64,000 nucleotides of DNA, from positions 372,001-436,000 of the forward strand of contig JABFQY010000001.1 in the NCBI GenBank assembly GCA_013141415.1, in the 5' to 3' direction. The position numbers and the translations under genes were made by a program. This stretch comes from Kiritimatiellaceae bacterium (lineage in GTDB: Bacteria; Verrucomicrobiota; Kiritimatiellia; Kiritimatiellales; Tichowtungiaceae). The notes beneath the pieces were generated by a model. It was not told the origin of the DNA and did not search any database. It saw nothing but the letters and a program-made list of their open reading frames with translations. Position 1 is the first letter of the stretch; the number at the start of each line of letters is the position of its first letter. Shown here in pieces: positions 1 through 64,000 of the stretch.

Positions 1-2
1 AC

Positions 3-95
3 CAAGGGGAGAGAGGCTTCACTATCGTGAAGCAACGCCCGAAGGAAGTGGCAACCGCGTCCTACAAGCGAATCGCACGGCATCTCAATTGTTAA
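3..95 (+). CDS. possible 3' end of an unrecognised gene (partial)
   Basis: An open frame runs in from the left window edge and ends with TAA at 93-95, giving a basic 30-residue tail ending ARHLNC. The stop overlaps the stop of the convergent ydcF gene, a tight convergent arrangement that fits a real gene end. I do not recognise the tail, and a chance open frame of this length is quite possible. The sequence left of the window would settle it. Confidence 0.3.
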   Translation, partial: QGERGFTIVKQRPKEVATASYKRIARHLNC

Positions 96-904
96 GTGCT
101 ATAAGGTGTGTACCTTGGACGGATGTGGCCGGAAAAGTTTTCGGTCAGCCGGTTGAAAGAATCCAGCACGGAGGCCGGAATATCGACGTGATTGATGAAA
201 TTGTGTCCTTTGGGGCCGTAGCCGTTTTCGTCGTCACGCAGTCGCGGGATTTCGCCCATTACCAGCTTCAGGAAGCCGTCCATTTTATAATATCCGGCGT
301 GAACCGGATTTTCAAAAGCGATTGCTCCGTTCTGAACCGTCAGAAGCGGAATGACCGGCGCGACGCAGTCGAAGGTGGTTGGCTCAGTTTCCCATCCGCG
401 CAAAAACGCTTCACAGGTTCGGCGCTCCATCGTTGGATCCTGCAGGATAACCGCCGTCCGGGGCACAGCATTTTCTTTTCGTGCGACTTCCAGCGCGAAG
501 GTTGCGTTGTTTCCGCAGTTGGTGGATTGGCGTTCGACCAGAATCCGTTCCGGCGGGACGCCGAGGAAGGTCGTCAGAATATCAAACAGCATGTCGGCCT
601 CCGGACGGCCTACGGTCGGAACTTTTCCGTAGCGCGGATGGCGGGCAATATTGTCGCGCAGGTTTTGCGTGGAGTGCCCGATTCCGCCGACCACCATCAG
701 CCCCGCCGCGAATCCGTTATGAAACGCTTCGGCGGTGATCTCGGCAAAGTCGGGCGACGTGATGCCGCCCAGCAGAATCAGGCGGTCGACCTGACGGATG
801 CCGCGCCGGGCGAACAGTTCGGCGGAAGTCAGCTCCGTCAAATCCTGCCGGGCAAGAAAGCGGATGACGCAGTTGAGATCGTCAATTTGACGGCTATGCA
901 TCAT
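92..904 (-). CDS. ydcF: YdcF family protein (DUF218)
   Basis: A 270-residue protein resembling E. coli YdcF along its whole length. Visible family signatures are GGIGHST (about 73-79), the ERQSTNCGNNA segment (about 123-133), QDPTMERRT (about 154-162), PRLRDDENGYGP and FINHVDIPA near the C-terminus. E. coli YdcF binds S-adenosylmethionine and its function is unsettled. There is no signal peptide, so the protein is probably cytoplasmic. It starts 28 bp after the stop of the MIP channel gene on the same strand, so smc, the channel gene and ydcF may be co-transcribed. Identity is confident; the biochemical role is not known. Confidence 0.88.
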   Translation of the reverse strand: MMHSRQIDDLNCVIRFLARQDLTELTSAELFARRGIRQVDRLILLGGITSPDFAEITAEAFHNGFAAGLMVVGGIGHSTQNLRDNIARHPRYGKVPTVGRPEADMLFDILTTFLGVPPERILVERQSTNCGNNATFALEVARKENAVPRTAVILQDPTMERRTCEAFLRGWETEPTTFDCVAPVIPLLTVQNGAIAFENPVHAGYYKMDGFLKLVMGEIPRLRDDENGYGPKGHNFINHVDIPASVLDSFNRLTENFSGHIRPRYTPYST

Positions 905-932
905 GCCTTGTTTTCCGTGACGACGCAGTTAT

Positions 933-1874
933 CTAACAGCAGCACCCGGATGACCGGGGCTTGTCTGTCGAGCAATCGCACTGGCAGGCCGATTTGGTTG
1001 CAGATACGGATTTATCCGTCGAGCAGTCGCATTCGCAGGACGTTTTTTTTGCGGCGTCGGTTTTATCCGGCGCACAGCAGCAGGAATTGGCAGGTTGTTT
1101 CATGGCTTTCTCCAATATGTGAATAAAAAAGAGCGCGGCGGTTACGCCGCCGACTAACGGGGCGGCGATGTAAACATAAAAGAACCCGCCGGAGCGATCT
1201 GGAAATGCGGCGTCGCCCCAGCCCGCAAGCCAGGCCACCAGACGCGGGCCGAAATCGCGCGCCGGATTCAGTCCCGCCTGAGTCAGCGGCGCGATCAGGC
1301 AAATGATGGATGTCACGGTCAGGCCGATGAATACCGGTGCCAGCGCATTGTCCGGGCGGCCGACATTACAGCCTTCCGTCAGCGCAAAAATCATCAGTAC
1401 CAGCAGGAACGTACCAAACGCTTCCGCGCCGATGGCCAGTGGAAGAGAAACAACGGCGCCGGAGCCGGAATAATATTCGCCGAACATTCGGGCGGTCGCC
1501 ACCGATTCCGCCGTGCCGCGCACAATGCCGTGAGCATTTTCGTAGGCCGCGATGGACGGGGCGAATAGCGCGTACACCGTCAGACCGGCGAGAATCGCGC
1601 CAGCGAACTGGGCGGTGATATAGACCGGCAGTTTCCGAACCGGCATGCGTCCGCTGGCGGCCATCGCCACGCTCACCGCCGGGTTGAGATGCGCACACGA
1701 CAGATGCCGCGTGAGATAAATCGCCAGCGTCACGCCGATTCCCCACGCCAGAGCGATCTGCATCAAACTCTGATACGCATTAAACAGAATGGAAACTGCG
1801 ACCGATCCGCATCCGAACAGCACCAGCAAAAAGGTGCCCAGTGCTTCACCGATGAATTCCCGCCTGCAGATCAT
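933..1874 (-). CDS. MIP family channel (aquaporin/glycerol facilitator) with cysteine-rich tail
   Basis: A major intrinsic protein of 313 residues with six hydrophobic helices and both pore motifs: NPAV (first half) and NPARD (second half). The Asp after the second NPAR is typical of glycerol-conducting members. The core ends near residue 258. The last 49 residues (265-313) are unlike any usual MIP tail: 12 cysteines arranged CCC, CECDC, CQCDC and CCC, with the block CDCSTDK repeated. Such spacing suggests binding of thiophilic metals or metalloids, which is inference. An AAGGAG ribosome site precedes the ATG. The gene starts 24 bp after smc ends. The substrate (water, glycerol, arsenite or other) cannot be told from sequence. 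Confidence 0.9.
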   Translation of the reverse strand: MICRREFIGEALGTFLLVLFGCGSVAVSILFNAYQSLMQIALAWGIGVTLAIYLTRHLSCAHLNPAVSVAMAASGRMPVRKLPVYITAQFAGAILAGLTVYALFAPSIAAYENAHGIVRGTAESVATARMFGEYYSGSGAVVSLPLAIGAEAFGTFLLVLMIFALTEGCNVGRPDNALAPVFIGLTVTSIICLIAPLTQAGLNPARDFGPRLVAWLAGWGDAAFPDRSGGFFYVYIAAPLVGGVTAALFFIHILEKAMKQPANSCCCAPDKTDAAKKTSCECDCSTDKSVSATKSACQCDCSTDKPRSSGCCC

Positions 1875-1898
1875 TTCCGGAACTTCTCCTTGGAAGAA

Positions 1899-4800
1899 TT
1901 ATGGCTTGGCGGCGTCGGAGTCCTGATAGTCGGAAAACTTCATGGACATGGTGCGCGAGACGCCGCGGTTGGGCATGGTTACGCCGTAGATCACGTCGGC
2001 CGCTGAAATGGTCTGTCGGCTGTGCGTGATCAGGATGAACTGCGATTGCGTCAGGAAGCCTTTGACCATTTTCACGAACCGGCTGACGTTAGCTTCGTCG
2101 AGCGCCGCGTCCATTTCGTCGAGTACGCAGAACGGGCTCGGCTTAACTTTGAACAGCGCGAAGAGCAGGGCGACCGCAGTCATCGTGCGTTCGCCGCCGG
2201 AGAGCAGCGAAATGGTCTGGAGCTTTTTGCCGGGAGGCCGGGCGATAATTTCAATGCCGGATTCCAGTACGTCCGTTTCGTCCACCAAGACCAGCTTGGC
2301 CGCGCCGCCGCCGAAGAGCTGTTCAAAGATGATGCCGAAGTTTTCGTTCACCTTGTCAAACGTGTCTTTAAACAGTTCGGTGGTCGTGGCGTTGATCTTT
2401 TTGATCATTTCGACAAGCTGGTCTTTGGCGCTGATCAGGTCGGCTTCCTGCTGACTGAGGAAGGCGAAGCGTTCTTCGAGTTCGGCGTGTTCTTCGATGG
2501 CGACCAGATTAACCGGGCCCATGGATTCGAGCTTAGCGCGGTGTTCAGCGGCCTGAATTTCAATTTCTTCCATCGCCGGTTCGACATCGTTTTCCCATTT
2601 CGGGGCGGGCTCGCGGGCGAGCTGGTCGGGCGTGATGTGCCAAGTGGCGGTCAACCGGTCGAGCGAGTTCTGGTGGCGCATACGCTGTTCCGCCAGTTCG
2701 ACTTCGAGTTTGGTTTTGCCGTTCTGCATTTCTTCCATTTCGCTCTGAAGCGTACGGAGAGTCTGCTCGCGTTCGGAAAGGGCGGCGGTGCGGCCTTCGC
2801 GTACCTGCCGGGCTTCGGCCAGTTTCTTTTCCGCGGCGGCGACGGCGGCGCTGAGCGGAGCAACTTTCTGCTCGGCCTCGCTGCTGGCGGCTTTGAGCTG
2901 GGCGACGCGCTGCTGGTAGGAGCTGACGCCGCGTGTCCGTTCTTCGATCAGTTCCTGCAGTTCTTTCAGCCGCGCTTCGAGCGGCTGGCGGCGGCTCTTG
3001 AGCGATTCGATCCGCTGTTCGTGCTGGGAATACTGCACGCGGCACTCGGATGTTTCGGAAAGCACGGTGGCGCGCAGTTCTTCGAGCGCGTTGAGCGTTT
3101 CGGTCTGGGTCGAAATCTGCTGGCGGGTCTGCGCCAGCTTATCGCGCGCTTCGGCCCCTTCGCGGGCAACGGCGGTACGGCGGTCTTCGCCGGAACCTTT
3201 TTGCTCCATCAGTTTATTAAATTCGTAGGTGACGGTTTCGACCCGTTCGCGGGCCTGTTTCAGTTCGCGGGCAATGACCTGGCTTTCACCTTCCTGTACG
3301 GCGAGGGAACGGCGGCGGTCATCGAGTTCGCGCTGAGCGGCTTCGAGCGCGTCGCCGGTTCCGTTCTGCTCGGCGCGCAGGGCTTCGTGCAGTTTACGTT
3401 TATCGGCCAGCGTTTTTTCCAAGGTCTGGATATCGCCCTGCAACTGTTCGCGCAAATGGTGGCGGCCCAGCGGATTGATTTCGCCTTCTTCGGGTTTCCA
3501 AAGTTCGGCGGTGCCTTCGGCGGTCAGCAGTTCGCCGCGCTTGGTTACAAACACCGAACCGGCGGGCAGGGTGAGCGGAATCGCCTGAAGCGTTTCAGCG
3601 ACAAAAACATTAGCGAGCAGTCGCGCGGCCAGCGGGCGGACTTCGTCGGCGCAGGAAATTTTTCCGAGCAGTGAATTTTCGGCAGCGGCCGGAGCGTCGC
3701 CTTCGGCGGCGAGCAGGCGTACCGCGCCCTGATTACTTTCGGCCAGCAGGGTGAGAACGTTGCGTGCGCCGGAACGGGTGCGGACAACCAGTGCATCCAT
3801 CCACGGACGGAGGACCGCTTCGAGCGCGGTTTCGAAACCAGACGCGGCGGTAAACTGTTCGGCCAGCGGGCCGACGACGTTTTCGTCGCCGCGATCCAGC
3901 AGGTGCTGGGCTCCAGCGGGGAAACCTTCTTTGCGGGCTTCAAAAACCATTTCGAGGCGGGCGTTTTTGTCGGCCAGCTTCCGCTGGAGTTCGGAAATTT
4001 CTTTTTCCAGAGTCTGGATTTTTTCGGCGGCGGACGAGCGGCGGTCGCGCAGTTCAGCCATCGCGGTCTGCTGTGCGGCGACGGCCGCTTTCAGTTCTTC
4101 CGCTTTGGCGGCCATTTGAGTGCCGCGTTCCTGATAGGACGCCAGCGCCCGTTCGAGTCCGCTCTTTTCGGCGGCGAGCTGTTCCTTGCGGATCACACCG
4201 GCGCGCTCCTTGGCGTCGATTTCGGAAAGTTCGTTCTGCAGGCGTCCGATACGCTGGTCGAGCGTCATGGATTCGTTGCGCAGACGGTTCAGCGCTTCAC
4301 GGCCTGAATGAACCTGCGCTTCGGTTTCGCGCTGACGGGTTGTCGCGGTTTCCAGTTCGGTCTTAGCCTTCAGCCGTTCGGCTTCGGCGGACTGCATCAT
4401 CTGTACAACTTCTTCGAGCGAAGCGCGGTGCTGGGTCAGGCGGCTTTTCGCCTCTTCAGATTCTTTGGTGTTCTGCTGGGCTAGCGTTTCGAGTTCGGTG
4501 ATGCGTTCGGCGTTGGTACGGATGGTCTGCTGGGCGCGTTCGAGTTCATTTTTAACGCGCATCGAATCGTCCATCGCCGAGCCGATCGCGGTTTCGAGCT
4601 GCTGGAGTTCGGCGCGCAGGGCATCGGTTTCGCCGTTGGCGGCGGCGATGCGCCGGTGGGTTTCGTCCACTTTGACGCGGGAGGTTTCGAGCTGGGCGCG
4701 GATTTCGTCGATACGGGTGCTGAGCTGTTTGAGGCGGTGGCGCGTGGAATAAATATCCAGCGCGCGGAGTTCTTCCTGCAGGACCTTGAAGCGCTGGGCT

Positions 4801-5432
4801 TTGCCGGCCTGTCGCTGGAGGGAAATAATCTGACGCTTCACTTCGCGAATTACGTCGGCGAGACGGAGCAGGTTGGCTTCGGTCTGTTCGAGCTTACGGA
4901 GAGATTCCTGCTTGTCGGTTTTATATTTGGTGATACCGGACGCTTCTTCGAAAACGGCGCGGCGGTCGTCGGGGCGCGAGGAAAGAACGCGGTCGATTTT
5001 ACCCTGTTCCATGACAGAGTAGGCGTCGGTGCCGATCCCGGTGTCCATGAACAGCCGCTGGATGTCTTTGCGGCGGCAGGCTTTTTTGTTGATGAAATAA
5101 TCGCTTTCGCCGGAACGGAAAACGCGGCGGGTGATGCTGACTTCGTTCAGTCCGAGATCGAGCTCCTTTTCGCAGTCGGCGAGGGTGAGGGTGACCTCCG
5201 CCATGCCGAGCGGTTTGTGGGAATCGGTGCCGTTAAAAATGCAGTCTTCCATCGAAGAGCCGCGAATGGCGGTCGGGCGGGATTCGCCGAGCACCCAGCG
5301 GATCGCGTCCGAGACGTTACTTTTTCCGCAGCCGTTCGGGCCGACAATCGCCGTCATACCCGGTTCAAACTCCAGACGGGTTTTTTCGGCGAAACTTTTA
5401 AAACCAACAAGCTCTACAGATTTCAGGTACAT
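1899..5432 (-). CDS. smc: chromosome partition protein SMC
   Basis: SMC ATPase of about 1177 residues, the usual length, acting in chromosome condensation with ScpA/ScpB. The N-terminal head carries the Walker A GPNGCGKSN. Long heptad-rich coiled coils flank a hinge (roughly residues 510-650, including the FETALEAVLRPWMDALVV region). The C-terminal head has the signature LLSGGERT followed by the Walker B region CVLDEMDAALDEAN. The reading frame extends upstream to 5588, but homology starts at MYLKSVELVGFKSFA, so I place the start at 5432. The frame is intact across 3.5 kb. Confidence 0.96.
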   Translation of the reverse strand: MYLKSVELVGFKSFAEKTRLEFEPGMTAIVGPNGCGKSNVSDAIRWVLGESRPTAIRGSSMEDCIFNGTDSHKPLGMAEVTLTLADCEKELDLGLNEVSITRRVFRSGESDYFINKKACRRKDIQRLFMDTGIGTDAYSVMEQGKIDRVLSSRPDDRRAVFEEASGITKYKTDKQESLRKLEQTEANLLRLADVIREVKRQIISLQRQAGKAQRFKVLQEELRALDIYSTRHRLKQLSTRIDEIRAQLETSRVKVDETHRRIAAANGETDALRAELQQLETAIGSAMDDSMRVKNELERAQQTIRTNAERITELETLAQQNTKESEEAKSRLTQHRASLEEVVQMMQSAEAERLKAKTELETATTRQRETEAQVHSGREALNRLRNESMTLDQRIGRLQNELSEIDAKERAGVIRKEQLAAEKSGLERALASYQERGTQMAAKAEELKAAVAAQQTAMAELRDRRSSAAEKIQTLEKEISELQRKLADKNARLEMVFEARKEGFPAGAQHLLDRGDENVVGPLAEQFTAASGFETALEAVLRPWMDALVVRTRSGARNVLTLLAESNQGAVRLLAAEGDAPAAAENSLLGKISCADEVRPLAARLLANVFVAETLQAIPLTLPAGSVFVTKRGELLTAEGTAELWKPEEGEINPLGRHHLREQLQGDIQTLEKTLADKRKLHEALRAEQNGTGDALEAAQRELDDRRRSLAVQEGESQVIARELKQARERVETVTYEFNKLMEQKGSGEDRRTAVAREGAEARDKLAQTRQQISTQTETLNALEELRATVLSETSECRVQYSQHEQRIESLKSRRQPLEARLKELQELIEERTRGVSSYQQRVAQLKAASSEAEQKVAPLSAAVAAAEKKLAEARQVREGRTAALSEREQTLRTLQSEMEEMQNGKTKLEVELAEQRMRHQNSLDRLTATWHITPDQLAREPAPKWENDVEPAMEEIEIQAAEHRAKLESMGPVNLVAIEEHAELEERFAFLSQQEADLISAKDQLVEMIKKINATTTELFKDTFDKVNENFGIIFEQLFGGGAAKLVLVDETDVLESGIEIIARPPGKKLQTISLLSGGERTMTAVALLFALFKVKPSPFCVLDEMDAALDEANVSRFVKMVKGFLTQSQFILITHSRQTISAADVIYGVTMPNRGVSRTMSMKFSDYQDSDAAKP

Positions 5433-5669
5433 TGGAACTTGATAGCACGCGAGCCCCCTCCGGCGCAATAGTTCAGGCCGCCAAAAGTCACTTTTATCGC
5501 ACTTCGGGAGTTCGTTGTGGTTGACGGTGCCGGTGCTGGCCGTTAGTTTCTGACGGCAGGGCGGGTTTGAATAGCGAAGGGCGGTCAACCAATGTTGAAT
5601 CTGGCAATTTCGCAGGAAATCCTGTTACTGTCCATTTGCTGTGGATGGGTGAAGTAAAGGAGACTGACG

Positions 5670-6755
5670 ATGATGTTGAAAAATATGAACCGGATCGAAG
5701 CGGTGGCGGCAGTAGCGGCGGCGGCTTTTCTGGCGGTCGGATGTCTGCTGGTACTGCGTCCGTTTGTGTCGGCCATCCTGTGGGCCGCTGTGCTGACCTT
5801 TACTACATGGCCGCTACTGCTGAAACTGCAAGGCTGGATGAAAGGGCGCCGCACGCTGGCCGCTTTCACCATGACCGCGCTGATCGCGCTTATTCTTGTT
5901 TTCCCGTTTGTGCTGGCGGGAATCACGCTGACGGAAAATGTATCGCGGCTGGAAGAACTGTTTCGTGCTCTGCAAGGCGGGCTGCCGGTCAATGCTCCTG
6001 AATGGGTGAAGCAACTGCCGTGGGTCGGCCGGGCGATCGAGCATGCCTGGCCGGGAATTGCGCAGGATACCGGCTGGCTCTCCACCAGTGTGAAGTCTGT
6101 CGGGATGAAGGCCGGGGGATGGTTGCTGGCTCACAGCATTGATTTCGGTAAAGGAGTTCTTCAGCTGATACTGAGCGTGATTATCATGTTCGTGTTTTAC
6201 CGGGACGGCGAAAGAGTATCGGCGCGAATTTCTGCCGGAGCGCAGCGTATTGCCGGTGACGTTTCACAACGCCTGCTGTCCATCGCCGGCAATACGGTTC
6301 GCAGTGTCGTTTACGGCATTATCGGCACGGCGCTGGCTCAGGCCATTGCTGCGGCGATCGGATTCTGGGTGGCGGGCGTGCCGTCGTCGTTCCTGCTGGG
6401 TCTGCTGACATTCCTGCTGGCACTGATTCCCGGCGGCCCGCCGTGTATCTGGATTCCGGCAGCGTTCTGGCTGTTTAACGCAGGACATCCCGGCTGGGGT
6501 ATTTTCATGATCGTCTGGGGCATTTTCATTATCAGCGGCATCGACAATCTGGTTCGCCCGTATCTGATCAGCCGGGGATCGAATCTGCCGTTTATCATTG
6601 TTCTGCTGGGCGCAGTCGGCGGCGTGGTGGCTTTCGGATTTATCGGTCTTTTTCTGGGACCGGTGCTGCTGGCTGTCGGCTATGCGCTGATGCGTGAATA
6701 CACCGCCAGCCGTGAATCAACTGCGGATGAACTGCCGCCGGATCTGCCGGTATAA
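5670..6755 (+). CDS. AI-2E family transporter (PerM/YdiK-like)
   Basis: A 361-residue polytopic membrane protein of the AI-2E exporter/PerM family (UPF0118). About eight hydrophobic segments are visible. The C-terminal half holds the family's hallmark stretch, a PGGP-containing segment followed by a DNLVRPYLIS segment near residue 292. Length matches E. coli YdiK. The start is supported by AAAGGAGA 8 bp upstream of ATGATG. Members have been linked to autoinducer export or Na+/H+ antiport, so the substrate is open. It is transcribed away from smc across a 237-bp gap in which I see no convincing regulatory site. Confidence 0.85.
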   Translation: MMLKNMNRIEAVAAVAAAAFLAVGCLLVLRPFVSAILWAAVLTFTTWPLLLKLQGWMKGRRTLAAFTMTALIALILVFPFVLAGITLTENVSRLEELFRALQGGLPVNAPEWVKQLPWVGRAIEHAWPGIAQDTGWLSTSVKSVGMKAGGWLLAHSIDFGKGVLQLILSVIIMFVFYRDGERVSARISAGAQRIAGDVSQRLLSIAGNTVRSVVYGIIGTALAQAIAAAIGFWVAGVPSSFLLGLLTFLLALIPGGPPCIWIPAAFWLFNAGHPGWGIFMIVWGIFIISGIDNLVRPYLISRGSNLPFIIVLLGAVGGVVAFGFIGLFLGPVLLAVGYALMREYTASRESTADELPPDLPV

Positions 6756-6915
6756 CAATACAGCCTGAACTTTGATCCGGCAGGGATGGTTTTCTTCGTG
6801 TCATAGTACGGCGTTAAACCCGCGAAGACCCCCGTTTTATTCATCAGAAGCTTGCAGGAAGGCGGGCATCCTTTAGACTTCCGCTTCATTTTCACCTAAA
6901 CGACCGGAGTGGCTT

Positions 6916-7539
6916 ATGGCTGAAGAACTGCAACCGTTACTCGAACAGATTCGCAAGGAAGGTGTCGAAAAAGCCGAGGCACAGGCTGCCGAGATTCTTG
7001 CGCAGGCCAAAGCTAAAGCGGCGCAGACCGTGCGCGAGGCTGAAACCAAGGCCAAAGGACTGGTTGCCAAAGCCGAAACGGATGCCGAGGTTTACACGCA
7101 GCGCAGCACGGCCACCCTCGAACAGGCCGCCCGCGACCTGCTGATTACCGTCGGACAGGGGATTGAAAACATTATTGCCGACATTATCGCCGAGTCGGTG
7201 GATTCCGCGCTGAAGATCGAAGTGCTGGAGCAGATGATGGTGAAGATGGCCGAGGCCTGTGCCGCGAACCACGGTGAGACCCGCATCGAACTGCTGATCA
7301 GCGAAGCCGACCAGAAAGAGATGGCGACGTTTTTCGCTAACAAATACCGCGAGAAGATGATTCACGGTATTGAGCTGCACACCGATAAGGAAATCCTGAA
7401 GGGATTCAAGGTCAGTTTTGCCGACGATCACGTCTATTTGGATTTTACCAGCGAAGCCATCGCGGCTTCGCTGACCGCCTTCCTGCGTCCCAAACTGGCC
7501 GCCATCGTCAGCCGCGTGGCGAAGGAACCCGGAAAATAA
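6916..7539 (+). CDS. atpE: V-type ATP synthase subunit E
   Basis: A 207-residue peripheral-stalk subunit. The first 75 residues are an Ala/Lys/Glu-rich helix (AEAQAAEILAQAKAKAAQ), followed by the globular C-terminal domain typical of V/A-type subunit E. It is the first gene of the V-ATPase operon; GGAG lies about 7 bp upstream of the ATG. No subunit G/H gene is present to pair with it in the stalk. Position and gene order match chlamydial and spirochaetal V-ATPase operons. Confidence 0.9.
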   Translation: MAEELQPLLEQIRKEGVEKAEAQAAEILAQAKAKAAQTVREAETKAKGLVAKAETDAEVYTQRSTATLEQAARDLLITVGQGIENIIADIIAESVDSALKIEVLEQMMVKMAEACAANHGETRIELLISEADQKEMATFFANKYREKMIHGIELHTDKEILKGFKVSFADDHVYLDFTSEAIAASLTAFLRPKLAAIVSRVAKEPGK

Positions 7540-7540
7540 T

Positions 7541-7645
7541 CAACAAACAATTTTCAATGCTCAATGAACAGGGAAAGGGCTAAGTGCAGGATGTTCTAAA
7601 CTTGAATATTGAAAGTTGAACATTGTGTATTGAGAACTTCTAATC
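7541..7645. repeat. AT-rich spacer with repeated CAAT/ATTG words inside the ATPase operon
   Basis: The 106 bp between atpE and the DUF2764 gene is far more AT-rich than its surroundings and is built from related words: TTTTCAATGCTCAATGAAC, then TTGAATATTGAAAGTTGAAC and ATTGTGTATTGAG. The two halves are partly inverted relative to one another. It looks like a decayed repeat insertion rather than a normal operon spacer. No terminator or open frame is visible. Confidence 0.4.
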
Positions 7646-8167
7646 GTGAACCACTGGTATCTAGTCGCCTCGCTTCCGTATTTGCGCTTCGGCGAAAAGC
7701 CGCTGGTGAACCGCGCGGCGTTTTTAGCGGCTTGCACTGAATGGCTGGCAGAAGAAGATGTGACGGCACTTCAAGCCGCATTCGAAAACCGGTGCTCACC
7801 GGACAGTGATGTTTCGCGGCGCTGGTGGAATGGCGAGGTTGAGTTGCGCAATGCCGTGGTGCGGGTTCGCGCCAAAAACCGCAATACCGATGCGGCCCGG
7901 TTTATCCGCCCATGCGACGGGTTCAATATGTCGGTTGAAAAAACGGTGGCGGACGCTTTTACGCGCGCCAACCCGCTGGAGCAGGAAGCCGAGCTGGATC
8001 GTATCCGCTGGGCGCAGGCGGACGAGCTGGCTTTGGCTGCTCCATTCGGTTTCCCCGGTGTTTTTGCTTTTGCCATCAAACTGCGCATTGCGGAGCGCTG
8101 GGCCGGTCTGGATGACGCCGCAGGGCAGAGTAAAGTCGAAGAATTTATCGAACAGGCAACCGCTTAA
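7646..8167 (+). CDS. DUF2764 family protein of the V-ATPase operon
   Basis: A 173-residue soluble protein starting at GTG (N-terminus MNHWYLVASLPYLRFGEKP), matching the DUF2764 family found between subunits E and A in chlamydial-type V-ATPase operons. The family's position suggests it takes the role of a missing stalk subunit such as C; this is inference, with no residue-level proof. It ends 15 bp before atpA. The N-terminal SLPYLRFGEKP segment is the best family marker. Confidence 0.8.
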   Translation: MNHWYLVASLPYLRFGEKPLVNRAAFLAACTEWLAEEDVTALQAAFENRCSPDSDVSRRWWNGEVELRNAVVRVRAKNRNTDAARFIRPCDGFNMSVEKTVADAFTRANPLEQEAELDRIRWAQADELALAAPFGFPGVFAFAIKLRIAERWAGLDDAAGQSKVEEFIEQATA

Positions 8168-8182
8168 AACAGGAACAGAGTC

Positions 8183-9902
8183 ATGAACCTTGGGAAAATT
8201 GTCGGTGTAAACGGAAACCTACTGACGGTGGAGTTTGAAAAACCTGTCATTCAAAACGAAACGGGTTTTGCCCGGCTCGGCGACATTCACCTGAAATCCG
8301 AAGTGATCCGTATTCGCGGCTGCCACGCTGAACTGCAGGTGTTCGAATCCACCGCCGGTCTGAAAGTCGGCGACCAGGTGGAATTTACCGGTGCGCTGCT
8401 TTCCGTCGAACTCGGCCCCGGTCTGCTGACACAGATTTTCGACGGCTTGCAGAATCCGCTGCCTGCGCTGGCCGAAGAGTGCGGCTTTTTTCTTCAGCGC
8501 GGAAAATATCTAAAAGCGCTTCCGCGCGATAAAAAGTGGAAGTTCACGCCGTCGGTGAAAATCGGCGATGCTGTACAGGCCGGTTCTGCGGTCGGAACCG
8601 TGCCGGAAGGAATTTTCGATCACCGCATTATGGTGCCGTTCCGCATCACAGGACGGTTGACGGTTAAAGAAATCGCGCCTGCCGGTGAATATACGGTCGA
8701 GAATGTGGTTGCGAAAGTCACCGACGAAAAAGGCCGTGAGCATGACGTGAAGCTGATGCAGCTCTGGCCGGTCAAAGTGCCGATCAAGTGCTACGCCGAA
8801 CGGTTGCGCCCGACGGAACCGCTCATTACCAAAGTGCGCATCGTGGATACCTTTTTTCCGGTGGCGCGCGGAGGAACCTATTGTATTCCCGGTCCGTTCG
8901 GCGCGGGCAAAACCGTTTTGCAACAGATCACCAGCCGCCACGCCGATGTGGATGTGGTGATCATTGCGGCCTGCGGCGAGCGCGCCGGTGAAGTGGTGGA
9001 AACGCTGCGCGAATTTCCGGAACTGACCGACCCGCGTACCGGCAAGAGTCTGATGGAGCGCACACTGATTATCTGTAATACCAGTTCAATGCCGGTGGCT
9101 GCGCGCGAAGCGTCGGTCTATACCGCTGTGACGATTGCTGAATATTACCGCCAGATGGGACTGAATGTTCTGCTGCTGGCCGACTCAACTTCGCGCTGGG
9201 CACAGGCGCTGCGCGAAATGTCGGGACGTCTCGAAGAAATCCCCGGCGAAGAAGCGTTCCCGGCCTATCTCGAATCCGTAATTGCCGCCTTCTACGAACG
9301 CGGTGGCGTGGTGCGTCTGCACGATGGCTCAACCGGTTCGGTGACGGTCGGCGGAACGGTTTCGCCTGCGGGCGGTAACTTTGAGGAGCCGGTCACGCAG
9401 AGCACGCTTAAAGTGGTCGGCGCGTTCCACGGTCTGTCACGCGCCCGTTCCGATGCGCGCCGCTATCCGGCCATTGACCCGCTGGAAAGCTGGAGCAAAT
9501 ATCCGAGCGTCGTGGATGCCGAAGAGCTGAAACAGGCGCGCCGCTTCCTGCGCGAAGGCAGCGAAGTGAACCAGATGATGAAGGTCGTCGGCGAAGAAGG
9601 CACCTCGATTGAGGATTTTGTGGTTTACCTGAAAGGCGAATACATCGACTCCGTATATCTTCAGCAAAACGCGTTCAGTGAAGTGGACGCTGCCACGCCG
9701 GTGGATCGCCAGCGGTATGTTTTTGGCGCACTTGCCGCTATTCTTCGAACCAAGCTGGAATTTGAAAACAAAGATGCGGCGCGCACCTTCTTTCATAAGC
9801 TGACGCAGGCAACGCGCGACTGGAACAACGCCGCCTTTGAAAGCGAAGAATTTAAGAAACAGCAGGAGCAGATCAACGCACTGCTCGCGGAGGTTACGGA
9901 TT

Positions 9903-9910
<8 letters not shown>
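8183..9910 (+). CDS. atpA: V-type ATP synthase subunit A (catalytic)
   Basis: Catalytic subunit of 575 residues. The Walker A motif [10 protein letters not shown] is in the expected place after the A-subunit-specific non-homologous region. [10 protein letters not shown] and [10 protein letters not shown] follow as in other V/A-type A subunits. It hydrolyses or makes ATP in the A3B3 head. AGGA lies about 10 bp before the ATG. The stop overlaps the start of atpB by 8 bp, so the two are translationally coupled. Confidence 0.96.
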
Positions 9911-11198
<1,288 letters not shown>

Positions 11199-11222
11199 GG
11201 GCAGGATGCATCCTGCCCATAC
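11199..11222. repeat. family B hairpin (perfect 20-bp palindrome followed by ATAC)
   Basis: GGGCAGGATGCATCCTGCCC is a perfect 20-bp palindrome starting directly after the atpB stop codon and followed by ATAC. It has no T-run, so it is not a standard intrinsic terminator, and the operon continues 13 bp later with atpD. It shares the layout of other hairpins in this window (GC-rich stem, 1-2 bases, TAC). Confidence 0.7.
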
Positions 11223-11234
11223 CTGAAAAACAGC

Positions 11235-11864
11235 ATGGCAAAAATCAAGTACACCAAAAACGAGTTGAAGGCGCAGCGGGATTCGCTGACGCGCTTCCGG
11301 CGCTATCTGCCGACGCTGCTGCTCAAAAAGCAGCAGTTGCAGCTCGAGATGCGTCTGCTTGAAGGACAGATTGCCGCCAAGCGCGCCGAAGAAGAAAAGA
11401 CACGCGCCGATCTGTCTGTCTGGGTAAAACTGTTTTCCGAGCCGCCTGCGGTGAGCTCCGCCGAACCGTTCGATTTTTCACCGTACATCAAAGTTGCAGA
11501 GATTAAGCGCTCCAGCGGCAATATCGCGGGCGTCACGATTCCGCTGTTTGAAAGGTTGCGCTTTGAAGAGGCTTTGCCGGATTTATTTGAAACGCCTGCC
11601 TGGGTGGACGGCGGGATTGATCTGCTCCGTCAGCTCATCCGTTTGCGGATTGAGCGGCAGGTGATTGAAGAGCAGCATCGTCTGCTGTCCGACGAATTAC
11701 GCACGACGTCGCAGCGCGTGAATCTGTTCGAGAAGGTGAAGATTCCTGAATGCCGTGAAAACATCCGCGTCATCCGTATTTTCATGGGCGACCAGCAAAC
11801 CGCCGCCGTCGCCCGGGCCAAGATTGCGAAAGGCAAGAGCGTAGAAAAGGTTCGCTCCGCATGA
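11235..11864 (+). CDS. atpD: V-type ATP synthase subunit D
   Basis: Central-stalk rotor subunit of 209 residues. Two long helices (about 5-75 and 130-185) flank a short globular part, the pattern of V/A-type subunit D, the counterpart of F-type gamma. The C-terminal RVNLFEKVKIPECRENIRVI segment is a strong family marker. No subunit F gene follows, unlike in Enterococcus or Thermus. It overlaps atpI by ATGA. Confidence 0.93.
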   Translation: MAKIKYTKNELKAQRDSLTRFRRYLPTLLLKKQQLQLEMRLLEGQIAAKRAEEEKTRADLSVWVKLFSEPPAVSSAEPFDFSPYIKVAEIKRSSGNIAGVTIPLFERLRFEEALPDLFETPAWVDGGIDLLRQLIRLRIERQVIEEQHRLLSDELRTTSQRVNLFEKVKIPECRENIRVIRIFMGDQQTAAVARAKIAKGKSVEKVRSA

Positions 11865-13627
11865 TCGTCAAAATGAAAAAACTGACGTTGTTATGCACTT
11901 CTGCTTCACAGGAGGGCACACTGAATGCCTTGCGTGATTTGGGTGTACTGCATGTCGAGTCGATCCGTATGCCCGAAGGCGGCGATCTGGAGCAGGCTCG
12001 TAACCATCTTGCTTACGTCCGGCGGGCTCTCGAAGTGCTTCCGAAACATCCTCATATCGAACCGTCTGATGAGCCGGTTGATACGGTGATCGAAAACGTC
12101 TGGAAGCTAATTCATCAGCGTGTCGAGCTGGAAGAAAAGCTCGAAATGCTGCGGATGGAACAACAGCGCCTGGTGCCGTTCGGTGAGTTCGATCCGGATA
12201 CTGTTCGCGATCTGGCGCATAAGGGTATTGCCGTGCGGTTTTTTCAGGCGTCGGCTAAAGAAAAAATCAGCATGCCGGACGGATGTGTGCTGAAAGAACT
12301 CAGTCGCGATCGCGGCACCATTACTTTTGCTGTAATCAGTCGTGCCGGGGTGGAGCTGAATGTGCAGGGAATGGCTCTTCCGGAGCATTCGCCGACCGTC
12401 GTGAGAGAACAGCTCGTAAAAGTTGAGCATGATCTCGGCCGGGTTGACGAGGCGTTTGGATCGTATGCCGGAGACCGCGCGCGGATCGCGGCGGCGGTTC
12501 AGCAGTCTGAAGACACGGTCGGTTACCTTGAAGTGAAAGCGGGCATGGGCGAGGAAGGGCCGGTTGTTTATCTGCAAGGATTTTTTCCGTGCGAACAGGA
12601 GCCCGCTGTGCGGAAGGCGGCGGAACTGAACGGCTGGGCGGCGATGGTTCGTGCTGTCGGAGAAGGGGATGAGCCGCCGACCCTGTTGCGCAATCCGAAA
12701 TGGGTCCGTCCGATTAATGCCGTATTTCAAATGATCGGTGTGTCGCCCGGTTATCACGAAGTGGACATCAGCGCTGTATTTCTGATTTTCTTCAGTCTGT
12801 TTTTCGCCATGCTGGTCGGCGACGCGGGCTACGGAGTTCTCTTCCTCGTGCTGACTCTGATTGGAAAACAAAAGTTTCGGAAAGCGCCGCAGGACGTATT
12901 CAATCTTCTGCTGGTCACCAGTGTCAGTACGATTATTTGGGGCGTACTGACCGGTACGTATTTCGGTCTTGCCAACATTCCCGCTCCGCTCAAACAGCTG
13001 CGGCTGGGCTGGCTGACAGGGCCGGAAGCGGACGCGCATATCATGTGGCTGTGCTTCCTGATCGGTGCGGTACATCTGACCATCGCGCATGCCTGGAATG
13101 CCATTCGCATTTGCAATACCTGGCAGGTGCTGGCGCAGATCGGCTGGATCGGCTCCACCTGGACGATGTTTTTTGCCGCCCGGACGCTGGTGCTCAACGC
13201 TCCGTTCCCGCCGGTGATGCTCTGGGTACTTGCGGTCAGCGTGGTGCTGATTCTGTTTTTCATGACTCCGGTGAACAAAATGAAAAGCGAATGGTTCAAC
13301 TACGTCATTCTGCCGCTCAACATCGTCAGTAATTTTGTGGACGTAGTTTCCTACGTCCGACTATTTGCCGTTGGCGTGGCCTCATTTGCTCTGGCCAGCG
13401 CGTTCAATCAGATGGCGATGGATGTCGGGTTCAACAGTTTTTTAAGCGGACTCGGCGCGTCCATGATTCTTTTCTTTTCCCACTTGCTGAACATTGTGCT
13501 GTCGGCGATGGGCATCATGGTTCACGGCATCCGGTTGAATACACTCGAATTTTCAGGGCACATCGGTGTGCAGTGGGCCGGGCGGAAATATAATCCGTTC
13601 CGGAAGATTTCTGTAACAGACGCATAA
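11861..13627 (+). CDS. atpI: V-type ATP synthase subunit I
   Basis: Membrane stator subunit of 588 residues, the counterpart of V-ATPase subunit a. About 300 soluble N-terminal residues are followed by some seven transmembrane helices. The functionally essential arginine that faces the rotor ring is seen in SYVRLFAVGVA near residue 500. The start overlaps the end of atpD. It forms the ion pathway together with the K ring. Confidence 0.94.
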   Translation: MIVKMKKLTLLCTSASQEGTLNALRDLGVLHVESIRMPEGGDLEQARNHLAYVRRALEVLPKHPHIEPSDEPVDTVIENVWKLIHQRVELEEKLEMLRMEQQRLVPFGEFDPDTVRDLAHKGIAVRFFQASAKEKISMPDGCVLKELSRDRGTITFAVISRAGVELNVQGMALPEHSPTVVREQLVKVEHDLGRVDEAFGSYAGDRARIAAAVQQSEDTVGYLEVKAGMGEEGPVVYLQGFFPCEQEPAVRKAAELNGWAAMVRAVGEGDEPPTLLRNPKWVRPINAVFQMIGVSPGYHEVDISAVFLIFFSLFFAMLVGDAGYGVLFLVLTLIGKQKFRKAPQDVFNLLLVTSVSTIIWGVLTGTYFGLANIPAPLKQLRLGWLTGPEADAHIMWLCFLIGAVHLTIAHAWNAIRICNTWQVLAQIGWIGSTWTMFFAARTLVLNAPFPPVMLWVLAVSVVLILFFMTPVNKMKSEWFNYVILPLNIVSNFVDVVSYVRLFAVGVASFALASAFNQMAMDVGFNSFLSGLGASMILFFSHLLNIVLSAMGIMVHGIRLNTLEFSGHIGVQWAGRKYNPFRKISVTDA

Positions 13628-13636
13628 AAAGGAGGA

Positions 13637-14092
13637 ATGAATATGGATGCAGCAATGATGAAGACCGTGGCGCAGGCCGGTGCGGTGGCGACGCTCAGTC
13701 TGGCGGCTCTTGGATCTGCTATTGGAGCCTGCGCTGCCGGTTTGGCGGCCGTTGGCGGATGGAAGAAATGCTACGCGCAGAAAAAGGCCGCCCCGTTTAT
13801 TCTGGTGGTTTTTATCGGCGCGCCGCTTTCACAAACCATTTACGGCATGATCCTGATGAATGCTATCCGGAATGCGCCGTCGTTTGAAAACTGGCTGGCG
13901 ATGGCAACGGCCGGAATTCTGGGCGGCATCGCGCTGGGCGTATCCGCCTGGCTACAGGGCAAGGCCGGAGCGGCCTGTGCGGATGCGCTGGCGGAAACCA
14001 ATCAGGGCTTCGGCAACTACCTGATGACCATCGGGATCATTGAAACCGTCGCGCTGTTTGTGCTGGTGTTCTCGCTGGGCACATTGAAGTAG
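13637..14092 (+). CDS. atpK: V-type ATP synthase subunit K (proteolipid)
   Basis: Rotor-ring proteolipid of 151 residues with four hydrophobic helices (a duplicated c-type hairpin). The ion-binding carboxylate is Glu136 in GIIETVALF. By alignment with the Na+-binding Enterococcus hirae NtpK, polar ligands are also kept: Ser65-Gln66 in PLSQTIYG and Gln107 in LQGKAG. That points to Na+ as the coupling ion, an inference. AAAGGAGG lies just before the start. It closes the operon. Confidence 0.94.
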   Translation: MNMDAAMMKTVAQAGAVATLSLAALGSAIGACAAGLAAVGGWKKCYAQKKAAPFILVVFIGAPLSQTIYGMILMNAIRNAPSFENWLAMATAGILGGIALGVSAWLQGKAGAACADALAETNQGFGNYLMTIGIIETVALFVLVFSLGTLK

Positions 14093-14154
14093 CAACTGCG
14101 TTGCGGCTTGCTATATTTTCCAATGTTTGGAAGAAACTCTTCCGAACAGTGGAA
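14092..14154. repeat. hairpin plus paired family A palindromes upstream of pheS
   Basis: GCAAC-TGC-GTTGC (14092-14104) overlaps the last base of the atpK stop codon. It is followed by an exact family A copy, TTCCAATGTTTGGAA (14118-14132), then a decayed copy, TTCCGAACAGTGGAA (14140-14154). The two copies are separated by GAAACTC. The identical 15-mer TTCCAATGTTTGGAA recurs at 53578 and 61189. No T-run is present, so a terminator role is unproven. Confidence 0.75.
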
Positions 14155-14198
14155 GCCGGTTGTGACGGTGAATGGATTTTTCAAGGATTCAAAAACAT

Positions 14199-15185
14199 AT
14201 GAACCTGCAGGAACTCAATCAGATCAGAGAAACAGCGCTGGCCGAAGCACGCGGCGCGGCGGATGCCGCTGCGCTCGAAGCGGTGCGCATTAAATATCTG
14301 GGCCGTAGCGGACTTCTTCCCGACGTGATGGCTCAGCTCAAAGAAGTGCCGAACGAAGAAAAGCCTCTGTTCGGAAAAGGCGCCAACGCGCTCAAGAACG
14401 AACTGGCTGAGCTGATCAAAGAACGGCAGGGCGCGCTGACTTCCGGTTCCAAATCCGGCGCGGTGTTTGATCCGACTCTGCCGGGCCTTTGGCCGGAACT
14501 CGGCTCGGAACATCCGATCAGTAAAGTAACGTCGCGCATCGTCGAAATCTTTCAGTCGATTGGCTTCACCGTCGCCGACGGGCCGGATATTGAAACCGTC
14601 TGGAACAACTTTGACGCGCTCAACACGCCCGCCGATCATCCGTCGCGCGACGAGCAGGACACCTTTTATCTGAACAGCGGTGAACTGCTGCGCTGCCACA
14701 CCTCGCCGGTGCAGGTGCGCTACATGGAAAGCCATCAGCCGCCGATCCGCATCATTGCGCCCGGCCGTTGCTACCGCCGCGACACGCCGGATGCCACGCA
14801 CAGCGCCAACTTCCATCAGGTTGAAGGATTGTTTGTTGCGGAAAAAGTTTCGATGGCCGACTTGAAGGGCACGCTGGCTTATTTCGCCAAACAGTTTCTT
14901 GGCGATGAAGTGAAAATCCGGTTTCGTCCGCACTTCTTCCCGTTCACCGAACCGAGTTTCGAAGTCGATTTCTTTTTCGAAGTCGGCGGCAAGAGCCGCT
15001 GGATCGAAATTCTCGGCGCGGGTATGGTCGATCCCAACGTCTTTCGCAAAGTCGGCTACGATCCGGATAAAGTGACCGGCTTCGCCTTCGGCATGGGCAT
15101 CGAACGGCTCGCCATGATCATGTACGGCATCAAAGACATCCGCAACCTCTACGAAAACGACGTGCGCTTCCTCGCGCAGTTCTAA
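14199..15185 (+). CDS. pheS: phenylalanine--tRNA ligase alpha subunit
   Basis: Class II synthetase alpha subunit of 328 residues, charging tRNA-Phe as an alpha2beta2 enzyme with PheT. The N-terminal coiled coil is followed by the catalytic core. Motif 2 lies in the segment GRCYRRDTPDATHSANFHQ and motif 3 in GFAFGMGIERLAMI. I prefer the ATG at 14199 over 14172 because AAGGA lies 10 bp upstream and homologues align from MNLQEL. The expected partner pheT is not downstream; the next gene encodes phosphofructokinase. Confidence 0.95.
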   Translation: MNLQELNQIRETALAEARGAADAAALEAVRIKYLGRSGLLPDVMAQLKEVPNEEKPLFGKGANALKNELAELIKERQGALTSGSKSGAVFDPTLPGLWPELGSEHPISKVTSRIVEIFQSIGFTVADGPDIETVWNNFDALNTPADHPSRDEQDTFYLNSGELLRCHTSPVQVRYMESHQPPIRIIAPGRCYRRDTPDATHSANFHQVEGLFVAEKVSMADLKGTLAYFAKQFLGDEVKIRFRPHFFPFTEPSFEVDFFFEVGGKSRWIEILGAGMVDPNVFRKVGYDPDKVTGFAFGMGIERLAMIMYGIKDIRNLYENDVRFLAQF

Positions 15186-15193
15186 GGGGCTAT

Positions 15194-16489
15194 ATGAGCA
15201 GGATTATTCCCATCGAAACGCTGGGCGAATGCAAAGTTGATTCGCCGTTTCAGGCGCAGCAGCAGGAATTTTTCAATGATGATAACGGAGTGATCTGCCG
15301 GGTGCATTCGCTGGATTACGCGCCGGGTTCATCGGTGGACGGTATCGAATACTTTCAGCGGGCGGGCGCCCGCGAAAAGATTTATTTCAAGCCGAAGGAA
15401 GTTGTCGTCGGGGTGGTGACTTGCGGCGGACTTTGTCCGGGGCTCAACGACGTCATTCGTGCGGTGACGTTCTGTGCGATTGAAGGCTATGGCGTCAAGA
15501 AAGTGCTTGGCTTTCAGTACGGCTACGAAGGGCTGGTTGCCGAATATGCTCATCCGCCGGTCGAGTTGAACACCGATAACACCGACGACATTCACGAAAA
15601 AGGCGGCACCATTCTAAAGTCTTCCCGCGGCCCGCAGGACATCAAGGAAATCGTTCGCACTCTGCGGCACTACAACGTGAACATTCTGATCGCCATCGGC
15701 GGCGACGGCACGTTGCGCGGTGCCCGCGCCATTCAGGAAGAAATTAAAACGCAGGGACTGAAGATCGCAGTCATTGGTGTGCCCAAGACGATTGATAACG
15801 ATATCGGCATGATCGAGCGGTCGTTCGGTTATGAAACCGCTGTGCAAGGTGCCTGGGGTGTGGTCAATTGCGCTCACGCCGAGGCCAAGGCGTACCGTCA
15901 CGGGGTCGGTCTGGTGAAGCTGATGGGCCGCGAGTCCGGCTGGATCGCCGCGTCGACCGCCACCTCCAACAGCAACGTCAATTTCTGTCTGATTCCGGAA
16001 GTGCCGTTTGATCTCGACGGGCCGAACGGATTTTTTGAACACCTCCGTCAGCGGTTGGAACGCAAAGATCATGCTGTGGTTGTCGTGGCCGAAGGCGCGG
16101 GCCAAAATCTGATTCAGCATGGCGAATCTAAAGACCGATCCGGCAATAAGAAGCTGGCCGATATCGGAGTTTTTCTGCGCGATGAGATGCTACGCTGGTT
16201 CGCCGGAAAGAACTGCGAACTCAACGTCAAATATTTTGATCCGAGTTATTTAATCCGCAGTACGCCTGCCAACGCCAACGATGCGGAATACTGTCTTTTT
16301 CTCGGCTACAACGCGATGCACGCCGCGATGGCCGGAAAAACCGGCATGGTGGTCGGATTGCATAATCACCGGCTGGTTCACATGCCGATTTCGACGATCG
16401 GCGAGCGCAAACTGGTTGATCCTCGCGGATGGAACTGGCAGGCCGTTTTGCAGACAACGCATCAGCCGGCCCGCATGGTGAACGGATAA
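15194..16489 (+). CDS. pfkA: 6-phosphofructokinase (ATP-type residues, long form)
   Basis: A 431-residue phosphofructokinase of the longer plant/spirochaete-like group with an N-terminal extension of about 70 residues. The key phosphoryl-donor motif reads GGDGT (169-173). Gly at the position where PPi enzymes carry Asp favours ATP. PKTIDND (197-203) holds the Lys seen in PPi enzymes and in several long ATP enzymes. MGRESGWIA binds fructose 6-phosphate. It lies 8 bp after pheS. The donor assignment is good but not certain. Confidence 0.88.
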   Translation: MSRIIPIETLGECKVDSPFQAQQQEFFNDDNGVICRVHSLDYAPGSSVDGIEYFQRAGAREKIYFKPKEVVVGVVTCGGLCPGLNDVIRAVTFCAIEGYGVKKVLGFQYGYEGLVAEYAHPPVELNTDNTDDIHEKGGTILKSSRGPQDIKEIVRTLRHYNVNILIAIGGDGTLRGARAIQEEIKTQGLKIAVIGVPKTIDNDIGMIERSFGYETAVQGAWGVVNCAHAEAKAYRHGVGLVKLMGRESGWIAASTATSNSNVNFCLIPEVPFDLDGPNGFFEHLRQRLERKDHAVVVVAEGAGQNLIQHGESKDRSGNKKLADIGVFLRDEMLRWFAGKNCELNVKYFDPSYLIRSTPANANDAEYCLFLGYNAMHAAMAGKTGMVVGLHNHRLVHMPISTIGERKLVDPRGWNWQAVLQTTHQPARMVNG

Positions 16490-18016
16490 TCAGCGCGACT
16501 GGAGAAACCGGAATGCATCGGGCAGGGCGTTGATCATATCGGTGGCGATTAACGATTCCTGTGTCAGGTCGTGCGCCGCGATATCCCCGGCGATTCCGTG
16601 CAGATAAACTGCGCTCATTGCCGCATCAAACGGTTCCATTCCCTGACCGAGCAGGCCGGTCAGAAGGCCGGCGAGCACATCGCCGGAGCCGCCGGTCGCC
16701 ATGCCCGGATTTCCAGTCATGTTGATCGCCAGCTTGTGTTCCGGTTCTGCCACCACGGTTCCGGCGCCTTTCAGAACAATCGTCTTGCCGGTTAACTCCG
16801 CGGCTTCCCGCGCCTGTTTCCAACGGTCGGAAACCGGAACGCCAAAAAGCCGTTCGAACTCGCCGGGGTGGGGCGTAAGAATTACCGGACATTTTGCTGC
16901 GCCGATTTTTTTCGGTGCCACGCAGAGTGCATCGGCATCGAGAATCAGCGGAACGTTGCATGTTTTAAGCAGTGTCTCGACCAGCGCGGCGGTTTCTTTG
17001 GAGCGGCCAAGGCCGGGGCCGATCAGCAGGGCGTCAAATTTTGACAGGTCAAAGGGAATGGTTTTGTCGAAAGGATGAACCATCACTTCCGGCCCGGCGG
17101 CCTGTGCGACGATGGGATACACTTCTTCCGGTGTCAGCACGCTGACGAGTCCGGCGCCGGAACGGAGCGCGGCGCGCGCGGCCATCGCGATGGCACCGGT
17201 AAACCCTTTGGAGCCGCCGATGAGCAGAACGTGGCCGTAACTTCCTTTATGGCTGTCGCGTTCGCGGCGCGGAATGAAAATATCGGAGCGATTAATCAGT
17301 GCGGCTTCTTCGCAGCCGGCGATATCCTCTATAAATTCAAGCGGAATGCCGATGTCGAGGACTTCGACGGTTCCGGTGTACGGAAGCGCTTCGGGACGGA
17401 TGAGTCCGGTTTTCGGCAGGCCGATGGTGACGGTCAGGTCGGCTTTCACGGCGGAGCCTTCGGCAATGCCGGTGTCGGCGTCGATACCGGATGGAATATC
17501 GATGGCGAGCACAAAGGCGTGTTGTCCTTCAGCATTGATCCATTCGATGAGCGGGCCCATGAAGCCGCGCGGCGCACCGTTGGAGCCGGTTCCGAGCAGT
17601 CCGTCAACGATGAGATGGGGCCACGTTTTCGGAAAGAGATCGTTCGGGCTGCGAATTTCTTTTGGGATGATTCCGGCGCGCACCATTTTTTTCAGGTGCA
17701 GTTGGGCGTCGCCTTTAATCTGACTTTGCGAACCGCAGAGCCAGACCTCGATATCGAGATCAGTTTGTGAAAGGTCGGTGGCGGCGGCGAAGACATCACC
17801 GCCGTTGTTGCCGGTTCCGGCGATCAGCAGAACGGAATGTCCGCTGCGGCTGGCGAGAATATCCTGCGCAATATCGGCGACGCCCTGTCCGGCGCGGCGC
17901 ATGAGTTCTTCGCCGGTCACGCCGTTTGCGATCGTCTGACGTTCGAGTTCGCGCATTTCCATGGTTGACACGGTCTTCATGGGGATGAAAATGAACCGAT
18001 TTTTTACATGAATCAA
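16490..18016 (-). CDS. nnr: bifunctional NAD(P)H-hydrate epimerase/dehydratase
   Basis: A 508-residue metabolite-repair enzyme. The N-terminal YjeF domain (epimerase) has GTGNNGGDVFAAA near residue 67. The C-terminal ribokinase-like domain (ADP- or ATP-dependent dehydratase) carries LTPHPGEFERLFG and NPGMATGGSGDVLAGLLTG. Homologues begin like MKTVSTMEMRELERQ, which would put the start at 17980, but no ribosome site precedes that ATG. The 18016 ATG has AGGA only 3 bp away. The two candidates differ by 12 residues. The gene is transcribed divergently from the sulfatase. Confidence 0.93.
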   Translation of the reverse strand: MIHVKNRFIFIPMKTVSTMEMRELERQTIANGVTGEELMRRAGQGVADIAQDILASRSGHSVLLIAGTGNNGGDVFAAATDLSQTDLDIEVWLCGSQSQIKGDAQLHLKKMVRAGIIPKEIRSPNDLFPKTWPHLIVDGLLGTGSNGAPRGFMGPLIEWINAEGQHAFVLAIDIPSGIDADTGIAEGSAVKADLTVTIGLPKTGLIRPEALPYTGTVEVLDIGIPLEFIEDIAGCEEAALINRSDIFIPRRERDSHKGSYGHVLLIGGSKGFTGAIAMAARAALRSGAGLVSVLTPEEVYPIVAQAAGPEVMVHPFDKTIPFDLSKFDALLIGPGLGRSKETAALVETLLKTCNVPLILDADALCVAPKKIGAAKCPVILTPHPGEFERLFGVPVSDRWKQAREAAELTGKTIVLKGAGTVVAEPEHKLAINMTGNPGMATGGSGDVLAGLLTGLLGQGMEPFDAAMSAVYLHGIAGDIAAHDLTQESLIATDMINALPDAFRFLQSR

Positions 18017-18075
18017 TCCTAATGGAATGAGAGAGTGAAAACAGCCGATCGCGGATTTAACGGAAACGGGAGCTT

Positions 18076-19584
18076 ATGAAAAAACGGAAAATCGTACTGA
18101 TCATGACGGATACACAGCGGGCCGATATGGTGAGCTGTTATGGGAATCCGGCGATGCGGACTCCATGTCTTGACCGGCTGGCTGCGGGCGGAGCCCGGTT
18201 TGAGAAGGCGTATACCTGTCAGCCAGTCTGCGGGCCGGCGCGTATCGCGCTGTTTACCGGAACCTGGCCGCACCTCAATAACGGCTGGGCGAACAGTCTG
18301 GTGCCGGATTTTAAAACTCGGACGATCGGTCAGCGAGCCTCCGCATTGGGTCTTCACGCGGCCTACATCGGGAAATATCATTTGGACGGCGGCGATTATT
18401 TTGGCTACGGCGACTGTCCGGATGGGTGGGATCCGGATTACTGGTACGAGATGAAGAATTATCTCGACGAACTCACACCTGAAGAACGCGTGGCTTCGCG
18501 CCGGCAGAACCTGATGAACGAACTGAAAGGCGGCATCGCCAAGGAATTCACCTACGGATACCGCGTGTCTAACCGCGCCGTTGATTTTCTGAATAAGCAC
18601 GGCGACGAGGATTTTCTGCTGGTCGTTTCGTACGATGAACCGCATGGCCCGTATCTATGCCCTGATTCATGGCGGGAAATGCACAAAGACACTGCGATTC
18701 CGCGGAATCAGAATCTTGCCGATCCGCTGACGAATAAGCCGGAACATCATCGGGTGTGGGCGGGTAAAGCGGTTCACGAAGAGCTAACAGATCAGTGCGG
18801 CTACCGGCCCGCGGATTATTTTGCCTGCAACTCGTTTGTCGATGATCAGATCGGACGGGTGATTGACGCAATTGATCAATATGCTCCGGATGCGCTGGTT
18901 ATGTACACCGCCGACCACGGTGATATGCTGGCAAGCCACCGGATCTGGAATAAAGGGCCGGTGATGTACGACGAGATTACAAACATTCCGTTCATCGTGC
19001 GCTGGCCGAATGTGATTCCGCCGCAGTCTGTTTCGCAGAATCTGGTGTCGCACATTGATGTAGTGAATACCATTCTGGAAGCGGCAGGCGCGGAAGAAAT
19101 ACCGAAAACCCTTCAAGGCAAGAGCATGGTTCCGATGTTTACGGATCTTTCGAAGCCGACCCATAAAGAAATTTTCATGGAGTTCGGGCGTTACGAGGTC
19201 GATCACGACGGGTTCGGCGGATTCCAGCCGGTTCGCTGCGTGCGCGACGACCGTTATAAACTGGTGATCAATCTGCTCTGCACAGACGAACTGTATGATA
19301 TGCAGAACGACCCGGACGAAATGGTTAACCTGATTGAAAGTCCGGAGCACATGAAACTCCGCGACGCACTTCACGATAAGCTCCTCGACTGGATGAATAC
19401 ATCGCGCGATCCCTTTCGCGGATATTACTGGTTGCGGCGTCCGTGGCGGCAGGATGCTCCGGCGGCGACATGGGCGTTCACCGGATATACCCGTCAGCGC
19501 GAGCCGGATATCGGCGAACCGCGGCAGATGGATTACGACACGGGTCTGCCGATGACGCAGGCGACACGTAACAAGAACAGTTAA
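18076..19584 (+). CDS. type I sulfatase (formylglycine-dependent)
   Basis: A 502-residue alkaline-phosphatase-superfamily sulfatase. The maturation signature C-x-P-x-R is present as CGPARIALFTG (Cys52), which needs conversion to formylglycine by a separate enzyme not seen here. Metal ligands include Asp12 in TDTQRAD and the later TADHGDMLASH. No signal peptide is visible, so it may be cytoplasmic. GGGAG precedes the ATG. The substrate is probably a sulfated sugar, but sequence does not decide. The last four bases overlap convergent pdxJ. Confidence 0.93.
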   Translation: MKKRKIVLIMTDTQRADMVSCYGNPAMRTPCLDRLAAGGARFEKAYTCQPVCGPARIALFTGTWPHLNNGWANSLVPDFKTRTIGQRASALGLHAAYIGKYHLDGGDYFGYGDCPDGWDPDYWYEMKNYLDELTPEERVASRRQNLMNELKGGIAKEFTYGYRVSNRAVDFLNKHGDEDFLLVVSYDEPHGPYLCPDSWREMHKDTAIPRNQNLADPLTNKPEHHRVWAGKAVHEELTDQCGYRPADYFACNSFVDDQIGRVIDAIDQYAPDALVMYTADHGDMLASHRIWNKGPVMYDEITNIPFIVRWPNVIPPQSVSQNLVSHIDVVNTILEAAGAEEIPKTLQGKSMVPMFTDLSKPTHKEIFMEFGRYEVDHDGFGGFQPVRCVRDDRYKLVINLLCTDELYDMQNDPDEMVNLIESPEHMKLRDALHDKLLDWMNTSRDPFRGYYWLRRPWRQDAPAATWAFTGYTRQREPDIGEPRQMDYDTGLPMTQATRNKNS

Positions 19585-20306
19585 CCCGTTCCGCGCTCTG
19601 ACATCGCGGCGAGCATTTCGCGAACCGCGTTTTCCAGCCCGCAGAAAACGGCTCTGGCAATAATGCTGTGGCCGATGTTGAGCGTGTCCAAATGCGGAAT
19701 TTTAAGGATGTCCGCGATATTGGCGAGGTTGATGCCGTGACCGGCATTGACCTGCAGGCCCAGTGAATGAGCGCAGTTCGCTCCTGAAATCAGTTTTTGC
19801 AAAAGCTGTTCCGCCTTTTCCGGAGCGGTTGCATCACAAAAAGAACCGGTGTGCAGTTCGACAACGCGTGCGCCGGTTTTTGCGCAGGCCTCAAGCGTTT
19901 TACAGTCCGGTTCGACGAACAGGCTGACGATTGAGCCGTTGTCCTGAAGCTGGCAAACGGTTTTTTCCAACGCCTTAAAATTTCCGATTACATCGAGACC
20001 GCCCTCCGTGGTGAGTTCCCGACGTTTTTCGGGAACGAGGCAGACTTCGGCAGGTTTTACCTCAAGCGCGATCCGGATGATCTCTTCGGCATTAGCCATT
20101 TCAAGATTGATAGGCAGCGGGCAGGCTTTGCTGAGGCGGTAAACGTCGGTGTCCTGAATATGACGGCGGTCTTCACGGAGGTGAATGGTGATGCTGACGG
20201 CCCCGGCTTTTGCGCAGATTCTCGCGGCGTCAAGCGTGTCCGGATAGATCGTTCCGCGCGCTTGGCGCAAGGTTGCGACATGGTCAATGTTAACGCCGAG
20301 GTTCAT
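19581..20306 (-). CDS. pdxJ: pyridoxine 5'-phosphate synthase
   Basis: PdxJ, 241 residues, a TIM-barrel enzyme making pyridoxine 5'-phosphate from 1-deoxyxylulose 5-phosphate and aminoacetone 3-phosphate. The N-terminus GVNIDHVATLRQARG is diagnostic. HLREDRRHIQD, a PEKRRELTTEGG segment and the C-terminal HAGHGIN-like stretch (VNAGHGINLANI) are further active-site elements. It overlaps the 3' end of the upstream GGDEF-like gene by 17 bp, suggesting co-transcription with the tol-pal cluster. Confidence 0.96.
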   Translation of the reverse strand: MNLGVNIDHVATLRQARGTIYPDTLDAARICAKAGAVSITIHLREDRRHIQDTDVYRLSKACPLPINLEMANAEEIIRIALEVKPAEVCLVPEKRRELTTEGGLDVIGNFKALEKTVCQLQDNGSIVSLFVEPDCKTLEACAKTGARVVELHTGSFCDATAPEKAEQLLQKLISGANCAHSLGLQVNAGHGINLANIADILKIPHLDTLNIGHSIIARAVFCGLENAVREMLAAMSERGTG

Positions 20307-21492
20307 CTAAGGCCTTTTTTCCGTGTTGCGCCGAATCATACACCAGACAGGCGGTGGTATTCCATCCGCGAACGACTTCAAGTGCACGATAAGCACAGCG
20401 GAAAAGATCTCGCAGGTTGCGTCCGTGTTCGGGATGCGCTGTGATTCCGATGCTGACGGCGGTTTTAATTCGTTTAACTCCGGAAACAAAAACTTCTTTT
20501 TGAACCGCTTCGCGCAAACGGGTTGCGATCGTTTCACCCTGCTGCAGGGTGCAGGGAGCGAGTACAAGAAAGTCGTCGCGATGATAGCGGCCGATCAGGT
20601 CGCAATCACGGGTGAGGCGTTGAAGTATCCGGCCGACCCCGGCGATCACGTCGTCGGCGGCCAGTTCGCCGTGCATTTTAATGATTTGGTCAATGCGGCT
20701 GATACCGACACAGAGCAAAACAGCCGGTTTTTTGCTGCGGCGGATCTCGTCGAGATATTTGCGCATGTACGAACCGACAACCGTTGGTTTGAGCACCCCG
20801 GTGAGAGGATCAAGCGCGGCATTTTTATCCTGACGGCTGAGTTCGCCGATGGATTCAGATTCGTTTTTAGATTCTTCTGCGGTTGCCGGTGCCGATGCGA
20901 TGCAAAGGGTCTGTGGATTATCATAGCCGACCGTCTCAAGCGCATTGGTGGCGGCATCAATTAATGTCTGAGTATTGAGTCCATGCAGGGGAAAGCTGCT
21001 GACGCCGGCCCGGACAGCACTGACTCCGGAGAGCGTTGCCATTTTTTTCCCAAGGCGGTCTGCCATGCGCCGTGCCGCCATCGGCACATGCTCTTCCTCG
21101 GTATCAATAATGGCGGCCACACAGTCGTTTCGGAACAGGCAGACCTTGTCGCTTGCCTTCCGGACGGTGTCTTTAAGTGCGCCAAGCAGTTCTTCCTGCA
21201 CTTTCCGGTTGTCGTCTGTCTCGGCGATGAACTGCAGGATGAATACGCCGAATCCGGAAGATGTGCGGTTGATTTTGCTAAGGTAGCGAGTGACCTGAAT
21301 AAAAAAGAAATCGTTACAATCGTCGACAGTAACGAGCTCGTTTTCACTGAGCTGAATCATTTTATGAAAGCGGTAGGTACTGCTGACCATGGTGATGATT
21401 GCAAATGCAACTCCAACCACAAGCAACAGCTGCCCGGCTTGCGCCAAGGGCAGCTGTGCGATCAGTGAGATCTGTAGGATAGAACCCGGCAT
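20290..21492 (-). CDS. membrane-anchored protein with degenerate GGDEF domains
   Basis: A 400-residue protein with one N-terminal transmembrane helix (about 10-38) and two GGDEF-fold regions. The second begins at DPLTGVLKPTVVGSYM near residue 230, the usual GGDEF entry motif. Where GGDEF is expected it reads GRYHRDDFLVL, so the catalytic motif is lost. The first region is more diverged. It is therefore unlikely to make cyclic di-GMP and could act as a binding or scaffold protein. It lies directly downstream of pal. Confidence 0.75.
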   Translation of the reverse strand: MPGSILQISLIAQLPLAQAGQLLLVVGVAFAIITMVSSTYRFHKMIQLSENELVTVDDCNDFFFIQVTRYLSKINRTSSGFGVFILQFIAETDDNRKVQEELLGALKDTVRKASDKVCLFRNDCVAAIIDTEEEHVPMAARRMADRLGKKMATLSGVSAVRAGVSSFPLHGLNTQTLIDAATNALETVGYDNPQTLCIASAPATAEESKNESESIGELSRQDKNAALDPLTGVLKPTVVGSYMRKYLDEIRRSKKPAVLLCVGISRIDQIIKMHGELAADDVIAGVGRILQRLTRDCDLIGRYHRDDFLVLAPCTLQQGETIATRLREAVQKEVFVSGVKRIKTAVSIGITAHPEHGRNLRDLFRCAYRALEVVRGWNTTACLVYDSAQHGKKALDEPRR

Positions 21493-21527
21493 GTAGGAGT
21501 CGCTTCGGGGAAAGCGCGAAGCTCGGC

Positions 21528-22043
21528 CTAGTAATAGAGCACGAATTCACCGCGCCGGTTTGCAGCCCAGGCTTCTTCGTCGTGTCCGGTGCCAGCCGGT
21601 TTTTCTTCGCCGTAGCTCTTGGTTTGAATCCGTTCGGCTTCGATGCCGAGACCGGCCAGATAGTCGCGGACAGCCTGTGCACGGCGTTCGCCGAGCGTGA
21701 GGTTGTATTCGTTACTGCCGCGTTCGTCGCAGTTTCCTTCGATAATCACGGCAACAGAATTGTTCTTCTTGAGATGCTGTGCAACGGTTTCAATCTTCGA
21801 ACGTTCGGTGGAAGCTACTTGCGAGCTGTCGTAGTCAAAATAGACCGGAGCAAACATGCCGGGATGTTCGGTTCCGCCCGTAAAGCGGTTGCCCATGGCC
21901 AGTCCGCCGCCCATACCGTCGCCGTAAAGACCGTCGGAACCGGAAACTCCTGCCGGGTTCTTTTTCAGGCTCTTGCAACCGGTGAGAGATGAGACAGCCA
22001 TCAACAAACATAGACCAACAACAAAGGAAGCACTTTTCTTCAT
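21528..22043 (-). CDS. pal: peptidoglycan-associated lipoprotein Pal
   Basis: A 171-residue OmpA-like lipoprotein. Lipobox LTGC gives lipidation at Cys23. A Gly-rich linker leads to the OmpA domain with the peptidoglycan-binding signature GNCDERGSNEYNLTLGERRA. It links the outer membrane to peptidoglycan and partners TolB. GAGG lies about 9 bp upstream of the ATG. It follows tolB by 28 bp in the tol-pal order. Confidence 0.95.
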   Translation of the reverse strand: MKKSASFVVGLCLLMAVSSLTGCKSLKKNPAGVSGSDGLYGDGMGGGLAMGNRFTGGTEHPGMFAPVYFDYDSSQVASTERSKIETVAQHLKKNNSVAVIIEGNCDERGSNEYNLTLGERRAQAVRDYLAGLGIEAERIQTKSYGEEKPAGTGHDEEAWAANRRGEFVLYY

Positions 22044-22071
22044 GACAACGAACCTCGCGTTTAACTTTTTC

Positions 22072-23286
22072 CTACTGCGGCGAACAAGCGGGCGAATACC
22101 AGCTTCCGCTACCTTGGAGTAAAGCTACCGGACGGTCGCTGACTGTGTCAAGGAGGTAGAGGGCTGATTGGTATTTAACCGTGCGGGCGGCGACGATATG
22201 ACGTCCATCCGGAGCCCAGGAAGGGTCTTCGTAGTCGGCCCCGTCAAGCGGCAGGTAGAACATTTGTCCATTGGACGGCTGGATGATGGCAATTACATAT
22301 TGCCCTCCCGTCCGGCTGGCGCAGGCAATCATGCCGTTCGGCCCCCAGTCGGGCGCGACATTTTCCGTTCCGCGGTTGCTGATGCGTTTTGGAGTGCCGC
22401 CTTCGCGGGAGATGATGTAGAGCTGAGGCCTGCCGGTGCCGTTCTGGTCGGAGGCATACACGATTTGGCGGCCGTCTGGCGACCAGTCCGGGCTGGCCTC
22501 GGCGGCGCGGGGTGAATTGGTTAGACGGGTCAGTTTCCCGCTACGGATATTTTTGATGTATAGTTCCGGGTTGCCGTCTTTGGACAGAATCAGTGCGACA
22601 TCTTTGCCGTCTGGTGAAACGGCTGCGCCGGTATTCAGTCCGCCGTAACTCGCCAGCGTTTCGCGCCGCGGGTTACGGCCAAGATCAAAAATTCGGCAGA
22701 CGTCGGGGAAGTCGCGCATGTACGAGGTGTAAACGATACTGTTTCCGTCCGGTCCCCAGTTCGGGCCGATCGCAATACGTCCCTCGCCGGTGAGCGGGCG
22801 CACATTGCCGCCGTCGCCGTCACAAAGGTAAAGCTCTTTTTTGCCGGTGCGGTTGCCGACCAGTACAATTTTCATCGAGGCAAACCCTTTACGTCCTGTG
22901 ACAGCCATTACAATGTCGTCCGCCATTTTATGGGCGATTTCGCGCGGTTGTCCGCCGTAGCTTTTGGAAAGCAGTGTGGTCTGATCGCCAAGCCGTACGA
23001 CCTGACACCCCGCTTTCAGTGCGTTGCCGGAGGGGGAAGCGGTTCCGTTCACGAGGACTTCACCGCCAGCGCGTACCGGATCGAGCCAGCCGGAAAGACG
23101 CAGGTCTTTTTCCAGAGTCTGGAGAAAGGTCTGTGAAGCGGAATCGCCTGCTGTGCGCAGGCCGGAGAGATTAATGGTAATTTTGCGATCAGCGGATTTT
23201 ACCACTCTCACTTGAGCGTGAGCTGACAGCGCGGGAATAATCAGGCAGAGACAGAGAGATAAAAACCTTTTCATAGCTCTCATCAT
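22072..23286 (-). CDS. tolB: Tol-Pal system protein TolB
   Basis: Periplasmic beta-propeller protein with a Sec signal peptide (SLCLCLIIPALSAHA). An N-terminal TolB domain is followed by PD40 repeats, for example SPDWSPDGRQIVYASDQNG. The frame starts ATGATGAGAGCTATG; the third ATG (23274) is an equally good start. It transduces force from TolA to Pal in outer-membrane constriction. Length of 404 residues is slightly below the usual 430. Confidence 0.94.
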   Translation of the reverse strand: MMRAMKRFLSLCLCLIIPALSAHAQVRVVKSADRKITINLSGLRTAGDSASQTFLQTLEKDLRLSGWLDPVRAGGEVLVNGTASPSGNALKAGCQVVRLGDQTTLLSKSYGGQPREIAHKMADDIVMAVTGRKGFASMKIVLVGNRTGKKELYLCDGDGGNVRPLTGEGRIAIGPNWGPDGNSIVYTSYMRDFPDVCRIFDLGRNPRRETLASYGGLNTGAAVSPDGKDVALILSKDGNPELYIKNIRSGKLTRLTNSPRAAEASPDWSPDGRQIVYASDQNGTGRPQLYIISREGGTPKRISNRGTENVAPDWGPNGMIACASRTGGQYVIAIIQPSNGQMFYLPLDGADYEDPSWAPDGRHIVAARTVKYQSALYLLDTVSDRPVALLQGSGSWYSPACSPQ

Positions 23287-23340
23287 TAGCGCAACAAGGT
23301 GGCCGATGAAAGTGGAATTTTCCGGAACGTTGTCTGGCGT

Positions 23341-24285
23341 CTATTTGCGCACGCGAATCTGGTAAAATCCGGAGGCATTTTGAGTGCGTCCGGCATCGGT
23401 ATCTTCAAACTCGCTGGCAGAGACTGCCGGGTAAATACAGGAGAACCCCGCGAGGAGATTAGAACTCCAGTAGATGTCATACAGCCGTCCGGGCTTGCGG
23501 GTCCAATTGAACTTTTGTCCGGTTGTTTTATTCAGGGCGAGTCGGTCTGCCGGGTCATCCGGGTTCAGTCCCGCGATATACATTTGGATGCAGGTCGTGC
23601 CGTTTGACATAACGGAATTGGCTATAGCATTGGTGATACCGCCGAAATAATACTGTTCCCACCAGTCCGGCAGGCCGTCGTTATCGGTATCATCGGCATC
23701 CTCTGCGGTCAGTTCATCAAAGTAGGCCGGTGCGGCGCTGTAGTTGGCGATCAGAACAGACTCCAGCTGGTTGTTTGCAGAGTACAACGTCAGGTTGGTT
23801 GCCGCATTGACACCGTTGACTCCCAAAGCCCACGTCATGGTGTTGTAATCACAGCGGACGTCGAAGCGGATCCATATGTTGGTGGATATTTTAGTGTCCA
23901 GCACCACGGGGGCTGTTCCGTTGTACACCACTAGATTCAGATTGGTATTTATGAAAAAGGCCGCGCTGGTATTGGTGTTTGTTACAGCGGGGTCTATGTC
24001 GGGTTTGGCGGTGATGCGCGCCTGAAAGCTGAGCTGTAATGAATTGTCGCTACTGGAAAGAGCGTGTGTAACCGTTCCGGATCTTATTTCAAGAGCCTGA
24101 GTGCCGGACTGAACAATACTAGACTGAACGGTGGCCGTTCCCCCCTCGACCGCCCAGCCGTTTTGTCCGTGAACTGTGCCGTTTGTGACGCCGCCTGAAA
24201 TCTCAAATGTCTCTGAAAGCGGAAGTTGTGACGCTACTGCTGATATAGACAGTCCCGCGACTGCACATAAGAATCCGTTTCTCAT
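23341..24285 (-). CDS. secreted protein of unknown function between tolA and tolB
   Basis: A 314-residue protein with a signal peptide (MRNGFLCAVAGLSISAVASQ) and a beta-rich, LamG-like N-terminal half (QLPLSETFEISGGVTNGTVHG onward). Around residues 203-215 is DTDNDGLPDWWEQYYFGG, a calcium-loop-type motif common in exported proteins of Verrucomicrobia and relatives, followed by LNPDDPADRL. A C-terminal region of about 60 residues resembles the small domain that often follows it. It has no known Tol role, yet it interrupts the tolA-tolB order. Function unknown. Confidence 0.7.
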   Translation of the reverse strand: MRNGFLCAVAGLSISAVASQLPLSETFEISGGVTNGTVHGQNGWAVEGGTATVQSSIVQSGTQALEIRSGTVTHALSSSDNSLQLSFQARITAKPDIDPAVTNTNTSAAFFINTNLNLVVYNGTAPVVLDTKISTNIWIRFDVRCDYNTMTWALGVNGVNAATNLTLYSANNQLESVLIANYSAAPAYFDELTAEDADDTDNDGLPDWWEQYYFGGITNAIANSVMSNGTTCIQMYIAGLNPDDPADRLALNKTTGQKFNWTRKPGRLYDIYWSSNLLAGFSCIYPAVSASEFEDTDAGRTQNASGFYQIRVRK

Positions 24286-24325
24286 GCCGACAGGGTCTCA
24301 AACGGAGGTGAAATTGCGACACAAT

Positions 24326-25168
24326 TTAGTCTGAGAGTTCAAATACAACCTCAATAGTGCGGTCGAAATCCGGATCGGAAGGCGGCGGAGGCAGCTGCGT
24401 AGTGGCGTTAAGGGCGCTTTGTACCGATTGGTCGAATTGCGAATTACCGGAACGTTGGGTGATGGATTTCAAAGAGACGGTTCCATTGCGCTCGACCCGG
24501 ATCGTTGCGGTCGCCGTAGTGCCTCTTGGAGCGTTGGGCTGCGGCCAGACGGAGTACATGCGCTGTTTAATGTCGTCATAGTAGCCGGCGAACGGACTGT
24601 ACATCCCGCCGCCGGAACCCGAACCGGATCCGGTGCTTGATCCTCCGCGGCCTGTTCCTAAGCCGGCAGTTTCGCGGTTTAGTGCTTCCCCAGCTGCCCT
24701 GAGTCGGTCGAGATTGTTTTGTGCGCTTGTTTGTGCGCTTGTTTTTGTTTTGGAAGCGGTCATCACTTTGCCGCTTTTACGTACTTCGGCCAGCCTGTCT
24801 TCTAACGTTTTTGCTTTTGGCGGTGCGTTGGTGACCGCCGGTTTTTTACTTTCCGCTTTTTTGAGCGGTGCGTTGGTTTCGATTTTCGCTGGCGGCGTAT
24901 TGGTGATGACCGGCTTTTGAGTCAGCTTCTTTTCCTGCTTCGGTTCCGGTTTTGATTTAATTTCCGGTTTTGGTTCGGGAGCCGCCGCAGATTCAGGTTC
25001 AGGTGCAGGCGCGGGTGGCGGGGCGCCGGAAGTATCAACCTCCGTAACCATTGGACTTGGTTTATGGAAGCATCCGCGGAAAAGCGGTAGAAAAATGGTC
25101 AGAAGGATTACAATTCCATGCGCGATGGAAACCCGTCCGAATATTTTTTTTGCTAGGGGATTTTTCAC
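24326..25168 (-). CDS. tolA: TolA/TonB-type energy transducer
   Basis: A 280-residue protein with the TolA/TonB plan: one N-terminal transmembrane helix (about 14-30), a long Pro/Lys/Glu-rich spacer (PEPKPEIKSKPEPKQEKK), a Ser/Gly linker and a C-terminal TonB-fold domain from about residue 195. It starts with GTG and has no clear ribosome site. Position after tolQ and tolR argues for TolA. The C-terminal domain alone could also be called TonB-like. Confidence 0.85.
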   Translation of the reverse strand: MKNPLAKKIFGRVSIAHGIVILLTIFLPLFRGCFHKPSPMVTEVDTSGAPPPAPAPEPESAAAPEPKPEIKSKPEPKQEKKLTQKPVITNTPPAKIETNAPLKKAESKKPAVTNAPPKAKTLEDRLAEVRKSGKVMTASKTKTSAQTSAQNNLDRLRAAGEALNRETAGLGTGRGGSSTGSGSGSGGGMYSPFAGYYDDIKQRMYSVWPQPNAPRGTTATATIRVERNGTVSLKSITQRSGNSQFDQSVQSALNATTQLPPPPSDPDFDRTIEVVFELSD

Positions 25169-25183
25169 GTTTTTATACGGCGT

Positions 25184-25600
25184 TTATTCGGCCTGTGTAA
25201 CGAGTTTCATGGTCTTGATCCCGGCAGCATTCAGAATTCGCATAACTTCCACAACCTGACCGTAATCAAGCTTCTCATCGGCGCGCACATAAACTGCGAC
25301 TTTCGGATTGGCTGCGCCGATTGTTTTCATTTTTTCTTCCAGCCGCTGCACGGACATCGCCGCGCCATCCAGCGTTAATCCATTTTTGATGGATAGTTCA
25401 ATCGTGTGGTGTTTTTGTGTTAAATCCATTGCCTCAGCCTTTCCCTTCGGCAGGTTGACAGGAAGACTCTGTTCGATGATGGGCATGGTGATGATGAAGG
25501 CGAACAGCAGAATAACGATGATATCCATCAGAGAAGTGATGTTGATCTCGTTGTTTTCCCGGAGCGCGATCAGACTGGTTTTTCTTCTTCTCCTTCTCAC
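25184..25600 (-). CDS. tolR: TolR/ExbD family biopolymer transport protein
   Basis: A 138-residue ExbD/TolR protein: a basic cytoplasmic N-terminus, one transmembrane helix with the essential aspartate in ITSLMDIIVILLFAF, and a periplasmic domain. The start is GTG preceded by AAGGAG. With TolQ it forms the proton-driven motor that energises TolA. It lies 12 bp after tolQ. Confidence 0.93.
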   Translation of the reverse strand: MRRRRRKTSLIALRENNEINITSLMDIIVILLFAFIITMPIIEQSLPVNLPKGKAEAMDLTQKHHTIELSIKNGLTLDGAAMSVQRLEEKMKTIGAANPKVAVYVRADEKLDYGQVVEVMRILNAAGIKTMKLVTQAE

Positions 25601-25611
25601 ACGCGGCTCCT

Positions 25612-26361
25612 TTAGTTCGAATAATCCAGCATGAATTCCTGCTGAATGCGTCCCGTGAATTCCTGTGAAAAATTATCCATTTGCACCGAGAGATAGCGGA
25701 TGCGGGTCGCCAGCAGGCCATAGCCGATTGAGGCGGGCAGGGCCACCAACAGCCCGGCGACGGTAGTCAACAGTGCGCCGGAGATGCCGGGCGCCACGGC
25801 GGAAAGCGTGGCAGAGCCGGCCGTCGCCATCCCACTGAACGTTCCCATCACGCCCCAGACGGTTCCCAATAATCCGAGAAACGGGCCGACGCTGACAGCG
25901 GTCGCCAGCAGACCCATGAGGCTTTCCAGTTCCAGCGCCTTGTCTGCCAGCGCGCAATCCGTCGCGTCGCGGATGACATCCATCTGGTGCGTATCAAGCC
26001 GACGCTGTCCTTGCGGATAGACGTGCCCCAGCAGGATTTCGTCGCGGTTTCCGCCGATTAAAATGAGTTGCTCAATCAGCGTTTTGCATCCGGCCTCATA
26101 AATCGAGTCGAGCGGGGTTTCGGGCATGCGCTGCTTTTTCACAAACAGATTGGTTGCACGGGCCTGTTCCCGGAAAACTTTCAAGAAACGATTACTGGCC
26201 AGCCGGGCTGCACGCAACTGGGTGAACTTGGTCAGCATGACGGTCCATGCGCCTACCGAAATGAGAACCAGTAGAATCACAATCACTTTGCCGTTCAATT
26301 CACTTTGACTGAACGCCAGACCGATATTGGCCAGCATCAAGGGGGACAGCAGTCCATTCAT
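25612..26361 (-). CDS. tolQ: TolQ/ExbB/MotA family proton channel
   Basis: A 249-residue inner-membrane protein with three transmembrane helices and a large cytoplasmic loop. The C-terminal pair carries the family signature GPFLGLLGTVWGVMGTF and LLTTVAGLLVALPA. It is the first gene of the minus-strand tol cluster, with GGAG about 10 bp upstream. Its promoter must lie in the 106-bp divergent gap, which also holds a family A repeat pair. Confidence 0.94.
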   Translation of the reverse strand: MNGLLSPLMLANIGLAFSQSELNGKVIVILLVLISVGAWTVMLTKFTQLRAARLASNRFLKVFREQARATNLFVKKQRMPETPLDSIYEAGCKTLIEQLILIGGNRDEILLGHVYPQGQRRLDTHQMDVIRDATDCALADKALELESLMGLLATAVSVGPFLGLLGTVWGVMGTFSGMATAGSATLSAVAPGISGALLTTVAGLLVALPASIGYGLLATRIRYLSVQMDNFSQEFTGRIQQEFMLDYSN

Positions 26362-26411
26362 AATTTATTATCTCCATTCTTTTCCGGTCGTTGGGGAAAA
26401 GTTGCCGTATT

Positions 26412-26458
26412 CTCCAAGGTTTGGAAAAACAGTACAGTTTTTTTTCCAAACATCGTAA
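26412..26458. repeat. family A palindrome pair in the tolQ/glycosyl hydrolase divergent gap
   Basis: CTCCAAGGTTTGGAA (26412-26426) and a decayed copy TTCCAAACATCGTAA (26444-26458) flank AAACAGTACAGTTTTTT, itself nearly symmetrical. The whole unit could fold as a long hairpin. It lies between two divergent start codons, so it probably overlaps promoter DNA for one or both genes. Confidence 0.65.
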
Positions 26459-26467
26459 AAATCAACT

Positions 26468-27640
26468 ATGCTCCGCCGCATGAAAAAAATCCCGACCGCG
26501 CTCCTGACGCTTTTTCCTCTGCTGATTTCCCTGCTTCTGACCGGAGCTGCACCGGCGCATCTGCCGGAAGTCCGCGCGATCTGGGTGACGCGGTTTGACT
26601 ATAAAAAACCTGCCGATGTGGAGGCGATCGTCGCCAATTGCGCCCGCGCCGGATTCACCGATATCTTTTTCCAGATTCGCGGCAACGGCACGGTTTGCTA
26701 TCCAAGCCGGACGGAACCGTGGGCTTTTGAGCTTACCGGCGAAAACGCCGCAACGACCGGACGGAATCCCGGCTGGGATCCGTTAAAAATCGCGGCGGAC
26801 GGTGCGAAGAAAAACGGAATCCGTCTGCACGCCTACATGAATGTGCTGCCCGGCTGGCGGGGCACGCAGGAGCCGCCGCGCTCGGCGGGTCAGAACTGGA
26901 CGGCGCATCCGGAGTGGTTCATGGTCGATTCACTCGGCCAGCGGATGCGCCCGACCAGCGGCTGGTATTCCTTTCTGAATCCGGCGCTACCGGAAGTCCG
27001 CCAGCATCTGACGCAACTGGCCGCCGAACTGGCACGCTACGACATTGCCGGACTGCATCTCGATTACATCCGGTTCCCTTACGACTACAAAGACGTGGCG
27101 CCGCAGCTTTATCCGCGGGCTTCGGCGGCGGAAATCGCCAAGCGGTCAGATTTTTCCTATGACCGGTACTCCACGGAACAGGCGCGGCAGCGTTTCGGCG
27201 GAAATTGGGGCGCATTCCGCCGTGATGCCGTGTCGCAGGTTGTCGCCGCCTTGAATAAAACCTTTAAGGCGCAGCGCGGCCCGCAATGCATCGTTTCGTC
27301 CAGTGTACTGGCCGACTTCGATAAAGGGTACGGCTCCGCGTTTCAGGACAGCCGGCGCTGGGCCAAAGACCAGATGGTGGACTGGCTGGTGCCGATGAAT
27401 TACAACGCGCCGCTTTTCGATGAACGGCTCAGCAAAATCCGTAAGTCGCTGGGTCGCGGCGCGACTGCCGAGAAACTGGTGGTGGGCATCGATTGCAAAG
27501 CCAGTCCGACCGAAATCCGCCGTCAGATTGCCGCCGTGCGCAAAGCCGGGTGCCGAGGCTACGCACTGTTTGCTTATTCCTACCTGTTTGAAAACCATCG
27601 TCCAACGGCGAAGGCGCAGTCGCTGACAGTCCGGCAATAA
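26468..27640 (+). CDS. family 10 glycosyl hydrolase-like protein (GHL10)
   Basis: A 390-residue exported protein. The signal peptide is IPTALLTLFPLLISLLLTGA with start at 26468 or, more likely, MKKIPT at 26480. The domain begins EVRAIWVTRFDYKKP and contains the segments NPALPEVRQHL, GLHLDYIRFPYD and VDWLVPMNYN expected of GHL10/DUF187 TIM barrels. Related proteins act on peptidoglycan or glycans, but the activity here is unknown. An intrinsic terminator follows the stop immediately. Confidence 0.88.
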   Translation: MLRRMKKIPTALLTLFPLLISLLLTGAAPAHLPEVRAIWVTRFDYKKPADVEAIVANCARAGFTDIFFQIRGNGTVCYPSRTEPWAFELTGENAATTGRNPGWDPLKIAADGAKKNGIRLHAYMNVLPGWRGTQEPPRSAGQNWTAHPEWFMVDSLGQRMRPTSGWYSFLNPALPEVRQHLTQLAAELARYDIAGLHLDYIRFPYDYKDVAPQLYPRASAAEIAKRSDFSYDRYSTEQARQRFGGNWGAFRRDAVSQVVAALNKTFKAQRGPQCIVSSSVLADFDKGYGSAFQDSRRWAKDQMVDWLVPMNYNAPLFDERLSKIRKSLGRGATAEKLVVGIDCKASPTEIRRQIAAVRKAGCRGYALFAYSYLFENHRPTAKAQSLTVRQ

Positions 27641-27641
27641 A

Positions 27642-27668
27642 AAAACCGCCTCCGAAAGAGGCGGTTTT
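27642..27668. terminator. bidirectional intrinsic terminator
   Basis: AAAACCGCCTC, a CGAAA loop and GAGGCGGTTTT form an 11-bp stem with T-runs in both directions. It lies directly after the stop of the plus-strand glycosyl hydrolase gene and before the stop of the convergent minus-strand membrane-TPR gene, and should end both transcripts. Confidence 0.9.
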
Positions 27669-27688
27669 GACTGTTCTGAACCGGATTG

Positions 27689-29710
27689 CTATTTCAGTTG
27701 CGTCGGCATCTCGGGGGCCGTACCGGGATTTTGCACCGGTTTCTCGGCTGATTTCGTCGAGGCTCTCTTTTGTTCCTTAACGGCCTGCTGTTCAACCGTT
27801 GCCTTTTCCGCCTTGTAGAACTTGTTGAGCTGGTCGGCGGCATTGCGGGCTTTGTTATCATCACCTTTCAGCTGATAGGCCTGGAAAAGACCGATCCAGA
27901 CGCGGCCGTTGCGAGGTGTGATATCGGCGGCCTTTTCCATGTAGGCCAGACCTTTGGAGAGCTGTTTCTGGAGGATCAGGCTTTGTCCAAGGCCAAGCCA
28001 TGCGCCAGCCATTTTAGGGCTGTTTTGAGTGAGGGCTTCGTAAAAACTTTGCGCTTCCTGAGGCCGGTTGAGCGCCAGATAGATTCCTCCGGCGCCGATC
28101 AGCCGGGCCGGGTTGCCTGCTTTAACAAAGCCCTTGCTCTGTTCCAGATAGTCAGTGCGGGATTTTTCGAGAATCGCAACGCCTTGGCTCTGAATGGATG
28201 CATCTTTGATGAGCGTTTCATATTCCGGCAGGTTGCGAACCAGGATAACCGTCGCTCCGTCAAAATAGACCAGCTTCCAGACTCCGGAAGAAATCAACCG
28301 GTTGGCCAATGCTCCGGCGTCCGGCCAGCATCCGTTAAGAACGACGGCGTGCGGGTTCCAGTCCGACAGGATGGTTTTCCACGCGCCCGGCTGTCCGCGC
28401 AGAGCGGCATCGAGTGTCTTGTAGAATTCTTCTCCGTAGAACGATGTGCGGGTGTCGCAGAAAATTTTCCGGCCCGGAGCCTTCAAAGCGATGTACCCGC
28501 CGTCGTGCGCGATATTCAGAATGTTTTTCGGGAAATCGGCGCGCGATAGAATACCGGCTGCCGCTACGGGGAATGCGCCGTCTTCGATGCCCAGCCCGAA
28601 CCGCGAAGCACTGCCGATGTGGGTGTAGGTCCGGTTTGTGACCAGCGATCCGGTGGAGATGACGATTAAGATCAGCGTGATGACGGTCAGCACATCGTGA
28701 AGCATCGTATCGCTGGTTTTGAACACCATGGTCAAGGTGCGGGAGAGATATTCGCTGACGGCATTAAAGCTCAATATGATGAAAGGGAACGCGAGAAAGG
28801 CGAACAGATGCGTCATGTCGGGAGAGATCACGGAGAGTATTGCGCCTGTCAGCGCCAGCAGAGTGATCATGGTGGGAAGTCGTTTCTGCAGCGTAATCAG
28901 TCCGCCGGCACCCAGCAACAGCGCAAAGCGGGTCAGATTGTTAAAGAAGTCCTGCGAGAAAAACTGGCCGAAGAGAGATACCCACTCGATATTTTCTTTT
29001 CCCGTCAGCACCAGCCAGTTGGAGAAAATATGGCGGTGCAGATTGATCAGGTTCGGGTTGATCAGAGTAACCAGTAATGCGGCAACGGAAAGGCCGAAGA
29101 GCTTGGTCGTCAGCGGCGTGACCATCGCGGTGCGCGAAGCGTTGCGGGTTTTCTGCCAGTTTTCGAAAGCGAAAAAGAGGATCAGCGCAGGGCCAAACAG
29201 AAAAGAGGGGTGAATGTTGGTCCAGAGGATTTGCAGCACCATGAGAAGAACGGCCAGCAGGTTGAAGTTCTTAACGCGATAGAGCAGGGTTAAAAACAGC
29301 GCGGAGAAAAGCATAAAGAATATGCCCGGGCCGGGGTTGAATACCGGAACCAGCAGGCGTGCGCAAAGAAGCAGCGCCAGCCCTTGGCTTACCGGGCCGC
29401 CCCATTCTTTGCTGAAGCGGAGCATCATGATGAAAGCCGCCAGCAGGGCCAGAACATGAACCAGTGTGACGAGTCCGGCTCCGCCCAGATTCCAGAAGAA
29501 GGAAACCATGCTGTTGTAGAGCGGGTTCATATCGATCCACGGCTGACTGCTCATGGTGTACGAAAGAGGATCTGCCGAAACTCCGCCCGCCTGACCCAGC
29601 GCGATATGCGTGAAGATATCCGGACTGCTGATGGTGCGTACGCCGGTGAGGGCGAGAAGGAGGAATCCGAGAACAACCAGAACGAGACCGAGCGATTTCT
29701 TGTTACTCAT
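27689..29710 (-). CDS. polytopic membrane protein with C-terminal TPR repeats
   Basis: About 673 residues. The first 380 contain some ten to eleven hydrophobic helices in a GT-C-like arrangement, with PDIFTHIALGQ in the first loop. A soluble region follows (IAHDGGYIALKAPGRKIFCDTRTSFYGE), then two or three tetratricopeptide repeats (about 560-640) and a low-complexity tail. It may be a membrane glycosyltransferase-like protein, but no catalytic motif is certain. The start is the ATG at 29710 with GGGAG upstream; the frame continues to a TTG at 29737. Confidence 0.75.
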   Translation of the reverse strand: MSNKKSLGLVLVVLGFLLLALTGVRTISSPDIFTHIALGQAGGVSADPLSYTMSSQPWIDMNPLYNSMVSFFWNLGGAGLVTLVHVLALLAAFIMMLRFSKEWGGPVSQGLALLLCARLLVPVFNPGPGIFFMLFSALFLTLLYRVKNFNLLAVLLMVLQILWTNIHPSFLFGPALILFFAFENWQKTRNASRTAMVTPLTTKLFGLSVAALLVTLINPNLINLHRHIFSNWLVLTGKENIEWVSLFGQFFSQDFFNNLTRFALLLGAGGLITLQKRLPTMITLLALTGAILSVISPDMTHLFAFLAFPFIILSFNAVSEYLSRTLTMVFKTSDTMLHDVLTVITLILIVISTGSLVTNRTYTHIGSASRFGLGIEDGAFPVAAAGILSRADFPKNILNIAHDGGYIALKAPGRKIFCDTRTSFYGEEFYKTLDAALRGQPGAWKTILSDWNPHAVVLNGCWPDAGALANRLISSGVWKLVYFDGATVILVRNLPEYETLIKDASIQSQGVAILEKSRTDYLEQSKGFVKAGNPARLIGAGGIYLALNRPQEAQSFYEALTQNSPKMAGAWLGLGQSLILQKQLSKGLAYMEKAADITPRNGRVWIGLFQAYQLKGDDNKARNAADQLNKFYKAEKATVEQQAVKEQKRASTKSAEKPVQNPGTAPEMPTQLK

Positions 29711-29791
29711 AAAGTAAAAACTCCCTGTTTGAAACAACGGGGCGAATGTTAGTAGCTCAAGCCTTTTTTACAAGCAGGAAAGCCCGTCGTT

Positions 29792-32281
29792 TCAGAAAAG
29801 GTTCATTTGTGAATCATCGTTTTTTCTGCGCCGGGTGCGATGTTGAGCCAATTTCGGAAGACCCTCGGATTCGAATTCGCCTTCTTCAAGGTTATGCAGA
29901 ATTTCGTTGGCTCGCTCCAACACGGATTGCGGCAGTCCCGCCAGCCGTGCGACGTGAATGCCGTAGCTCTTATCCGCCGCACCGGGAACAATCTTACGCA
30001 GGAAAGTAATCTGATCGCCGCGCTCTTTCACCAGTACGCTGGCGTTCTGCACTCCCGGCATCGTCAGGCTCAAGTCGGTCAGTTCATGATAATGTGTTGC
30101 AAACAGCGTCTTGGCGCGTACCGCCGGGTTTGTGCAGAGAAATTCGGCCACCGACCATGCGATGCTGATGCCGTCGAACGTACTGGTGCCGCGGCCGATC
30201 TCGTCGAGCACGATCAGGCTCTTCGGCGTCGCGTTGTTCAGAATATTCGCCGTCTCCTGCATCTCCACCATAAACGTACTTCGTCCGCGCGCCAGATCGT
30301 CGCTGGCCCCGACGCGGGTGAAAACGCGGTCAACCAGTCCGATCTTCGCTTCCGACGCCGGAACGAATGATCCGATGTGCGCCATGATCGTAATCAGCGC
30401 GACCTGCCGGATATAGGTTGATTTGCCCGCCATGTTCGGCCCGGTAATCACGATCAGCTGATGGTCGGCGCAATTAAGCGTTGTATCGTTCGGCACGAAC
30501 CGCTCGGCGTCCGGCATCTGCTCGACCACCGCATGGCGGCCATCGTGGATGATCAGTTCATCGCCGTCGCTCATGACGGGTCTTACATAGCGGCGCGTCA
30601 GCGCATTTTCGGCGAAGGACGCCAATACGTCGGCTTCGGCGACGGCGCGGGCATTGCGCTGAATTTCGTCAATGTGTTTAACGACTTCGTCGCGGAGTTG
30701 AGTGAACAGTTCGAATTCCAGCGCGACGGCCCGTTCCTGCGCGCCGAGAATTTTATTTTCGTATTCCTTCAGCTCCGGCGTGATAAACCGCTCGGCATTG
30801 GTCATCGTCTGTTTGCGGGTGTAGGTTTCCGGCACCATCGCAAGATTGCTGTTGGTGATCTCGATGAAGTAACCGAACACCTGATTGAAGCGCACCTTGA
30901 GCGACTTGATGCCGGTACGTTCCTGTTCCGACGCCTGAAACTCCGCCAGCCACTGTTTGCCTTTACCGGCCGCGTCGCGCAGTTCGTCCAGTTCCGCCGA
31001 AAAGCCGCGCCGGATCATTCCTCCGTCTTTGGTCGAAACCGCTGGCTCGTCGTCGATCGCCTCGTCGATCATTTTCCCAATGGCTGGAAGTTCGGTCAGC
31101 GATTTTTCCAGTGCTTGAAAACTTCCGTTTGCCGCCAGCAGTTTTTTGAGCTTCGGCAGTTGGTCGAGTGATTCGCCGACGGCGCGCAGGTCGCGGGCAT
31201 TGCCGCCGCCCGAACCGAGCCGCGACATAATCCGTTCGAGGTCGCGCATTTCGCCGAGCAGTTCGCGCACTTCGGCCAGCAGTGTCCGGTTGGCGGTGAA
31301 TGCTTCCACGGCGTCGAGCCGCGCATTGATGGATGAAAGATCGCGGAGCGGGCGGACAATCCAGTCGCGCAGCATTCGCGCGCCCATCGCGGTGCGGGTC
31401 GTATCCAGTACGGAAAGCAGCGTGGACTTCGGACCTTGCCGCGCCGGATTGAGCGGCGCGACCAGCTCCAGATTCATCACCGTCGTTTCATCGAGCAGAA
31501 GATAGTCGTCCGGATTTTTAACCTGAATGCGCCGGACGTGAGAAAGATTCCGGCGCAGTCCGGTATTTACGTAATAAAGCACCGCACCGGCGGCGCGCAG
31601 TCCGAGCGGCGAGTTTTCGCAGCCGAACCCTTTCAGCGAATGCACCTTGAAGTGGCGCAGCAAAACATCTTCCGCGCTGGCGGATTCAAACGTCCAGTCT
31701 TCGCCGACAGTTTTGAGCGTCCGGCCGATGACGGCCTGAATTTCCGGATCGTCCGCCGCCGCTTCGGCGACGATGCATTCCTGCGGTGCGTAGCGCGCCA
31801 GATTTCCGGAGAGCGCGTCGGCGCTGGCCGACTCTTCGATCCAGAACGCGCCGGTCGAAAGGTCGAGCATGGCGAGGCCGAAACGCCCGCCGTCGCGAAC
31901 AAGGCCCGCGAGATAATTGTTCCTGGTGCGGTCGAGCGACGTTTCGTCGAGAATCGTTCCGGGCGTCACCACGCGGGTAATCTCGCGCTTTACAATCCCT
32001 TTGGCGGTGGCGGGATTTTCAACTTGTTCGCAGATAGCGACTTTTTTTCCCGCGTCGATCAGCTGGGCGAGGTAGCCTTCGGCGGCATGATAGGGAATTC
32101 CGCACATCGGAATGTCATGGCGTTTGGTTAGCGTGATGTCCAGGATGCGCGCCGCTTCCTTGGCATCCTCCATGAACATTTCGTAAAAATCGCCGAGGCG
32201 GAAGAAGAGCAGGGTGTTTTCCGGCAGTTCACGGCGGATGCGCCGGTACTGATCCATCATCGGTGTGCTTTTTTCTGCCAT
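29792..32281 (-). CDS. mutS: DNA mismatch repair protein MutS
   Basis: MutS of 829 residues. The mismatch-reading motif [11 protein letters not shown] lies in domain I. The ATPase domain has Walker [30 protein letters not shown] (Walker B and signature) and FATHYHELT. An upstream in-frame ATG (32290) exists, but [12 protein letters not shown] matches family N-termini better. No clear ribosome site is present. No mutL is in the window. Three family A repeat copies sit just upstream. Confidence 0.96.
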
Positions 32282-32307
32282 AGCCCGCACAAGCTAACAA
32301 AGCAGGC

Positions 32308-32355
32308 TTCCAATGTCTGGAAGTTTTTTCAATGTTTGGTAAATCCAAGTTGGAA
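32308..32355. repeat. three family A palindrome copies upstream of mutS
   Basis: TTCCAATGTCTGGAA (32308-32322), a decayed TTCAATGTTTGGTAA-like copy (about 32328-32342) and a shorter palindrome TCCAAGTTGGA (32344-32354, followed by A) lie in tandem. They occupy the gap between the divergent mutS and lipoprotein genes, where promoters are expected. Confidence 0.65.
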
Positions 32356-32447
32356 GGTCAGGATTTGAGGTTGCAGAAAAGAATTTCCTGTTTAGAATGC
32401 GGAGCAGTTGGCGGGGGCATGGTGCGCCTGCCGGAAACGGAGGGTTC

Positions 32448-32798
32448 ATGAAGAAGCGTTACGGATTACTTGCCGGGTTGATGCTGGTTGCGATGCTCAC
32501 TGGATGCGGTGGAAGCGGTATTGATGAAAACAAGCCGGTCAGCCAGGTTGCGGCTGATGCGCAGAAGATGACGCAGGCCGATCTGCAGAAGATGGTGGCG
32601 AAATATGACGCCGCTATTGCTGAAAAAGGCAAAGAACTCGAAGCCCTCGCGGCAAAGGTTAAAGATATTCCGCTGACCGAACTGATGGGCGAAAAAGCCA
32701 AGACCCTCAAGGGCGACATGAACAAAATCACCACATCAGTCGGCAAGCTGAAAGACCAGATGGCAGCTTATGCCAAGGAGCTCGCCGCCAAGAAATAA
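32448..32798 (+). CDS. small helical lipoprotein
   Basis: A 116-residue lipoprotein: signal sequence KRYGLLAGLMLVAML with lipobox LTGC, then about 90 residues of continuous charged helix (QKMTQADLQKMVAKYDAAIAE) ending in KK. The start is fixed by GGAGGG 3 bp before ATG at 32448; the frame is open further upstream. It resembles coiled-coil periplasmic lipoproteins in layout, but I recognise no family. A strong terminator follows. Confidence 0.75.
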   Translation: MKKRYGLLAGLMLVAMLTGCGGSGIDENKPVSQVAADAQKMTQADLQKMVAKYDAAIAEKGKELEALAAKVKDIPLTELMGEKAKTLKGDMNKITTSVGKLKDQMAAYAKELAAKK

Positions 32799-32820
32799 CC
32801 GGAACATTTAGTTCCAGACA

Positions 32821-32847
32821 ACGCCCCGCATCCGCGGGGCGTTTTTT
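32821..32847 (+). terminator. intrinsic terminator
   Basis: ACGCCCCGC-ATCC-GCGGGGCGT is a perfect 9-bp stem with a four-base loop, followed by a run of six T. It ends the lipoprotein transcript and separates it from the EF-G-like gene. Confidence 0.93.
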
Positions 32848-32849
32848 AT

Positions 32850-32864
32850 TTCCAAGGTTCGGAA
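32850..32864. repeat. family A palindrome after the lipoprotein terminator
   Basis: TTCCAAGGTTCGGAA begins 2 bp after the T-run of the terminator. One base departs from perfect symmetry (C for T in the right arm). The core differs from the TGT of other copies. Confidence 0.6.
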
Positions 32865-32970
32865 AATTAATTGCGGCCATTTGCAAAGCCGTGTACCTTG
32901 GCATCCTCATGCGCCGCGCTTTGTGTGCGGAGCCGGTTTTGACTAAAAATTAAATCCAAGGAGAGTTGCG

Positions 32971-35016
32971 ATGAAGGGTATTCCAATCTCAGGTGTCCGC
33001 AATTTTGCACTGATGGGCCACACGGGCAGCGGCAAGACGTCCCTGCTGGATGTGATGCTCAATATCCTTGGAACCAATGAGCGGGCCGGCTCCGTGGACG
33101 ATAAAACCAGCATGGCCGACTGGACGCCGGAAGAGCAGGAACACGAAATTTCGATCTGGGCGAAACCCTTCGACGGCGTTTATACCGCCGCCAGCGGCAA
33201 ACAGCGCCGCTTCGTCGTTATTGACACTCCCGGCTACGCCGACTTCGTCGGCCAGCAAATGGCCGCCGCCGAAATCACCGACGCCGCGCTGATCGTGGTC
33301 GATGCCGTTTCCGGCATTCAGGTCGGCACCAACCGCGCGTGGAAAATATGCGAGAAGCGCAATCTGCCGCGCGGTGTCGTCATCACCGGTCTCGACAAGC
33401 CGGAAGCCAGTTTTGAAAAAGCGTTGGCTGCCGTTAAAGCCATGTGGGGCGACATCCGCTGTGTGCCGGTCGTTTTGCCGACGACCGACGGAAAATCTGA
33501 AGTCGATATTCTCGACATGCCGACCGATGCCGTGCCCGCCGATATGGCGGCCACGGTGAAGGCGATCCGCGACCATCTGATCGAGCTGGCCGCCGAGACC
33601 AACGACAAGCTGATGGAAAAATATTTTAACGGCGAAGAACTCACTGCCGACGAATTCTCGCACGGCCTGCGCGAATCGGTACACGAAGCGCACCTGATTC
33701 CGGTGTTCGCCTGCTCGGCCAAAACGAAAATCGGCGTGAAGGAAACGATGGATTCCATCAGCCGCCTTTTCCCGTCGCCGGAAGATTATCCGGTCAAATG
33801 CGCCGACGGCCACGAAGTCGCCACCGGCGAAGACCAGCCGTTCGCCGGACTCGTCTGGCGCTCGGTCAACGATGCGTTTACCGGCCAGCTCAGCTTTGTG
33901 CGCGTCTATCGCGGCAAACTTACGCCCAACTCCGAAGTGCTCAACGCCACCAAAGGCGAAAAGGAACGCATCGGCAGTATTTTTTACATCAACGGTAAAA
34001 AATCGACTGACTGTCTGGAGGCCAAGGCAGGGGATATCATTGCGCTACCGAAGCTGAAAAACACTTTCCTGAACGACACGCTCTGTGCGACGACGGAAAA
34101 AATTACGTTCAAACCGATTGAATTTCCGCATCCGGTTTCCGCCTACGCCGTCGAACCCAAGACCAAAGGCGACGAAGACAAAATCGGCACGGCACTGCAC
34201 CGCGCGGCGGACGAAGATCCGTCCATCCGCGTCGAGCGCAACACGGAGACCCGCGAAACCCTGCTGTGGGGTATGGGCGATATGCACCTCGACGTCACGC
34301 TCGAGCATATCCGGAACCGCAGTAAAGTGGACATCACCCACCACACGCCGAAAGTCGCTTACCGCGAAACCATCACCGGAACCGGCGAAGGGCACTATAA
34401 GCACAAAAAGCAGTCCGGCGGACGCGGCCAGTACGGCGAATGTTTTGTGCGGGTTCATCCGCGCGCGCCGGGCGATAACGAATGGTTCGCCAATAAAGTC
34501 GTCGGCGGAACCATTCCTCATAACTTCATTCCCGCCTGCCAGAAAGGTTTTCTGGAAGGAATGGCCAAAGGCCCGCTCGTCGGTTCCGAAGTCAGTAATC
34601 TAAAAGTGGAACTCTACGACGGCTCCTACCACGACGTGGACTCGTCCGAAGTCGCTTTCAAAATCGCCGGTTCGCGCGCCCTGCACGAAGCGATCGAAAA
34701 AGCGCGGCCGGTTCTGCTGGAACCGATCATGACCATCGCCATCACCGTGCCCGACGAGTACATGGGCGACATCACCGGCATCCTCAACACCAAGCGCGGC
34801 CGGATTCTCGGCATGGGCGTGGACGAAGGGATGCAGGTTATCACCGCCGAAGTGCCGCAGGTCGAAACCTTCAAATTCTGTTCTGAACTGCGCTCCGTCA
34901 CCGGCGGACGCGGCTCGTTCGAGCTGACCTTCGCCCGCTACGAACAGGTCGCCGCCAGCATCGCCCAGAAAATCATCGCCGCCGCCCAGAAAGACAAAGT
35001 CGCCGTCGAGGATTAA
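32971..35016 (+). CDS. elongation factor G-like GTPase (EF-G paralogue)
   Basis: A 681-residue translational GTPase with all EF-G domains. G1 is GHTGSGKT (16-23) and G3 is DTPGYADF. The G4 motif, normally NKxD, reads TGLD (about 139-142), so the guanine-contacting Asn and Lys are replaced. The C-terminal part (RGRILGMGVDEGMQVITAEVP) matches domain V. This fits the EF-G-like subfamily present beside true FusA in many bacteria, whose role is not settled. AAGGAG lies 9 bp before the ATG. Confidence 0.88.
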   Translation: MKGIPISGVRNFALMGHTGSGKTSLLDVMLNILGTNERAGSVDDKTSMADWTPEEQEHEISIWAKPFDGVYTAASGKQRRFVVIDTPGYADFVGQQMAAAEITDAALIVVDAVSGIQVGTNRAWKICEKRNLPRGVVITGLDKPEASFEKALAAVKAMWGDIRCVPVVLPTTDGKSEVDILDMPTDAVPADMAATVKAIRDHLIELAAETNDKLMEKYFNGEELTADEFSHGLRESVHEAHLIPVFACSAKTKIGVKETMDSISRLFPSPEDYPVKCADGHEVATGEDQPFAGLVWRSVNDAFTGQLSFVRVYRGKLTPNSEVLNATKGEKERIGSIFYINGKKSTDCLEAKAGDIIALPKLKNTFLNDTLCATTEKITFKPIEFPHPVSAYAVEPKTKGDEDKIGTALHRAADEDPSIRVERNTETRETLLWGMGDMHLDVTLEHIRNRSKVDITHHTPKVAYRETITGTGEGHYKHKKQSGGRGQYGECFVRVHPRAPGDNEWFANKVVGGTIPHNFIPACQKGFLEGMAKGPLVGSEVSNLKVELYDGSYHDVDSSEVAFKIAGSRALHEAIEKARPVLLEPIMTIAITVPDEYMGDITGILNTKRGRILGMGVDEGMQVITAEVPQVETFKFCSELRSVTGGRGSFELTFARYEQVAASIAQKIIAAAQKDKVAVED

Positions 35017-35023
35017 TCTGATT

Positions 35024-35060
35024 TTCCAGGGGTTGGAAGAGATTCTTCCAGCCCTTGGGA
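35024..35060. repeat. double family A palindrome forming a 37-bp dyad
   Basis: TTCCAGGGGTTGGAA (35024-35038) and TTCCAGCCCTTGGGA (35046-35060) are separated by GAGATTC. The two copies are also inverted relative to each other (GGGG against CCC cores), so the whole 37 bp is one larger imperfect palindrome. It lies 7 bp after the EF-G-like stop and just upstream of the RAYT unit. Confidence 0.75.
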
Positions 35061-35070
35061 TAATTCGCGG

Positions 35071-36164
35071 AGGGTTCCGTGAAGCAGATTGGGCGGATGA
35101 ACGCCGGGTCTGGTTCGTGTGAACACGAAAGTGCGACGGGATATTCAGTCAAAAGACGGGCGTTAACGCCTCCGGCAGGGAAGAACACGTGAACCACCGC
35201 AATTCTTTTCAGGATTACCGTGCACCGGCTTTTTACATGATTACGATGACGACGCTCAGCCGCCGTCCACTTTTTTCTGCCTGCGCAGATAACCTCTCGA
35301 CGCTGAATGAGGATGGCTGGCTGGTTTACAACCTGTGGCATGCCATGCCCAAAACCTATCCGGAGCTGACTCTTTCGACGCTGGTGATTATGCCCGATCA
35401 CCTGCACGGAATTGTGCGCGTGACGGAACGCATGGCACACAGCGTGGGCGTGCCGCTGCGTGCCTTCAAATCGCAGGTGACCAGTGCGTTGCGAAAGAAA
35501 TATGAAAACCCGTCTCTTGCGGTCTGGAATCCGGGTTATCATGATCTGTGTGTCTGGCGCAAAGGGGCGCTGAAGGCGTATACGCATTATCTTTGCGACA
35601 ATCCGCGCCGGTATTGTCTGCGAAAAGAGCATCCGGATCTCTTTATCCGGGTCAATCATCTGCGGCATTCCCGGTTGCCGCCGGAGCCTATATGGAACGG
35701 GTATGGCAACCGCTTTCTGCTCGACCGTCCGGAGATCATCAGCCTTCGGGTTTCGCGGCGGGCTTCTCCGGCAGACATTGAGGGCTTGTGCAAATCGTTT
35801 GTTGATCAGGCCGCACGCGGCGCGGTGGTGATTTCGCCCTTTATTTCATCCGGCGAAAAGGCGGTGGTGTCGGCCATTCTTGATGCCGGTCGCGGTGACG
35901 TGATTCTTATGAAGGCCGGAGGGTTCCCTGACGGTTACAAGCCATCCGGGCGATATTACGATCTCTGTGCGCAAGGCCGCCTTCTGATTCTTACGCCTTA
36001 TCCCGATTGCAGTTCGCCGCCCGCACTGACGGGGGCGCAATGCAACGCAATGAATACGTGGTGTGCCTGGATTGCCCAATCAGAAATAAACTGAATTTTT
36101 TATGCAAAACAGGACTTGAGTTCCCGTAACCGGTACAGCCGGATTAAGAAAGGGTTCTGTGAAG
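35071..36164 (+). mobile_element. RAYT unit bounded by 14-bp direct repeats
   Basis: AGGGTTCCGTGAAG (35071-35084) and AGGGTTCTGTGAAG (36151-36164) match at 13 of 14 bases in direct orientation around the transposase gene. Inside the left flank are two perfect palindromes, TTCGTGTGAACACGAA (35114-35129) and GGCGTTAACGCC (35159-35170). In the right part, GCAGGATGGGAGG echoes GCAGATTGGGCGG on the left. Hairpins next to the gene are typical of RAYT loci. The true ends are not proven. Confidence 0.5.
35189..36094 (+). CDS. REP-associated tyrosine transposase (RAYT) with extra C-terminal domain
   Basis: A 301-residue protein. The N-terminal 160 residues are a Y1/IS200-type transposase domain: FYMITMTTLSRRPLFS, the metal-binding HUH-type motif in LVIMPDHLHGIV (HLH), and a candidate catalytic Tyr in YTHYLCDNPRRYC. 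The remaining 130 residues (AARGAVVISPFISSGEKAVV and GRLLILTPYP) form a Rossmann-like domain of unknown role found with such transposases. The GTG start is preceded by AGGGAAG. RAYTs are domesticated enzymes linked to spreading REP palindromes. The frame is intact. Confidence 0.8.
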   Translation: MNHRNSFQDYRAPAFYMITMTTLSRRPLFSACADNLSTLNEDGWLVYNLWHAMPKTYPELTLSTLVIMPDHLHGIVRVTERMAHSVGVPLRAFKSQVTSALRKKYENPSLAVWNPGYHDLCVWRKGALKAYTHYLCDNPRRYCLRKEHPDLFIRVNHLRHSRLPPEPIWNGYGNRFLLDRPEIISLRVSRRASPADIEGLCKSFVDQAARGAVVISPFISSGEKAVVSAILDAGRGDVILMKAGGFPDGYKPSGRYYDLCAQGRLLILTPYPDCSSPPALTGAQCNAMNTWCAWIAQSEIN

Positions 36165-36193
36165 GAGAGCGAAGCAGGATGGGAGGAGGGGCG

Positions 36194-36254
36194 CCGGAAG
36201 CGGTAAAAAACGGTTTATTTCACTCCGATGGTTGTGTATAAGGTGCGCTTCCGG
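36194..36254. repeat. inverted repeat downstream of the RAYT gene
   Basis: CCGGAAGCG (36194-36202) and CGCTTCCGG (36246-36254) are perfect 9-bp arms around 43 bases, followed by GTCCGGAGGAC, another small palindrome. The arms lie in the 206-bp gap before yebC. It may be a second REP-like structure of the RAYT locus or part of the yebC leader. Confidence 0.45.
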
Positions 36255-36300
36255 TGTCCGGAGGACGGACGGCAATTTTATGGTTTAGCGGGAGAGTTTC

Positions 36301-37050
36301 ATGTCAGGTCATAGTAAGTGGGCGAATATTAAGATCAAAAAGGGCAAGGCGGATGCCGCCCGCGGTAAAGCGTTCAGCAAGATCGCCAAGGAAATGACGG
36401 TGTCGGCGCGTATTGGCGGCGGCGATCCGTCCGGCAATATCACGTTGCGCATGCTGATCGGCAAAGCCAAGTCCGTGAATATGCCCAAGGACAATATCGA
36501 CCGCGCCATTAAGAAAGGTACCGGCGAGCTGGAAGGCGGATCACTGGAAGAGCTGATGTATGAAGCCTATGCTCCGGGCGGAGTCGGCATTCTTGTGCAG
36601 GCGTTGACTGATAACAAGAACCGCGCGGCTTCCGAAATTCGTAATGCGTTCACCAAGAACGGCGCCAGTCTGGCTCAGCAGGGAGCCGTTAGCCGCAGTT
36701 TCCAGCGCAAAGGACAGATTTATATTGATGCCGCCGGGATTGATGAAGATTCGCTGATGAATATCGTGCTGGAAGCCGGAGCTGAAGATATGCGGCGCGA
36801 CGGCGACCAGTTCGAAGTTTTGACGGCGTTTGCCGATTATTCCGCTGTGTCCGAAGCCCTGACGAAAGCGGGTATTGCGACGGCTTCATCGGAGCTGACG
36901 ATGCTTCCCGAGATGCCGACGGATATTAAGGATAAAGAACAGGCGCAGAAGGTGATGAAGCTGATTGATGCGCTGAACGAACTCGACGATGTTCAGAATG
37001 TGTACGGCGCGTTTGAAATCGACGACGCCATTCTGGCGGAAATGGAATGA
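36301..37050 (+). CDS. yebC: YebC/PmpR family protein
   Basis: A 249-residue protein with the diagnostic N-terminus MSGHSKWANIKIKKGKADAA. The EAYAPGGVGILVQALTDNKNR segment is also typical. The family was annotated as transcriptional regulators, and some members have since been tied to relief of ribosome stalling. It overlaps ruvC by ATGA, the usual yebC-ruvC order. Confidence 0.96.
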   Translation: MSGHSKWANIKIKKGKADAARGKAFSKIAKEMTVSARIGGGDPSGNITLRMLIGKAKSVNMPKDNIDRAIKKGTGELEGGSLEELMYEAYAPGGVGILVQALTDNKNRAASEIRNAFTKNGASLAQQGAVSRSFQRKGQIYIDAAGIDEDSLMNIVLEAGAEDMRRDGDQFEVLTAFADYSAVSEALTKAGIATASSELTMLPEMPTDIKDKEQAQKVMKLIDALNELDDVQNVYGAFEIDDAILAEME

Positions 37051-37553
37051 ATAAAGTCCGCATTCTAGGGGTCGATACCTCACTGCGCTCGTCCGGCGTG
37101 GCGGTGATTGAGGTGTCGGGCCAGCAAATGCGGGCTTTGGCATACGGGCGGATTCACAATAAAGCCGCTTTGTCGCACACCGGCTGTCTGGCGGCGATTC
37201 ACCGCGAAGTCGATAAGCTGATTACAGAGTTTTCCCCCGATGAAGCCGTTATTGAAGGTGCTTTTTTTGCCAAGAACGCCAAAACGGCGATGATTCTCGG
37301 CCAGGCGCGCGGCGTCGTGCTGGCGGCCTGTGCCTTGCGTAATCTTCCGGTTTATGAATATTCGCCGCGCTCAATCAAGCAGGCGACGGTCGGAGCCGGA
37401 GCCGCCACCAAAGATCAGGTTGCCAAGATGGTGGCGCGTCTGCTGGGGCTGGCAGAAATTCCGCAAGACGATGCCGCCGATGCGCTTGCGGCGGCCATCT
37501 GCCACGCCCACCAACGCGGCCTGCCGGAAGCCTTGCGTTCAAAACCGGTTTAA
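37047..37553 (+). CDS. ruvC: Holliday junction resolvase RuvC
   Basis: RuvC endonuclease of 168 residues, resolving Holliday junctions with RuvAB. Four acidic residues are in place: LGVDTSLRSSG (Asp7 region), the Glu of AVIEGAFFAKN, and the C-terminal DDAADALAAAICH pair. It overlaps yebC by 4 bp. ruvA and ruvB are not in the window. Confidence 0.95.
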   Translation: MNKVRILGVDTSLRSSGVAVIEVSGQQMRALAYGRIHNKAALSHTGCLAAIHREVDKLITEFSPDEAVIEGAFFAKNAKTAMILGQARGVVLAACALRNLPVYEYSPRSIKQATVGAGAATKDQVAKMVARLLGLAEIPQDDAADALAAAICHAHQRGLPEALRSKPV

Positions 37554-37598
37554 TGTAGTTTGCGTGCCCTGTTTAAAAAACAAAAGGAGAACGACCAG

Positions 37599-38057
37599 AT
37601 GGAACTCAAGGAAATCAAGAAGATCGTCGAGATGATGACCGAGAACGACCTCGCTGAATTTTTGCTCGAAGAAGAAGCTTTTACCCTGCAGCTCAAACGC
37701 GGTACCGCGGGCATCACCCAGATCGTTTCCGCTCCGCAACAGATGATGGCCGCTCCGGTCGCTGCCGCTCCGGTTTCAGCTCCCGCCGCCGTTCCGACTG
37801 CCGACGCTGATGCCGGGCTGGTTGCCATTAAATCTCCAATGGTTGGAACGTTCTACCGCTCACCGTCCCCGGATTCCGACTCGTTCGTTCAGATCGGGCA
37901 GGACGTATCCGCCGAAACGGTCGTTTGCATCATCGAAGCGATGAAGGTGATGAACGAGATCCAGTCCGAAGTGAAGGGTAAGATCAAAAAGATTCTGGTC
38001 GATAACGCCACACCCGTGCAGTTCGGCCAGCCGCTTTTCCTCGTCGAACCGGCTTAG
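37599..38057 (+). CDS. accB: biotin carboxyl carrier protein of acetyl-CoA carboxylase
   Basis: A 152-residue AccB. An N-terminal helix (ELKEIKKIVEMMTENDLAE) and an Ala/Pro linker lead to the biotinyl domain with SPMVGTFYRSPSPDS and the biotin-accepting Lys in EAMKVMNEI. AGGAG lies 10 bp before the ATG at 37599. Codons for SPMVGT spell CTCCAATGGTTGGAA, a near family A sequence, but the residues are the normal conserved ones. It is paired with accC. Confidence 0.95.
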   Translation: MELKEIKKIVEMMTENDLAEFLLEEEAFTLQLKRGTAGITQIVSAPQQMMAAPVAAAPVSAPAAVPTADADAGLVAIKSPMVGTFYRSPSPDSDSFVQIGQDVSAETVVCIIEAMKVMNEIQSEVKGKIKKILVDNATPVQFGQPLFLVEPA

Positions 38058-38104
38058 TCGAAATAGCACCGGCTGAATCTGACACCTGAATCACGGGATT
38101 TTCT

Positions 38105-39469
38105 ATGTTTGAAAAAATACTGATTGCCAATCGCGGCGAAATTGCGCTGCGGATTATCCGGGCCTGCAAAGAGCTGGGAATCAAGTCGGTCGCGGTTTAT
38201 TCCGAGGCCGACGCGGAATCTCTCCACGTTCAGATGGCTGATGAGGCCATTTGTATCGGTCCGGCTTCCGCGACATCCAGTTATCTGAAAATGGCAAATA
38301 TCATCAGCGCCGCCGAGGTGGCCGATGTGGATGCCATTCATCCGGGTTACGGCTTTCTGGCCGAAAACGCGCACTTCGCCGAAATCTGCCGGGACTGCAA
38401 TATCACCTTCATCGGGCCGGATCCGGAAGTGATCCGCAAGATGGGCGACAAGGCGATTGCCCGCGATACGATGAAAGCCGCCGGTGTACCGATTACTCCC
38501 GGCAGCGACGGAATTCTCGCCACGAAGGAAGAGGCGCTGGCGCTGGCTCATAAAATGGGTTATCCGGTTCTGATTAAAGCGGTGGCTGGCGGCGGCGGAA
38601 AAGGAATGCGCGTGGCGCATAACGACGTCAGTCTGGCGCAGGGATTTATGATGGCCAGCGCCGAAGCCGGAAGTGCTTTCGGGAATCCCGATGTGTTTAT
38701 GGAAAAATACATTGAGTCCGCCCGGCACGTTGAAGTGCAGGTGATCGGCGACAAGCACGGCAACGTGGTGCATCTTGGCGAGCGCGATTGCAGTATTCAG
38801 CGCCGCCACCAGAAGCTGGTGGAAGAGTCGCCCTGTCCGGTGCTCACGCCCGACGAGCGTAAGGCACTCGGTGAAGCCGGTGTCAAAGCCGCCAAGTCGG
38901 TCGGCTACAACAGTGCCGGAACGCTGGAATTTCTTTACGACGAAAAGGCCAAGAAGTTTTACTTCATGGAAATGAATACCCGTATTCAGGTGGAACATAC
39001 CGTCAGTGAAGAAGTGACGGGGATCGACCTGGTTAAGGAACAGATTCTGGTCGCTGCGGGCAGAAAGCTTTCGTTCACGCAGGACGATGTAAAAGTGCGC
39101 TACCACGCCATCGAATTCCGTGTGAACGCCGAGGATCCCTATAAGAACTTCACTCCGTCCCCCGGTAAAGTCGAAGCGGTGCATTTCCCCGGCGGCCCCG
39201 GCATCCGGATTGATTCGCACGTTTACAGCGGCTACACCATTTCGCCTTACTACGACAGCATGATTGCCAAAATCATCGCCCGCGGAGCCAATCGCGAAGA
39301 GGCGCTGAACCGCCTGCACCGCGCGCTGGAAGAGTTCACTATCAACGGCCCGCACACCACGGTACCGGTCGGCATGGCGCTGCTGATGGATAACCGTTTC
39401 CGGCGCGGCGAGTACAACACCGCTTTCCTCGAAAAATTCATGCATGAAAATTTCATGGTAGACCGGTAG
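38105..39469 (+). CDS. accC: acetyl-CoA carboxylase biotin carboxylase subunit
   Basis: Biotin carboxylase of 454 residues, ATP-grasp fold. Visible marks are [20 protein letters not shown], the nucleotide loop [25 protein letters not shown] and [14 protein letters not shown]. It carboxylates the biotin of AccB using bicarbonate and ATP in fatty-acid synthesis. It lies 47 bp after accB. The carboxyltransferase genes accA and accD are not here. Confidence 0.97.
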
Positions 39470-39484
39470 CAGGGAGGTGCGGCG

Positions 39485-39913
39485 ATGAGTGAGCGAAACG
39501 TTCCTTTTTCCAGGAACTGGCCGATTCCGGAAGAAAAATCCGAAGATGCCGGTCTTGGCACGGTACAGATTCACAACAACGTCATCGCCGTCATCGCTCA
39601 TGAAGCGGCCAACCGTGTTCCCGGCGTGGTGGAGCTTTCCGGAACGCTGGTTGACGAGCTGGTTGATATCATCGGTAAACGCCACCGCGATCGCGGCGTT
39701 CGCGTCGCCGTTGAGTCGGAAAATACCATCATCGTCGAACTGACCGCCGTGCTTGAGTACGGCGTTTATATTCCCGAGGTTTGCGGAAAACTTCAGCTCG
39801 AAGTCCGCAAGTCGATCGAAGAGCTGACCGGCAAGCGGGTGCAGGCGGTTAATATTTCGGTGCAGAGTATTCGCCGCGCGGTGAAGGATTCGGCAGAAGG
39901 AGGTGTGAAATGA
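39485..39913 (+). CDS. Asp23/Gls24 family envelope stress protein
   Basis: A 142-residue protein with the Asp23 core: VQIHNNVIAVIAHEAANRVPGVVELSG and GVYIPEVCGKLQLEVRKSIEELTGKRVQAVNI. It has an N-terminal extension of about 25 residues and no membrane segment. The neighbouring AmaP-like gene, overlapping by 4 bp, is its probable membrane anchor, as in Gram-positive bacteria. GGGAGGT precedes the start. Confidence 0.88.
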   Translation: MSERNVPFSRNWPIPEEKSEDAGLGTVQIHNNVIAVIAHEAANRVPGVVELSGTLVDELVDIIGKRHRDRGVRVAVESENTIIVELTAVLEYGVYIPEVCGKLQLEVRKSIEELTGKRVQAVNISVQSIRRAVKDSAEGGVK

Positions 39914-40443
39914 CAAAGTTTCTTCATGTACTTTCCGGACTGGTGATCTGGTTTCTTTTTGCCGCGCTGGGCGGTGCACTGGTTCATGCGAACATTCCTG
40001 GTGTAACGATAAGTCTGTTTGACGTCCTGCCACCGCTTCAGAGTATCAAAACGACTGGTATCGGCGGTGTGATCATACTGCTTGCCATGCTCTACCTCAT
40101 CACCTTCGCTCCTCGTCGCCAGAAGGCGCGCTACATCTCCTTCGATTCCGGCAACGGCGCGGTATCCATTAGCGTCAGTGCCGTGCGTGATTTTATCCGC
40201 AAGCTCGGCGATGAATTCGGTGCCGTGGTCGGTATCGACCCGAAAATCCGCTCCGAAAAAGACGCCATCAGTGTCGATCTGGATGTGAAAGTCCAGACAG
40301 GCGTCCGCATCCCGGAATTCTCTCAAGCTCTTCAGAACCGGGTTCGCGAAGGGATGCAGGACAGTCTGGGTATTCTTGAAGTGAAGGAAGTCAAAGTACG
40401 CATTCAGGAAATTGTCGGAACGCCGCGGCCTTCCCGCCGCTAA
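39910..40443 (+). CDS. AmaP-like alkaline-shock membrane anchor
   Basis: A 177-residue protein with two N-terminal transmembrane helices (about 4-27 and 50-66) and a cytoplasmic Asp23-like domain (SGNGAVSISVSAVRDFIRKLG to the end). This is the AmaP layout, anchoring Asp23 to the membrane. It overlaps the Asp23 gene by ATGA, and the PfkB kinase starts 8 bp later. Confidence 0.82.
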   Translation: MTKFLHVLSGLVIWFLFAALGGALVHANIPGVTISLFDVLPPLQSIKTTGIGGVIILLAMLYLITFAPRRQKARYISFDSGNGAVSISVSAVRDFIRKLGDEFGAVVGIDPKIRSEKDAISVDLDVKVQTGVRIPEFSQALQNRVREGMQDSLGILEVKEVKVRIQEIVGTPRPSRR

Positions 40444-40451
40444 TTAATCCC

Positions 40452-41372
40452 ATGAAGAAAAACAACGCTCCCCAATTGGTTATCGTCGGTTCCATCGGAA
40501 TTGACACCATCGAAACGCCCCGCGAAAAACGCGTCGAAATTCTCGGCGGCTCCGTCAGCTACGCCTGTGCCGCCGCCTCGTTCTTTGTCAAAACCGGCAT
40601 GGTTGGCGTCGTCGGCACCGACTTTCCATCCGAGCACCGCGATCTCTGGGAAAAGATGGGGATTGATCTGGCCGGGCTTCAGACCGAAGAAGGCAAAACC
40701 TTCCGCTGGTCCGGCGTCTATGAAGCCAACATGGACAACCGCCGTACGCTTCTCACCGAGCTGAATGTTTTCGAGCGCTTTACGCCGGAACTGCCGGAAG
40801 CCTACCGTGACGCGCCGTACCTTTTTCTCGGTAATATCGCGCCGGAACTCCAGCTTCATGTTCTTGAGCAGGTGCACTCGCCGAAGTTTGTTCTGATCGA
40901 CACCATGGATCTTTGGATCAACATTGCCCGCGAAAAACTGGTTCAGGTTGTCGGTAAGTGCGACATGCTCACGCTTAACGAATCCGAAGCGCGCCTTTTC
41001 ACCGGCGAACATTCGCTCATGGATGCCGCCAACGCATTGCTCGCGATGGGGCCGCGTTTTGTCCTGATCAAAAAAGGGGCCAGCGGCAGTATGCTGTTTT
41101 CCAAAAACGGAATCTTTCTGCTGCACGCGTTTCCGCTGGCGGACTTCAAAGATCCGACCGGCGCGGGCGATACCTTTGCCGGCGGATTGATGGGCGCGCT
41201 GGCCGAATCCGGCGGAACGGATGAGCCGGCAATCCGCCGCGCCATGCTCTACGGAAGCGTCACCGCCGCCTTTGGCGTCGAAGAGTTCAGTCTGGAACGT
41301 CTGGCAGCCCTTGACCGGAAGCAGATTGACCTCCGCGCTGACCAGCTTAAGTCAATGTGCCGCATAGACTAA
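40452..41372 (+). CDS. PfkB family sugar kinase
   Basis: A 306-residue ribokinase-fold kinase. The N-terminal GGSVSYACAAASFF substrate region and the C-terminal signature DPTGAGDTFAGGLMG with its catalytic Asp are clear. The physiological substrate (sugar or nucleoside) cannot be read from sequence. No ribosome site is visible, so translation may depend on the amaP-like gene 8 bp upstream. Confidence 0.87.
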   Translation: MKKNNAPQLVIVGSIGIDTIETPREKRVEILGGSVSYACAAASFFVKTGMVGVVGTDFPSEHRDLWEKMGIDLAGLQTEEGKTFRWSGVYEANMDNRRTLLTELNVFERFTPELPEAYRDAPYLFLGNIAPELQLHVLEQVHSPKFVLIDTMDLWINIAREKLVQVVGKCDMLTLNESEARLFTGEHSLMDAANALLAMGPRFVLIKKGASGSMLFSKNGIFLLHAFPLADFKDPTGAGDTFAGGLMGALAESGGTDEPAIRRAMLYGSVTAAFGVEEFSLERLAALDRKQIDLRADQLKSMCRID

Positions 41373-41435
41373 CGGATCATTCCGGCTTCCAGAGCTTTTT
41401 CGGTCATTTTAAATGCCTCAAAAGCCCCGCCGCAT

Positions 41436-41464
41436 TTGACAGTCCATCATTGTCTTGTTAAATT
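41436..41464 (+). promoter_or_regulatory. sigma-70-type promoter of the IspD-like gene
   Basis: TTGACA (41436-41441), 17 bases, then TAAATT (41459-41464). The -35 is perfect and the -10 has four of six consensus bases. It lies 50 bp before the ATG at 41515, in the only gap of this plus-strand run long enough for a new promoter. Confidence 0.75.
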
Positions 41465-41514
41465 CCTGCCGTCTCGCTGGTTGCATTTGTGCAAACCCGG
41501 AAGGAGCGTAAGAT

Positions 41515-42201
41515 ATGTCAGCATGGGCGATTGTTCTAGCATGCGGTAAGGATCAGGAAATTGGAGCAGGCATCGATGTGGCATTTCTCACACTCGGTTC
41601 CCGGCCGATCGTCGCGCGTTCCATTCAAACACTGGAACAGAATCCGCTCATCGAAGGAATCGTACTGGTCGTTCGCAAAGAGCGCGTGGACAGCGCATTG
41701 CATACCGTTCGCTCCTTCGGCTGCCGCAAAATTTCTGCCATCGTTGCTGGCGGGCCGATCCGTTTGACGAACCTGAAGAACGCGCTGGAAAAAATTCCGG
41801 AAGAAGCAACCGCAGTATTGATTCATGAAGCCACCCGTCCGTTTGTAACCGACGAAGTGGTCGCCGAAACCATCAAAGCCGGCAAACGCTACGGTGCCGC
41901 CATCGCCGCCGTGAAGAGTCCCGAAGCAGTTAAGTTCGCCGAAAAAGGGCAGAAGGTTACCAAATCGGTCGATCGTAACAGCGTCTGGCTGGTGCAAAGC
42001 CCGCAGGTTTATAAAATCGACGTGTTCAGGAAGATGCTCAAAGGCTCTGGCAAGTTGATTGATGACGATTCCGAACTGCTGGCGAAGGGGAAACAGGAAG
42101 TTCATTTGGTGGCTGGTTCGACCGGCAACATGAAAATCCGCACGCCGGACGATCTGCAAGTCGCTTCTGCCATCCTCAGTGTCGCACGCCGCACGCCATA
42201 A
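41515..42201 (+). CDS. IspD-like cytidylyltransferase with altered active site
   Basis: A 228-residue nucleotidyltransferase similar to IspD (2-C-methylerythritol 4-phosphate cytidylyltransferase) along its length. Kept features are IHEATRPF (103-110, normally HDAARP), VDRNSVW (152-158) and QSPQVY. The N-terminal loop is changed: instead of AAGxGxRM and PKQ it reads LACGKDQEIGAG and DVAFL, so residues matching E. coli Arg20 and Lys27 are absent. It could be a working variant, or a paralogue with another substrate. AAGGAG lies 9 bp before the start. Confidence 0.75.
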   Translation: MSAWAIVLACGKDQEIGAGIDVAFLTLGSRPIVARSIQTLEQNPLIEGIVLVVRKERVDSALHTVRSFGCRKISAIVAGGPIRLTNLKNALEKIPEEATAVLIHEATRPFVTDEVVAETIKAGKRYGAAIAAVKSPEAVKFAEKGQKVTKSVDRNSVWLVQSPQVYKIDVFRKMLKGSGKLIDDDSELLAKGKQEVHLVAGSTGNMKIRTPDDLQVASAILSVARRTP

Positions 42202-42213
42202 CTTCCGCACAAG

Positions 42214-42257
42214 GCCGACGGGACGTCGGCGATACGTACCGCAACCGTCCCGGTTGC
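42214..42257. repeat. two adjacent family B hairpins
   Basis: GCCGACG-GGA-CGTCGGC (42214-42230) is followed by GATAC, then GCAACCG-TCC-CGGTTGC (42241-42257) by CTTGCT. The second resembles the GCAAC-TGC-GTTGC hairpin at 14092, which is also followed by CTTGCT after two bases. They fill the 71-bp gap between convergent genes and may stop transcription, but there is no T-run. Confidence 0.7.
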
Positions 42258-42272
42258 CTTGCTGGGAAACCG

Positions 42273-42551
42273 TCAATGTGCGACGGTAAAACCTTTAAAT
42301 TCACCGGTTGCCGCCGACCGGCGGACGAGTTCGGTGGTGATGTATTTTCCGAGGTTCGACCGGCGGATCGCCTGCAAAAGCTCCATCAGCGACTCTTCCG
42401 CGCCTTCCGCCACCACTGACACGCCGCCATCGAACTCATTCTTCACCCAGCCGGTTACATCCAAGTCCTGCGCCAGACTTACCGCCGTGTACCGGAACCC
42501 GACGCCCTGCACCCAGCCTTCATACCGTACAGTTATTCGCTGAGGAATCAT
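42273..42551 (-). CDS. acyP: acylphosphatase
   Basis: A 92-residue acylphosphatase. The signature GWVQGVGFRYTA holds the phosphate-binding loop with catalytic Arg, and GWVKNEFDGGV the catalytic Asn. It hydrolyses acyl phosphates in the cytoplasm. Its start overlaps the stop of the upstream cyclase-like gene by ATGA, so the two are coupled. Confidence 0.93.
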   Translation of the reverse strand: MIPQRITVRYEGWVQGVGFRYTAVSLAQDLDVTGWVKNEFDGGVSVVAEGAEESLMELLQAIRRSNLGKYITTELVRRSAATGEFKGFTVAH

Positions 42552-43210
42552 TTTTTAACAGGGGTATAAACACCAATAGTGTTGTCCACATATCGGCGTG
42601 TGCTTCCTGATACAGTTGAGTAGAAAGGCTCCAGAACAGATTCTTGCGTTTGACCATCTTTCATGAAATGACGCCAATCAGCATAGGAATGTGTCACCGG
42701 CCCTCCTTTCATCGGTACTGGGGCGCGCAGCGTCAACGCAATGTTATCACTCTTTTCTTTATGAGGCGGGAGGTGTGGTTCAACACTGTGATGGAGGATG
42801 GCTCCATAAAAGTGCATTTCTTCAGCTAGCAGGCAGGCGTCTACTAGAGGGCGACCAAAAAAACTCGATTTTTCAAAATCTGCAGTAAATAAGCCGTATG
42901 CGAGCGCGCCTTTGATTGGAACACGAGCTACAAGCATTTCGCACAATAAGTAGGTCGCTGTAAGGAGAAGATCATCGGCATCTTCTGGTGTATTGCCGTG
43001 AGAAACAAAAATAATGGAATCGGAAAACATAATGGGCGGGGCAATATTTTTCAGTACGTCGCCTCTAAATTTCTCGAGGCTTGCTACGGTTTTGCAAACC
43101 CGAGCCATGATTTTTTGGACCTCTTTATGATCATTCCGGTAAACGAGGTCTTTAAATCCCATAATGTCGAAGAAAGCGACAAATCGTTCAGCAGTTTCAG
43201 GTATGTCCAT
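42548..43210 (-). CDS. class III nucleotidyl cyclase-like protein
   Basis: A 220-residue soluble protein with a class III cyclase-like core. Both metal-binding aspartates appear in place: Asp15 in FVAFFDIMGFKDL and Asp64 in IMFSDSIIFVS, followed by VPIKGALAYGLF and FFGRPLVDACLLAE. It lacks any sensor or membrane domain. Small free-standing cyclases of this kind include the PycC enzymes of Pycsar phage defence, but no PycTM or PycTIR effector is beside it. The gene is more AT-rich than its neighbours. The cyclase call is tentative. Confidence 0.55.
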   Translation of the reverse strand: MDIPETAERFVAFFDIMGFKDLVYRNDHKEVQKIMARVCKTVASLEKFRGDVLKNIAPPIMFSDSIIFVSHGNTPEDADDLLLTATYLLCEMLVARVPIKGALAYGLFTADFEKSSFFGRPLVDACLLAEEMHFYGAILHHSVEPHLPPHKEKSDNIALTLRAPVPMKGGPVTHSYADWRHFMKDGQTQESVLEPFYSTVSGSTRRYVDNTIGVYTPVKK

Positions 43211-43274
43211 TGATCATCCTCCCTTATTGCATGTGGCACACTTAAGTTGTCAGTGCTGGGAAACAACCGAAAAA

Positions 43275-43415
43275 TCAGACGGCGGGCGACTGGGGTGCGT
43301 CATCCGTCGGTTGTTCGTTCGAGGCTCCGGCTTTGCGCTTTTGCTTTTCTTCCTTCTTCCGTTTTTTGGCGAGTTCTTTTTGGCGTTTTTCGAAGGTGTA
43401 GTTGGGTTTGGCCAT
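43275..43415 (-). CDS. small conserved basic protein (46 aa)
   Basis: A short gene encoding MAKPNYTFEKRQKELAKKRK followed by an acidic, Gln/Pro-containing tail ending SPAV. The N-terminus matches a short, widely distributed family of unknown function that starts M(A/S)(K/R)PNY-FEKRQ-EL and is Lys-rich. A stop follows 46 codons. The conservation of the N-terminal pattern is why I trust it. Function unknown. Confidence 0.7.
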   Translation of the reverse strand: MAKPNYTFEKRQKELAKKRKKEEKQKRKAGASNEQPTDDAPQSPAV

Positions 43416-43513
43416 AGGTGTTCCTTTAATTTGGTTTGAGCTTTATAGCACGCGGGCAGCGGCGATCTCTCACCAAAAGCGCAACCATGTGTCCTTGCGG
43501 CAAAGTCAGGATA

Positions 43514-43708
43514 TTATTTCCGCTTATTGCCTTTGCGGGTGGCACCGGTGTAGGCATCCGCTTTCGCCGGAACTGCTTTGATTATCACGGTGCCGTCGGC
43601 ATTGGTGACCGTTACGATGTTTGTCACAACACCATCGGACGGTGATTTGCTTTCAGCGAAGGCGGCGGTTGCGGCCAGCAGAATGACAGCGGTGAAAATG
43701 GTTTTCAT
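43514..43708 (-). CDS. small exported protein, unknown
   Basis: A 64-residue protein with a clear signal peptide (MKTIFTAVILLAATAAFAES), leaving about 45 mature residues rich in Thr and Val (VVTNIVTVTNADGTVIIKAVP) with a basic tail GNKRK. I recognise no family. It stands alone on the minus strand, 42 bp from the MntP-ZIP gene. Confidence 0.55.
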   Translation of the reverse strand: MKTIFTAVILLAATAAFAESKSPSDGVVTNIVTVTNADGTVIIKAVPAKADAYTGATRKGNKRK

Positions 43709-43750
43709 GTCGTTTGTATATACTTCGCCGCGTGCGGCGGAAAGGCAAAA

Positions 43751-45103
43751 TCAAAGCAGAGAGAGCGCGGCGGCGGCGAGCATGCCAGTCAGGACACCCC
43801 AGACGGCGTGGTGATATTTTCCGTAAACGCGGGCGGCGGGGAGCAGTCCGTCGAGTGCGATGAAGACCATAATGCCGGCGCTGGCCGCAGTGAGAAGGTC
43901 GAGCGCCCGGTCACTCATGAACTGGTAGAGCAGAGTATAAACAATCAGCGCGCCGAGCGGTTCGGCCAGTCCGGTGAGCGACGAGAAGCCGCACGCTTTG
44001 GCGCGGCTGCCGGTGGCGTGATACATCGGTAATGCGGTGGCGATTCCTTCAGGAATGTTGTGCAGCGCCAGCGCAATGGCCGCGCCGATGGCGACCGGCG
44101 CTGGTGCGTGCAGTGCCACAACAAAAATGGCCAGACCTTCCGGGAAGCTGTGCGCGACGATGGCCAGTGCGGCGGGCATACCGGTACGGCGGAAGGCGGG
44201 CGTTCCTGCAAAATCTTCGATGCGGTGCGGTTCGTGCGGGTTTCCAAAAGTTGGAACCAGTTTATCAATCAGTGCGGTGATCAGAAGGCCGCCGAAGAAG
44301 GCCGCCATCATTGGAAACGTACTGCCGAGGTCATTCCCGGCGCTCGGCAGCATCTGCCGGAAGGCGATCCAAAGAAGTAATCCGGTCGAAACGCCGAGGA
44401 AAAATGAGAAGCGCCGTGCGCCGCTACGCCGGGTAAAAAAAGCCAGCAGGCTGCCGATGCCGGTCGCCATTCCGGCGGCCAGCGTCAGACCGAAGGCAAA
44501 CCAGACGGTCTGTGAATCGGTGAACATTTCGTGATTTTCTATCAGATGTTCAATCAGCATTTTTGCGCCGAGACCGATCAATACCAGTCCGCCGAAAACC
44601 TCCATTTTCTTCTCGTTCAGGTGGCCGAACAAACGTCCGGAATAAACACCGGCGAAGGAGAGGGCGAAGGTGACGAGGCCGATAATCAGCACCGGTTGCA
44701 GAATCGAGACGCGCAGCATCGAAAGGCTGATGCCGATAGCGAAAGCGTCAATACTGGTGGCGACGGCCAGTGTTAGCAGGGTCGGCAGGTGCAGCGGATT
44801 TTTCGGGCCTGACTCTTCATCTTCGGGCTGCATGGCCTGAATGATCATGTGTCCGCCGACAAAAAGAAGCAGGCCGAAGGCAATCCAATAGTCCACCACG
44901 GAGATAAAACGGTATGCCCATTGGCCGAGCAGCCAGCCGAGGATCGGCATGACGGCCTGAAAAATACCGAAAGCCGCGCCAACGAGCAGGGCGTGACGCA
45001 CTTTGAGGTTTTTAATGGTAATGCCGCTGGTGATGGAAACGGCGAAGGCGTCCATCGCCAGACCGAGTGCGATCAGAAAAATAGAAAGTAGTGGCATAGG
45101 CAA
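43751..45103 (-). CDS. MntP-ZIP fusion metal transporter
   Basis: A 450-residue fusion. Residues 1-185 are a complete MntP (DUF204) manganese exporter with both conserved Asp motifs, LGLAMDAFAVSI and ATSIDAFAIGISL. Residues 195-450 are a ZIP (ZupT-like) importer with HSFPEGLA (about 318) and HNIPEGIA (about 347). About 14 transmembrane helices result. Exporter and importer families are joined without a frameshift. A family A palindrome codes the loop VPTFGNPHEP in the ZIP half. I see no yybP-ykoY Mn riboswitch upstream. Confidence 0.88.
   Translation of the reverse strand: MPMPLLSIFLIALGLAMDAFAVSITSGITIKNLKVRHALLVGAAFGIFQAVMPILGWLLGQWAYRFISVVDYWIAFGLLLFVGGHMIIQAMQPEDEESGPKNPLHLPTLLTLAVATSIDAFAIGISLSMLRVSILQPVLIIGLVTFALSFAGVYSGRLFGHLNEKKMEVFGGLVLIGLGAKMLIEHLIENHEMFTDSQTVWFAFGLTLAAGMATGIGSLLAFFTRRSGARRFSFFLGVSTGLLLWIAFRQMLPSAGNDLGSTFPMMAAFFGGLLITALIDKLVPTFGNPHEPHRIEDFAGTPAFRRTGMPAALAIVAHSFPEGLAIFVVALHAPAPVAIGAAIALALHNIPEGIATALPMYHATGSRAKACGFSSLTGLAEPLGALIVYTLLYQFMSDRALDLLTAASAGIMVFIALDGLLPAARVYGKYHHAVWGVLTGMLAAAALSLL
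44242..44256. repeat. exact family A palindrome inside the ZIP domain
   Basis: TTCCAAAAGTTGGAA, perfect outside the three-base core, read on the minus strand as part of PTFGN. It falls in the variable cytoplasmic loop between ZIP helices, where an insertion would do little harm. Confidence 0.7.
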
Positions 45104-45178
45104 AGTTCCGGTTTAAGCTCCGTAAATCTATATAAAATCCTCAATTTGTAGAGGTTTATTTGGGGTGCAGTTTGTTTT

Positions 45179-45238
45179 ACATGAAACATTATCATGTTAT
45201 ATGTATATTTTTAGTGTTTAAACTTTACTTAGGTGATA
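45179..45238 (+). promoter_or_regulatory. candidate operator region upstream of cysH
   Basis: The AT-rich divergent gap holds ACATGA-N7-TCATGT (45179-45197), a 6-bp-arm dyad, and GTGATAA (45233-45239). The latter word also appears inverted in the dyad upstream of the CysG-HemA gene. Function as regulator sites is inference. Confidence 0.4.
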
Positions 45239-45280
45239 AACAAACTTATATATCTGCAAATCAGATTGGGAGTAGTTGTT

Positions 45281-46039
45281 GTGAAAAGTGACTTTTTGAA
45301 GGAAGAAATTGAAAAAAATCAGCCGGAACTTAGCGGATTCGGCCCGCTGCAAGTCCTGCAATGGGTGGTGAAAAATATCGACCGTCCGGTGTTTGCCAGT
45401 TCACTCGGTCAGGAAGATCAGGTGATTTTACATCTGATTGCTGCCCACCGGCTGCCAATTCCGGTGATCACACTGGACACCGGCCGGTTGTTTCCGGAAA
45501 CGTACGATCTGATTGCCGAGACCGAATCCAGATTGAGCGTAAAAATCCGGATTCTCTTTCCCGATGCGGCGGAAGTGGAGACGATGGTCGCAGAAGAAGG
45601 GATCAATCTGTTTCTTAAAGGCGTAGATCAACGGAAGCGTTGCTGCCAGGTGCGCAAAATTAATCCGTTGCGGCGTGTGCTTCGCGAGTCAGGCGGCTGG
45701 ATTTGCGGGTTACGGCAGGAACAGTCATCGACCCGATCAGAACTGAAAGTGATCGAGTGGGATGAGGCCAACAAAGTTCCTAAAATCAATCCACTGTACA
45801 ACTGGTCGTTGGCGCAGGTGGTCGCCTATCTGAAAGAAAACGGGGTTCCGTATAATCCGTTGCATGATCAGGGCTTTATCAGTATCGGTTGCGCCTGCTG
45901 CACGCGGGCGGTTCAGCCGGGAGAAGATATCCGGTCGGGCCGCTGGTGGTGGGAAACACCCGAACAGAAAGAGTGCGGGTTGCATTTGGTGAACGGGAAA
46001 TTCGTGCGGAGTAAAGATTTGGAGAAGAGTCATGAGTAG
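45281..46039 (+). CDS. cysH: adenylylsulfate (APS) reductase, CysH family
   Basis: A 252-residue assimilatory reductase that reduces activated sulfate to sulfite with thioredoxin. Two Cys pairs, KRCCQVRK and CACCTRAV, are the [4Fe-4S] ligands that mark APS-using rather than PAPS-using enzymes. The catalytic Cys is in ECGLH near the end. I place the start at GTG 45281, with GGGAG upstream, over the GTG at 45233. It overlaps cysD by 8 bp. Confidence 0.9.
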
Positions 46040-46940
46040 GTATCAGCTGAGTCAACTTAAACAACTGGAGGCCGAAAGCATCCGGATCATTCGTGACGCG
46101 TACAGTCAGTTTGAGAATCCGGTCATGCTTTATTCCATCGGCAAGGATTCCGGCGTCATGGTTCGGCTGGCGCAAAAAGCGTTTTACCCCGGACGGGTTC
46201 CGTTTCCGCTTCTGCATGTTGATTCGACCTTCAAATTTCGTGAAATGATTACCTTCCGCGACCGCTTCTGCTTGGAAAACGGATTGGATCTGCTGGTGCA
46301 CTCCAACGAAGAAGGCCGCGCCTCCGGCGCGTCGCCGTTTACATTGGGCAGTCGCAAGTACACCGACGTCATGAAAACGCAGGCGCTGTTGCAGGCTTTG
46401 GATAAACATAAATTCGACTGCGCCTTCGGCGGTGCCCGGCGCGACGAAGAAAAGTCGCGGGCCAAAGAACGGATTTTTTCGTTCCGCGACCGGAATCATC
46501 AGTGGGATCCGAAAAATCAGCGTCCGGAACTCTGGTCGAATTTTAATGCGCGGGTGAATCCCGGCGAAAGCGTGCGGGTGTTTCCGCTTTCGAACTGGAC
46601 GGAGCTCGATATCTGGCAATACATCCGGCTCGAAAAAATTCCGCTGGTTCCGCTTTATCTGGCGGCCAAGCGGGCGGTCGTCGAACGCGACGGCGTACTG
46701 ATCATGATCGATGATGAGCGCTTTCCTCTGGAGCCGGGCGAAAAGCCGAAAGAAATTCTGGTGCGTTTCCGTACGCTCGGTTGCTACCCGTTGACTGGCG
46801 CGATTGAGTCGGATGCAGATACCGTCGACAAGATCGTCGAGGAAATGATGACGACGCGGCTGAGCGAACGCTCGACCCGCATCATTGATAAAGACGGCGA
46901 CTCCTCCATGGAAGAAAAGAAGAAGGAAGGCTACTTCTGA
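46032..46940 (+). CDS. cysD: sulfate adenylyltransferase subunit 2
   Basis: CysD of 302 residues, the PP-loop ATP sulfurylase subunit forming APS from sulfate and ATP. Visible marks are [34 protein letters not shown] and the segment [19 protein letters not shown]. It works as a heterodimer with CysN. The stop shares a base with the cysNC start, so the genes are coupled. Confidence 0.97.
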
Positions 46941-48769
46941 TGAATATCGAAAATTTTTTAAGTGAACATGAAAACAAAAGCCTGCTGCGGTTTCTGACCT
47001 GCGGCTCGGTGGACGACGGCAAATCCACGCTGATCGGGCGGCTGCTGTACGACAGCAAACTGCTGTTCGATGACCAGCTGAGCGCGCTGGAGCGCGACAG
47101 CGCCCGCGAAGGCAACGCCGGCGAAGGCGAAATTGATTATGCGCTGCTGCTGGACGGTCTGAAAGCCGAGCGCGAGCAGGGCATCACCATCGACGTGGCC
47201 TACCGCTACTTCACCACGCCGCACCGGAAATTCATTATCGCCGACACCCCCGGCCATGAGCAGTACACCCGCAACATGGCCACCGGCGCATCGTCGGCTG
47301 ATCTGGCCATTGTTCTGATCGATGCCCGCAAAGGCGTCATCACGCAGACGCGGCGGCACAGTTTTATCGTGTCGCTTCTCGGCATCCGCCACGTCGTCGT
47401 GGCGGTGAATAAAATGGATCTGGTGGATTTCAGTCAGGCGCGGTTTGAAGAAATCCGCGCGGATTACGAAGTGCTCAGCAAAGAACTTTCGATTCCGGAT
47501 ATCCGCTTTGTTCCGCTGTCGGCACTGAAAGGCGACAACATCGTAGATTCGTCTGAGCGGATGCCGTGGTACGACGGGCCGTCGCTGCTGAACATTCTGG
47601 AAACGGTGGATATTTCCGCCGACCGTAATCTCGGCGACTTCCGGTTTCCGGTGCAGTTTGTCAGCCGCCCGAACCTGGACTTCCGCGGTTTTGCCGGAAG
47701 TGTGGCTTCCGGCGTAATCCGCAAAGGCGACCGCATCAAAGCGTTGCCGTCGCTGAAGGAATCCACCATCAAGCGGATCGTCACCGCCGACGGGGAGCTG
47801 GACGAGGCCTTTGTTCCGCAGGCGGTGACGCTGGAGCTGAATGACGAAATCGACATCAGCGTCGGCGAAATGATTGTCCACGCCGAAAATATTCCGAATG
47901 TCGCCACTCATTTTGAGGCGATGATTCTGTGGCTTTCGGAAACGCCGATGAACCGGAGCGCGACCTACCTGTTGCGCCACACCTCGCACACGACCAAGGC
48001 GCGGCTTGCGGATCTGGAGTATCGCGTGGACGTCAACACGATGGAGAAGCAGCCTGCCGACATTTTACAGCTCAACGAAATCGGGCGGGCGAATATTACG
48101 ACGCATCAGCCGTTGTTTTTCGACGCCTATCGCGACTGCCGCGAAACCGGCAGCTTCATTCTGATCGACCCGATCAGCAACAACACCGTTGCCGCCGGAA
48201 TGATCGAGCGACCGCAGGCAACCACCGGAGAACGGGCTCCGCTGGAAGCGCAGGTTGACCGGCGCGAATTTCTCTGGGAGCGCGGACTGGTTTCTCCGGA
48301 AGCCCGGATCAACCGGAACCAGCATCGCGGGAAAACGGTTTTGTTTGTCGGCCCGGCTGGCGGCAAGAGCGATCTGGCGCGGCGGCTGGAACTCAAACTC
48401 TACGATAAAGGTCTTCAGTCCTACTACCTCGGCATCTCCAGTCTGCTGGAAGGGCTGGATGCCGACATCGGACAGAACTTCCGCGACCGCGATGAACACA
48501 TCCGCCGCGTCGGCGAACTGGCGCGCATCATGACCGACGCCGGACTCATCTTCATCAGCTCGCTGGAGCGTGCCGACGAATACGACCTGCAAAGGCTGAA
48601 AATATTGAACTCACCGAACGAACTGTTCGTCGTCAGCATCGGCGGAAATCCGTTCAAAAATTATCAGGTCGATCTGGTGATCGAACCGGACGTTTCGCCA
48701 GCAGAAGCCGTACAGTCCGTTGTGCGCGAACTCACCCGCGCTCAAGTGATTATCGAGTACTGCATTTAA
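46940..48769 (+). CDS. cysNC: CysN fused to a degenerate APS kinase domain (CysNC)
   Basis: A 609-residue fusion. The CysN GTPase part is intact: GSVDDGKST (22-30), [17 protein letters not shown] and NKMDLVDFS. From about residue 460 an APS kinase-like domain follows, but its P-loop reads GPAGGKSD, one residue short of GxxGxGKS, and the DGDxxR motif is missing. [14 protein letters not shown] and later structure remain. GTP hydrolysis by CysN drives APS formation. The kinase half is probably inactive, in keeping with an APS-type reductase next door. Confidence 0.93.
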
Positions 48770-48788
48770 GCCGGGCTTGAATCAGTGA

Positions 48789-48828
48789 GCAGGAAAGGCG
48801 GATGGCTTATGCCCTCCGCCTTTCCTGC
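48789..48828. terminator. hairpin between convergent genes (probable terminator)
   Basis: GCAGGAAAGGCGGA and TCCGCCTTTCCTGC are perfect 14-bp arms, extended by GGC-TTAT-GCC at the tip. It lies between the convergent cysNC and mrr genes. There is no long T-run, so termination is likely but not of the textbook form. Confidence 0.65.
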
Positions 48829-48866
48829 TTCAATGATTGACCGGAGGATCGAGTCGACACTTTTCG

Positions 48867-49784
48867 CTACTCGTCGAAGTAATCGGAATCTATCTTTTTC
48901 ACTTCGTACTGGCCGACGGTCGAGACCCCCACATTATGGTCTGTCATTAAGGTTGCCAATTGTTCTCCGTCGATGAGGATGATTTTTACGTCTATGAGTG
49001 CAACGTATTCTCTGGCTTCTTTTGTGAATGATGAAGTAGTAATGAAAACGCCTTTTTTTGCCCGTTGCCCTTGGAGTGCTCCTGCAAACTTTTGAATTTC
49101 TGGACGCCCAACAGTGCCTTCCCAGCGTTTAGCTTGAATATAGATCACATCCAAGCCGAGTTTGTCTTCGTTAATGATTCCGTCAATACCTCCATCACCG
49201 CTTTTTCCTAAAGCTTTTCCGGCGTTCCGGCGGTTTCCTCCGTATCCCATTTGAACCAAGAGATCGACGACAAGCCTTTCGAAAAATGACGGGGAGGCTT
49301 CTTTCACGGAGCTTAAAATTTCAGATTCAAGAGCGCTACGTAGCTGAGCGTATGCCGTAGCAAGAGTGTCCTCAGGGGTCTGGTGCTCAGCGGGTTCAGA
49401 CTGAATTGTAATGTCATCTTCGAGACCCGTTCTTTCTCTTTTCCGATTTCTGAATTCGATGAATTGCGGGAACTGTTCCAAAACAGACGCATTAATCTTC
49501 GAAGGGTTGGTTTGCAGGAATTTCAGACCACAGTCAGTTATTGTAAAAAAACCGCGTTTGGGAGAGTTAAGAAGGCCGGCTTGTTTTAGGTAGGATCGAG
49601 CCCATCCGACACGGTTATTGAAGACGGCCTGACTGCCACTAGGGAGAAGCTCGTTTTTTTCATCATCGGTTAGCAAAAACTCGTCGGCAAGGAGTTCAAC
49701 AGCTTTGCTGAATTTATGCTCTGCACCATCTGAAGCCAGTTTTAAAACGGGGAGCATGAGCGTCTGATAGTCTGGTATGGCCAT
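48867..49784 (-). CDS. mrr: Mrr-type restriction endonuclease
   Basis: A 305-residue protein: an N-terminal winged-helix Mrr domain (about 1-90), a charged linker, and a C-terminal PD-(D/E)xK catalytic domain with GDGGIDGIINED (Asp201) and VIYIQAKRW (Gln217, Lys219). Mrr enzymes cut modified DNA as type IV restriction. No methylase is adjacent. The gene is visibly AT-richer than the cys genes around it, suggesting acquisition by transfer. Confidence 0.88.
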   Translation of the reverse strand: MAIPDYQTLMLPVLKLASDGAEHKFSKAVELLADEFLLTDDEKNELLPSGSQAVFNNRVGWARSYLKQAGLLNSPKRGFFTITDCGLKFLQTNPSKINASVLEQFPQFIEFRNRKRERTGLEDDITIQSEPAEHQTPEDTLATAYAQLRSALESEILSSVKEASPSFFERLVVDLLVQMGYGGNRRNAGKALGKSGDGGIDGIINEDKLGLDVIYIQAKRWEGTVGRPEIQKFAGALQGQRAKKGVFITTSSFTKEAREYVALIDVKIILIDGEQLATLMTDHNVGVSTVGQYEVKKIDSDYFDE

Positions 49785-49861
49785 GAGCTATATTCCTTTT
49801 GGGTATAAACTTTTACAGACGGACGGAATGTAACAGAGGCGGTATAAAGGGAGAAGACTTT

Positions 49862-49948
49862 TTCCAAATATTGGGAACTATCAGAGGGCGCGGACGGTGG
49901 CCGCGCCTCTTTCTTTCCAATTTTTCCGGGGCCACCGGCCCCGGCTAC
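49862..49948. repeat. composite repeat: family A copy plus two family B hairpins
   Basis: TTCCAAATATTGGGAA (49862-49877) is followed by a GAGGGCGCGG...CCGCGCCTC hairpin (49884-49909), a half copy TTTCCAA, and the perfect CCGGGGCC-ACC-GGCCCCGG hairpin (49926-49944) followed by CTAC. It fills much of the gap between mrr and the flavoprotein gene. No T-run follows. Confidence 0.75.
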
Positions 49949-49965
49949 AGAAGAACGATGGTGCG

Positions 49966-51993
49966 CTACTTTGTTGGCGAACCGGCCCGCAAGGACACCT
50001 TCTGAATGCTGATGGCGTCCACGGGGCAGGCGGAAACGCAGGCACCGCAACGGATGCAGTCGTCCTGATTAATCCAGATCAGGTGAACGTCGTCGGCTTT
50101 TTGCGCGAGCGTCCAGCCGGTTACGCGACCTTCGGCGTCGTAATGCAGTTCCTTGATTTTCAGGATGCACTCGGGGCGCGGCTTGGCTTTGACGCACCAG
50201 TCGCAGTAGATGCACTTGTCGGAGTCGATCTCAAACTTGTAGTGGCACTGGTAACAGCGCTGCGCTTCGTCGCCGGAGGTTTCCTTGCCGAAGCCGGTTT
50301 CGACTTCGGTGGTGAGGTCGCGTTGCGACAGTTCAACGGCGGGCATCGGTTGCAGACCGACATAATCCATTTCGCGGATACGGCCGGTTGCGGTGACGTC
50401 TTCGATCACGGCGTAATCGTTCAGCCGGACTTTACCGGTCAGGAACCGGTCAACTTCGCGTACGCACTCCTTGGCGTGGCCGATCGCTTGAATCAGTGAA
50501 CTCGCGCCGTTCTTGAAATCACCGGCGGAGAAAACTTTGGCTTCTCCGGAAGTTTCATCGAGCCATGACGTATCGGGAAACTGTCCGGTCGCCAGCAAAA
50601 CCGTATCCACGACCAGCTCAAATTCACTGCCCGGAATTTCAACCGGACGGCGGCGTCCGCTGGCGTCGGGCGCGCCCATTTCGGTACGGACAAATTGAAT
50701 TGTTTTCAAACGACCGCTGGTACCGGTGTAGGCCTTCGGCGCCACCATGTACTCCATCGGAATACCTTCGTGTTCCAGCTCTTCCAGCTCGCCGGGCGTC
50801 ACCAGCATTTCCGCTGCCGTCCGGCGGTAGCAGACTTTAACCTGCGCGCCGAGCCGCTTGGCGGTGCGGGCGCAGTCCATTGCGGTAAAGCCGCCGCCGA
50901 TGACCACGGCCGTTTTGCCGACGTCGCCTTTCCCGGTTTCGTTCACTTCCAGTAGAAAATCCAGACCGTGGCGGATGCCGTTGAGATCCTTGCCGGGCAG
51001 GTCGAGCAGATTAGGTTTCAGTGTTCCGGCCGCCAGAATTACGGCGTCGTTTTCCTTTGCCAGCGAACTCAGCGTGACGGTTTTTCCAATCTCTGTATTG
51101 CAGATAATCTTCACGCCCAGCGCTTCAATCTGCGCAATTTCCTTGGTGATAATTTCGCGCGGCAGGCGGAAAACCGGAATGCCCTGGTTAATCATGCCGC
51201 CGGGCTTGTTGTGCTTTTCGTAAACCGTCACCTGATGTCCGAGTAGCGCCAGATTGCGCGCCGCCGCCAGACCGGCGACGCCGGCACCGACCACGGCGAC
51301 TTTTTTGCCACTCGGCGGAAACCATTTATTCATCACCACCGGCGACTGTCCGCCGAAGTCAGCGGCGGAACGTTTTGAAAAACAAATTGCTACCGGCTGG
51401 CCGAGTCCGTCCCAGCCGTGGCGGCAGGCCGCTTCACATGGCCGCGCGCAGACGCGACCCAGCACGGCGGGAAAGACGTTGGCTTCCAGATTGATCCGGT
51501 ACGCTTTGTCGTGTTCGCCGCGATAGACGGCGTCGAGGTAGCCGGGAATGTTCGTCGAAGCCGGGCAGGCTTTCTGGCACGGAATATTTTTTTCCAGCCA
51601 GTCGAAATCTTTCGGTGAGTTCGCGCTGCCGCAGGTTTTTGAAAGCGCGCAGAAGGAGTAGGGCGCGTCGCCTTCCGGACGCTTTTCCTGCCAGCCGCCC
51701 AGTTTGCAATCCGGCAGAGCAAGCGGATGGTTGAGCGGTGAATCAGTCCGTGCGGCGTTCGCAATAATCTCCTGCATTTCGGGATCGGCGCTGCCGTGCG
51801 CGATGGCCTGCTCCGCGAAAACCTTCGCCGTGTACACATCGCCGCGCGTCCGGTTGAGCCCGTGGTAAGCCTTGGCGATCAGTTCGCAGATCGGCGCACC
51901 TTCCGGCGGGCCGAGTCGGCAGAGAACGGCAACCGCTTCTTCGCAGCGGTCTGCTTTGATCAGTTCTCCGGCTTCATTTAGCAGTTGTTTCAT
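49966..51993 (-). CDS. GltD-like FAD/NAD(P) oxidoreductase with ferredoxin domains
   Basis: A 675-residue iron-sulfur flavoprotein. Residues 1-85 are helical and TPR-like. A GltD-type [4Fe-4S] domain follows (CQKACP at 139 and VCARPCEAAC at 182-190). The FAD site is VVGAGVAGLAAA (234-245), and the NAD(P) site VIGGGFTAMDCA (364-375). C-terminal ferredoxin motifs are CIYCDWC (594-600) and CIRCGACVSACP (646-657). It lies upstream of the sulfite reductase gene, so it may pass NAD(P)H electrons to that enzyme; this is inference. Frame intact. Confidence 0.85.
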   Translation of the reverse strand: MKQLLNEAGELIKADRCEEAVAVLCRLGPPEGAPICELIAKAYHGLNRTRGDVYTAKVFAEQAIAHGSADPEMQEIIANAARTDSPLNHPLALPDCKLGGWQEKRPEGDAPYSFCALSKTCGSANSPKDFDWLEKNIPCQKACPASTNIPGYLDAVYRGEHDKAYRINLEANVFPAVLGRVCARPCEAACRHGWDGLGQPVAICFSKRSAADFGGQSPVVMNKWFPPSGKKVAVVGAGVAGLAAARNLALLGHQVTVYEKHNKPGGMINQGIPVFRLPREIITKEIAQIEALGVKIICNTEIGKTVTLSSLAKENDAVILAAGTLKPNLLDLPGKDLNGIRHGLDFLLEVNETGKGDVGKTAVVIGGGFTAMDCARTAKRLGAQVKVCYRRTAAEMLVTPGELEELEHEGIPMEYMVAPKAYTGTSGRLKTIQFVRTEMGAPDASGRRRPVEIPGSEFELVVDTVLLATGQFPDTSWLDETSGEAKVFSAGDFKNGASSLIQAIGHAKECVREVDRFLTGKVRLNDYAVIEDVTATGRIREMDYVGLQPMPAVELSQRDLTTEVETGFGKETSGDEAQRCYQCHYKFEIDSDKCIYCDWCVKAKPRPECILKIKELHYDAEGRVTGWTLAQKADDVHLIWINQDDCIRCGACVSACPVDAISIQKVSLRAGSPTK

Positions 51994-52008
51994 GGGTATC
52001 CTGTTTTT

Positions 52009-52884
52009 CCAGCGAATGAATAAAATCTACGAATGGAAAATTAGAGAAGAACTCCTCGTAACGTCAGTTTTGATTTCCCGAAATTCAGCAAAACTCCGGC
52101 AGGAACAAAAAGATGTTTCATACCGCTGCGCAACCGGGCCAGCTCCATGGCGGTGGTATCCTCAAAAGCAGTTACAGAAAGAAGAAGATTTTTATCAATA
52201 AGAACGGAATCCAGCATACGCCGTTCAAAAACGATTCCGTTAAATGACGGGGCCGCTTCCGGCACTTGAGGGTTCAGGTTCTGCCCGGCGAGTTCTCGTC
52301 GCAGAATTTTTTTAGAAGATTCTGCGCCGTAACCAAGGCCGTGCAGCGCCAGAACATTTTTACAAGACGCTCGGATTTTCCCGGTAATATCTGGCATTTG
52401 CGACTCAATGGAATCCCAGCATCCCTCAAAGCAGATTTCCCCGCTGACAGGTGTGTGCGGCACTCGTTTGTAAGACAGACGTTCCAAGCCGAAATTAATG
52501 AGCATCCCGAGGTCTTTTTCCCAGCATTTCAAATAATTGATCAGTTGTGTGTAATGCTGAGATGCAAAGCCGGTCCGGATGTGCTTGAGCTCGAGGATGA
52601 CCCGGTTTCCCGCCAGAATATCCAGTTCAAATTCATCAACCGGGTCATCCCGGTGCATCAGCCGCTTGCTCAAGTGACTTTCAGCGGTCAGGTCTCTTGT
52701 CCGCAAGGCATTCAGCATGGCCCGGTGGTAGTCCCATTCATCCCATCCCGGTCCAAGTTCGTTATGAACATCGAATGCTGCCCCGATAATCTGATGCGAT
52801 AATTCGGGGTGCAACAGATCCGGGTTATATGTTTCATGTTTCGGCATACCAGAGATTTATTCGTAGATTTTATTCATTCGCTGG
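52009..52884 (-). mobile_element. 876-bp cassette with 26-bp terminal inverted repeats (family C)
   Basis: The ends are perfect inverted repeats of 26 bp: CCAGCGAATGAATAAAATCT plus ACGAAT at 52009-52034 and its complement at 52859-52884. Between them is a single gene, 6 bp from one repeat and 11 bp from the other. No target duplication is evident. The right repeat supplies the last codons and stop of the sulfite reductase gene (AGC GAA TGA). A 78-bp relative lies at 57986. Mobility is inferred from structure and repetition. Confidence 0.75.
52041..52847 (-). CDS. GxxExxY protein, PD-(D/E)xK nuclease-like, inside the inverted-repeat cassette
   Basis: A 268-residue protein. The family motif is G34-WD-E37-WD-Y40 in HNELGPGWDEWDY. 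A PD-(D/E)xK-like core follows: Asp76 in FELDILAGN, E86-L-K88 in VILELKHI, and Gln101 in YTQLINYL. The usual family member is about 125 residues; here residues 210-268 look like a second, decayed half copy (LLLSVTAFED to VLLNFGKSKLTL) lacking ExK. No ribosome site precedes the ATG; a six-codon frame MNKIYE in the repeat lies just upstream. Family function is unknown. Confidence 0.75.
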   Translation of the reverse strand: MPKHETYNPDLLHPELSHQIIGAAFDVHNELGPGWDEWDYHRAMLNALRTRDLTAESHLSKRLMHRDDPVDEFELDILAGNRVILELKHIRTGFASQHYTQLINYLKCWEKDLGMLINFGLERLSYKRVPHTPVSGEICFEGCWDSIESQMPDITGKIRASCKNVLALHGLGYGAESSKKILRRELAGQNLNPQVPEAAPSFNGIVFERRMLDSVLIDKNLLLSVTAFEDTTAMELARLRSGMKHLFVPAGVLLNFGKSKLTLRGVLL

Positions 52885-54469
52885 CAATAAACGCCCGGAA
52901 AGCTTCGATTTCGATCCGTTCGCAGAAGTCGGTGAAGAGTTCATTCTGACTGTTACGGTGCTTTAGATAAGCGTTCAGAATCTTCTTCACCGCCGGAACG
53001 ATTTCAGCCGAATCAGCATCGCAAAGCGGTTCGCCGATTTTTCCGGCTTCGCTCAATTTTCCTCCGACAAAGACGGTATAGCCTTCGGTGCTGCCGCCGC
53101 TCTCGTTACGAGTGCGCCGACCGCGCAGTCCGATGTCGGCAATCCAGGCGTGAGCGCAGTTGTTCGGGCAGCCGGTAATGTTAATCCGCAGCGGACCGAC
53201 ATCCTTCCAGTATTTTTCGTCACCGGCCAGTGCGGCGTACAGGCGACGGTAGGCGTCCGGCGAATCGGATACCGCCATCTTGCACATGGTGGTGCCGACA
53301 CAAGCGACAATATCCGGCAGGTGTTCGTGACCGCTGGTGCGGAAGCCTGCGGCATGCAGCGCCTCCAGCAGCGCCGGAACGTTGGCGTCTGGAACGTCGT
53401 GCAATTCAATATTCTGACGGTTGGTGAACATGATTTTTCCGCCGCCGAGTTTATCGGCCAGCCGCGAAATGATTCTGGACTGCGCCGTCTTTAGCTCCGA
53501 GCGCGGAATCATTACTCGCACGACGCTTAGTCCGGCCTGTTTCTGTGGAATGATTTCCTGACCGTTCAGTAGCATTCTTCCAATGTTTGGAAGCGGATTT
53601 TTGGCATATTCGATTTGCTCAAGTCCGGTGATGCCACGCTCCTTCAGAATGTCCATGACGACATCGCCGAAGCCTTTGGCGCCCATCTTATCGACGACAA
53701 TTTTCAGGCGGGAGAAGGCGCGGTTGCGCCGGTCGCCGTGACGGCGAAACGCTTCCACGGTGGCGCGGGCGACCGGCAGTACCAATTCTTCCGGCACCCA
53801 GTCAAAAATTACTTTGGCCAGATAGGGACGAGCGCCGAGTCCGCCGCCGGCATGGAATTTCCAGCCGACTGTGTCGCCGCGTTTTACCGGCACCCAGCCC
53901 TGGCAGTTCATCAGCGTCTGCGCGCCTGCTTCGTTGGCGAACGCTACGCTGATCTTGTGTTTGCGCGGAAGGTTGCGCTGTAAATCGCGGATTTCATGGT
54001 CGGTCGCCAGCATTTGGATGATTTTGTGCGAGTCGCCGATCTGTTCTTGAGCGACGCCTGCCAGCGATGAGCCGATGATATTGCGCGGTACGTCGCCGCA
54101 ACCGTTCTTGGTGGTGATGCCGACTTCAGCCATGCCTTCGATAATTTTATAAATGTCCTCTTTGCGGATCCAGTGGTACTGAAGCGTCTGGCGGGTGGTG
54201 ATGCACAGCTCGCCTTGCGCGAATTCTTCAGCCAGATCAATCGCGCGGTTAAACTGCGCGGTTGTCATCAGTCCGCCAGGGGTGACGACACGGATCATAA
54301 AAAAGCTAGGCTGAAGCTGGTGGTAAACGCCACTCCATTTAAACATCGCCAGCTCGTTCGGCGTGATTTGATCAAAAGGGCGGGTGGCAATCTCGCGGAA
54401 ATCGAAGTCCGGGTTGATTTCGAGTTTATCGCGTTCGACCTGCGTTAATTCCGGTTGTGCTGTCATCAA
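52874..54469 (-). CDS. sulfite/nitrite reductase hemoprotein (siroheme, [4Fe-4S])
   Basis: A 531-residue siroheme reductase of the ferredoxin/NirA-like type. The cofactor ligands are C-x5-C at 390-396 (CVGTTMC) and C-x3-C at 434-438 (CPNNC). TTRQTLQYHW (91-100) belongs to the substrate and siroheme pocket. With APS reductase upstream and siroheme genes next door, sulfite is the likely substrate. The final residues come from the family C repeat. A family A palindrome codes LPNIGR (293-298). Confidence 0.9.
   Translation of the reverse strand: MMTAQPELTQVERDKLEINPDFDFREIATRPFDQITPNELAMFKWSGVYHQLQPSFFMIRVVTPGGLMTTAQFNRAIDLAEEFAQGELCITTRQTLQYHWIRKEDIYKIIEGMAEVGITTKNGCGDVPRNIIGSSLAGVAQEQIGDSHKIIQMLATDHEIRDLQRNLPRKHKISVAFANEAGAQTLMNCQGWVPVKRGDTVGWKFHAGGGLGARPYLAKVIFDWVPEELVLPVARATVEAFRRHGDRRNRAFSRLKIVVDKMGAKGFGDVVMDILKERGITGLEQIEYAKNPLPNIGRMLLNGQEIIPQKQAGLSVVRVMIPRSELKTAQSRIISRLADKLGGGKIMFTNRQNIELHDVPDANVPALLEALHAAGFRTSGHEHLPDIVACVGTTMCKMAVSDSPDAYRRLYAALAGDEKYWKDVGPLRINITGCPNNCAHAWIADIGLRGRRTRNESGGSTEGYTVFVGGKLSEAGKIGEPLCDADSAEIVPAVKKILNAYLKHRNSQNELFTDFCERIEIEAFRAFIASE
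53578..53592. repeat. exact family A palindrome inside the sulfite reductase gene
   Basis: TTCCAATGTTTGGAA, identical to the copies at 14118 and 61189, read on the minus strand as LPNIG. It sits between the two halves of the reductase, near residue 295. Confidence 0.75.
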
Positions 54470-54551
54470 ATTATTTCCCCCAAGTTGCCGCCGGATAATT
54501 CACTGGCCAACTCTTCTATTTTTTCTCATCCTGCGCACGGGTTTTCGGGTG

Positions 54552-54601
54552 TTGACTTCGACTTAAAAGTCATATACCTAAAACGTGATAGTATTTATCA
54601 C
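54552..54601 (+). promoter_or_regulatory. promoter and operator-like dyad upstream of the CysG-HemA gene
   Basis: TTGACT (54552-54557) and TACCTA (54575-54580) are spaced 17 bases apart, with TATACC overlapping. Just downstream is GTGATA-GTATT-TATCAC (54585-54601), a perfect dyad placed where a repressor would block this promoter. The same gap serves the divergent sulfite reductase gene. GTGATAA also occurs upstream of cysH. The regulator is not identified. Confidence 0.55.
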
Positions 54602-54617
54602 TAAAAGAGATAGAACC

Positions 54618-55961
54618 ATGTCTGGAGCGCCATTGTCAAAAAAAATGTTTCCGGCCGCCCTTATTTTAGAGGGACGGAAATGTCTGCTTGTCGGCGGCGG
54701 GCGGGTCGCCGTGCGGAAAGCCGCCAAACTGGCCGAGGCCGGCGCGGCACTGACGGTGGTGGCTCCGGAAATCAAACCGCCGATTAAAGCACTGTCCGGC
54801 ATCAATTTGGTTGAGCGCTGTTTTGTCCCCGAAGACCTCGACGGAGCCTTTCTGGTTTTTGCTTTGACGGATAATCCGGTGCTTAACCGCCGGATTGTCG
54901 AACTCTGCCGCGAGAAGAAAATCCTCTGCTCGGCTGCCGACGGCAACTGGCCTGACGGCGATCTGATTCTGCCTGCCAGTTTCAGCGAAGACGGACTAAC
55001 CGTTTCTGTCAGCACGTCAGGACGCTCCTGCCGCCGGTCGCGCCTTCTGCGCGAAAGCCTCAGCCGCCACGTCCGCTTTCTGCGCGACATCGATCTGATT
55101 GTCATCGGCGCGGATCACAGTACCGGCGGCTTTCAATCGGTGGAAAAACTGAAAGCCGCCCGGACGGAACTCGAAGAATTGCTGCCGTGTGTCTGGGGCG
55201 TTCATGAATTTATGATTCTAGATACCTGCAACCGCTTTGAAATCGTCGCGCTCATTTCTTCTGGCTCCTGCGCGGCGGTTGAAACTGTTTTACGGAAAAC
55301 GTCCGACGTTTTTGTCTCCAGAGGAATGGACGCTTTCTGTCGGCTGGCCGAAACTGCCGCCGGACTCCGTTCACAGGCTTTCGGTGAAAGTCGTATCGTG
55401 GCTCAAATTAAACAGTCGCTCGCCGATGCACAGGAAAAAGGGTTTGCCGGAAGTTTTCTTCAAAACTGGACGGATACGGCTCTCCACATCTCTAAAGAAA
55501 TCCGGCAAGTGACCGGTTCGTTGCTGCCTGCGCTGGAAACGGAAGATCTTGTTTCCCAGACCTTGAAGAGAAATCTTCCAGCCGTTGGAAAGGTTTTGAT
55601 TATTGGTCGCGGCGAAATCGGACAGGGACTGGCGCGCCGCTTTCCGGATGCCGTCCAAATCAGCGGACGCTCTGACGATGAACTCCGTCAGCAACTGCCT
55701 CGCGCTGATGTAATCATTTGCGCCACCGGTAGCGCCGGTTTTCTCATCGACGAATCACACCGTCCGCTTTTGCGCGCCGGAGCTGTCCTGATTGACTTGT
55801 CCCTGCCGCGCAATATCAACCCGGAACTTCCCGGTGTCATCGGACTGAGCGCGTTGCGCGCCGCCGTACCGCCGGGAAATGCGGACGAACTTTTCGCAAA
55901 GGCCCGCGAAATAATCAATGCACACCGCGACGAATACGACCGGCTGGTGAAATTCCAATGA
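54618..55961 (+). CDS. hemA: CysG N-terminal domain fused to glutamyl-tRNA reductase
   Basis: About 447 residues. The first 155 form a siroheme-synthase N-domain (precorrin-2 dehydrogenase/ferrochelatase) with LVGGGRVAVRKAAKL. From about 160 a glutamyl-tRNA reductase follows: ILDTCNRFEIVAL with the catalytic Cys (about 204), FGESRIVAQIKQSL and the NADPH site IIGRGEIGQGLA. The C-terminal helical dimerisation domain of standard HemA is missing. ATG 54618 is chosen; an upstream ATG at 54585 falls inside the operator dyad. A family A copy codes LPAVGK. It overlaps the next gene by ATGA. Confidence 0.88.
   Translation: MSGAPLSKKMFPAALILEGRKCLLVGGGRVAVRKAAKLAEAGAALTVVAPEIKPPIKALSGINLVERCFVPEDLDGAFLVFALTDNPVLNRRIVELCREKKILCSAADGNWPDGDLILPASFSEDGLTVSVSTSGRSCRRSRLLRESLSRHVRFLRDIDLIVIGADHSTGGFQSVEKLKAARTELEELLPCVWGVHEFMILDTCNRFEIVALISSGSCAAVETVLRKTSDVFVSRGMDAFCRLAETAAGLRSQAFGESRIVAQIKQSLADAQEKGFAGSFLQNWTDTALHISKEIRQVTGSLLPALETEDLVSQTLKRNLPAVGKVLIIGRGEIGQGLARRFPDAVQISGRSDDELRQQLPRADVIICATGSAGFLIDESHRPLLRAGAVLIDLSLPRNINPELPGVIGLSALRAAVPPGNADELFAKAREIINAHRDEYDRLVKFQ
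55576..55590. repeat. family A palindrome inside the CysG-HemA fusion gene
   Basis: TTCCAGCCGTTGGAA, preceded by CTTGAAGAGAAATC, which resembles the left half of the double element at 35024. It codes LPAVGK just before the NADPH-binding strand, at a domain boundary. Confidence 0.65.
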
Positions 55962-57985
55962 AACGACCGATCAAAACCGGAACACGCTCCAGCCGTCTGG
56001 CGCTCATCCAGACGGAATCCGTGCTCTGTCTTTTGCGCGAAAAGATTTCTGGTCTGGAATGGGAGCTTGCTCCCTTTTCCAGTCCCGGCGACCGCGACAA
56101 AATCGCCGATCTGACGACGGCGCCGGACGATTTTTTCACGCGCGACCTCGACGAAGCGCTGTTGGCCGGGTCCATCGACTGCGCCGTCCACAGCGCCAAA
56201 GATTTATCCGATCCATTGCCAGCCGGTCTGGATTTTTTCTGGATGCCCGACTCCGCCGATCCGCGCGACGTGCTGGTCGGGTCGCTGACGCCGCGTACCG
56301 TCGGCGTCAGCAGCGACCGCCGCGCCGCGTATGTAAAAAAAAGGTTTCCGTCGGCGGAAATCAAACCGCTGCGCGGAACCATTGAAGAACGGCTCGCGCA
56401 ACTTGACGCCGGGAAATTCGATGTGCTTATCATGGCCGCCGCCGCGCTCCAGCGGTTGGGATTAGACGATCGAATCGCCGAATGGATTTCACCGGACGAT
56501 CTTCCGGTTCCCGACGGGCAGGGCGCGCTGGCGCTGACTTTTCGTTCCGGCGACGAACGCTTTCTCCGGCTTCGCTCGCTCTTCATCAAACCGATTGTTT
56601 TTGTCGGCGCGGGCATGAATGCCGGACTTTGCACGCAGTCGGGCGTCGCGGCGCTCCGACGCGCCGAAGTCTGTCTGTACGACGCGTTGCTCGACGAAGC
56701 CCTGCTGGCCGAACTGCCGGAAACGGCCCGGAAAATTTTCGTCGGTAAACGTAGCGGACAGCACAGCAGGTCGCAGGATGAAATCTGTAAACTGATTGCC
56801 CGTTTCGCCCGGCAGGGAAAGCGCGTTGTGCGGTTGAAGGGCGGCGATCCCGGAATCTATGGACGGCTCGCCGAGGAAATTGATGCGCTCGACGCGCTTC
56901 AGCTTCCGTATCGCGTTGTTCCCGGCGTCAGCAGTTTAAGTTCAGCGACGACCGGAACCGGTCTTCTGCTCACACGACGTGGAACGGCTGACCGTTTTCG
57001 TGTGCTGACGGCAAAAACCGCCGACGGCGGCTCCGGCGAAACCATCGCGGTATTTATGGGAATTCAATCGCTGAAAGAAACAGCGGCGCGGCTTTTGGCT
57101 GAAGGATATTCTCCGAGCCTGCCGGTTTCGGTGGTGCTGGATGCGGGCGGTCCACAACAGCAAATCATTTCGGCACCGCTCGATGAAATCGCCGCGAAGA
57201 TCGGGTCGACGGATTTGCCGGGGCTGGTTTTAATCGGCGAGGCCGCCGAATCAAAATTTATCTACCGCGCTCACGGTGCCTTGCGCGGCAAGCGCGTCTG
57301 GCTGACATGCAGTCGCGACGTTCAGCCGCGCGCCGCGCTGGCGGTTCTCGATTTCGGCGGTGTGCCGGTTCAACAGCCGCTGATTGAACTGGTGCCGGAA
57401 AAAGTTCCTCCGCTTGGAGTTTACGACTGGCTCATTCTGACTTCGCCGTCGGCGGTTCGCTGTCTGCTGGCGCAACTGGATGATTTGCGCGGCCTGCCGA
57501 AAATTATCTGCTGCGGTGAAGGCACTGCCGCCGCGCTGCGCGCTTTCCGGATTCAGACTGATGCGATGCCGCCGGGCGAATTTAATACCGCAGGCGTTCT
57601 GCGTACGGCGCTGGAAGTGATTCCTCCGGACGCGCGGATTTTACGTCTGCGCTCAGATCGCGCCGGAGAAAAACTTTCGGCTGAACTGCGTAAAACATTT
57701 TCACGCGTTGATGATGTCGTGATCTGCCGCAATCAGCCGGTGCGCTGTGAAATGCCCGGATGCGATGCTGTATTTTTTGCCAGCGTTTCGGCGGTGGAAA
57801 GTTTTGTCGAACAGTTCGGCGTTGGAAAACTGGCGGACAAAACGGTTGTTGTGATCGGCGCGCGCGATGCGGAGGCTTTGCGCTGTCACGGCGTCAGTAA
57901 TCTTATTGCACCTCGCCGCGCCACGGTCGAAGATGCGGTTGCCGCACTTGCAGAATTTACGGTTCGAGGTGAAATTGAGAAATGA
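55958..57985 (+). CDS. HemC(truncated)-CobA-HemD triple fusion
   Basis: A 675-residue tetrapyrrole enzyme. Residues 1-208 match porphobilinogen deaminase domains 1 and 2 (TGTRSSRLALIQTE, HSAKDL with the catalytic Asp82, PLRGTIEERLAQLD), but domain 3, which carries the cysteine binding the dipyrromethane cofactor, is absent. Residues 211-438 are uroporphyrinogen III methyltransferase (VGAGMNAGLCTQSG, RLKGGDPGIYGR). Residues 445-675 are uroporphyrinogen III synthase-like. It would take porphobilinogen toward precorrin-2 for siroheme. Frame intact. Confidence 0.85.
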   Translation: MKRPIKTGTRSSRLALIQTESVLCLLREKISGLEWELAPFSSPGDRDKIADLTTAPDDFFTRDLDEALLAGSIDCAVHSAKDLSDPLPAGLDFFWMPDSADPRDVLVGSLTPRTVGVSSDRRAAYVKKRFPSAEIKPLRGTIEERLAQLDAGKFDVLIMAAAALQRLGLDDRIAEWISPDDLPVPDGQGALALTFRSGDERFLRLRSLFIKPIVFVGAGMNAGLCTQSGVAALRRAEVCLYDALLDEALLAELPETARKIFVGKRSGQHSRSQDEICKLIARFARQGKRVVRLKGGDPGIYGRLAEEIDALDALQLPYRVVPGVSSLSSATTGTGLLLTRRGTADRFRVLTAKTADGGSGETIAVFMGIQSLKETAARLLAEGYSPSLPVSVVLDAGGPQQQIISAPLDEIAAKIGSTDLPGLVLIGEAAESKFIYRAHGALRGKRVWLTCSRDVQPRAALAVLDFGGVPVQQPLIELVPEKVPPLGVYDWLILTSPSAVRCLLAQLDDLRGLPKIICCGEGTAAALRAFRIQTDAMPPGEFNTAGVLRTALEVIPPDARILRLRSDRAGEKLSAELRKTFSRVDDVVICRNQPVRCEMPGCDAVFFASVSAVESFVEQFGVGKLADKTVVVIGARDAEALRCHGVSNLIAPRRATVEDAVAALAEFTVRGEIEK

Positions 57986-58063
57986 CCAGCGAATGAATAA
58001 AATTTACGAATACATAGATAAGAGAACTGCAATGTTGATTCGTAGATTTTATTCATTCGCTGG
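57986..58063. mobile_element. 78-bp gene-less family C element (MITE-like)
   Basis: Arms of 26 bp (57986-58011 and 58038-58063) match the cassette repeats at 52009/52859 with one change (TTT for TCT) in the left arm and none in the right. Only 26 bp lies between. The word AAGAGAACT inside resembles AGAGAAGAACT at the cassette's left end, suggesting an internal-deletion derivative. It begins exactly after the stop of the HemC-CobA-HemD gene. Confidence 0.8.
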
Positions 58064-58096
58064 TGCATATTTCCCGGGTTAAGAGAGAGGTTTAAA

Positions 58097-59080
58097 ATGA
58101 GCAGATTTCCTGAAACCCGACTGCGGAGGTTGCGCCGCACGGAATCGTTGCGCCGGATGCTGGGACAGCCGTTGCCCGGGCCGGAAAAATTTGTCTGGCC
58201 GGTGTTCCTTCGCGAAGGCAAAAAAGTGGATGAGCCGATTTCCGCCATGCCGGGCCAGTCCCGCATGAGCGTCGATGTGCTGCTTAAAAAACTGGAACCG
58301 GTGGCAGAAAGCGGCGTCGGCGGCGTGCTTCTTTTCGGACTGCCTGATCCGGCGAAAAAAGATGCGAGCGGCTCAGAGGCCTTCAATGAAAAGGGCGCGG
58401 TTCAGCGGGCGATTCCGGCAATCAAAAAAGCGTTTCCGCAACTGACGGTTTTCACCGATGTCTGCCTGTGCGCTTATACCGATCATGGACATTGCGGTCC
58501 GCTGAATAAAGCCGGCGAAGTCGATAACGATGCTGCGCTGACAATGCTGCAAAAGGTGGCGCTTTCGCACGCCGCCGCCGGTGCCGACTGCGTCGCGCCG
58601 AGCGCGATGATGGATGGACAGGTTTTGGCGATTCGCGAAGCGCTCGACGAAGAGGAGCTGACCGACACGCTGATTATGAGTTATTCCAGCAAGTTCGCTT
58701 CATCCATGTACGGCCCGTTCCGCGAAGCGGAGCAGTCGGCTCCCGGCAAAGGCGACCGGCAGGGCTATCAGGCGCCGTACAACGATTTGCGGCAGGCACT
58801 GCGCGAATCGGAGTTTGATGAAGACGAAGGCGCGGATATTCTGATGGTCAAACCGGCACTCTTTTATCTCGATGTGATCCAACAGGTGCGCGAATCAACC
58901 GACCTGCCGGTGGCGGCCTACAACGTCAGCGGCGAATATTCTATGCTGATTGCTCAGGCCGAACGCGGCTGGGGCGATTTGCGCGCCATGGTGCGCGAAA
59001 GCACGGCGGCCATGCAGCGCGCCGGAACCGATATTTTCATCTCTTACTGGGCCAATCAATATGACCGCTTTTTCAAATGA
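58097..59080 (+). CDS. hemB: delta-aminolevulinic acid dehydratase
   Basis: HemB of 327 residues, condensing two aminolevulinate molecules to porphobilinogen. The Zn-type metal site is intact, CLCAYTDHGHCG with three cysteines. Schiff-base lysines sit in SYSSKFASSMYGPFR and MVKPALFYLDVIQ. GAGAGG lies about 6 bp upstream. The 3' end overlaps hemL by 20 bp. Confidence 0.97.
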   Translation: MSRFPETRLRRLRRTESLRRMLGQPLPGPEKFVWPVFLREGKKVDEPISAMPGQSRMSVDVLLKKLEPVAESGVGGVLLFGLPDPAKKDASGSEAFNEKGAVQRAIPAIKKAFPQLTVFTDVCLCAYTDHGHCGPLNKAGEVDNDAALTMLQKVALSHAAAGADCVAPSAMMDGQVLAIREALDEEELTDTLIMSYSSKFASSMYGPFREAEQSAPGKGDRQGYQAPYNDLRQALRESEFDEDEGADILMVKPALFYLDVIQQVRESTDLPVAAYNVSGEYSMLIAQAERGWGDLRAMVRESTAAMQRAGTDIFISYWANQYDRFFK

Positions 59081-60332
59081 AGAACTTTTTGAACGCGCGG
59101 AACGGGTAATCCCCGGCGGGGTGAACAGTCCGGTGCGCAGTTTCCGCTCGGTCGGCGGAACGCCGATTTTTATCGAGCGCGGCGCGGGATCAAAACTTTA
59201 CACCTCCGACGGGCGCGAGCTGATTGATTTTTGTATGTCGTGGGGCGCGCTACTGTTCGGTCACGCCGATCCGGAAATTGTCGAAGCCGTTCAGAAAGCT
59301 GCGGTGGACGGTACCGGCTTCGGTGCGGCGACCCGGCGGGAAGTTTTGTTTGCCGAAAAACTTTGTTCGATGATTTCGTATGTGGAACAGGTGCGTTGTG
59401 TCAGCTCCGGCACGGAAGCGGTGATGACGGCGATCCGCCTAGCTCGCGGCGCAACGGGGCGGGATAAAATTCTGAAGTTCGACGGCTGTTATCACGGTCA
59501 TTCCGATTCAATGCTTGTTTCTGCCGGAAGCGGGCTGCTGACCGGTGGACTGAGTTCCTCCGCTGGCGTTCCGGCGGCGGTGGCGGACGATACGCTGGTC
59601 GCACCGTACAATGACGTCGCGGCGGTGGAAGAAATTATGAAGCATTCCGGCGACCGGATCGCCGCGATTATCGTCGAGCCGGTGGCCGCCAACATGGGCT
59701 TGGTTTTGCCGGAGCCGGGATTTCTCGAAGCGCTGCGCGAGCTGACGGGCCGCTACGGCGCGTTATTGATTTTTGACGAAGTGATTACCGGCTTCCGGTT
59801 CGGGCCGACGACCTACGGCGCGCTGTGCGGAGTGGAACCTGATTTGACCTGTCTCGGAAAAATCATCGGCGGCGGATTGCCGCTGGCCGCGCTCGGCGGA
59901 CGGCGGAAACTTATGGAACAGCTCGCGCCGCTCGGCCCGGTCTATCAGGCCGGAACGCTCAGTGGCAATCCGCTGGCCGTCGTCGCTGGGCTGACAACGT
60001 TAGAGAAAATCGGGCGAGATAATCCGTTTCCGAAGTTTGGAAACCGCGACGAGGGCGTCGCGTCTACGTTTCCAAGATTTGGAAATATCAGCGTTCAGGC
60101 AAAGGGAAGTGCCTTTACGGTTTTCTTCCGGAATGGATTGCCGCGGAATCTGGCGGAGGCGAAAGAGTGTGACACAAAGCGGTATGCCGCGTTTTTTCAC
60201 GGAATGCTGGAACGCGGGATCTATCTGCCACCCGCGCAGTTTGAAACGGCTTTTATTTCTGCGACTCACACCGATGCCGATATCGCCGCGCTGGTTGCCT
60301 CGGCTACCGAGGTGCTGAGTCATGGCGCTTGA
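59061..60332 (+). CDS. hemL: glutamate-1-semialdehyde 2,1-aminomutase
   Basis: HemL of 423 residues, a PLP enzyme making 5-aminolevulinate from the product of HemA. Marks are NSPVRSFRSVGGTP, the PLP Lys in CLGKIIGGGLPLAALGG and the segment GTLSGNPLAVVAG. Residues 322-342 are unusual: PFPKFGN and FPRFGN around RDEGVAST replace a helix that homologues have there. This stretch is coded by two family A palindromes around a family B hairpin. The start at 59061 lies inside the hemB 3' end; the frame is open further upstream. Activity despite the replacement is unproven. Confidence 0.93.
   Translation: MTAFSNEELFERAERVIPGGVNSPVRSFRSVGGTPIFIERGAGSKLYTSDGRELIDFCMSWGALLFGHADPEIVEAVQKAAVDGTGFGAATRREVLFAEKLCSMISYVEQVRCVSSGTEAVMTAIRLARGATGRDKILKFDGCYHGHSDSMLVSAGSGLLTGGLSSSAGVPAAVADDTLVAPYNDVAAVEEIMKHSGDRIAAIIVEPVAANMGLVLPEPGFLEALRELTGRYGALLIFDEVITGFRFGPTTYGALCGVEPDLTCLGKIIGGGLPLAALGGRRKLMEQLAPLGPVYQAGTLSGNPLAVVAGLTTLEKIGRDNPFPKFGNRDEGVASTFPRFGNISVQAKGSAFTVFFRNGLPRNLAEAKECDTKRYAAFFHGMLERGIYLPPAQFETAFISATHTDADIAALVASATEVLSHGA
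60028..60084. repeat. composite A-B-A repeat inside hemL
   Basis: TTCCGAAGTTTGGAA (60028-60042), the perfect hairpin CGCGACG-AGGG-CGTCGCG (60045-60062) followed by TCTAC, and the exact copy TTCCAAGATTTGGAA (60070-60084). The 57 bp is in frame with hemL and has no stop in that frame. Confidence 0.85.
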
Positions 60333-60363
60333 AAGAGCCTAGCTGTTTATCTATCCTCGCGGC

Positions 60364-61428
60364 ATGCAAAAAACCTTCAGCCCGGTTCCGCTGGTACTTT
60401 TCGGAGTGCCGTTTCATAACGTGACATTCGAAGAGGCGATTCAGTGGACGGTTGACCGCGTTCGTTCCGGCAGGCCCGGCTATATCGCTACCGCCAATCT
60501 CGACTTTATTGTTCAGGCTCAGCACGACACCGAACTGCGCAACATATTGCGTGAAGCCGACCTTGTCATTGCCGACGGGTTTCCGCCGGTGAAGCTGGCG
60601 CCGTTTTTCGGTCCACCGCTTAAGGATCGCGTGACCGGCAGTGACATTACGCCGATGCTCGCCGAACGCGCCGCGAAGGAAGGAATTTCCATCTACGGTC
60701 TCGGTGCCGCCGAAGGCGTCGCCATGAAGGCGATGGCGGTGCTGAAAGGGCGGTATCCAAACCTGAAGATAGCCGGAGCGTGGTCGCCGCAGTACGCGCC
60801 GCTCGACAAAATGGATCACGCCGAAATCCTGCGCCGTCTGGCCGAGGCAAGGCCGGACATTCTGTTTACCGCCTTTGGTGCGCCGAAGCAGGACAAGTTT
60901 AACCACATGCATGTGAAGCACTGGAACGTTCCGGTGGCGATCGGCGTTGGCGGCACACTCGACTTTATAGCCGGTGTGCAGACCCGCGCGCCGGTTTGGG
61001 TTCAGAAGATGCAGTGCGAATGGCTTTGGCGGTGGGGCACTGATCCGAAACGGCTGACCAAACGCTACATTACGAATATCGGTTTTATGTTCCGCGCAAT
61101 CGGACTGACGCTGGAACTGCGGCTGGGCCGGAACGTTCCGGCGAAGGTCGATTCGTCGGCTCCGCCGCTCGGAGCCGTGTATCATAAGTTCCAATGTTTG
61201 GAAGATTTGCCCGACGACTTATCCGGCAAAGTGATCATCGATCTGCGCGGTATCGAATGGCTCAACAGTCAGGAAATCGGCGCGTTGCTCGAACTCAGTA
61301 AGCGGGTTGAAAAAGTTGTTTTACTCCACGCCGGTTCAAAAATTCGGAAGCTGTTTGAATTCTCTAAACTCACCGACCGCCTCCCGCTCGCTGGAACCTG
61401 TGCTGAGGCACTTACTCTGTTTCGTTAG
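60364..61428 (+). CDS. WecG/TagA-type glycosyltransferase fused to a STAS domain
   Basis: A 354-residue protein. Residues 1-245 are a GT26 WecG/TagA/CpsF glycosyltransferase with GFPPVKLAPFFG, TAFGAPKQDKF and GVGGTLDFIAG, acting in surface polysaccharide synthesis. Residues about 280-354 form a STAS domain (SGKVIIDLRGIEWLNSQEIG), typical of anti-sigma antagonists and SulP tails. The linker codons contain an exact family A palindrome. The pairing suggests regulation of polysaccharide synthesis; the partner is unknown. Confidence 0.87.
   Translation: MQKTFSPVPLVLFGVPFHNVTFEEAIQWTVDRVRSGRPGYIATANLDFIVQAQHDTELRNILREADLVIADGFPPVKLAPFFGPPLKDRVTGSDITPMLAERAAKEGISIYGLGAAEGVAMKAMAVLKGRYPNLKIAGAWSPQYAPLDKMDHAEILRRLAEARPDILFTAFGAPKQDKFNHMHVKHWNVPVAIGVGGTLDFIAGVQTRAPVWVQKMQCEWLWRWGTDPKRLTKRYITNIGFMFRAIGLTLELRLGRNVPAKVDSSAPPLGAVYHKFQCLEDLPDDLSGKVIIDLRGIEWLNSQEIGALLELSKRVEKVVLLHAGSKIRKLFEFSKLTDRLPLAGTCAEALTLFR
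61189..61203. repeat. exact family A palindrome in the WecG-STAS linker
   Basis: TTCCAATGTTTGGAA, the third identical copy in the window (with 14118 and 53578). It codes FQCLE exactly between the glycosyltransferase and STAS domains. Confidence 0.75.
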
Positions 61429-61459
61429 CTTATGAGAGGGTCGTCTGGCGAATCGTCGT

Positions 61460-62026
61460 TCAGACTTCGTCATCAACAAGGATTTTTTTCAGAATCTGTT
61501 CACCAATTTCCCACGCTTTATCCCATTCTCTCAATGGAGCCTCATAAACGACCTGATAAAGTGTTCCGGTTTGATCGTTTGCCATCAGTAAATTGTAAAT
61601 ACGGATAGCAGTTTTTCCTTTCGGCGCATCGATGTACTGATACCGCACCGTATAAAAAGGGCCTTGAGGGCCGGAGCTTTCGCGTTCTAAAGGACATTTC
61701 TTTTTCATTTCCTTGAGCATAGCGTCGGCAAATTTTGAAGGTGGAACCTTTCCTTGAGGTTTGGTGCTTACATTTTGTGTAGATATAAATGTCAGTCCTG
61801 TTTCAAAACTGCCGTTTTTATCGATATCCTCTTTGCTGACGGCCCATAAATTTTTATCGCCAGCTCCTTGATGTTTCACGTGCCAGCCATCAGGCACCAG
61901 CAGGGCGGCTTTAATGACATCAAGTTTATGCCACGTATATCCTTCTGGTGGTTTCGGCAATTGCCCAAAGCTCGCTAATGGAAGTAGCAATACCATTGAT
62001 AGTATTAACCTGCTTATTTTTTTCAT
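61460..62026 (-). CDS. exported protein of unknown function
   Basis: A 188-residue protein with a signal peptide (RLILSMVLLLPLASFG) and a mature region beginning QLPKPPEGYTWHKLDVIKAA. The body shows alternating strands and two helices (SKFADAMLKEMKKK and WDKAWEIGEQILKKIL), loosely like PsbP or lipoprotein-type beta-sandwich domains, but I recognise no family. It lies between convergent wecG-STAS and tadA on the tadA strand. Confidence 0.65.
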   Translation of the reverse strand: MKKISRLILSMVLLLPLASFGQLPKPPEGYTWHKLDVIKAALLVPDGWHVKHQGAGDKNLWAVSKEDIDKNGSFETGLTFISTQNVSTKPQGKVPPSKFADAMLKEMKKKCPLERESSGPQGPFYTVRYQYIDAPKGKTAIRIYNLLMANDQTGTLYQVVYEAPLREWDKAWEIGEQILKKILVDDEV

Positions 62027-62053
62027 TTCATTCCTTAATTGTTGAGTTGACTG

Positions 62054-62536
62054 TTAGAGGGATTCTTTTTTCTCGGCGCGCCGTTCGCGGAAAAACCCCT
62101 GAAGAAGAGATTTACATTCAGCTTCAAGGACGCCGGTTTGGATTTCGACGCGGTGGTTGAGGTCGGCGTGGTCGAGAATTTCAAACTTGGAGCGGGCGCC
62201 GCCGCGCTTCGGATCGTCAACGGCCCAGACGACTTTTTTGAGCCGGGCGAGAACGATAGCACCGGCGCACATCGGGCAGGGTTCTTTGGTGACGTATAGG
62301 ACGGCATCGGTCAGTCGCCAGTTTTCGAGCGCGGCGGCGGCCTGCGTAATGGCGAGGATTTCGGCGTGGGCGGTCGGATCTTTGAGCAGTTCGGTTTGGT
62401 TGTGCGCTTTGCCGAGGATTTGTCCGTCTTTGACGATGATGGCGCCGCAGGGCACTTCGCCCGCCTCGGCGGCGCGCTCCGCTTCGCGCAGTGCCATCCG
62501 CATGTAGATCACATCGGCTGAAAAATCTTCGTTCAT
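62054..62536 (-). CDS. tadA: tRNA-specific adenosine deaminase
   Basis: TadA of 160 residues, making inosine at the wobble position of tRNA-Arg. Zn ligands and catalytic Glu are in THAEILAI-like TAHAEILAI and PCPMCAGAI. The start at 62536 (MNEDFSADVIYMRMA) is preferred to the longer frame to 62686, which overlaps the DUF202 gene. The DUF202 gene stops 11 bp upstream. Confidence 0.93.
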   Translation of the reverse strand: MNEDFSADVIYMRMALREAERAAEAGEVPCGAIIVKDGQILGKAHNQTELLKDPTAHAEILAITQAAAALENWRLTDAVLYVTKEPCPMCAGAIVLARLKKVVWAVDDPKRGGARSKFEILDHADLNHRVEIQTGVLEAECKSLLQGFFRERRAEKKESL

Positions 62537-62547
62537 AATTTCCGGTT

Positions 62548-62856
62548 TCAGTTGTTTGCGTCGCCGGATTTTTTTGTGTGTCGGACGAAGGCGATGGCAC
62601 GGTTCATTTTCCGGTAGCGCATCACGCCAATGATGCCGGTGACGATGCCGGTCGGGATGCAGGCGATTCCGACAGCCCAGAACCAACTTTGATCGGCGAA
62701 GTGCATGATGGATGTTCCGGCGATAATCAGGGCGACGGCGGAACGCAGATAAGCCAGAAGTGTCCGCTCGTTTGCCAGCAGCGTCCGGTCAATGGCCAGT
62801 TCATCCCGCAGGATCAGGTCGTCGCTTTCAAATTTCGAATACGGTTTATCACTCAT
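62548..62856 (-). CDS. DUF202 family membrane protein
   Basis: A 102-residue protein with the DUF202 hallmark LANERTLLAYLRSAVALI and two transmembrane helices. Function is unknown in the family (E. coli YidH/YidG). It overlaps the SulP gene by ATGA, so it is translated with that transporter. C-terminal residues are basic and cytoplasmic. Confidence 0.9.
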   Translation of the reverse strand: MSDKPYSKFESDDLILRDELAIDRTLLANERTLLAYLRSAVALIIAGTSIMHFADQSWFWAVGIACIPTGIVTGIIGVMRYRKMNRAIAFVRHTKKSGDANN

Positions 62857-64000
62857 TTAACAGGGCTCCTTTCAATACTGGCGCGCGCGGCATCGAGCTT
62901 GTGAAAAAAATTCTGCTCGCCGATTTCTTTCGTCAGGCCGGAACGATCCAGAACTCTTCGTACCGGCGCTTTGACGCCGGAAAAAAACAACTGAATGCCG
63001 CTGTTGCGCAACCGTGAAACGATGTTGCCGAGCATTTCCTCGCCCGAAGCGTCAATGGCATTGATTCCCTGACAGTCCACCGCGATAAATTTTGCGCCAG
63101 GATATTCTTCGCGGAGACGGAAGATATGTTCCTCGAAATAAGTCGTGTTGGCAAAATAAAGCCGTCCGTCAAAACGCACCGACGGCATGATCGGATCGAC
63201 GGTCAGGTTGTGCTTCTGGGCGTCGCGGTAGGTTCCGTCCTCGTGGCGGCCCAGTACGGCGACGTTCGGTTTCATGGTGCGGTACAGATACATTATGATT
63301 GAAAGTCCGGCACCGAAAATAATCCCTTTGTCCATGTCGGGAGCCATTGAGAGTGTTGCAACAAAGGTTGCAACGCCAGCTGCACCGTCGGTTCGGCTGA
63401 CTTTGAAATAGTGAGCGAATTTTTTGAAATGGAGCAGGTTAAGTACGGCGGCAATAATGACGGCGGCCAGCGCGGCCTGCGGCAGGAAGAAGATCAGCTT
63501 GGTGAAGAACATCAAAAACAGCAGCACGAACAGTCCGGCAAACACAGCGCTCAGGCCGGTTTTTGCGCCGGAGGCATCGCTCAGGGCAGAGCGGGAAAAA
63601 GAACCGCTGACCGGGTAGCCGCCGGTGAATGCCGATGTAAGCGAAGCCAGTCCCTGGCCGACTGTTTCCTGACAAATGCTCAGCTTCTGTTTGTTTTTAG
63701 CGGCCAGCGCGTTGGCGACCGAGCACATTTCCATGAAGCCGACAAAGGCGATTACCGCCGCACCGGGGAGCAGTTTTTTGACGGTTTCCCAATCGGGACT
63801 GATCAGCGTGAAACGCGGACATCCGGACGGAATTAAGCCGACTACGCTGACCGGCTTCGCGAGTTCATTCAGTTTGAAAAAATAGACGGCCAGACTGGTG
63901 AGGATCATGACGGTTAATGCGGCGGGTACTTTCGGCCAAAGCTTTTTCAGGCCGAGCAGAAGAGCCAGTGAGCCGACGCCGATGATCAGCGTGGGAATGT
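62853..64000 (-). CDS. SulP family anion transporter with STAS domain (5' end outside window)
   Basis: The visible part codes about 381 residues. The frame is open to the right edge, so the ATG at 63908 is internal. Membrane helices with GYPVSGSFSRSALSDASGAKTG-type SulP sequence are followed by a cytoplasmic STAS domain (FIAVDCQGINAIDASGEEML). Members carry sulfate, bicarbonate or other anions; sulfate would suit the cys genes in this window, but substrate is not shown. The N-terminal third is missing. Confidence 0.92.
   Translation of the reverse strand, partial: IPTLIIGVGSLALLLGLKKLWPKVPAALTVMILTSLAVYFFKLNELAKPVSVVGLIPSGCPRFTLISPDWETVKKLLPGAAVIAFVGFMEMCSVANALAAKNKQKLSICQETVGQGLASLTSAFTGGYPVSGSFSRSALSDASGAKTGLSAVFAGLFVLLFLMFFTKLIFFLPQAALAAVIIAAVLNLLHFKKFAHYFKVSRTDGAAGVATFVATLSMAPDMDKGIIFGAGLSIIMYLYRTMKPNVAVLGRHEDGTYRDAQKHNLTVDPIMPSVRFDGRLYFANTTYFEEHIFRLREEYPGAKFIAVDCQGINAIDASGEEMLGNIVSRLRNSGIQLFFSGVKAPVRRVLDRSGLTKEIGEQNFFHKLDAARASIERSPVK

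What the first reader, a model, noticed from the sequence alone, without database searches (positions are those of the whole stretch)
43751..45103. Exporter-importer fusion: MntP joined to a ZIP transporter
MntP exports Mn2+ and ZIP/ZupT proteins import Zn2+, Mn2+ and related ions. Both halves keep their functional motifs in one unbroken frame of 450 codons. Opposing transporters in one chain could form a metal-balancing unit, or one half may regulate the other. A family A palindrome lies in the ZIP cytoplasmic loop.
Basis: partly seen in the sequence, partly recalled or inferred. Interest (0 to 1): 0.7.

Follow-up and report, generated by a model that had tools for sequence, protein, structure and literature searches.

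The report
Manganese exporter fused to altered ZIP
In one genus of uncultured Kiritimatiellales-type bacteria a manganese exporter and a zinc-importer-like protein are joined into a single 14-helix membrane protein, and the importer half has lost several residues that ordinary relatives need or always keep, so it may sense metal or handle a different ion rather than simply import zinc.

Summary
The fusion is real. Window 43751-45097 (-) encodes 448 aa: a complete MntP (residues 1-187), an 8-residue linker and a complete ZupT-type ZIP (196-448). It is one intact frame in eight separately assembled genomes of the same genus (78-87% identity), one of them a single 3.9-Mb contig. Both halves are under purifying selection, so a sequencing error is excluded. 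No other fusion turned up among several hundred MntP genes seen in about 1,550 genomes of four phyla. The ZIP half keeps the six ligands on the moving transport domain, but in every ortholog covering the site it has changed residues invariant or nearly so in 79 unfused ZupTs: M to L (BbZIP M99), S to A, E to Q (S106 position), N to S (N178), E to G (E276, essential in human ZIP2/ZIP4), plus an arginine in TM2. One relative carries a normal ZupT gene 16 nt downstream. Best reading: a working Mn exporter with a metal-binding, non-canonical ZIP module that regulates or assists it. A retuned, still-transporting ZIP is the main rival; two ordinary opposing transporters is less likely. The "family A palindrome" inside the gene is a codon coincidence.

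The parts
43751..45097 (-). mntP-zupT fusion gene, 448 codons plus stop; ATG at 45097-45095
44537..45097 (-). MntP half, residues 1-187, six TM helices, N-out/C-out by positive-inside rule
44513..44536 (-). linker, residues 188-195, acidic, predicted periplasmic; its Met191 is not conserved (I/L in orthologs), so no conserved internal start
43754..44512 (-). ZIP (ZupT-type) half, residues 196-448, eight TM helices; model aligns to BbZIP structures at Z about 26
44354..44377 (-). ZIP TM2 changed cluster, residues 241-248: L241 (M in 79/79 unfused ZupTs; BbZIP M99), A245 (S 79/79), R247 (aliphatic in nearly all), Q248 (E/D 79/79; BbZIP S106 position)
44135..44152 (-). ZIP TM4 motif HSFPEG (316-321): H and E kept, N to S (BbZIP N178, M2 ligand)
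44045..44062 (-). ZIP TM5 motif HNIPEG (346-351), fully kept
43847..43852 (-). ZIP TM7 D416-G417; G417 sits at the BbZIP E276 position (E in 73/79 unfused)
45050..45052 (-). MntP Asp16 (TM1), invariant
44747..44749 (-). MntP Asp117 (TM4), invariant

Best explanation
SHOWN by sequence: a genuine, genus-conserved fusion gene makes one chain holding a complete 6-TM MntP and a complete 8-TM ZupT-type ZIP. By the positive-inside rule both have both ends outside, so they join through a short periplasmic linker without an extra helix. The ZIP half keeps the metal ligands of its moving transport domain (H316, E320, H346, N347, E350, E379). It has lost, in all orthologs, conserved residues lining the static scaffold side of the path: entrance E to Q, mid-path M to L and S to A, exit E to G, plus N to S at the second metal site. 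INFERRED: the MntP half exports Mn2+ as usual. The ZIP half still binds a divalent metal but no longer passes it through by the ordinary ZIP relay. It acts as a built-in metal-responsive or assembly partner, for example tuning the exporter to metal occupancy or holding it in a ZIP-style dimer. The ZnT5-ZnT6 pair, where ZnT6 is an auxiliary subunit, is a loose precedent for a transporter-fold partner with a supporting role.
For: Fusion and conservation. Purifying selection on both halves. The changes are fixed in every fusion covering the site and absent from 79 unfused ZupTs of other phyla and from the class ZupTs aligned, including the one beside the fusion in G009: (exceptions: one Q248A in fusions; the E276 position is not E in 6/79 unfused). 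BbZIP residue mapping. M99 chelates M1 metal, and S106 with Q207 forms the entrance site (PMC9873690). E276-equivalents are essential in hZIP2 and hZIP4, while M2 loss only modestly lowers transport (PMC11549095). ZIP half stem branch is long (1.55 vs 0.57 for MntP, FastTree). In G009 an ordinary ZupT gene follows the fusion by 16 nt, and a second, GufA-like ZIP is found in most genus genomes, so plain ZIP import is covered elsewhere. Topology. ZnT5-ZnT6: PMC5666860.
Against: No transport or binding was measured. Six of 79 unfused ZupTs also lack E at the E276 position, so that loss alone does not prove inactivity. M2 loss only modestly lowers transport. E to Q at the entrance may mean a new ion preference, since Q occurs at the selectivity-filter position of the multi-metal transporter ZIP8 (PMC10372143; equivalence inferred). 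The long ZIP stem partly reflects a generally faster rate in that half and uneven sampling. No promoter or riboswitch evidence ties expression to Mn or Zn.
Confidence: 0.45

Rival explanations
1. The ZIP half still transports, but with retuned selectivity or direction (for instance an ion other than Zn2+), so the chain is a two-ion exchange or two-step handling unit with MntP.
For: All six transport-domain ligands kept and the half is under purifying selection. The changed TM2 position matches the entrance selectivity filter, where ZIP8, a multi-metal transporter, has Q (PMC10372143). M2 loss is tolerated in BbZIP.
Against: Combined loss of the M99, TM2 Ser, TM2 Glu and E276 equivalents plus a new TM2 arginine is more than a selectivity swap usually needs. 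The E276 equivalent is essential in hZIP2/hZIP4.
Confidence: 0.3
2. Two ordinary, opposing transporters in one chain form a metal-balancing unit.
For: Both domains are complete and in compatible topology.
Against: ZIP half lacks residues invariant or nearly so in unfused ZupTs. An unfused ZupT with normal residues sits next to the fusion in G009. A permanently 1:1 importer-exporter of the same ion would be a futile cycle (general knowledge).
Confidence: 0.15
3. The ZIP half is mainly a structural scaffold or dimerisation or membrane-insertion domain for MntP, with no metal role.
For: Loss of pathway residues; BbZIP is a dimer (PMC9873690; PMC10256678 abstract).
Against: All six transport-domain metal ligands are invariant in the orthologs, unexpected for a mere scaffold.
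Confidence: 0.08
4. Artefact: two separate genes joined by a missed stop or a misassembly.
For: None found. Two of the 14 genus genomes (G002, G012) show broken frames, but in draft assemblies.
Against: Same joint in eight separate assemblies with 78-87% protein identity and divergence at synonymous sites; linker length constant.
Confidence: 0.01

Closest known systems
MntP (YebN) Mn2+ exporter, PF02659, TC 2.A.107, LysE superfamily
   Same: Full-length 6-TM domain, about 40-58% identity to unfused class/phylum MntPs, invariant Asp in TM1 and TM4
   Different: Carries a C-terminal ZIP domain; TM3-region H70 to Y, K83 to H, E87 to Q/T relative to most unfused MntPs; far below the NCBIfam MntP equivalog cut-off (137.9 vs 214 bits)
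ZupT broad-range divalent metal importer, NCBIfam NF003243, ZIP family PF02535
   Same: Full-length 8-TM domain, 42-53% identity, HxFPEG and HNIPEG motifs
   Different: Fused behind MntP; scaffold-side pathway residues changed in all orthologs; just under the equivalog cut-off (248.9 vs 252 bits)
BbZIP (5tsa, 8czj, 7z6n), GufA-type ZIP with solved structure
   Same: Fold of residues about 185-448 (Z about 26, rmsd 3.2, 230 aligned); H177/E181/E211/E240 equivalents identical, Q207 is H and D208 is N as in other ZupTs
   Different: M99, N178, E276 equivalents are L, S, G; R and Q near the TM2 entrance position
ZnT5-ZnT6 heterodimer
   Same: Loose mechanistic parallel only: a transporter-fold partner acting as auxiliary subunit (PMC5666860)
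   Different: Unrelated families, two chains, same fold in both partners

Membership tests
MntP family (PF02659 / TC 2.A.107) | Pfam Mntp domain over curated cut-off | tested here: met
   168.5 vs 24.4 bits, profile 2-152 of 152
MntP family (PF02659 / TC 2.A.107) | Six TM helices with fully conserved Asp in TM1 and TM4 (PMC4608589) | tested here: met
   D16, D117 in all nine fusions; helices in model
MntP family (PF02659 / TC 2.A.107) | Stand-alone protein of about 200 aa | tested here: not met
   448 aa fused protein; a typical size, not a strict requirement
MntP family (PF02659 / TC 2.A.107) | Exports Mn2+ | not testable with these tools
   needs assay
MntP equivalog NF008546 | Curated equivalog cut-off (214 bits) | tested here: not met
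   137.9 bits
ZIP family (PF02535) | Pfam Zip domain over cut-off and ZIP fold | tested here: met
   64.6 vs 35.1 bits; BbZIP Z about 26
ZupT equivalog NF003243 | Curated equivalog cut-off (252 bits) | tested here: not met
   248.9 bits, marginal
ZupT / canonical ZIP importer | Transport-domain metal ligands (H177, E181, Q/H207, D/N208, E211, E240) | tested here: met
   H316, E320, H346, N347, E350, E379 invariant
ZupT / canonical ZIP importer | Scaffold-side pathway residues (M99, TM2 Ser/Glu, E276) and N178 | tested here: not met
   L, A, Q, G and S respectively in fusions
ZupT / canonical ZIP importer | Imports Zn2+/Mn2+/Fe2+ | not testable with these tools
   needs assay

The most novel reading that the evidence does not exclude
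An importer fold has been captured by an exporter and turned into its built-in metal sensor: the ZIP half binds metal on its elevator domain without translocating it, and its position gates Mn2+ export by MntP in the same chain.
Probability: 0.3. Interest if true: 0.8.

Novelty: new variant of a known kind. Interest (0 to 1): 0.55.

Why it matters
It is a natural single-chain combination of a metal exporter and an importer-family protein, apparently limited to one genus, in which the importer half has drifted at the very residues thought to move metal through ZIP elevators. It offers a test of which ZIP residues are needed for binding versus transport, and of whether a transporter fold can be reused as the metal sensor of another transporter.

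Tried and rejected
Artefact or missed stop: rejected. Palindrome in the ZIP loop as a conserved signal: rejected; it follows the codons for V-P-[T/N]-F-G-N and is lost or degraded in orthologs coding V-P-D. Mn riboswitch or other Rfam RNA in the window: none at gathering threshold. Separate translation of the ZIP half from Met191: residue is I or L in several orthologs. Long frames elsewhere as other fusions: G100, G333, G141 show no ZIP similarity; in G1600 the 401-aa frame ends with MntP and holds no ZIP. mntP next to zupT in relatives as fusion source: none within about 1.5 kb in the MntP loci held. Conserved operon: window neighbours cysH/D/N, kinase, ispD not found near the fusion in the stretches held of other genus members; only a 64-aa ORF recurs in G008. 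Nramp as consistent partner importer: patchy, absent in the window genome. The alignment used for the structure model misplaced the N-terminal part of unfused ZupT rows, so the model's half-to-half arrangement (pTM 0.60) is not used. Papers on an MntP-ZIP fusion: none found.

Full report
WHAT IS THERE. The minus strand of the window carries one open frame at 43751-45103. Pfam gives Mntp (31-181, E 1e-49, over cut-off) and Zip (E 1e-17, over cut-off). NCBIfam gives ZupT over 196-447 (E 5e-74, 248.9 bits against a cut-off of 252) and MntP over 4-185 (E 3e-40, 137.9 against 214). An AlphaFold2 model (mean pLDDT 84, pTM 0.60) has six TM helices in 1-187 and eight in 195-447. Residues from about 185 to the C-terminus match BbZIP crystal structures (best Z 26.1, rmsd 3.2 A, 230 residues), far above the next unrelated folds (Z about 8). 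Lysines and arginines are concentrated in alternate loops (mean 18.9 inside vs 3.1 outside), consistent with both ends of both halves outside and a periplasmic linker of about 8 residues.

IS IT REAL. Yes. The same joint occurs in one frame without stops in eight of 14 genomes of the genus, the seven relatives at 78-87% identity, and one of these genomes is a single 3.9-Mb contig (G009). A ninth (G012) has the joint on a contig-end fragment and a second, frame-broken copy; G002 has a frame break inside the MntP half; four genus genomes lack it. Pairwise dN/dS is about 0.05-0.16 for the MntP half and 0.06-0.26 for the ZIP half. Both halves are maintained. The linker length is constant, and its only Met is not conserved.

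HOW WIDESPREAD. In 387 genomes of the phylum, MntP was found in 117, six of them in the genus. Outside the genus, frames were typically about 185-300 aa; the exceptions checked (G100, G333, G141) contain no ZIP. Bacteroidota (28 of 395 with a match), Bacillota (312 of 398; only the best rows were listed) and the phylum of a Pseudodesulfovibrio (122 of 395) gave no fusion; the one 401-aa frame with a full-length MntP was checked and has no ZIP. The scan of 84,980 species genomes returned fusions only as loci L017 and L018, which correspond to the genus members G008 and G012; all other top hits were ZIP only. Limits: G-handle searches are samples, the collection scan uses short peptide patterns and keeps 80 loci, and not every row was shown. 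L018's record is titled Pontiellaceae (Kiritimatiellales, Kiritimatiellota).

WHAT IS DIFFERENT ABOUT THE ZIP HALF. Against 79 unfused ZupTs from many phyla, the fused ZIPs keep the transport-domain ligands (H316, E320, H346, N347, E350, E379; 79/79 identical in the unfused set) but differ at positions that hardly vary there: M to L at 241, S to A at 245, E/D to Q (one A) at 248, N to S at 317, T to I/V at 324, S to L at 445 (all 79/79 in the unfused set) and E to G at 417 (73/79 E). R247 is present in all nine fusions where unfused proteins have V, I, M, T or A. Unfused ZupTs of the same class, and the unfused ZupT beside the fusion in G009, keep the ordinary residues. So within this sample the changes belong to the fused form. 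A PDB alignment maps L241 to BbZIP M99, S317 to N178, D416-G417 to H275-E276, and Q248 to S106 if the one-residue gap in TM2 is closed. M99 is the only ligand of the metal centre on the scaffold domain, and S106 with Q207 forms the proposed entrance site (PMC9873690). The E276-equivalent is essential in human ZIP2 and ZIP4; loss of the second metal site only modestly lowers transport (PMC11549095). In ZIP8 what I take to be the matching TM2 position (Q180) is part of a selectivity filter (PMC10372143; the positional match is my inference). The changes therefore cluster on the static side of the elevator, at entrance, middle and exit, while the moving site is nearly intact.

HISTORY. The fused ZIPs form one clade on a long stem (1.55 changes per site vs 0.57 for the MntP half), but the ZIP half also evolves about twice as fast inside the clade, so the stem is not by itself proof of a burst. 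A slower model also gave a long stem and warned of long-branch joining (unfinished). In G009 an ordinary ZupT starts about 16 nt after the fusion stop behind a purine-rich AAAGGAG, and most genus members also hold a separate GufA-like ZIP.

HOW IT PROBABLY WORKS. MntP is probably functional: its invariant residues are kept, apart from TM3-region changes H70Y, K83H and E87Q/T (K83H also occurs in an unfused MntP). For ZIP I think a metal-binding, non-canonical module is most likely, acting as regulator or partner of the exporter (0.45). A retuned transporter is close behind (0.30). Two ordinary opposing transporters would need the ZIP half to work without residues that normal relatives always or nearly always keep, and would run a futile cycle if both moved the same ion (0.15). 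None of this has been measured.

PALINDROME. TTCCAANNNTTGGAA is a real dispersed motif here: five exact copies in the window against 0.02 expected and 23 with up to two mismatches against 3 expected; a close variant was absent from 727 kb of other-phylum loci. The copy in the ZIP loop is codon-driven. Copies also sit roughly 30-100 nt upstream of the fusion start in several relatives.

Noticed in passing
window 14118, 44242, 53578, 60070, 61189 and near-matches: Dispersed palindrome TTCCAANNNTTGGAA, often in pairs 20-40 nt apart; 5 exact vs 0.02 expected, and a close variant absent from 727 kb of loci of other phyla. Function unknown; possibly operator, terminator or REP-like element.
   Followed up: partly
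L127 1399, L129 1401, L130 1466, L131 1401 (fusion ATG at 1501): The same palindrome lies about 30-100 nt upstream of the fusion start in several relatives, but not in the window genome.
   Followed up: partly
upstream of fusion ATG in G003, G004, G006, G008, G009: Similar GCTAnnGTTTC-like block ending a few nt before ATG, with no evident Shine-Dalgarno; may be a -10 box of a leaderless transcript.
   Followed up: no
L149 about 7069-7878 (G009): Ordinary unfused ZupT gene about 16 nt after the fusion stop codon; a long frame resembling a GltS-type Na+/glutamate symporter (by eye) follows it.
   Followed up: partly
window 43514-43708 (-): Small 64-aa ORF with signal peptide-like start downstream of the fusion; a 57% relative lies just downstream of the fusion in G008.
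   Followed up: no
L156 (G002) and L157 (G012): Fusion copies with frame breaks (after residue 130 and near residue 313); draft assemblies, so error or decay cannot be told apart.
   Followed up: no

Follow-up and report, generated by a model that had tools for sequence, protein, structure and literature searches.

Relationship to described systems

The REPIN/RAYT (TnpA-REP) system comprises dispersed short palindromic extragenic repeats and a related gene that is flanked by the same repeats, and in both respects resembles the locus considered here, which lies in a contiguous stretch of 64,000 nucleotides of bacterial DNA (the window). Whilst RAYTs are Y1 HUH transposases, however, the element in the window encodes only a PD-(D/E)XK nuclease. 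The intervening sequences of 23S rRNA, with their S23/IVP protein, also place a single small gene between inverted repeats whose arms consist of short tandem units (PMC4990558), but they involve a different protein family and lie inside rRNA, whereas the present element is situated between protein-coding genes. Insertion sequences and MITEs share with it their inverted-repeat ends and the existence of internally deleted and gene-less derivatives; unlike insertion sequences, the element lacks a recombinase of the DDE, HUH, serine or tyrosine type, and no target-site duplication was visible at the copies inspected. Homing endonuclease genes, whether free-standing or intron-borne, are comparable in the patchy occupancy of a given site and in having a nuclease fold, yet this element has neither intron nor intein and does have inverted-repeat ends and dispersed hairpins. 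The closest solved folds are those of the PD-(D/E)XK nucleases archaeal Hjc and Cas4/lambda exonuclease, at 14-16% sequence identity.

We consider it probable, at roughly 0.6, that the locus is a small mobile element delimited by the inverted arms and encoding a single protein, a GxxExxY PD-(D/E)XK nuclease. The open-access literature yielded no paper linking GxxExxY or PF13366 to inverted repeats, and as far as we could see the element family, with its MITE-like derivatives, is undescribed. GxxExxY genes, which are without an assigned function, are now tied to specific inverted-repeat ends, hairpins and empty sites, making their function directly testable; were the nuclease to move the element, it would represent a route of transposition built on a Cas4/Hjc-like fold, from which hairpin repeats of the kind seen in these genomes could derive.

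The element and the 78-bp hairpin in the window

The features of the two loci, with window coordinates, are as follows.

49966..51993, minus strand: NADPH-dependent glutamate synthase small-chain-like gene, downstream neighbour of the element
52009..52034, plus strand: downstream arm, a perfect inverted repeat of the upstream arm
52041..52847, minus strand: double-domain GxxExxY / PDDEXK_3 gene (PF13366, TIGR04256), 268 aa, the only gene of the element
52071..52391, minus strand: second GxxExxY domain; every aligned ortholog has lost E-x-K here
52464..52805, minus strand: first GxxExxY domain; D76, E86 and K88 of its PD-(D/E)XK site are conserved
52859..52884, minus strand: upstream arm (in gene orientation), CCAGCGAATGAATAAAATCTACGAAT, carrying the last two sulfite reductase codons and the stop
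52874..54469, minus strand: sulfite/nitrite reductase, upstream neighbour, its final codons and stop taken from the arm
55958..57985, plus strand: gene upstream of the hairpin, which we take to be a fused hemC/cobA/hemD-like gene
57986..58063: 78-bp gene-less hairpin (26-bp arm, 26-nt loop, 26-bp arm)
58097..59080, plus strand: gene downstream of the hairpin, presumably hemB

A preliminary description of this DNA, made from the sequence alone, had reported perfect 26-bp inverted repeats within 6 and 11 bp of the gene, and these coordinates proved exact to the base, the two arms being precise reverse complements. Its account of the surroundings was equally accurate: the last two residues of the sulfite reductase, Ser-Glu, and its stop codon (AGC GAA TGA, 52882-52874) are encoded within the arm; the gene-less copy begins directly after a stop codon, the TGA ending at 57985; the arms of that copy (57986-58011 and 58038-58063) differ by the single base change noted, a C/T mismatch; and no known transposase family is present, the PF13366 gene being the only plausible one between the arms. 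Its reading of the layout as an autonomous element with its MITE is supported by the anatomy, which is that of a MITE, i.e. a short gene-less repeat carrying the ends of a larger coding element, seen both in the 78-bp hairpin and in hairpins of 67-72 bp elsewhere; the word autonomous would apply if the encoded protein is the mover. The terminal inverted repeats typical of insertion sequences are likewise there, without a recognised transposase between them.

The other inverted pairs of 25-27 nt within the surrounding 11.5 kb are 74-76% complementary and none is near-perfect, so that the arms of the element and of the hairpin are the sole near-perfect long inverted repeats in this region and chance is excluded as their origin. 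The RNA fold of the hairpin (57986-58063) has a z score of -12. Contrary to the possibility that the 26-mer is confined to these two places, a search of the 2.2-Mb genome located it at two more (C1:167224-167301 and C6:~29423-29499), each a hairpin of ~78 bp within a short intergenic gap, and a reversed control pattern had no match in the genome. An Rfam search with the element and 20 related loci gave no RNA family above threshold; the element lies between protein genes and has no rRNA match that would indicate a 23S location, and no relative was found among viral contigs. Directly downstream of the glutamate-synthase-like gene is a 305-aa open reading frame (window 48867-49784), which in our estimation resembles an Mrr-type restriction endonuclease.

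The GxxExxY protein

The window protein matches the PF13366 and TIGR04256 profiles well above their curated cut-offs (117.5 bits against 22, and 123.1 against 35, respectively) and consists of two GxxExxY domains in tandem, a duplication absent from the preliminary description. Across seven aligned orthologs and their derivatives, D76 and E86-x-K88 are invariant in the first domain and E-x-K is gone from the second, which on this alignment is presumed to be non-catalytic. An AlphaFold2 model (mean pLDDT 89.7) has as its nearest solved folds SSO0001 (Z 10.8), Hjc (Z 8.4) and nucleases of the lambda-exonuclease type, predicting a Cas4/Hjc-like nuclease fold; a common fold does not imply a common substrate. 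Searching PDB sequences gave marginal matches only (T7 endonuclease I, E 0.67-0.98), and PADLOC and PHROGs gave no match for the window protein but weak Cas4/endonuclease matches for two single-domain relatives. Many of the bacteria searched carry several GxxExxY copies per genome.

Inverted repeats at other GxxExxY genes

Flanking inverted repeats are general amongst GxxExxY genes, and relatives of the window gene thus do not lack them. Each of the six such genes of the window genome sits closely between inverted repeats, and these differ in sequence from one gene to another. Amongst loci with a resolved open reading frame, from several phyla, 57 of 68 have an inverted-repeat score of at least 26 and the remaining 11 lack a clear repeat; a strand-free test at a slightly stricter cut-off (at least 28) gave 51/70 GxxExxY loci against 8/277 position controls. 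The bounded loci include those of Sphingomonas (at the fabD-fabG junction), Bacteroides and Bernardetia, and a large inverted repeat is present at the Gemmatirosa locus as well. In Sphingomonas paeninsulae the fabD-fabG span is 1,699 bp, as opposed to 2,165 bp, and therefore has no space for the element.

The arms have internal structure. Those of single-domain genes are built from three direct ~7-mers spaced 8-10 bp apart (autocorrelation z 6.4, 7.2 and 4.9 at shifts 8, 9 and 10), and those of the window type from two ~8-9-mers per arm. Each protein clade has its own motifs, e.g. CACTAAT, CACGAAT, ACAGGAT, CACGAAA or CGCAAAG. Arm similarity tracks protein similarity with a Mantel r of 0.62 (the best of 5000 permutations reached 0.17), in a permutation test that ignores phylogeny and for a correlation that linkage alone would produce in any unit inherited as a block.

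Proposed mechanism

These observations leave the mobile-element reading well supported, and the anatomy suggests the nuclease as its mover. The earlier proposal that GxxExxY proteins may mobilise such repeats, or travel with them, is thereby supported, the protein's part as agent being again what the anatomy would suggest. Copies of the protein may bind the short repeated motifs of the arms, whether these are in duplex form or extruded as a hairpin; the protein would then cut at both ends of the element and initiate its transfer to a different gene junction. Since the hairpins and the shortened copies retain the arms, they would be moved in trans. Stop codons are present in the left arm of the element, and several copies have an A-rich Shine-Dalgarno stretch after the right arm, so that insertion between overlapping genes of an operon may do little harm. 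More broadly, and tentatively, at somewhat less than an even chance, GxxExxY proteins, which occur in many bacterial phyla, may drive the movement of a distinct class of minimal mobile elements, consisting of arms with or without the gene, that enter operon junctions without a known transposase or recombinase.

Occupied, empty and decayed junctions

Comparison with relatives, as the preliminary description had advised, revealed presence, absence and decay at orthologous junctions. The window site is empty in the congeners G002, G003, G005 and G009, in which the reductase stop overlaps or abuts the start of the glutamate-synthase-like gene. It is filled in G033 and G024, members of another family, where the element occupies the same base as in the window and the reductase again ends in an arm-encoded Ser-Glu-stop. 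Neither G003 nor G005 has the 78-bp hairpin between hemD and hemB.

A second junction, between genes that we take to be ubiA and ubiX, was compared in 27 relatives: nine have empty overlaps, seven full elements and two internally deleted ones; a hairpin of this kind occupies the junction in five, and in the remaining four there is a hairpin or relic that belongs to another arm family. On a ubiA tree in which many branches are weak, these states require at least 15 changes, and one supported clade holds full (G018), empty (G017) and hairpin (G020) states. In G027 this ancestral site holds a hairpin, and the next junction downstream, between ubiX and the presumed ubiD, holds a full element whose arms are identical to those of the hairpin; the similarity of the two runs beyond the right arm into AAAAAGGA, plausibly a Shine-Dalgarno stretch. 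The arrangement fits local movement, short of proof. That the element persists at one junction in genomes distant from each other resembles, in part, vertical inheritance.

Such occupancy is also what might be expected of a selfish nuclease of the homing type, which would cut empty junctions, homology of the flanks then allowing the element to be copied in; the arms would serve mainly to protect the transcript or to end translation. A site that two families have filled at exactly the same base but that is vacant in close relatives, the large number of genomes carrying the element at ubiA/ubiX, and the PD-(D/E)XK fold itself are all compatible with this. However, whilst the window site and ubiA/ubiX fit a pattern of fixed sites patchily occupied, many other sites are used too: arm copies stand by the dozen at unrelated places, different junctions are occupied within one operon, and arm motifs follow the protein clade. 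Homing is accordingly unlikely to account for the family.

Arm families and dispersed copies

Three arm families are associated with double-domain proteins. Kiritimatiellales double-domain orthologs have arms of the form GCAACGAAT-N9-GCAACGAAT, and in the closest orthologs, those of G033, G024 and G027, the arms are the ones seen in the window; between the window genome (G000) and G033/G024 one arm is identical at 26/26 positions, with proteins that are 63-64% identical. Arms of one or other of these two families (CCAGCGAATG... or GCAACGAATG...) were found in 17/18 genomes with a double-domain protein and in 9/40 without (Fisher p 2e-7). The third family, GGCAGAATNATT, initially came to light at ubiA/ubiX, solely in the form of hairpins. 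When this sequence, selected irrespective of any gene, was searched genome-wide and the two arm pairs listed with a spacing of ~800 bp were opened (L289 and L290, in two genomes), both were found to enclose a GxxExxY protein of 256-257 aa with 32% identity to the window protein over its first domain. The two elements lie between a pair of ABC-transporter genes that we take to be BtuF-like and BtuD-like. Degenerate arms of the GGCAGAATNATT family also flank the second double-size GxxExxY gene of the window genome.

Derivatives are common. Internally deleted genes occur between arms of the double-domain family in L027 and as a shortened second copy in L022, and a single genome can contain up to ~40 arm copies of this family, many of them forming hairpins of 67-72 bp. 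Those of G025 have near-identical arms and differing loops, copies in G033 and G024 have loops in common, and the loops of G001 and G007 look alike; a general rule that all hairpin loops are unrelated was accordingly rejected. Because loops are shared in G033/G024 but not in G025, hairpins probably arise in more than one way, and not all are simple recent copies. The window-type hairpins of G033 and G024 (L249-L254, L264) are embedded in a longer repeat, in which sequence conservation extends for ~20 bp to either side of the hairpin (..GAGAATATGA / AACCCTTTGGTTGCGGCTTTG..).

An alternative regarding agency is that a host enzyme, or that of another element, mobilises the arms in trans and that the GxxExxY gene is a passenger aiding maintenance or expression. 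The element indeed holds no classical transposase, and some genomes (G001, G007, G009 and G035, mostly draft assemblies) have arms with no cognate gene detected. Against this, the arms were found to enclose no protein gene besides GxxExxY, the third arm family, once opened, again enclosed GxxExxY, and arm families vary with the GxxExxY clade, not with the host; we regard trans mobilisation as improbable, and favour movement by the encoded nuclease.

Two further sets of repeats were noted. In two different genera, inserts of 161 and 164 bp between GCAACGAAT arms (L152:201-361 and L153:201-364) have a conserved inner sequence unrelated to GxxExxY; they were considered as decayed GxxExxY genes, to which no similarity was found; a small RNA is one possible explanation, an old orthologous copy another. 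The window genome also has another hairpin family, with CGTAGACGCGACGCCCTCGTCGCG arms in 17 copies within 456 kb, mostly as palindromes of ~66 bp, for which no associated gene was found there. Its arms include the following.

G000:C1:103621, 124449, 124917, 185471, 276662, 326345, 439106 and 441693: CGTAGACGCGACGCCCTCGTCGCG arms
window 60045-60068: unpaired single CGTAGACGCGACGCCCTCGTCGCG arm

Orientation and transcript structure

GxxExxY genes are co-oriented with their neighbours in 44 of 45 cases in which both neighbours agree (by a heuristic gene call), a figure that is meaningful against the 50% expected of random insertion and not against ordinary operon structure, in which genes are co-oriented anyway. 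The gene thus lies almost always along the operon and would be transcribed from the host promoter; this sense orientation, with no space for a promoter, suggests expression by read-through.

The same features might be expected of an element acting at the RNA level, like the intervening sequences of 23S rRNA, in which an RNase III-cut stem isolates the gene from the operon mRNA and dispersal is incidental. The strong RNA hairpin and the sense orientation are in keeping with this, as are the inverted repeats of tandem short units at IVP genes in the same genomes and the heptamer repeats of the Coxiella intervening sequence (PMC4990558). In single-domain arms, however, mismatches fall at 14/364 motif positions compared with 40/204 spacer positions (a partly circular comparison), a bias that stem pairing alone does not need, and gene-less copies at new sites would be left unexplained. 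We therefore judge an RNA-level origin very unlikely. That these are ordinary regulatory or mRNA-stabilising operon hairpins with an unrelated gene between them by chance, as their position at gene ends might suggest, is scarcely credible and is already contradicted by the survey, in which the same gene family lies between arms repeatedly, with a control rate near 3%, and by the three double-domain arm families.

The IVP genes merit separate mention. By eye, no arms common to IVP and GxxExxY genes were seen. At PF05635 loci of relatives (L057-L086), which encode the IVP four-helix bundle, inverted repeats of tandem ~7-bp units were present in 15/23 cases as compared with 0/92 controls, and these loci are possibly a parallel element family.

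Follow-up and report, generated by a model that had tools for sequence, protein, structure and literature searches.

To our knowledge, the growing chain is held by domain 3 and its cysteine in every well-studied porphobilinogen (PBG) deaminase (HemC, or HMBS), the enzyme that assembles four PBG units on the way to heme and siroheme. Domain 3 comprises about 100 residues and bears the cofactor cysteine, Cys242 in E. coli and Cys261 in human (PMC7242693, PMC8561815, PMC7907807); by means of the dipyrromethane cofactor bound to this cysteine, the chain is drawn past the catalytic Asp (PMC8561815, PMC7242693, PMC7907807). In human PBG deaminase, all substrate is bound via Cys261, and the apoenzyme has been described as unstable (PMC7907807). 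No paper on a HemC without domain 3 was found in the open-access literature, to which the search was confined. The NCBIfam model NF002202 (PRK01066; 241 positions), which we take to represent chlamydial HemC, also appears to stop soon after domain 2; curated collections thus already contain short HemCs.

The window analyzed here, a 64,000-nucleotide stretch of DNA from a Kiritimatiellaceae bacterium, contains a gene for a HemC–CobA–HemD fusion protein, the HemC part of which had been claimed in a preliminary description to lack the cofactor-binding domain. The features of the locus, in window coordinates, are as follows:

52874–54469, minus strand: nitrite/sulfite reductase (NIR_SIR), probable siroheme consumer (ORF, Pfam)
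54585–55961, plus strand: fusion of SirC (precorrin-2 dehydrogenase) and HemA (glutamyl-tRNA reductase) (ORF, profiles)
55958–57985, plus strand: HemC(domains 1–2)–CobA–HemD fusion gene, 675 aa (ORF, Pfam, AF2 model)
55958–56572, plus strand: HemC domains 1–2, residues 1–205 (Pfam, alignment, superposition on 1pda)
56201–56203, plus strand: Asp82, equivalent of the E. coli catalytic Asp84, invariant (alignments)
56573–56587, plus strand: junction of ≈5 residues at the site of canonical domain 3 (about 100 aa) (Pfam, junctions of relatives)
56588–57250, plus strand: CobA/SUMT-like domain, residues 211–431 (Pfam, structure comparison)
56630–56632, plus strand: Cys225, in 68 of 78 relatives, not universal (alignment)
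56672–56674, plus strand: Cys239, in 65 of 78 relatives, not universal (alignment)
57287–57976, plus strand: HemD (uroporphyrinogen III synthase) domain, residues 444–673 (Pfam, structure comparison)
58097–59080, plus strand: hemB (PBG synthase) (ORF, Pfam)
59061–60332, plus strand: hemL-type aminotransferase (ORF from 58950; the likely ATG at about 59061 is an estimate)

The open reading frame of the fusion begins with the ATG at 55958 and ends with the stop at 57985. Three Pfam domains were identified in the product: Porphobil_deam (PF01379) at residues 5–202 (E = 1.5e-49; 168.8 bits vs. a cut-off of 22.1), TP_methylase (PF00590) at residues 213–412 (E = 1.6e-34; 120.1 bits vs. 27.8) and HEM4 (PF02602) at residues 465–661 (E = 2.7e-31; 108.9 bits vs. 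27.5). PF03900, which represents HemC domain 3, had no match within the 675 residues. Domain 2 ends in ...DGQGALALTFRSGDERFLRLRSLF and CobA begins directly with IKPIVFVGAGM, so that domain 2 does run straight into CobA, as had been described. The AF2 model of the protein (pLDDT 90.1, pTM 0.88) was fully occupied by HemC domains 1–2 (residues ≈1–205), the SUMT fold (≈208–431) and HemD (444–673). Since all residues are taken up by these three folds, there is no space for domain 3, either at its canonical site or elsewhere in the protein. Domains 1–2 of the model could be superimposed on 1pda, the PBG deaminase of E. coli, at 1.6 Å over 202 residues, and the HemD part matched 1wd7 with Z = 16.5 over 224 residues (RMSD = 7.2, with two hinged lobes). 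For the SUMT part, the RMSD from solved SUMTs was 12–13 Å, which suggests that its two lobes may be positioned unlike those in the solved structures; the inter-domain geometry of the model was therefore not used.

The fusion is the sole such enzyme detected in the organism. Its HemC part was the single PF01379 match in a profile search of the genome, and the second, full-length hemC that had been proposed as a check was not found. At E ≤ 10, PF03900 gave one sub-cutoff match in the genome (11.8 bits; cut-off 26), in a 54-residue frame. This profile has low sensitivity for some of the phylum's canonical HemCs, which reach 21–26 bits; a second domain-3 profile, built from the phylum's own canonical HemCs, had no match in this genome. 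With the two profiles, no credible candidate for a separate domain 3 emerged from this genome or from five relatives. The best match in Pontiella sulfatireligans (L162; 14.5 bits over 28 profile positions, in a 242-residue frame), PERMLIVHDGGGCQVTYAAL, is short and chance-like and lies in an unrelated-looking protein. It was rejected as a domain 3, since the sequence does not resemble one.

The fusion resembles HemC/HMBS (TIGR00212; 1pda, human 7aaj) in the sequence and fold of domains 1–2 (E = 2.8e-31 against human PBG deaminase). The catalytic Asp and the set of cleft arginines were indeed retained, together with the catalytic Lys. Among 83 domain-3-less proteins, residues R10, S12, Q18, S79, K81, D82, S119, R121 (80/83), R122, R139, R145, R166, Q188 and G189 (window numbering) are invariant or nearly so. 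Unlike HemC/HMBS, the fusion lacks domain 3 and the cofactor cysteine, and it is altered at the lid glycine and at the residue ahead of the catalytic Lys-Asp. The lid position, a Gly in 10/10 canonical proteins, is Asp58 in 80 of the 83, and the residue preceding Lys-Asp, which is L, M or F in canonical proteins, is Ala80 in all 83; Phe59 is a further active-site change common to the group. The score against the TIGR00212 equivalog, 160.5 bits, falls under the cut-off of 164. Judged from its sequence, a domain-3-less HemC would work like a hydroxymethylbilane synthase that fails one defining feature. Residues 2–202 of the window protein correspond to positions 18–222 of NF002202, and we estimate that the remainder of that model is too short to include the canonical Cys. 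The fusion scored 123.9 bits against NF002202, below the curated cut-off of 251, and NF002202 models a stand-alone protein, whereas the window protein is fused to CobA and HemD. The comparison suggests that the loss of domain 3 may extend more broadly through the PVC group. The CobA domain shares its fold and the RLKGGDP motif with CysG/SUMT (1pjq, 1s4d, 2ybo), but differs in an altered glycine-rich loop GxGxGD and in a change from YDRLV to YDALL; its TIGR01469 equivalog score was 176.7, under the cut-off of 185.

Relatives were gathered with an alignment as the query (the fusion protein as a lone query confirmed no relative). Among 58 relatives, PF01379 was found in 40 and PF03900 above its cut-off in one. 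A sample of 337 genomes from the phylum included 80 genomes of the same class with PF01379, 77 of which had no detectable domain 3. In two of the three class members with PF03900 (G056 and G216), HemC occupies ordinary frames of 325 and 328 residues, while the third (G239, locus L142) encodes a canonical three-domain HemC–CobA–HemD fusion. As some canonical HemCs from other classes score poorly with PF03900, we also inspected the junction sequences themselves. In the named loci L062–L141, every junction motif that could be located showed domain 2 leading into CobA, and the same junction occurs in L146–L149 and L152, from genomes of other classes of the phylum. In alignment A2, all 60 intact relatives had PF01379, PF00590 and PF02602 in the order HemC(1–2)–CobA–HemD, and PF03900 was found in none of the 60 rows. 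Loci L008, L012, L030 and L053 encode HemC(1–2)–HemD without CobA, so HemD shares the chain both in the 60 aligned relatives and in the CobA-less forms. The named hosts are mostly Kiritimatiellae, plus Lentisphaerae-labelled MAGs; one is an isolate, P. sulfatireligans F21(T).

In a tree of domains 1–2, the domain-3-less proteins fall on one side of a branch with support 100/99, although this unrooted tree includes only ten canonical rows. With 77 of 80 genomes affected, the loss of domain 3 is class-wide and not a local defect. An assembly error or an isolated pseudogene, to which we assign a negligible probability, is refuted by the recurrence of an identical junction in dozens of independent genomes, isolates included. 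The L142 fusion (1270–3405, minus strand) has the same order of three activities as the window protein, but still has both the Cys-bearing domain 3 (LREAGADCHLPIG) and the canonical motifs of SUMT. Its HemC groups with the canonical HemCs in the tree, perhaps because the gene was replaced horizontally or the fusion arose independently.

The presence of HemC follows that of NIR_SIR, a siroheme enzyme family, a member of which is encoded beside the cluster in the window. In the 34 genomes that were at least 90% complete, HemC and NIR_SIR were both present in 23 and both absent in nine, with each occurring alone in one (Fisher p = 1.8e-6, ignoring kinship), and in the window's own genus the two are present or absent together. 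One genome, G055 (L160; 92% complete), has NIR_SIR without PF01379, which points either to a gap in the assembly or to an organism that uses siroheme but has no HemC. In G046, which lacks NIR_SIR, the cluster was read as hemA–hemC(1–2)–hemD–hemB–hemL–hemE, with hemE confirmed separately; the enzyme there therefore appears to feed heme. CbiC, of the cobalamin route, was found in none of eight genomes tested, which makes B12 an improbable purpose in those genomes. In the genome of the window, URO-D matches reached only E = 4e-57 and fell short of the strong HemE matches seen in relatives, which leaves HemE uncertain there.

The single HemC of P. sulfatireligans F21 (L132) lacks domain 3, and its genome has a strong HemE match. 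This strain assimilates sulfate in sulfide-free medium and is oxidase-positive, and yeast extract is neither needed nor helpful (PMC7356697). Since its sole HemC is domain-3-less, the pathway probably works with this enzyme. Taken together, these observations make a strong, if indirect, case that the tetrapyrrole is produced by the two-domain enzyme. It had also been proposed that the fusion channels porphobilinogen to precorrin-2. This is only partly apt, given that CobA-less HemC(1–2)–HemD proteins exist, one of them in a heme cluster; what the loss of domain 3 accompanies is therefore the fusion to HemD, not channelling to precorrin-2.

A canonical Cys-tethered dipyrromethane is impossible in a HemC without domain 3. 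On balance, we lean towards a PBG deaminase that functions with two domains and is fused to CobA and HemD, in which the primer is most likely non-covalent and the bilane is passed to HemD. PBG units would be joined at the conserved Asp/Arg site on a chain that lacks the domain-3 thioether tether, with the first unit or units, either PBG or a dipyrromethane primer, retained without a covalent bond by conserved arginines in the domain 1–2 cleft. The completed bilane would be handed to the tethered HemD domain and closed to uroporphyrinogen III, which CobA would methylate to precorrin-2, the neighboring SirC presumably continuing to siroheme. We favor a non-covalent primer and hand-off to HemD because HemD is the only part besides domains 1–2 that is shared by the intact members. 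More tentatively, the first PBG might serve as its own non-covalent primer, yielding an aminomethyl-ended or equivalent bilane that is taken directly by the fused HemD, in what would be a large natural family.

The main alternative is that the anchor has been relocated, with dipyrromethane thioether-linked to a lineage-specific cysteine, either Cys225 or Cys239, where CobA starts, in the main clade and Cys162 in the basal clade. The instability of the human apoenzyme and its binding of all substrate via Cys261 (PMC7907807) count against a non-covalent primer. Within the 78-row set, all main-clade proteins that bear CobA have Cys225 or Cys239, positions at which the aligned solved SUMTs have no Cys, and Cys225 lies 37 residues past the GQG motif, compared to ≈44 for the canonical Cys. 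Cys225 and Cys239 were the replacements suggested in the preliminary description, and both are common, as are Cys451 and Cys519 (52/78 each). However, the basal clade (L050–L056) lacks all four, so neither provides a general rule; there, the equivalent of Cys162 in domain 2, close to the active-site Arg166, is present in 6/6. Furthermore, Cys225 and Cys239 lie within the SUMT fold, adjoining its own active-site motifs, and the CobA-less L008, L012 and L030 lack the CobA segment entirely. No cysteine common to all relatives was found in the alignments, and a universal replacement was rejected on this ground. The data thus do not support one relocated cysteine for all lineages, lineage-specific anchors are possible in the main clade, and we consider the relocated-anchor explanation as a whole rather unlikely. 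We give far less weight to a domain 3 provided by a separate, diverged protein acting in trans, which might be missed by the insensitive PF03900, but for which neither profile yielded a credible candidate and the best P. sulfatireligans match does not look like domain 3. It is equally improbable that the HemC part is dead or repurposed, with tetrapyrroles salvaged or made otherwise: the TIGR00212 score is slightly under its cut-off, but all catalytic residues are invariant across deep divergence, complete upstream genes adjoin the fusion, HemC co-occurs with siroheme enzymes, and the cultured strain assimilates sulfate without needing yeast extract (PMC7356697).

A class with a sole PBG deaminase that lacks domain 3 implies that the cofactor tether is dispensable or movable. 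Its members must build the chain by an unstudied route, since the sole HemC is domain-3-less, yet cultured members seemingly make heme and siroheme. Why a covalent cofactor is needed, and how the enzyme counts to four, could be tested with this smaller natural enzyme and in cultured strains such as Pontiella.

Two pathway enzymes at this locus appear to have lost a C-terminal domain, HemC and HemA; the HemA part of the SirC–HemA fusion had no match to the GlutR dimerization domain. The 23-base sequence AGCGAATGAATAAAATYTACGAA occurs in four copies in the window, arranged as two inverted pairs (57988–58061 and 52011–52882; none expected). One of these pairs lies between the fusion gene and hemB, where it forms a strong hairpin (z = −10.6), and the other brackets an ORF at 52041–52847. 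The two pairs may represent a mobile element together with an empty relic of it.
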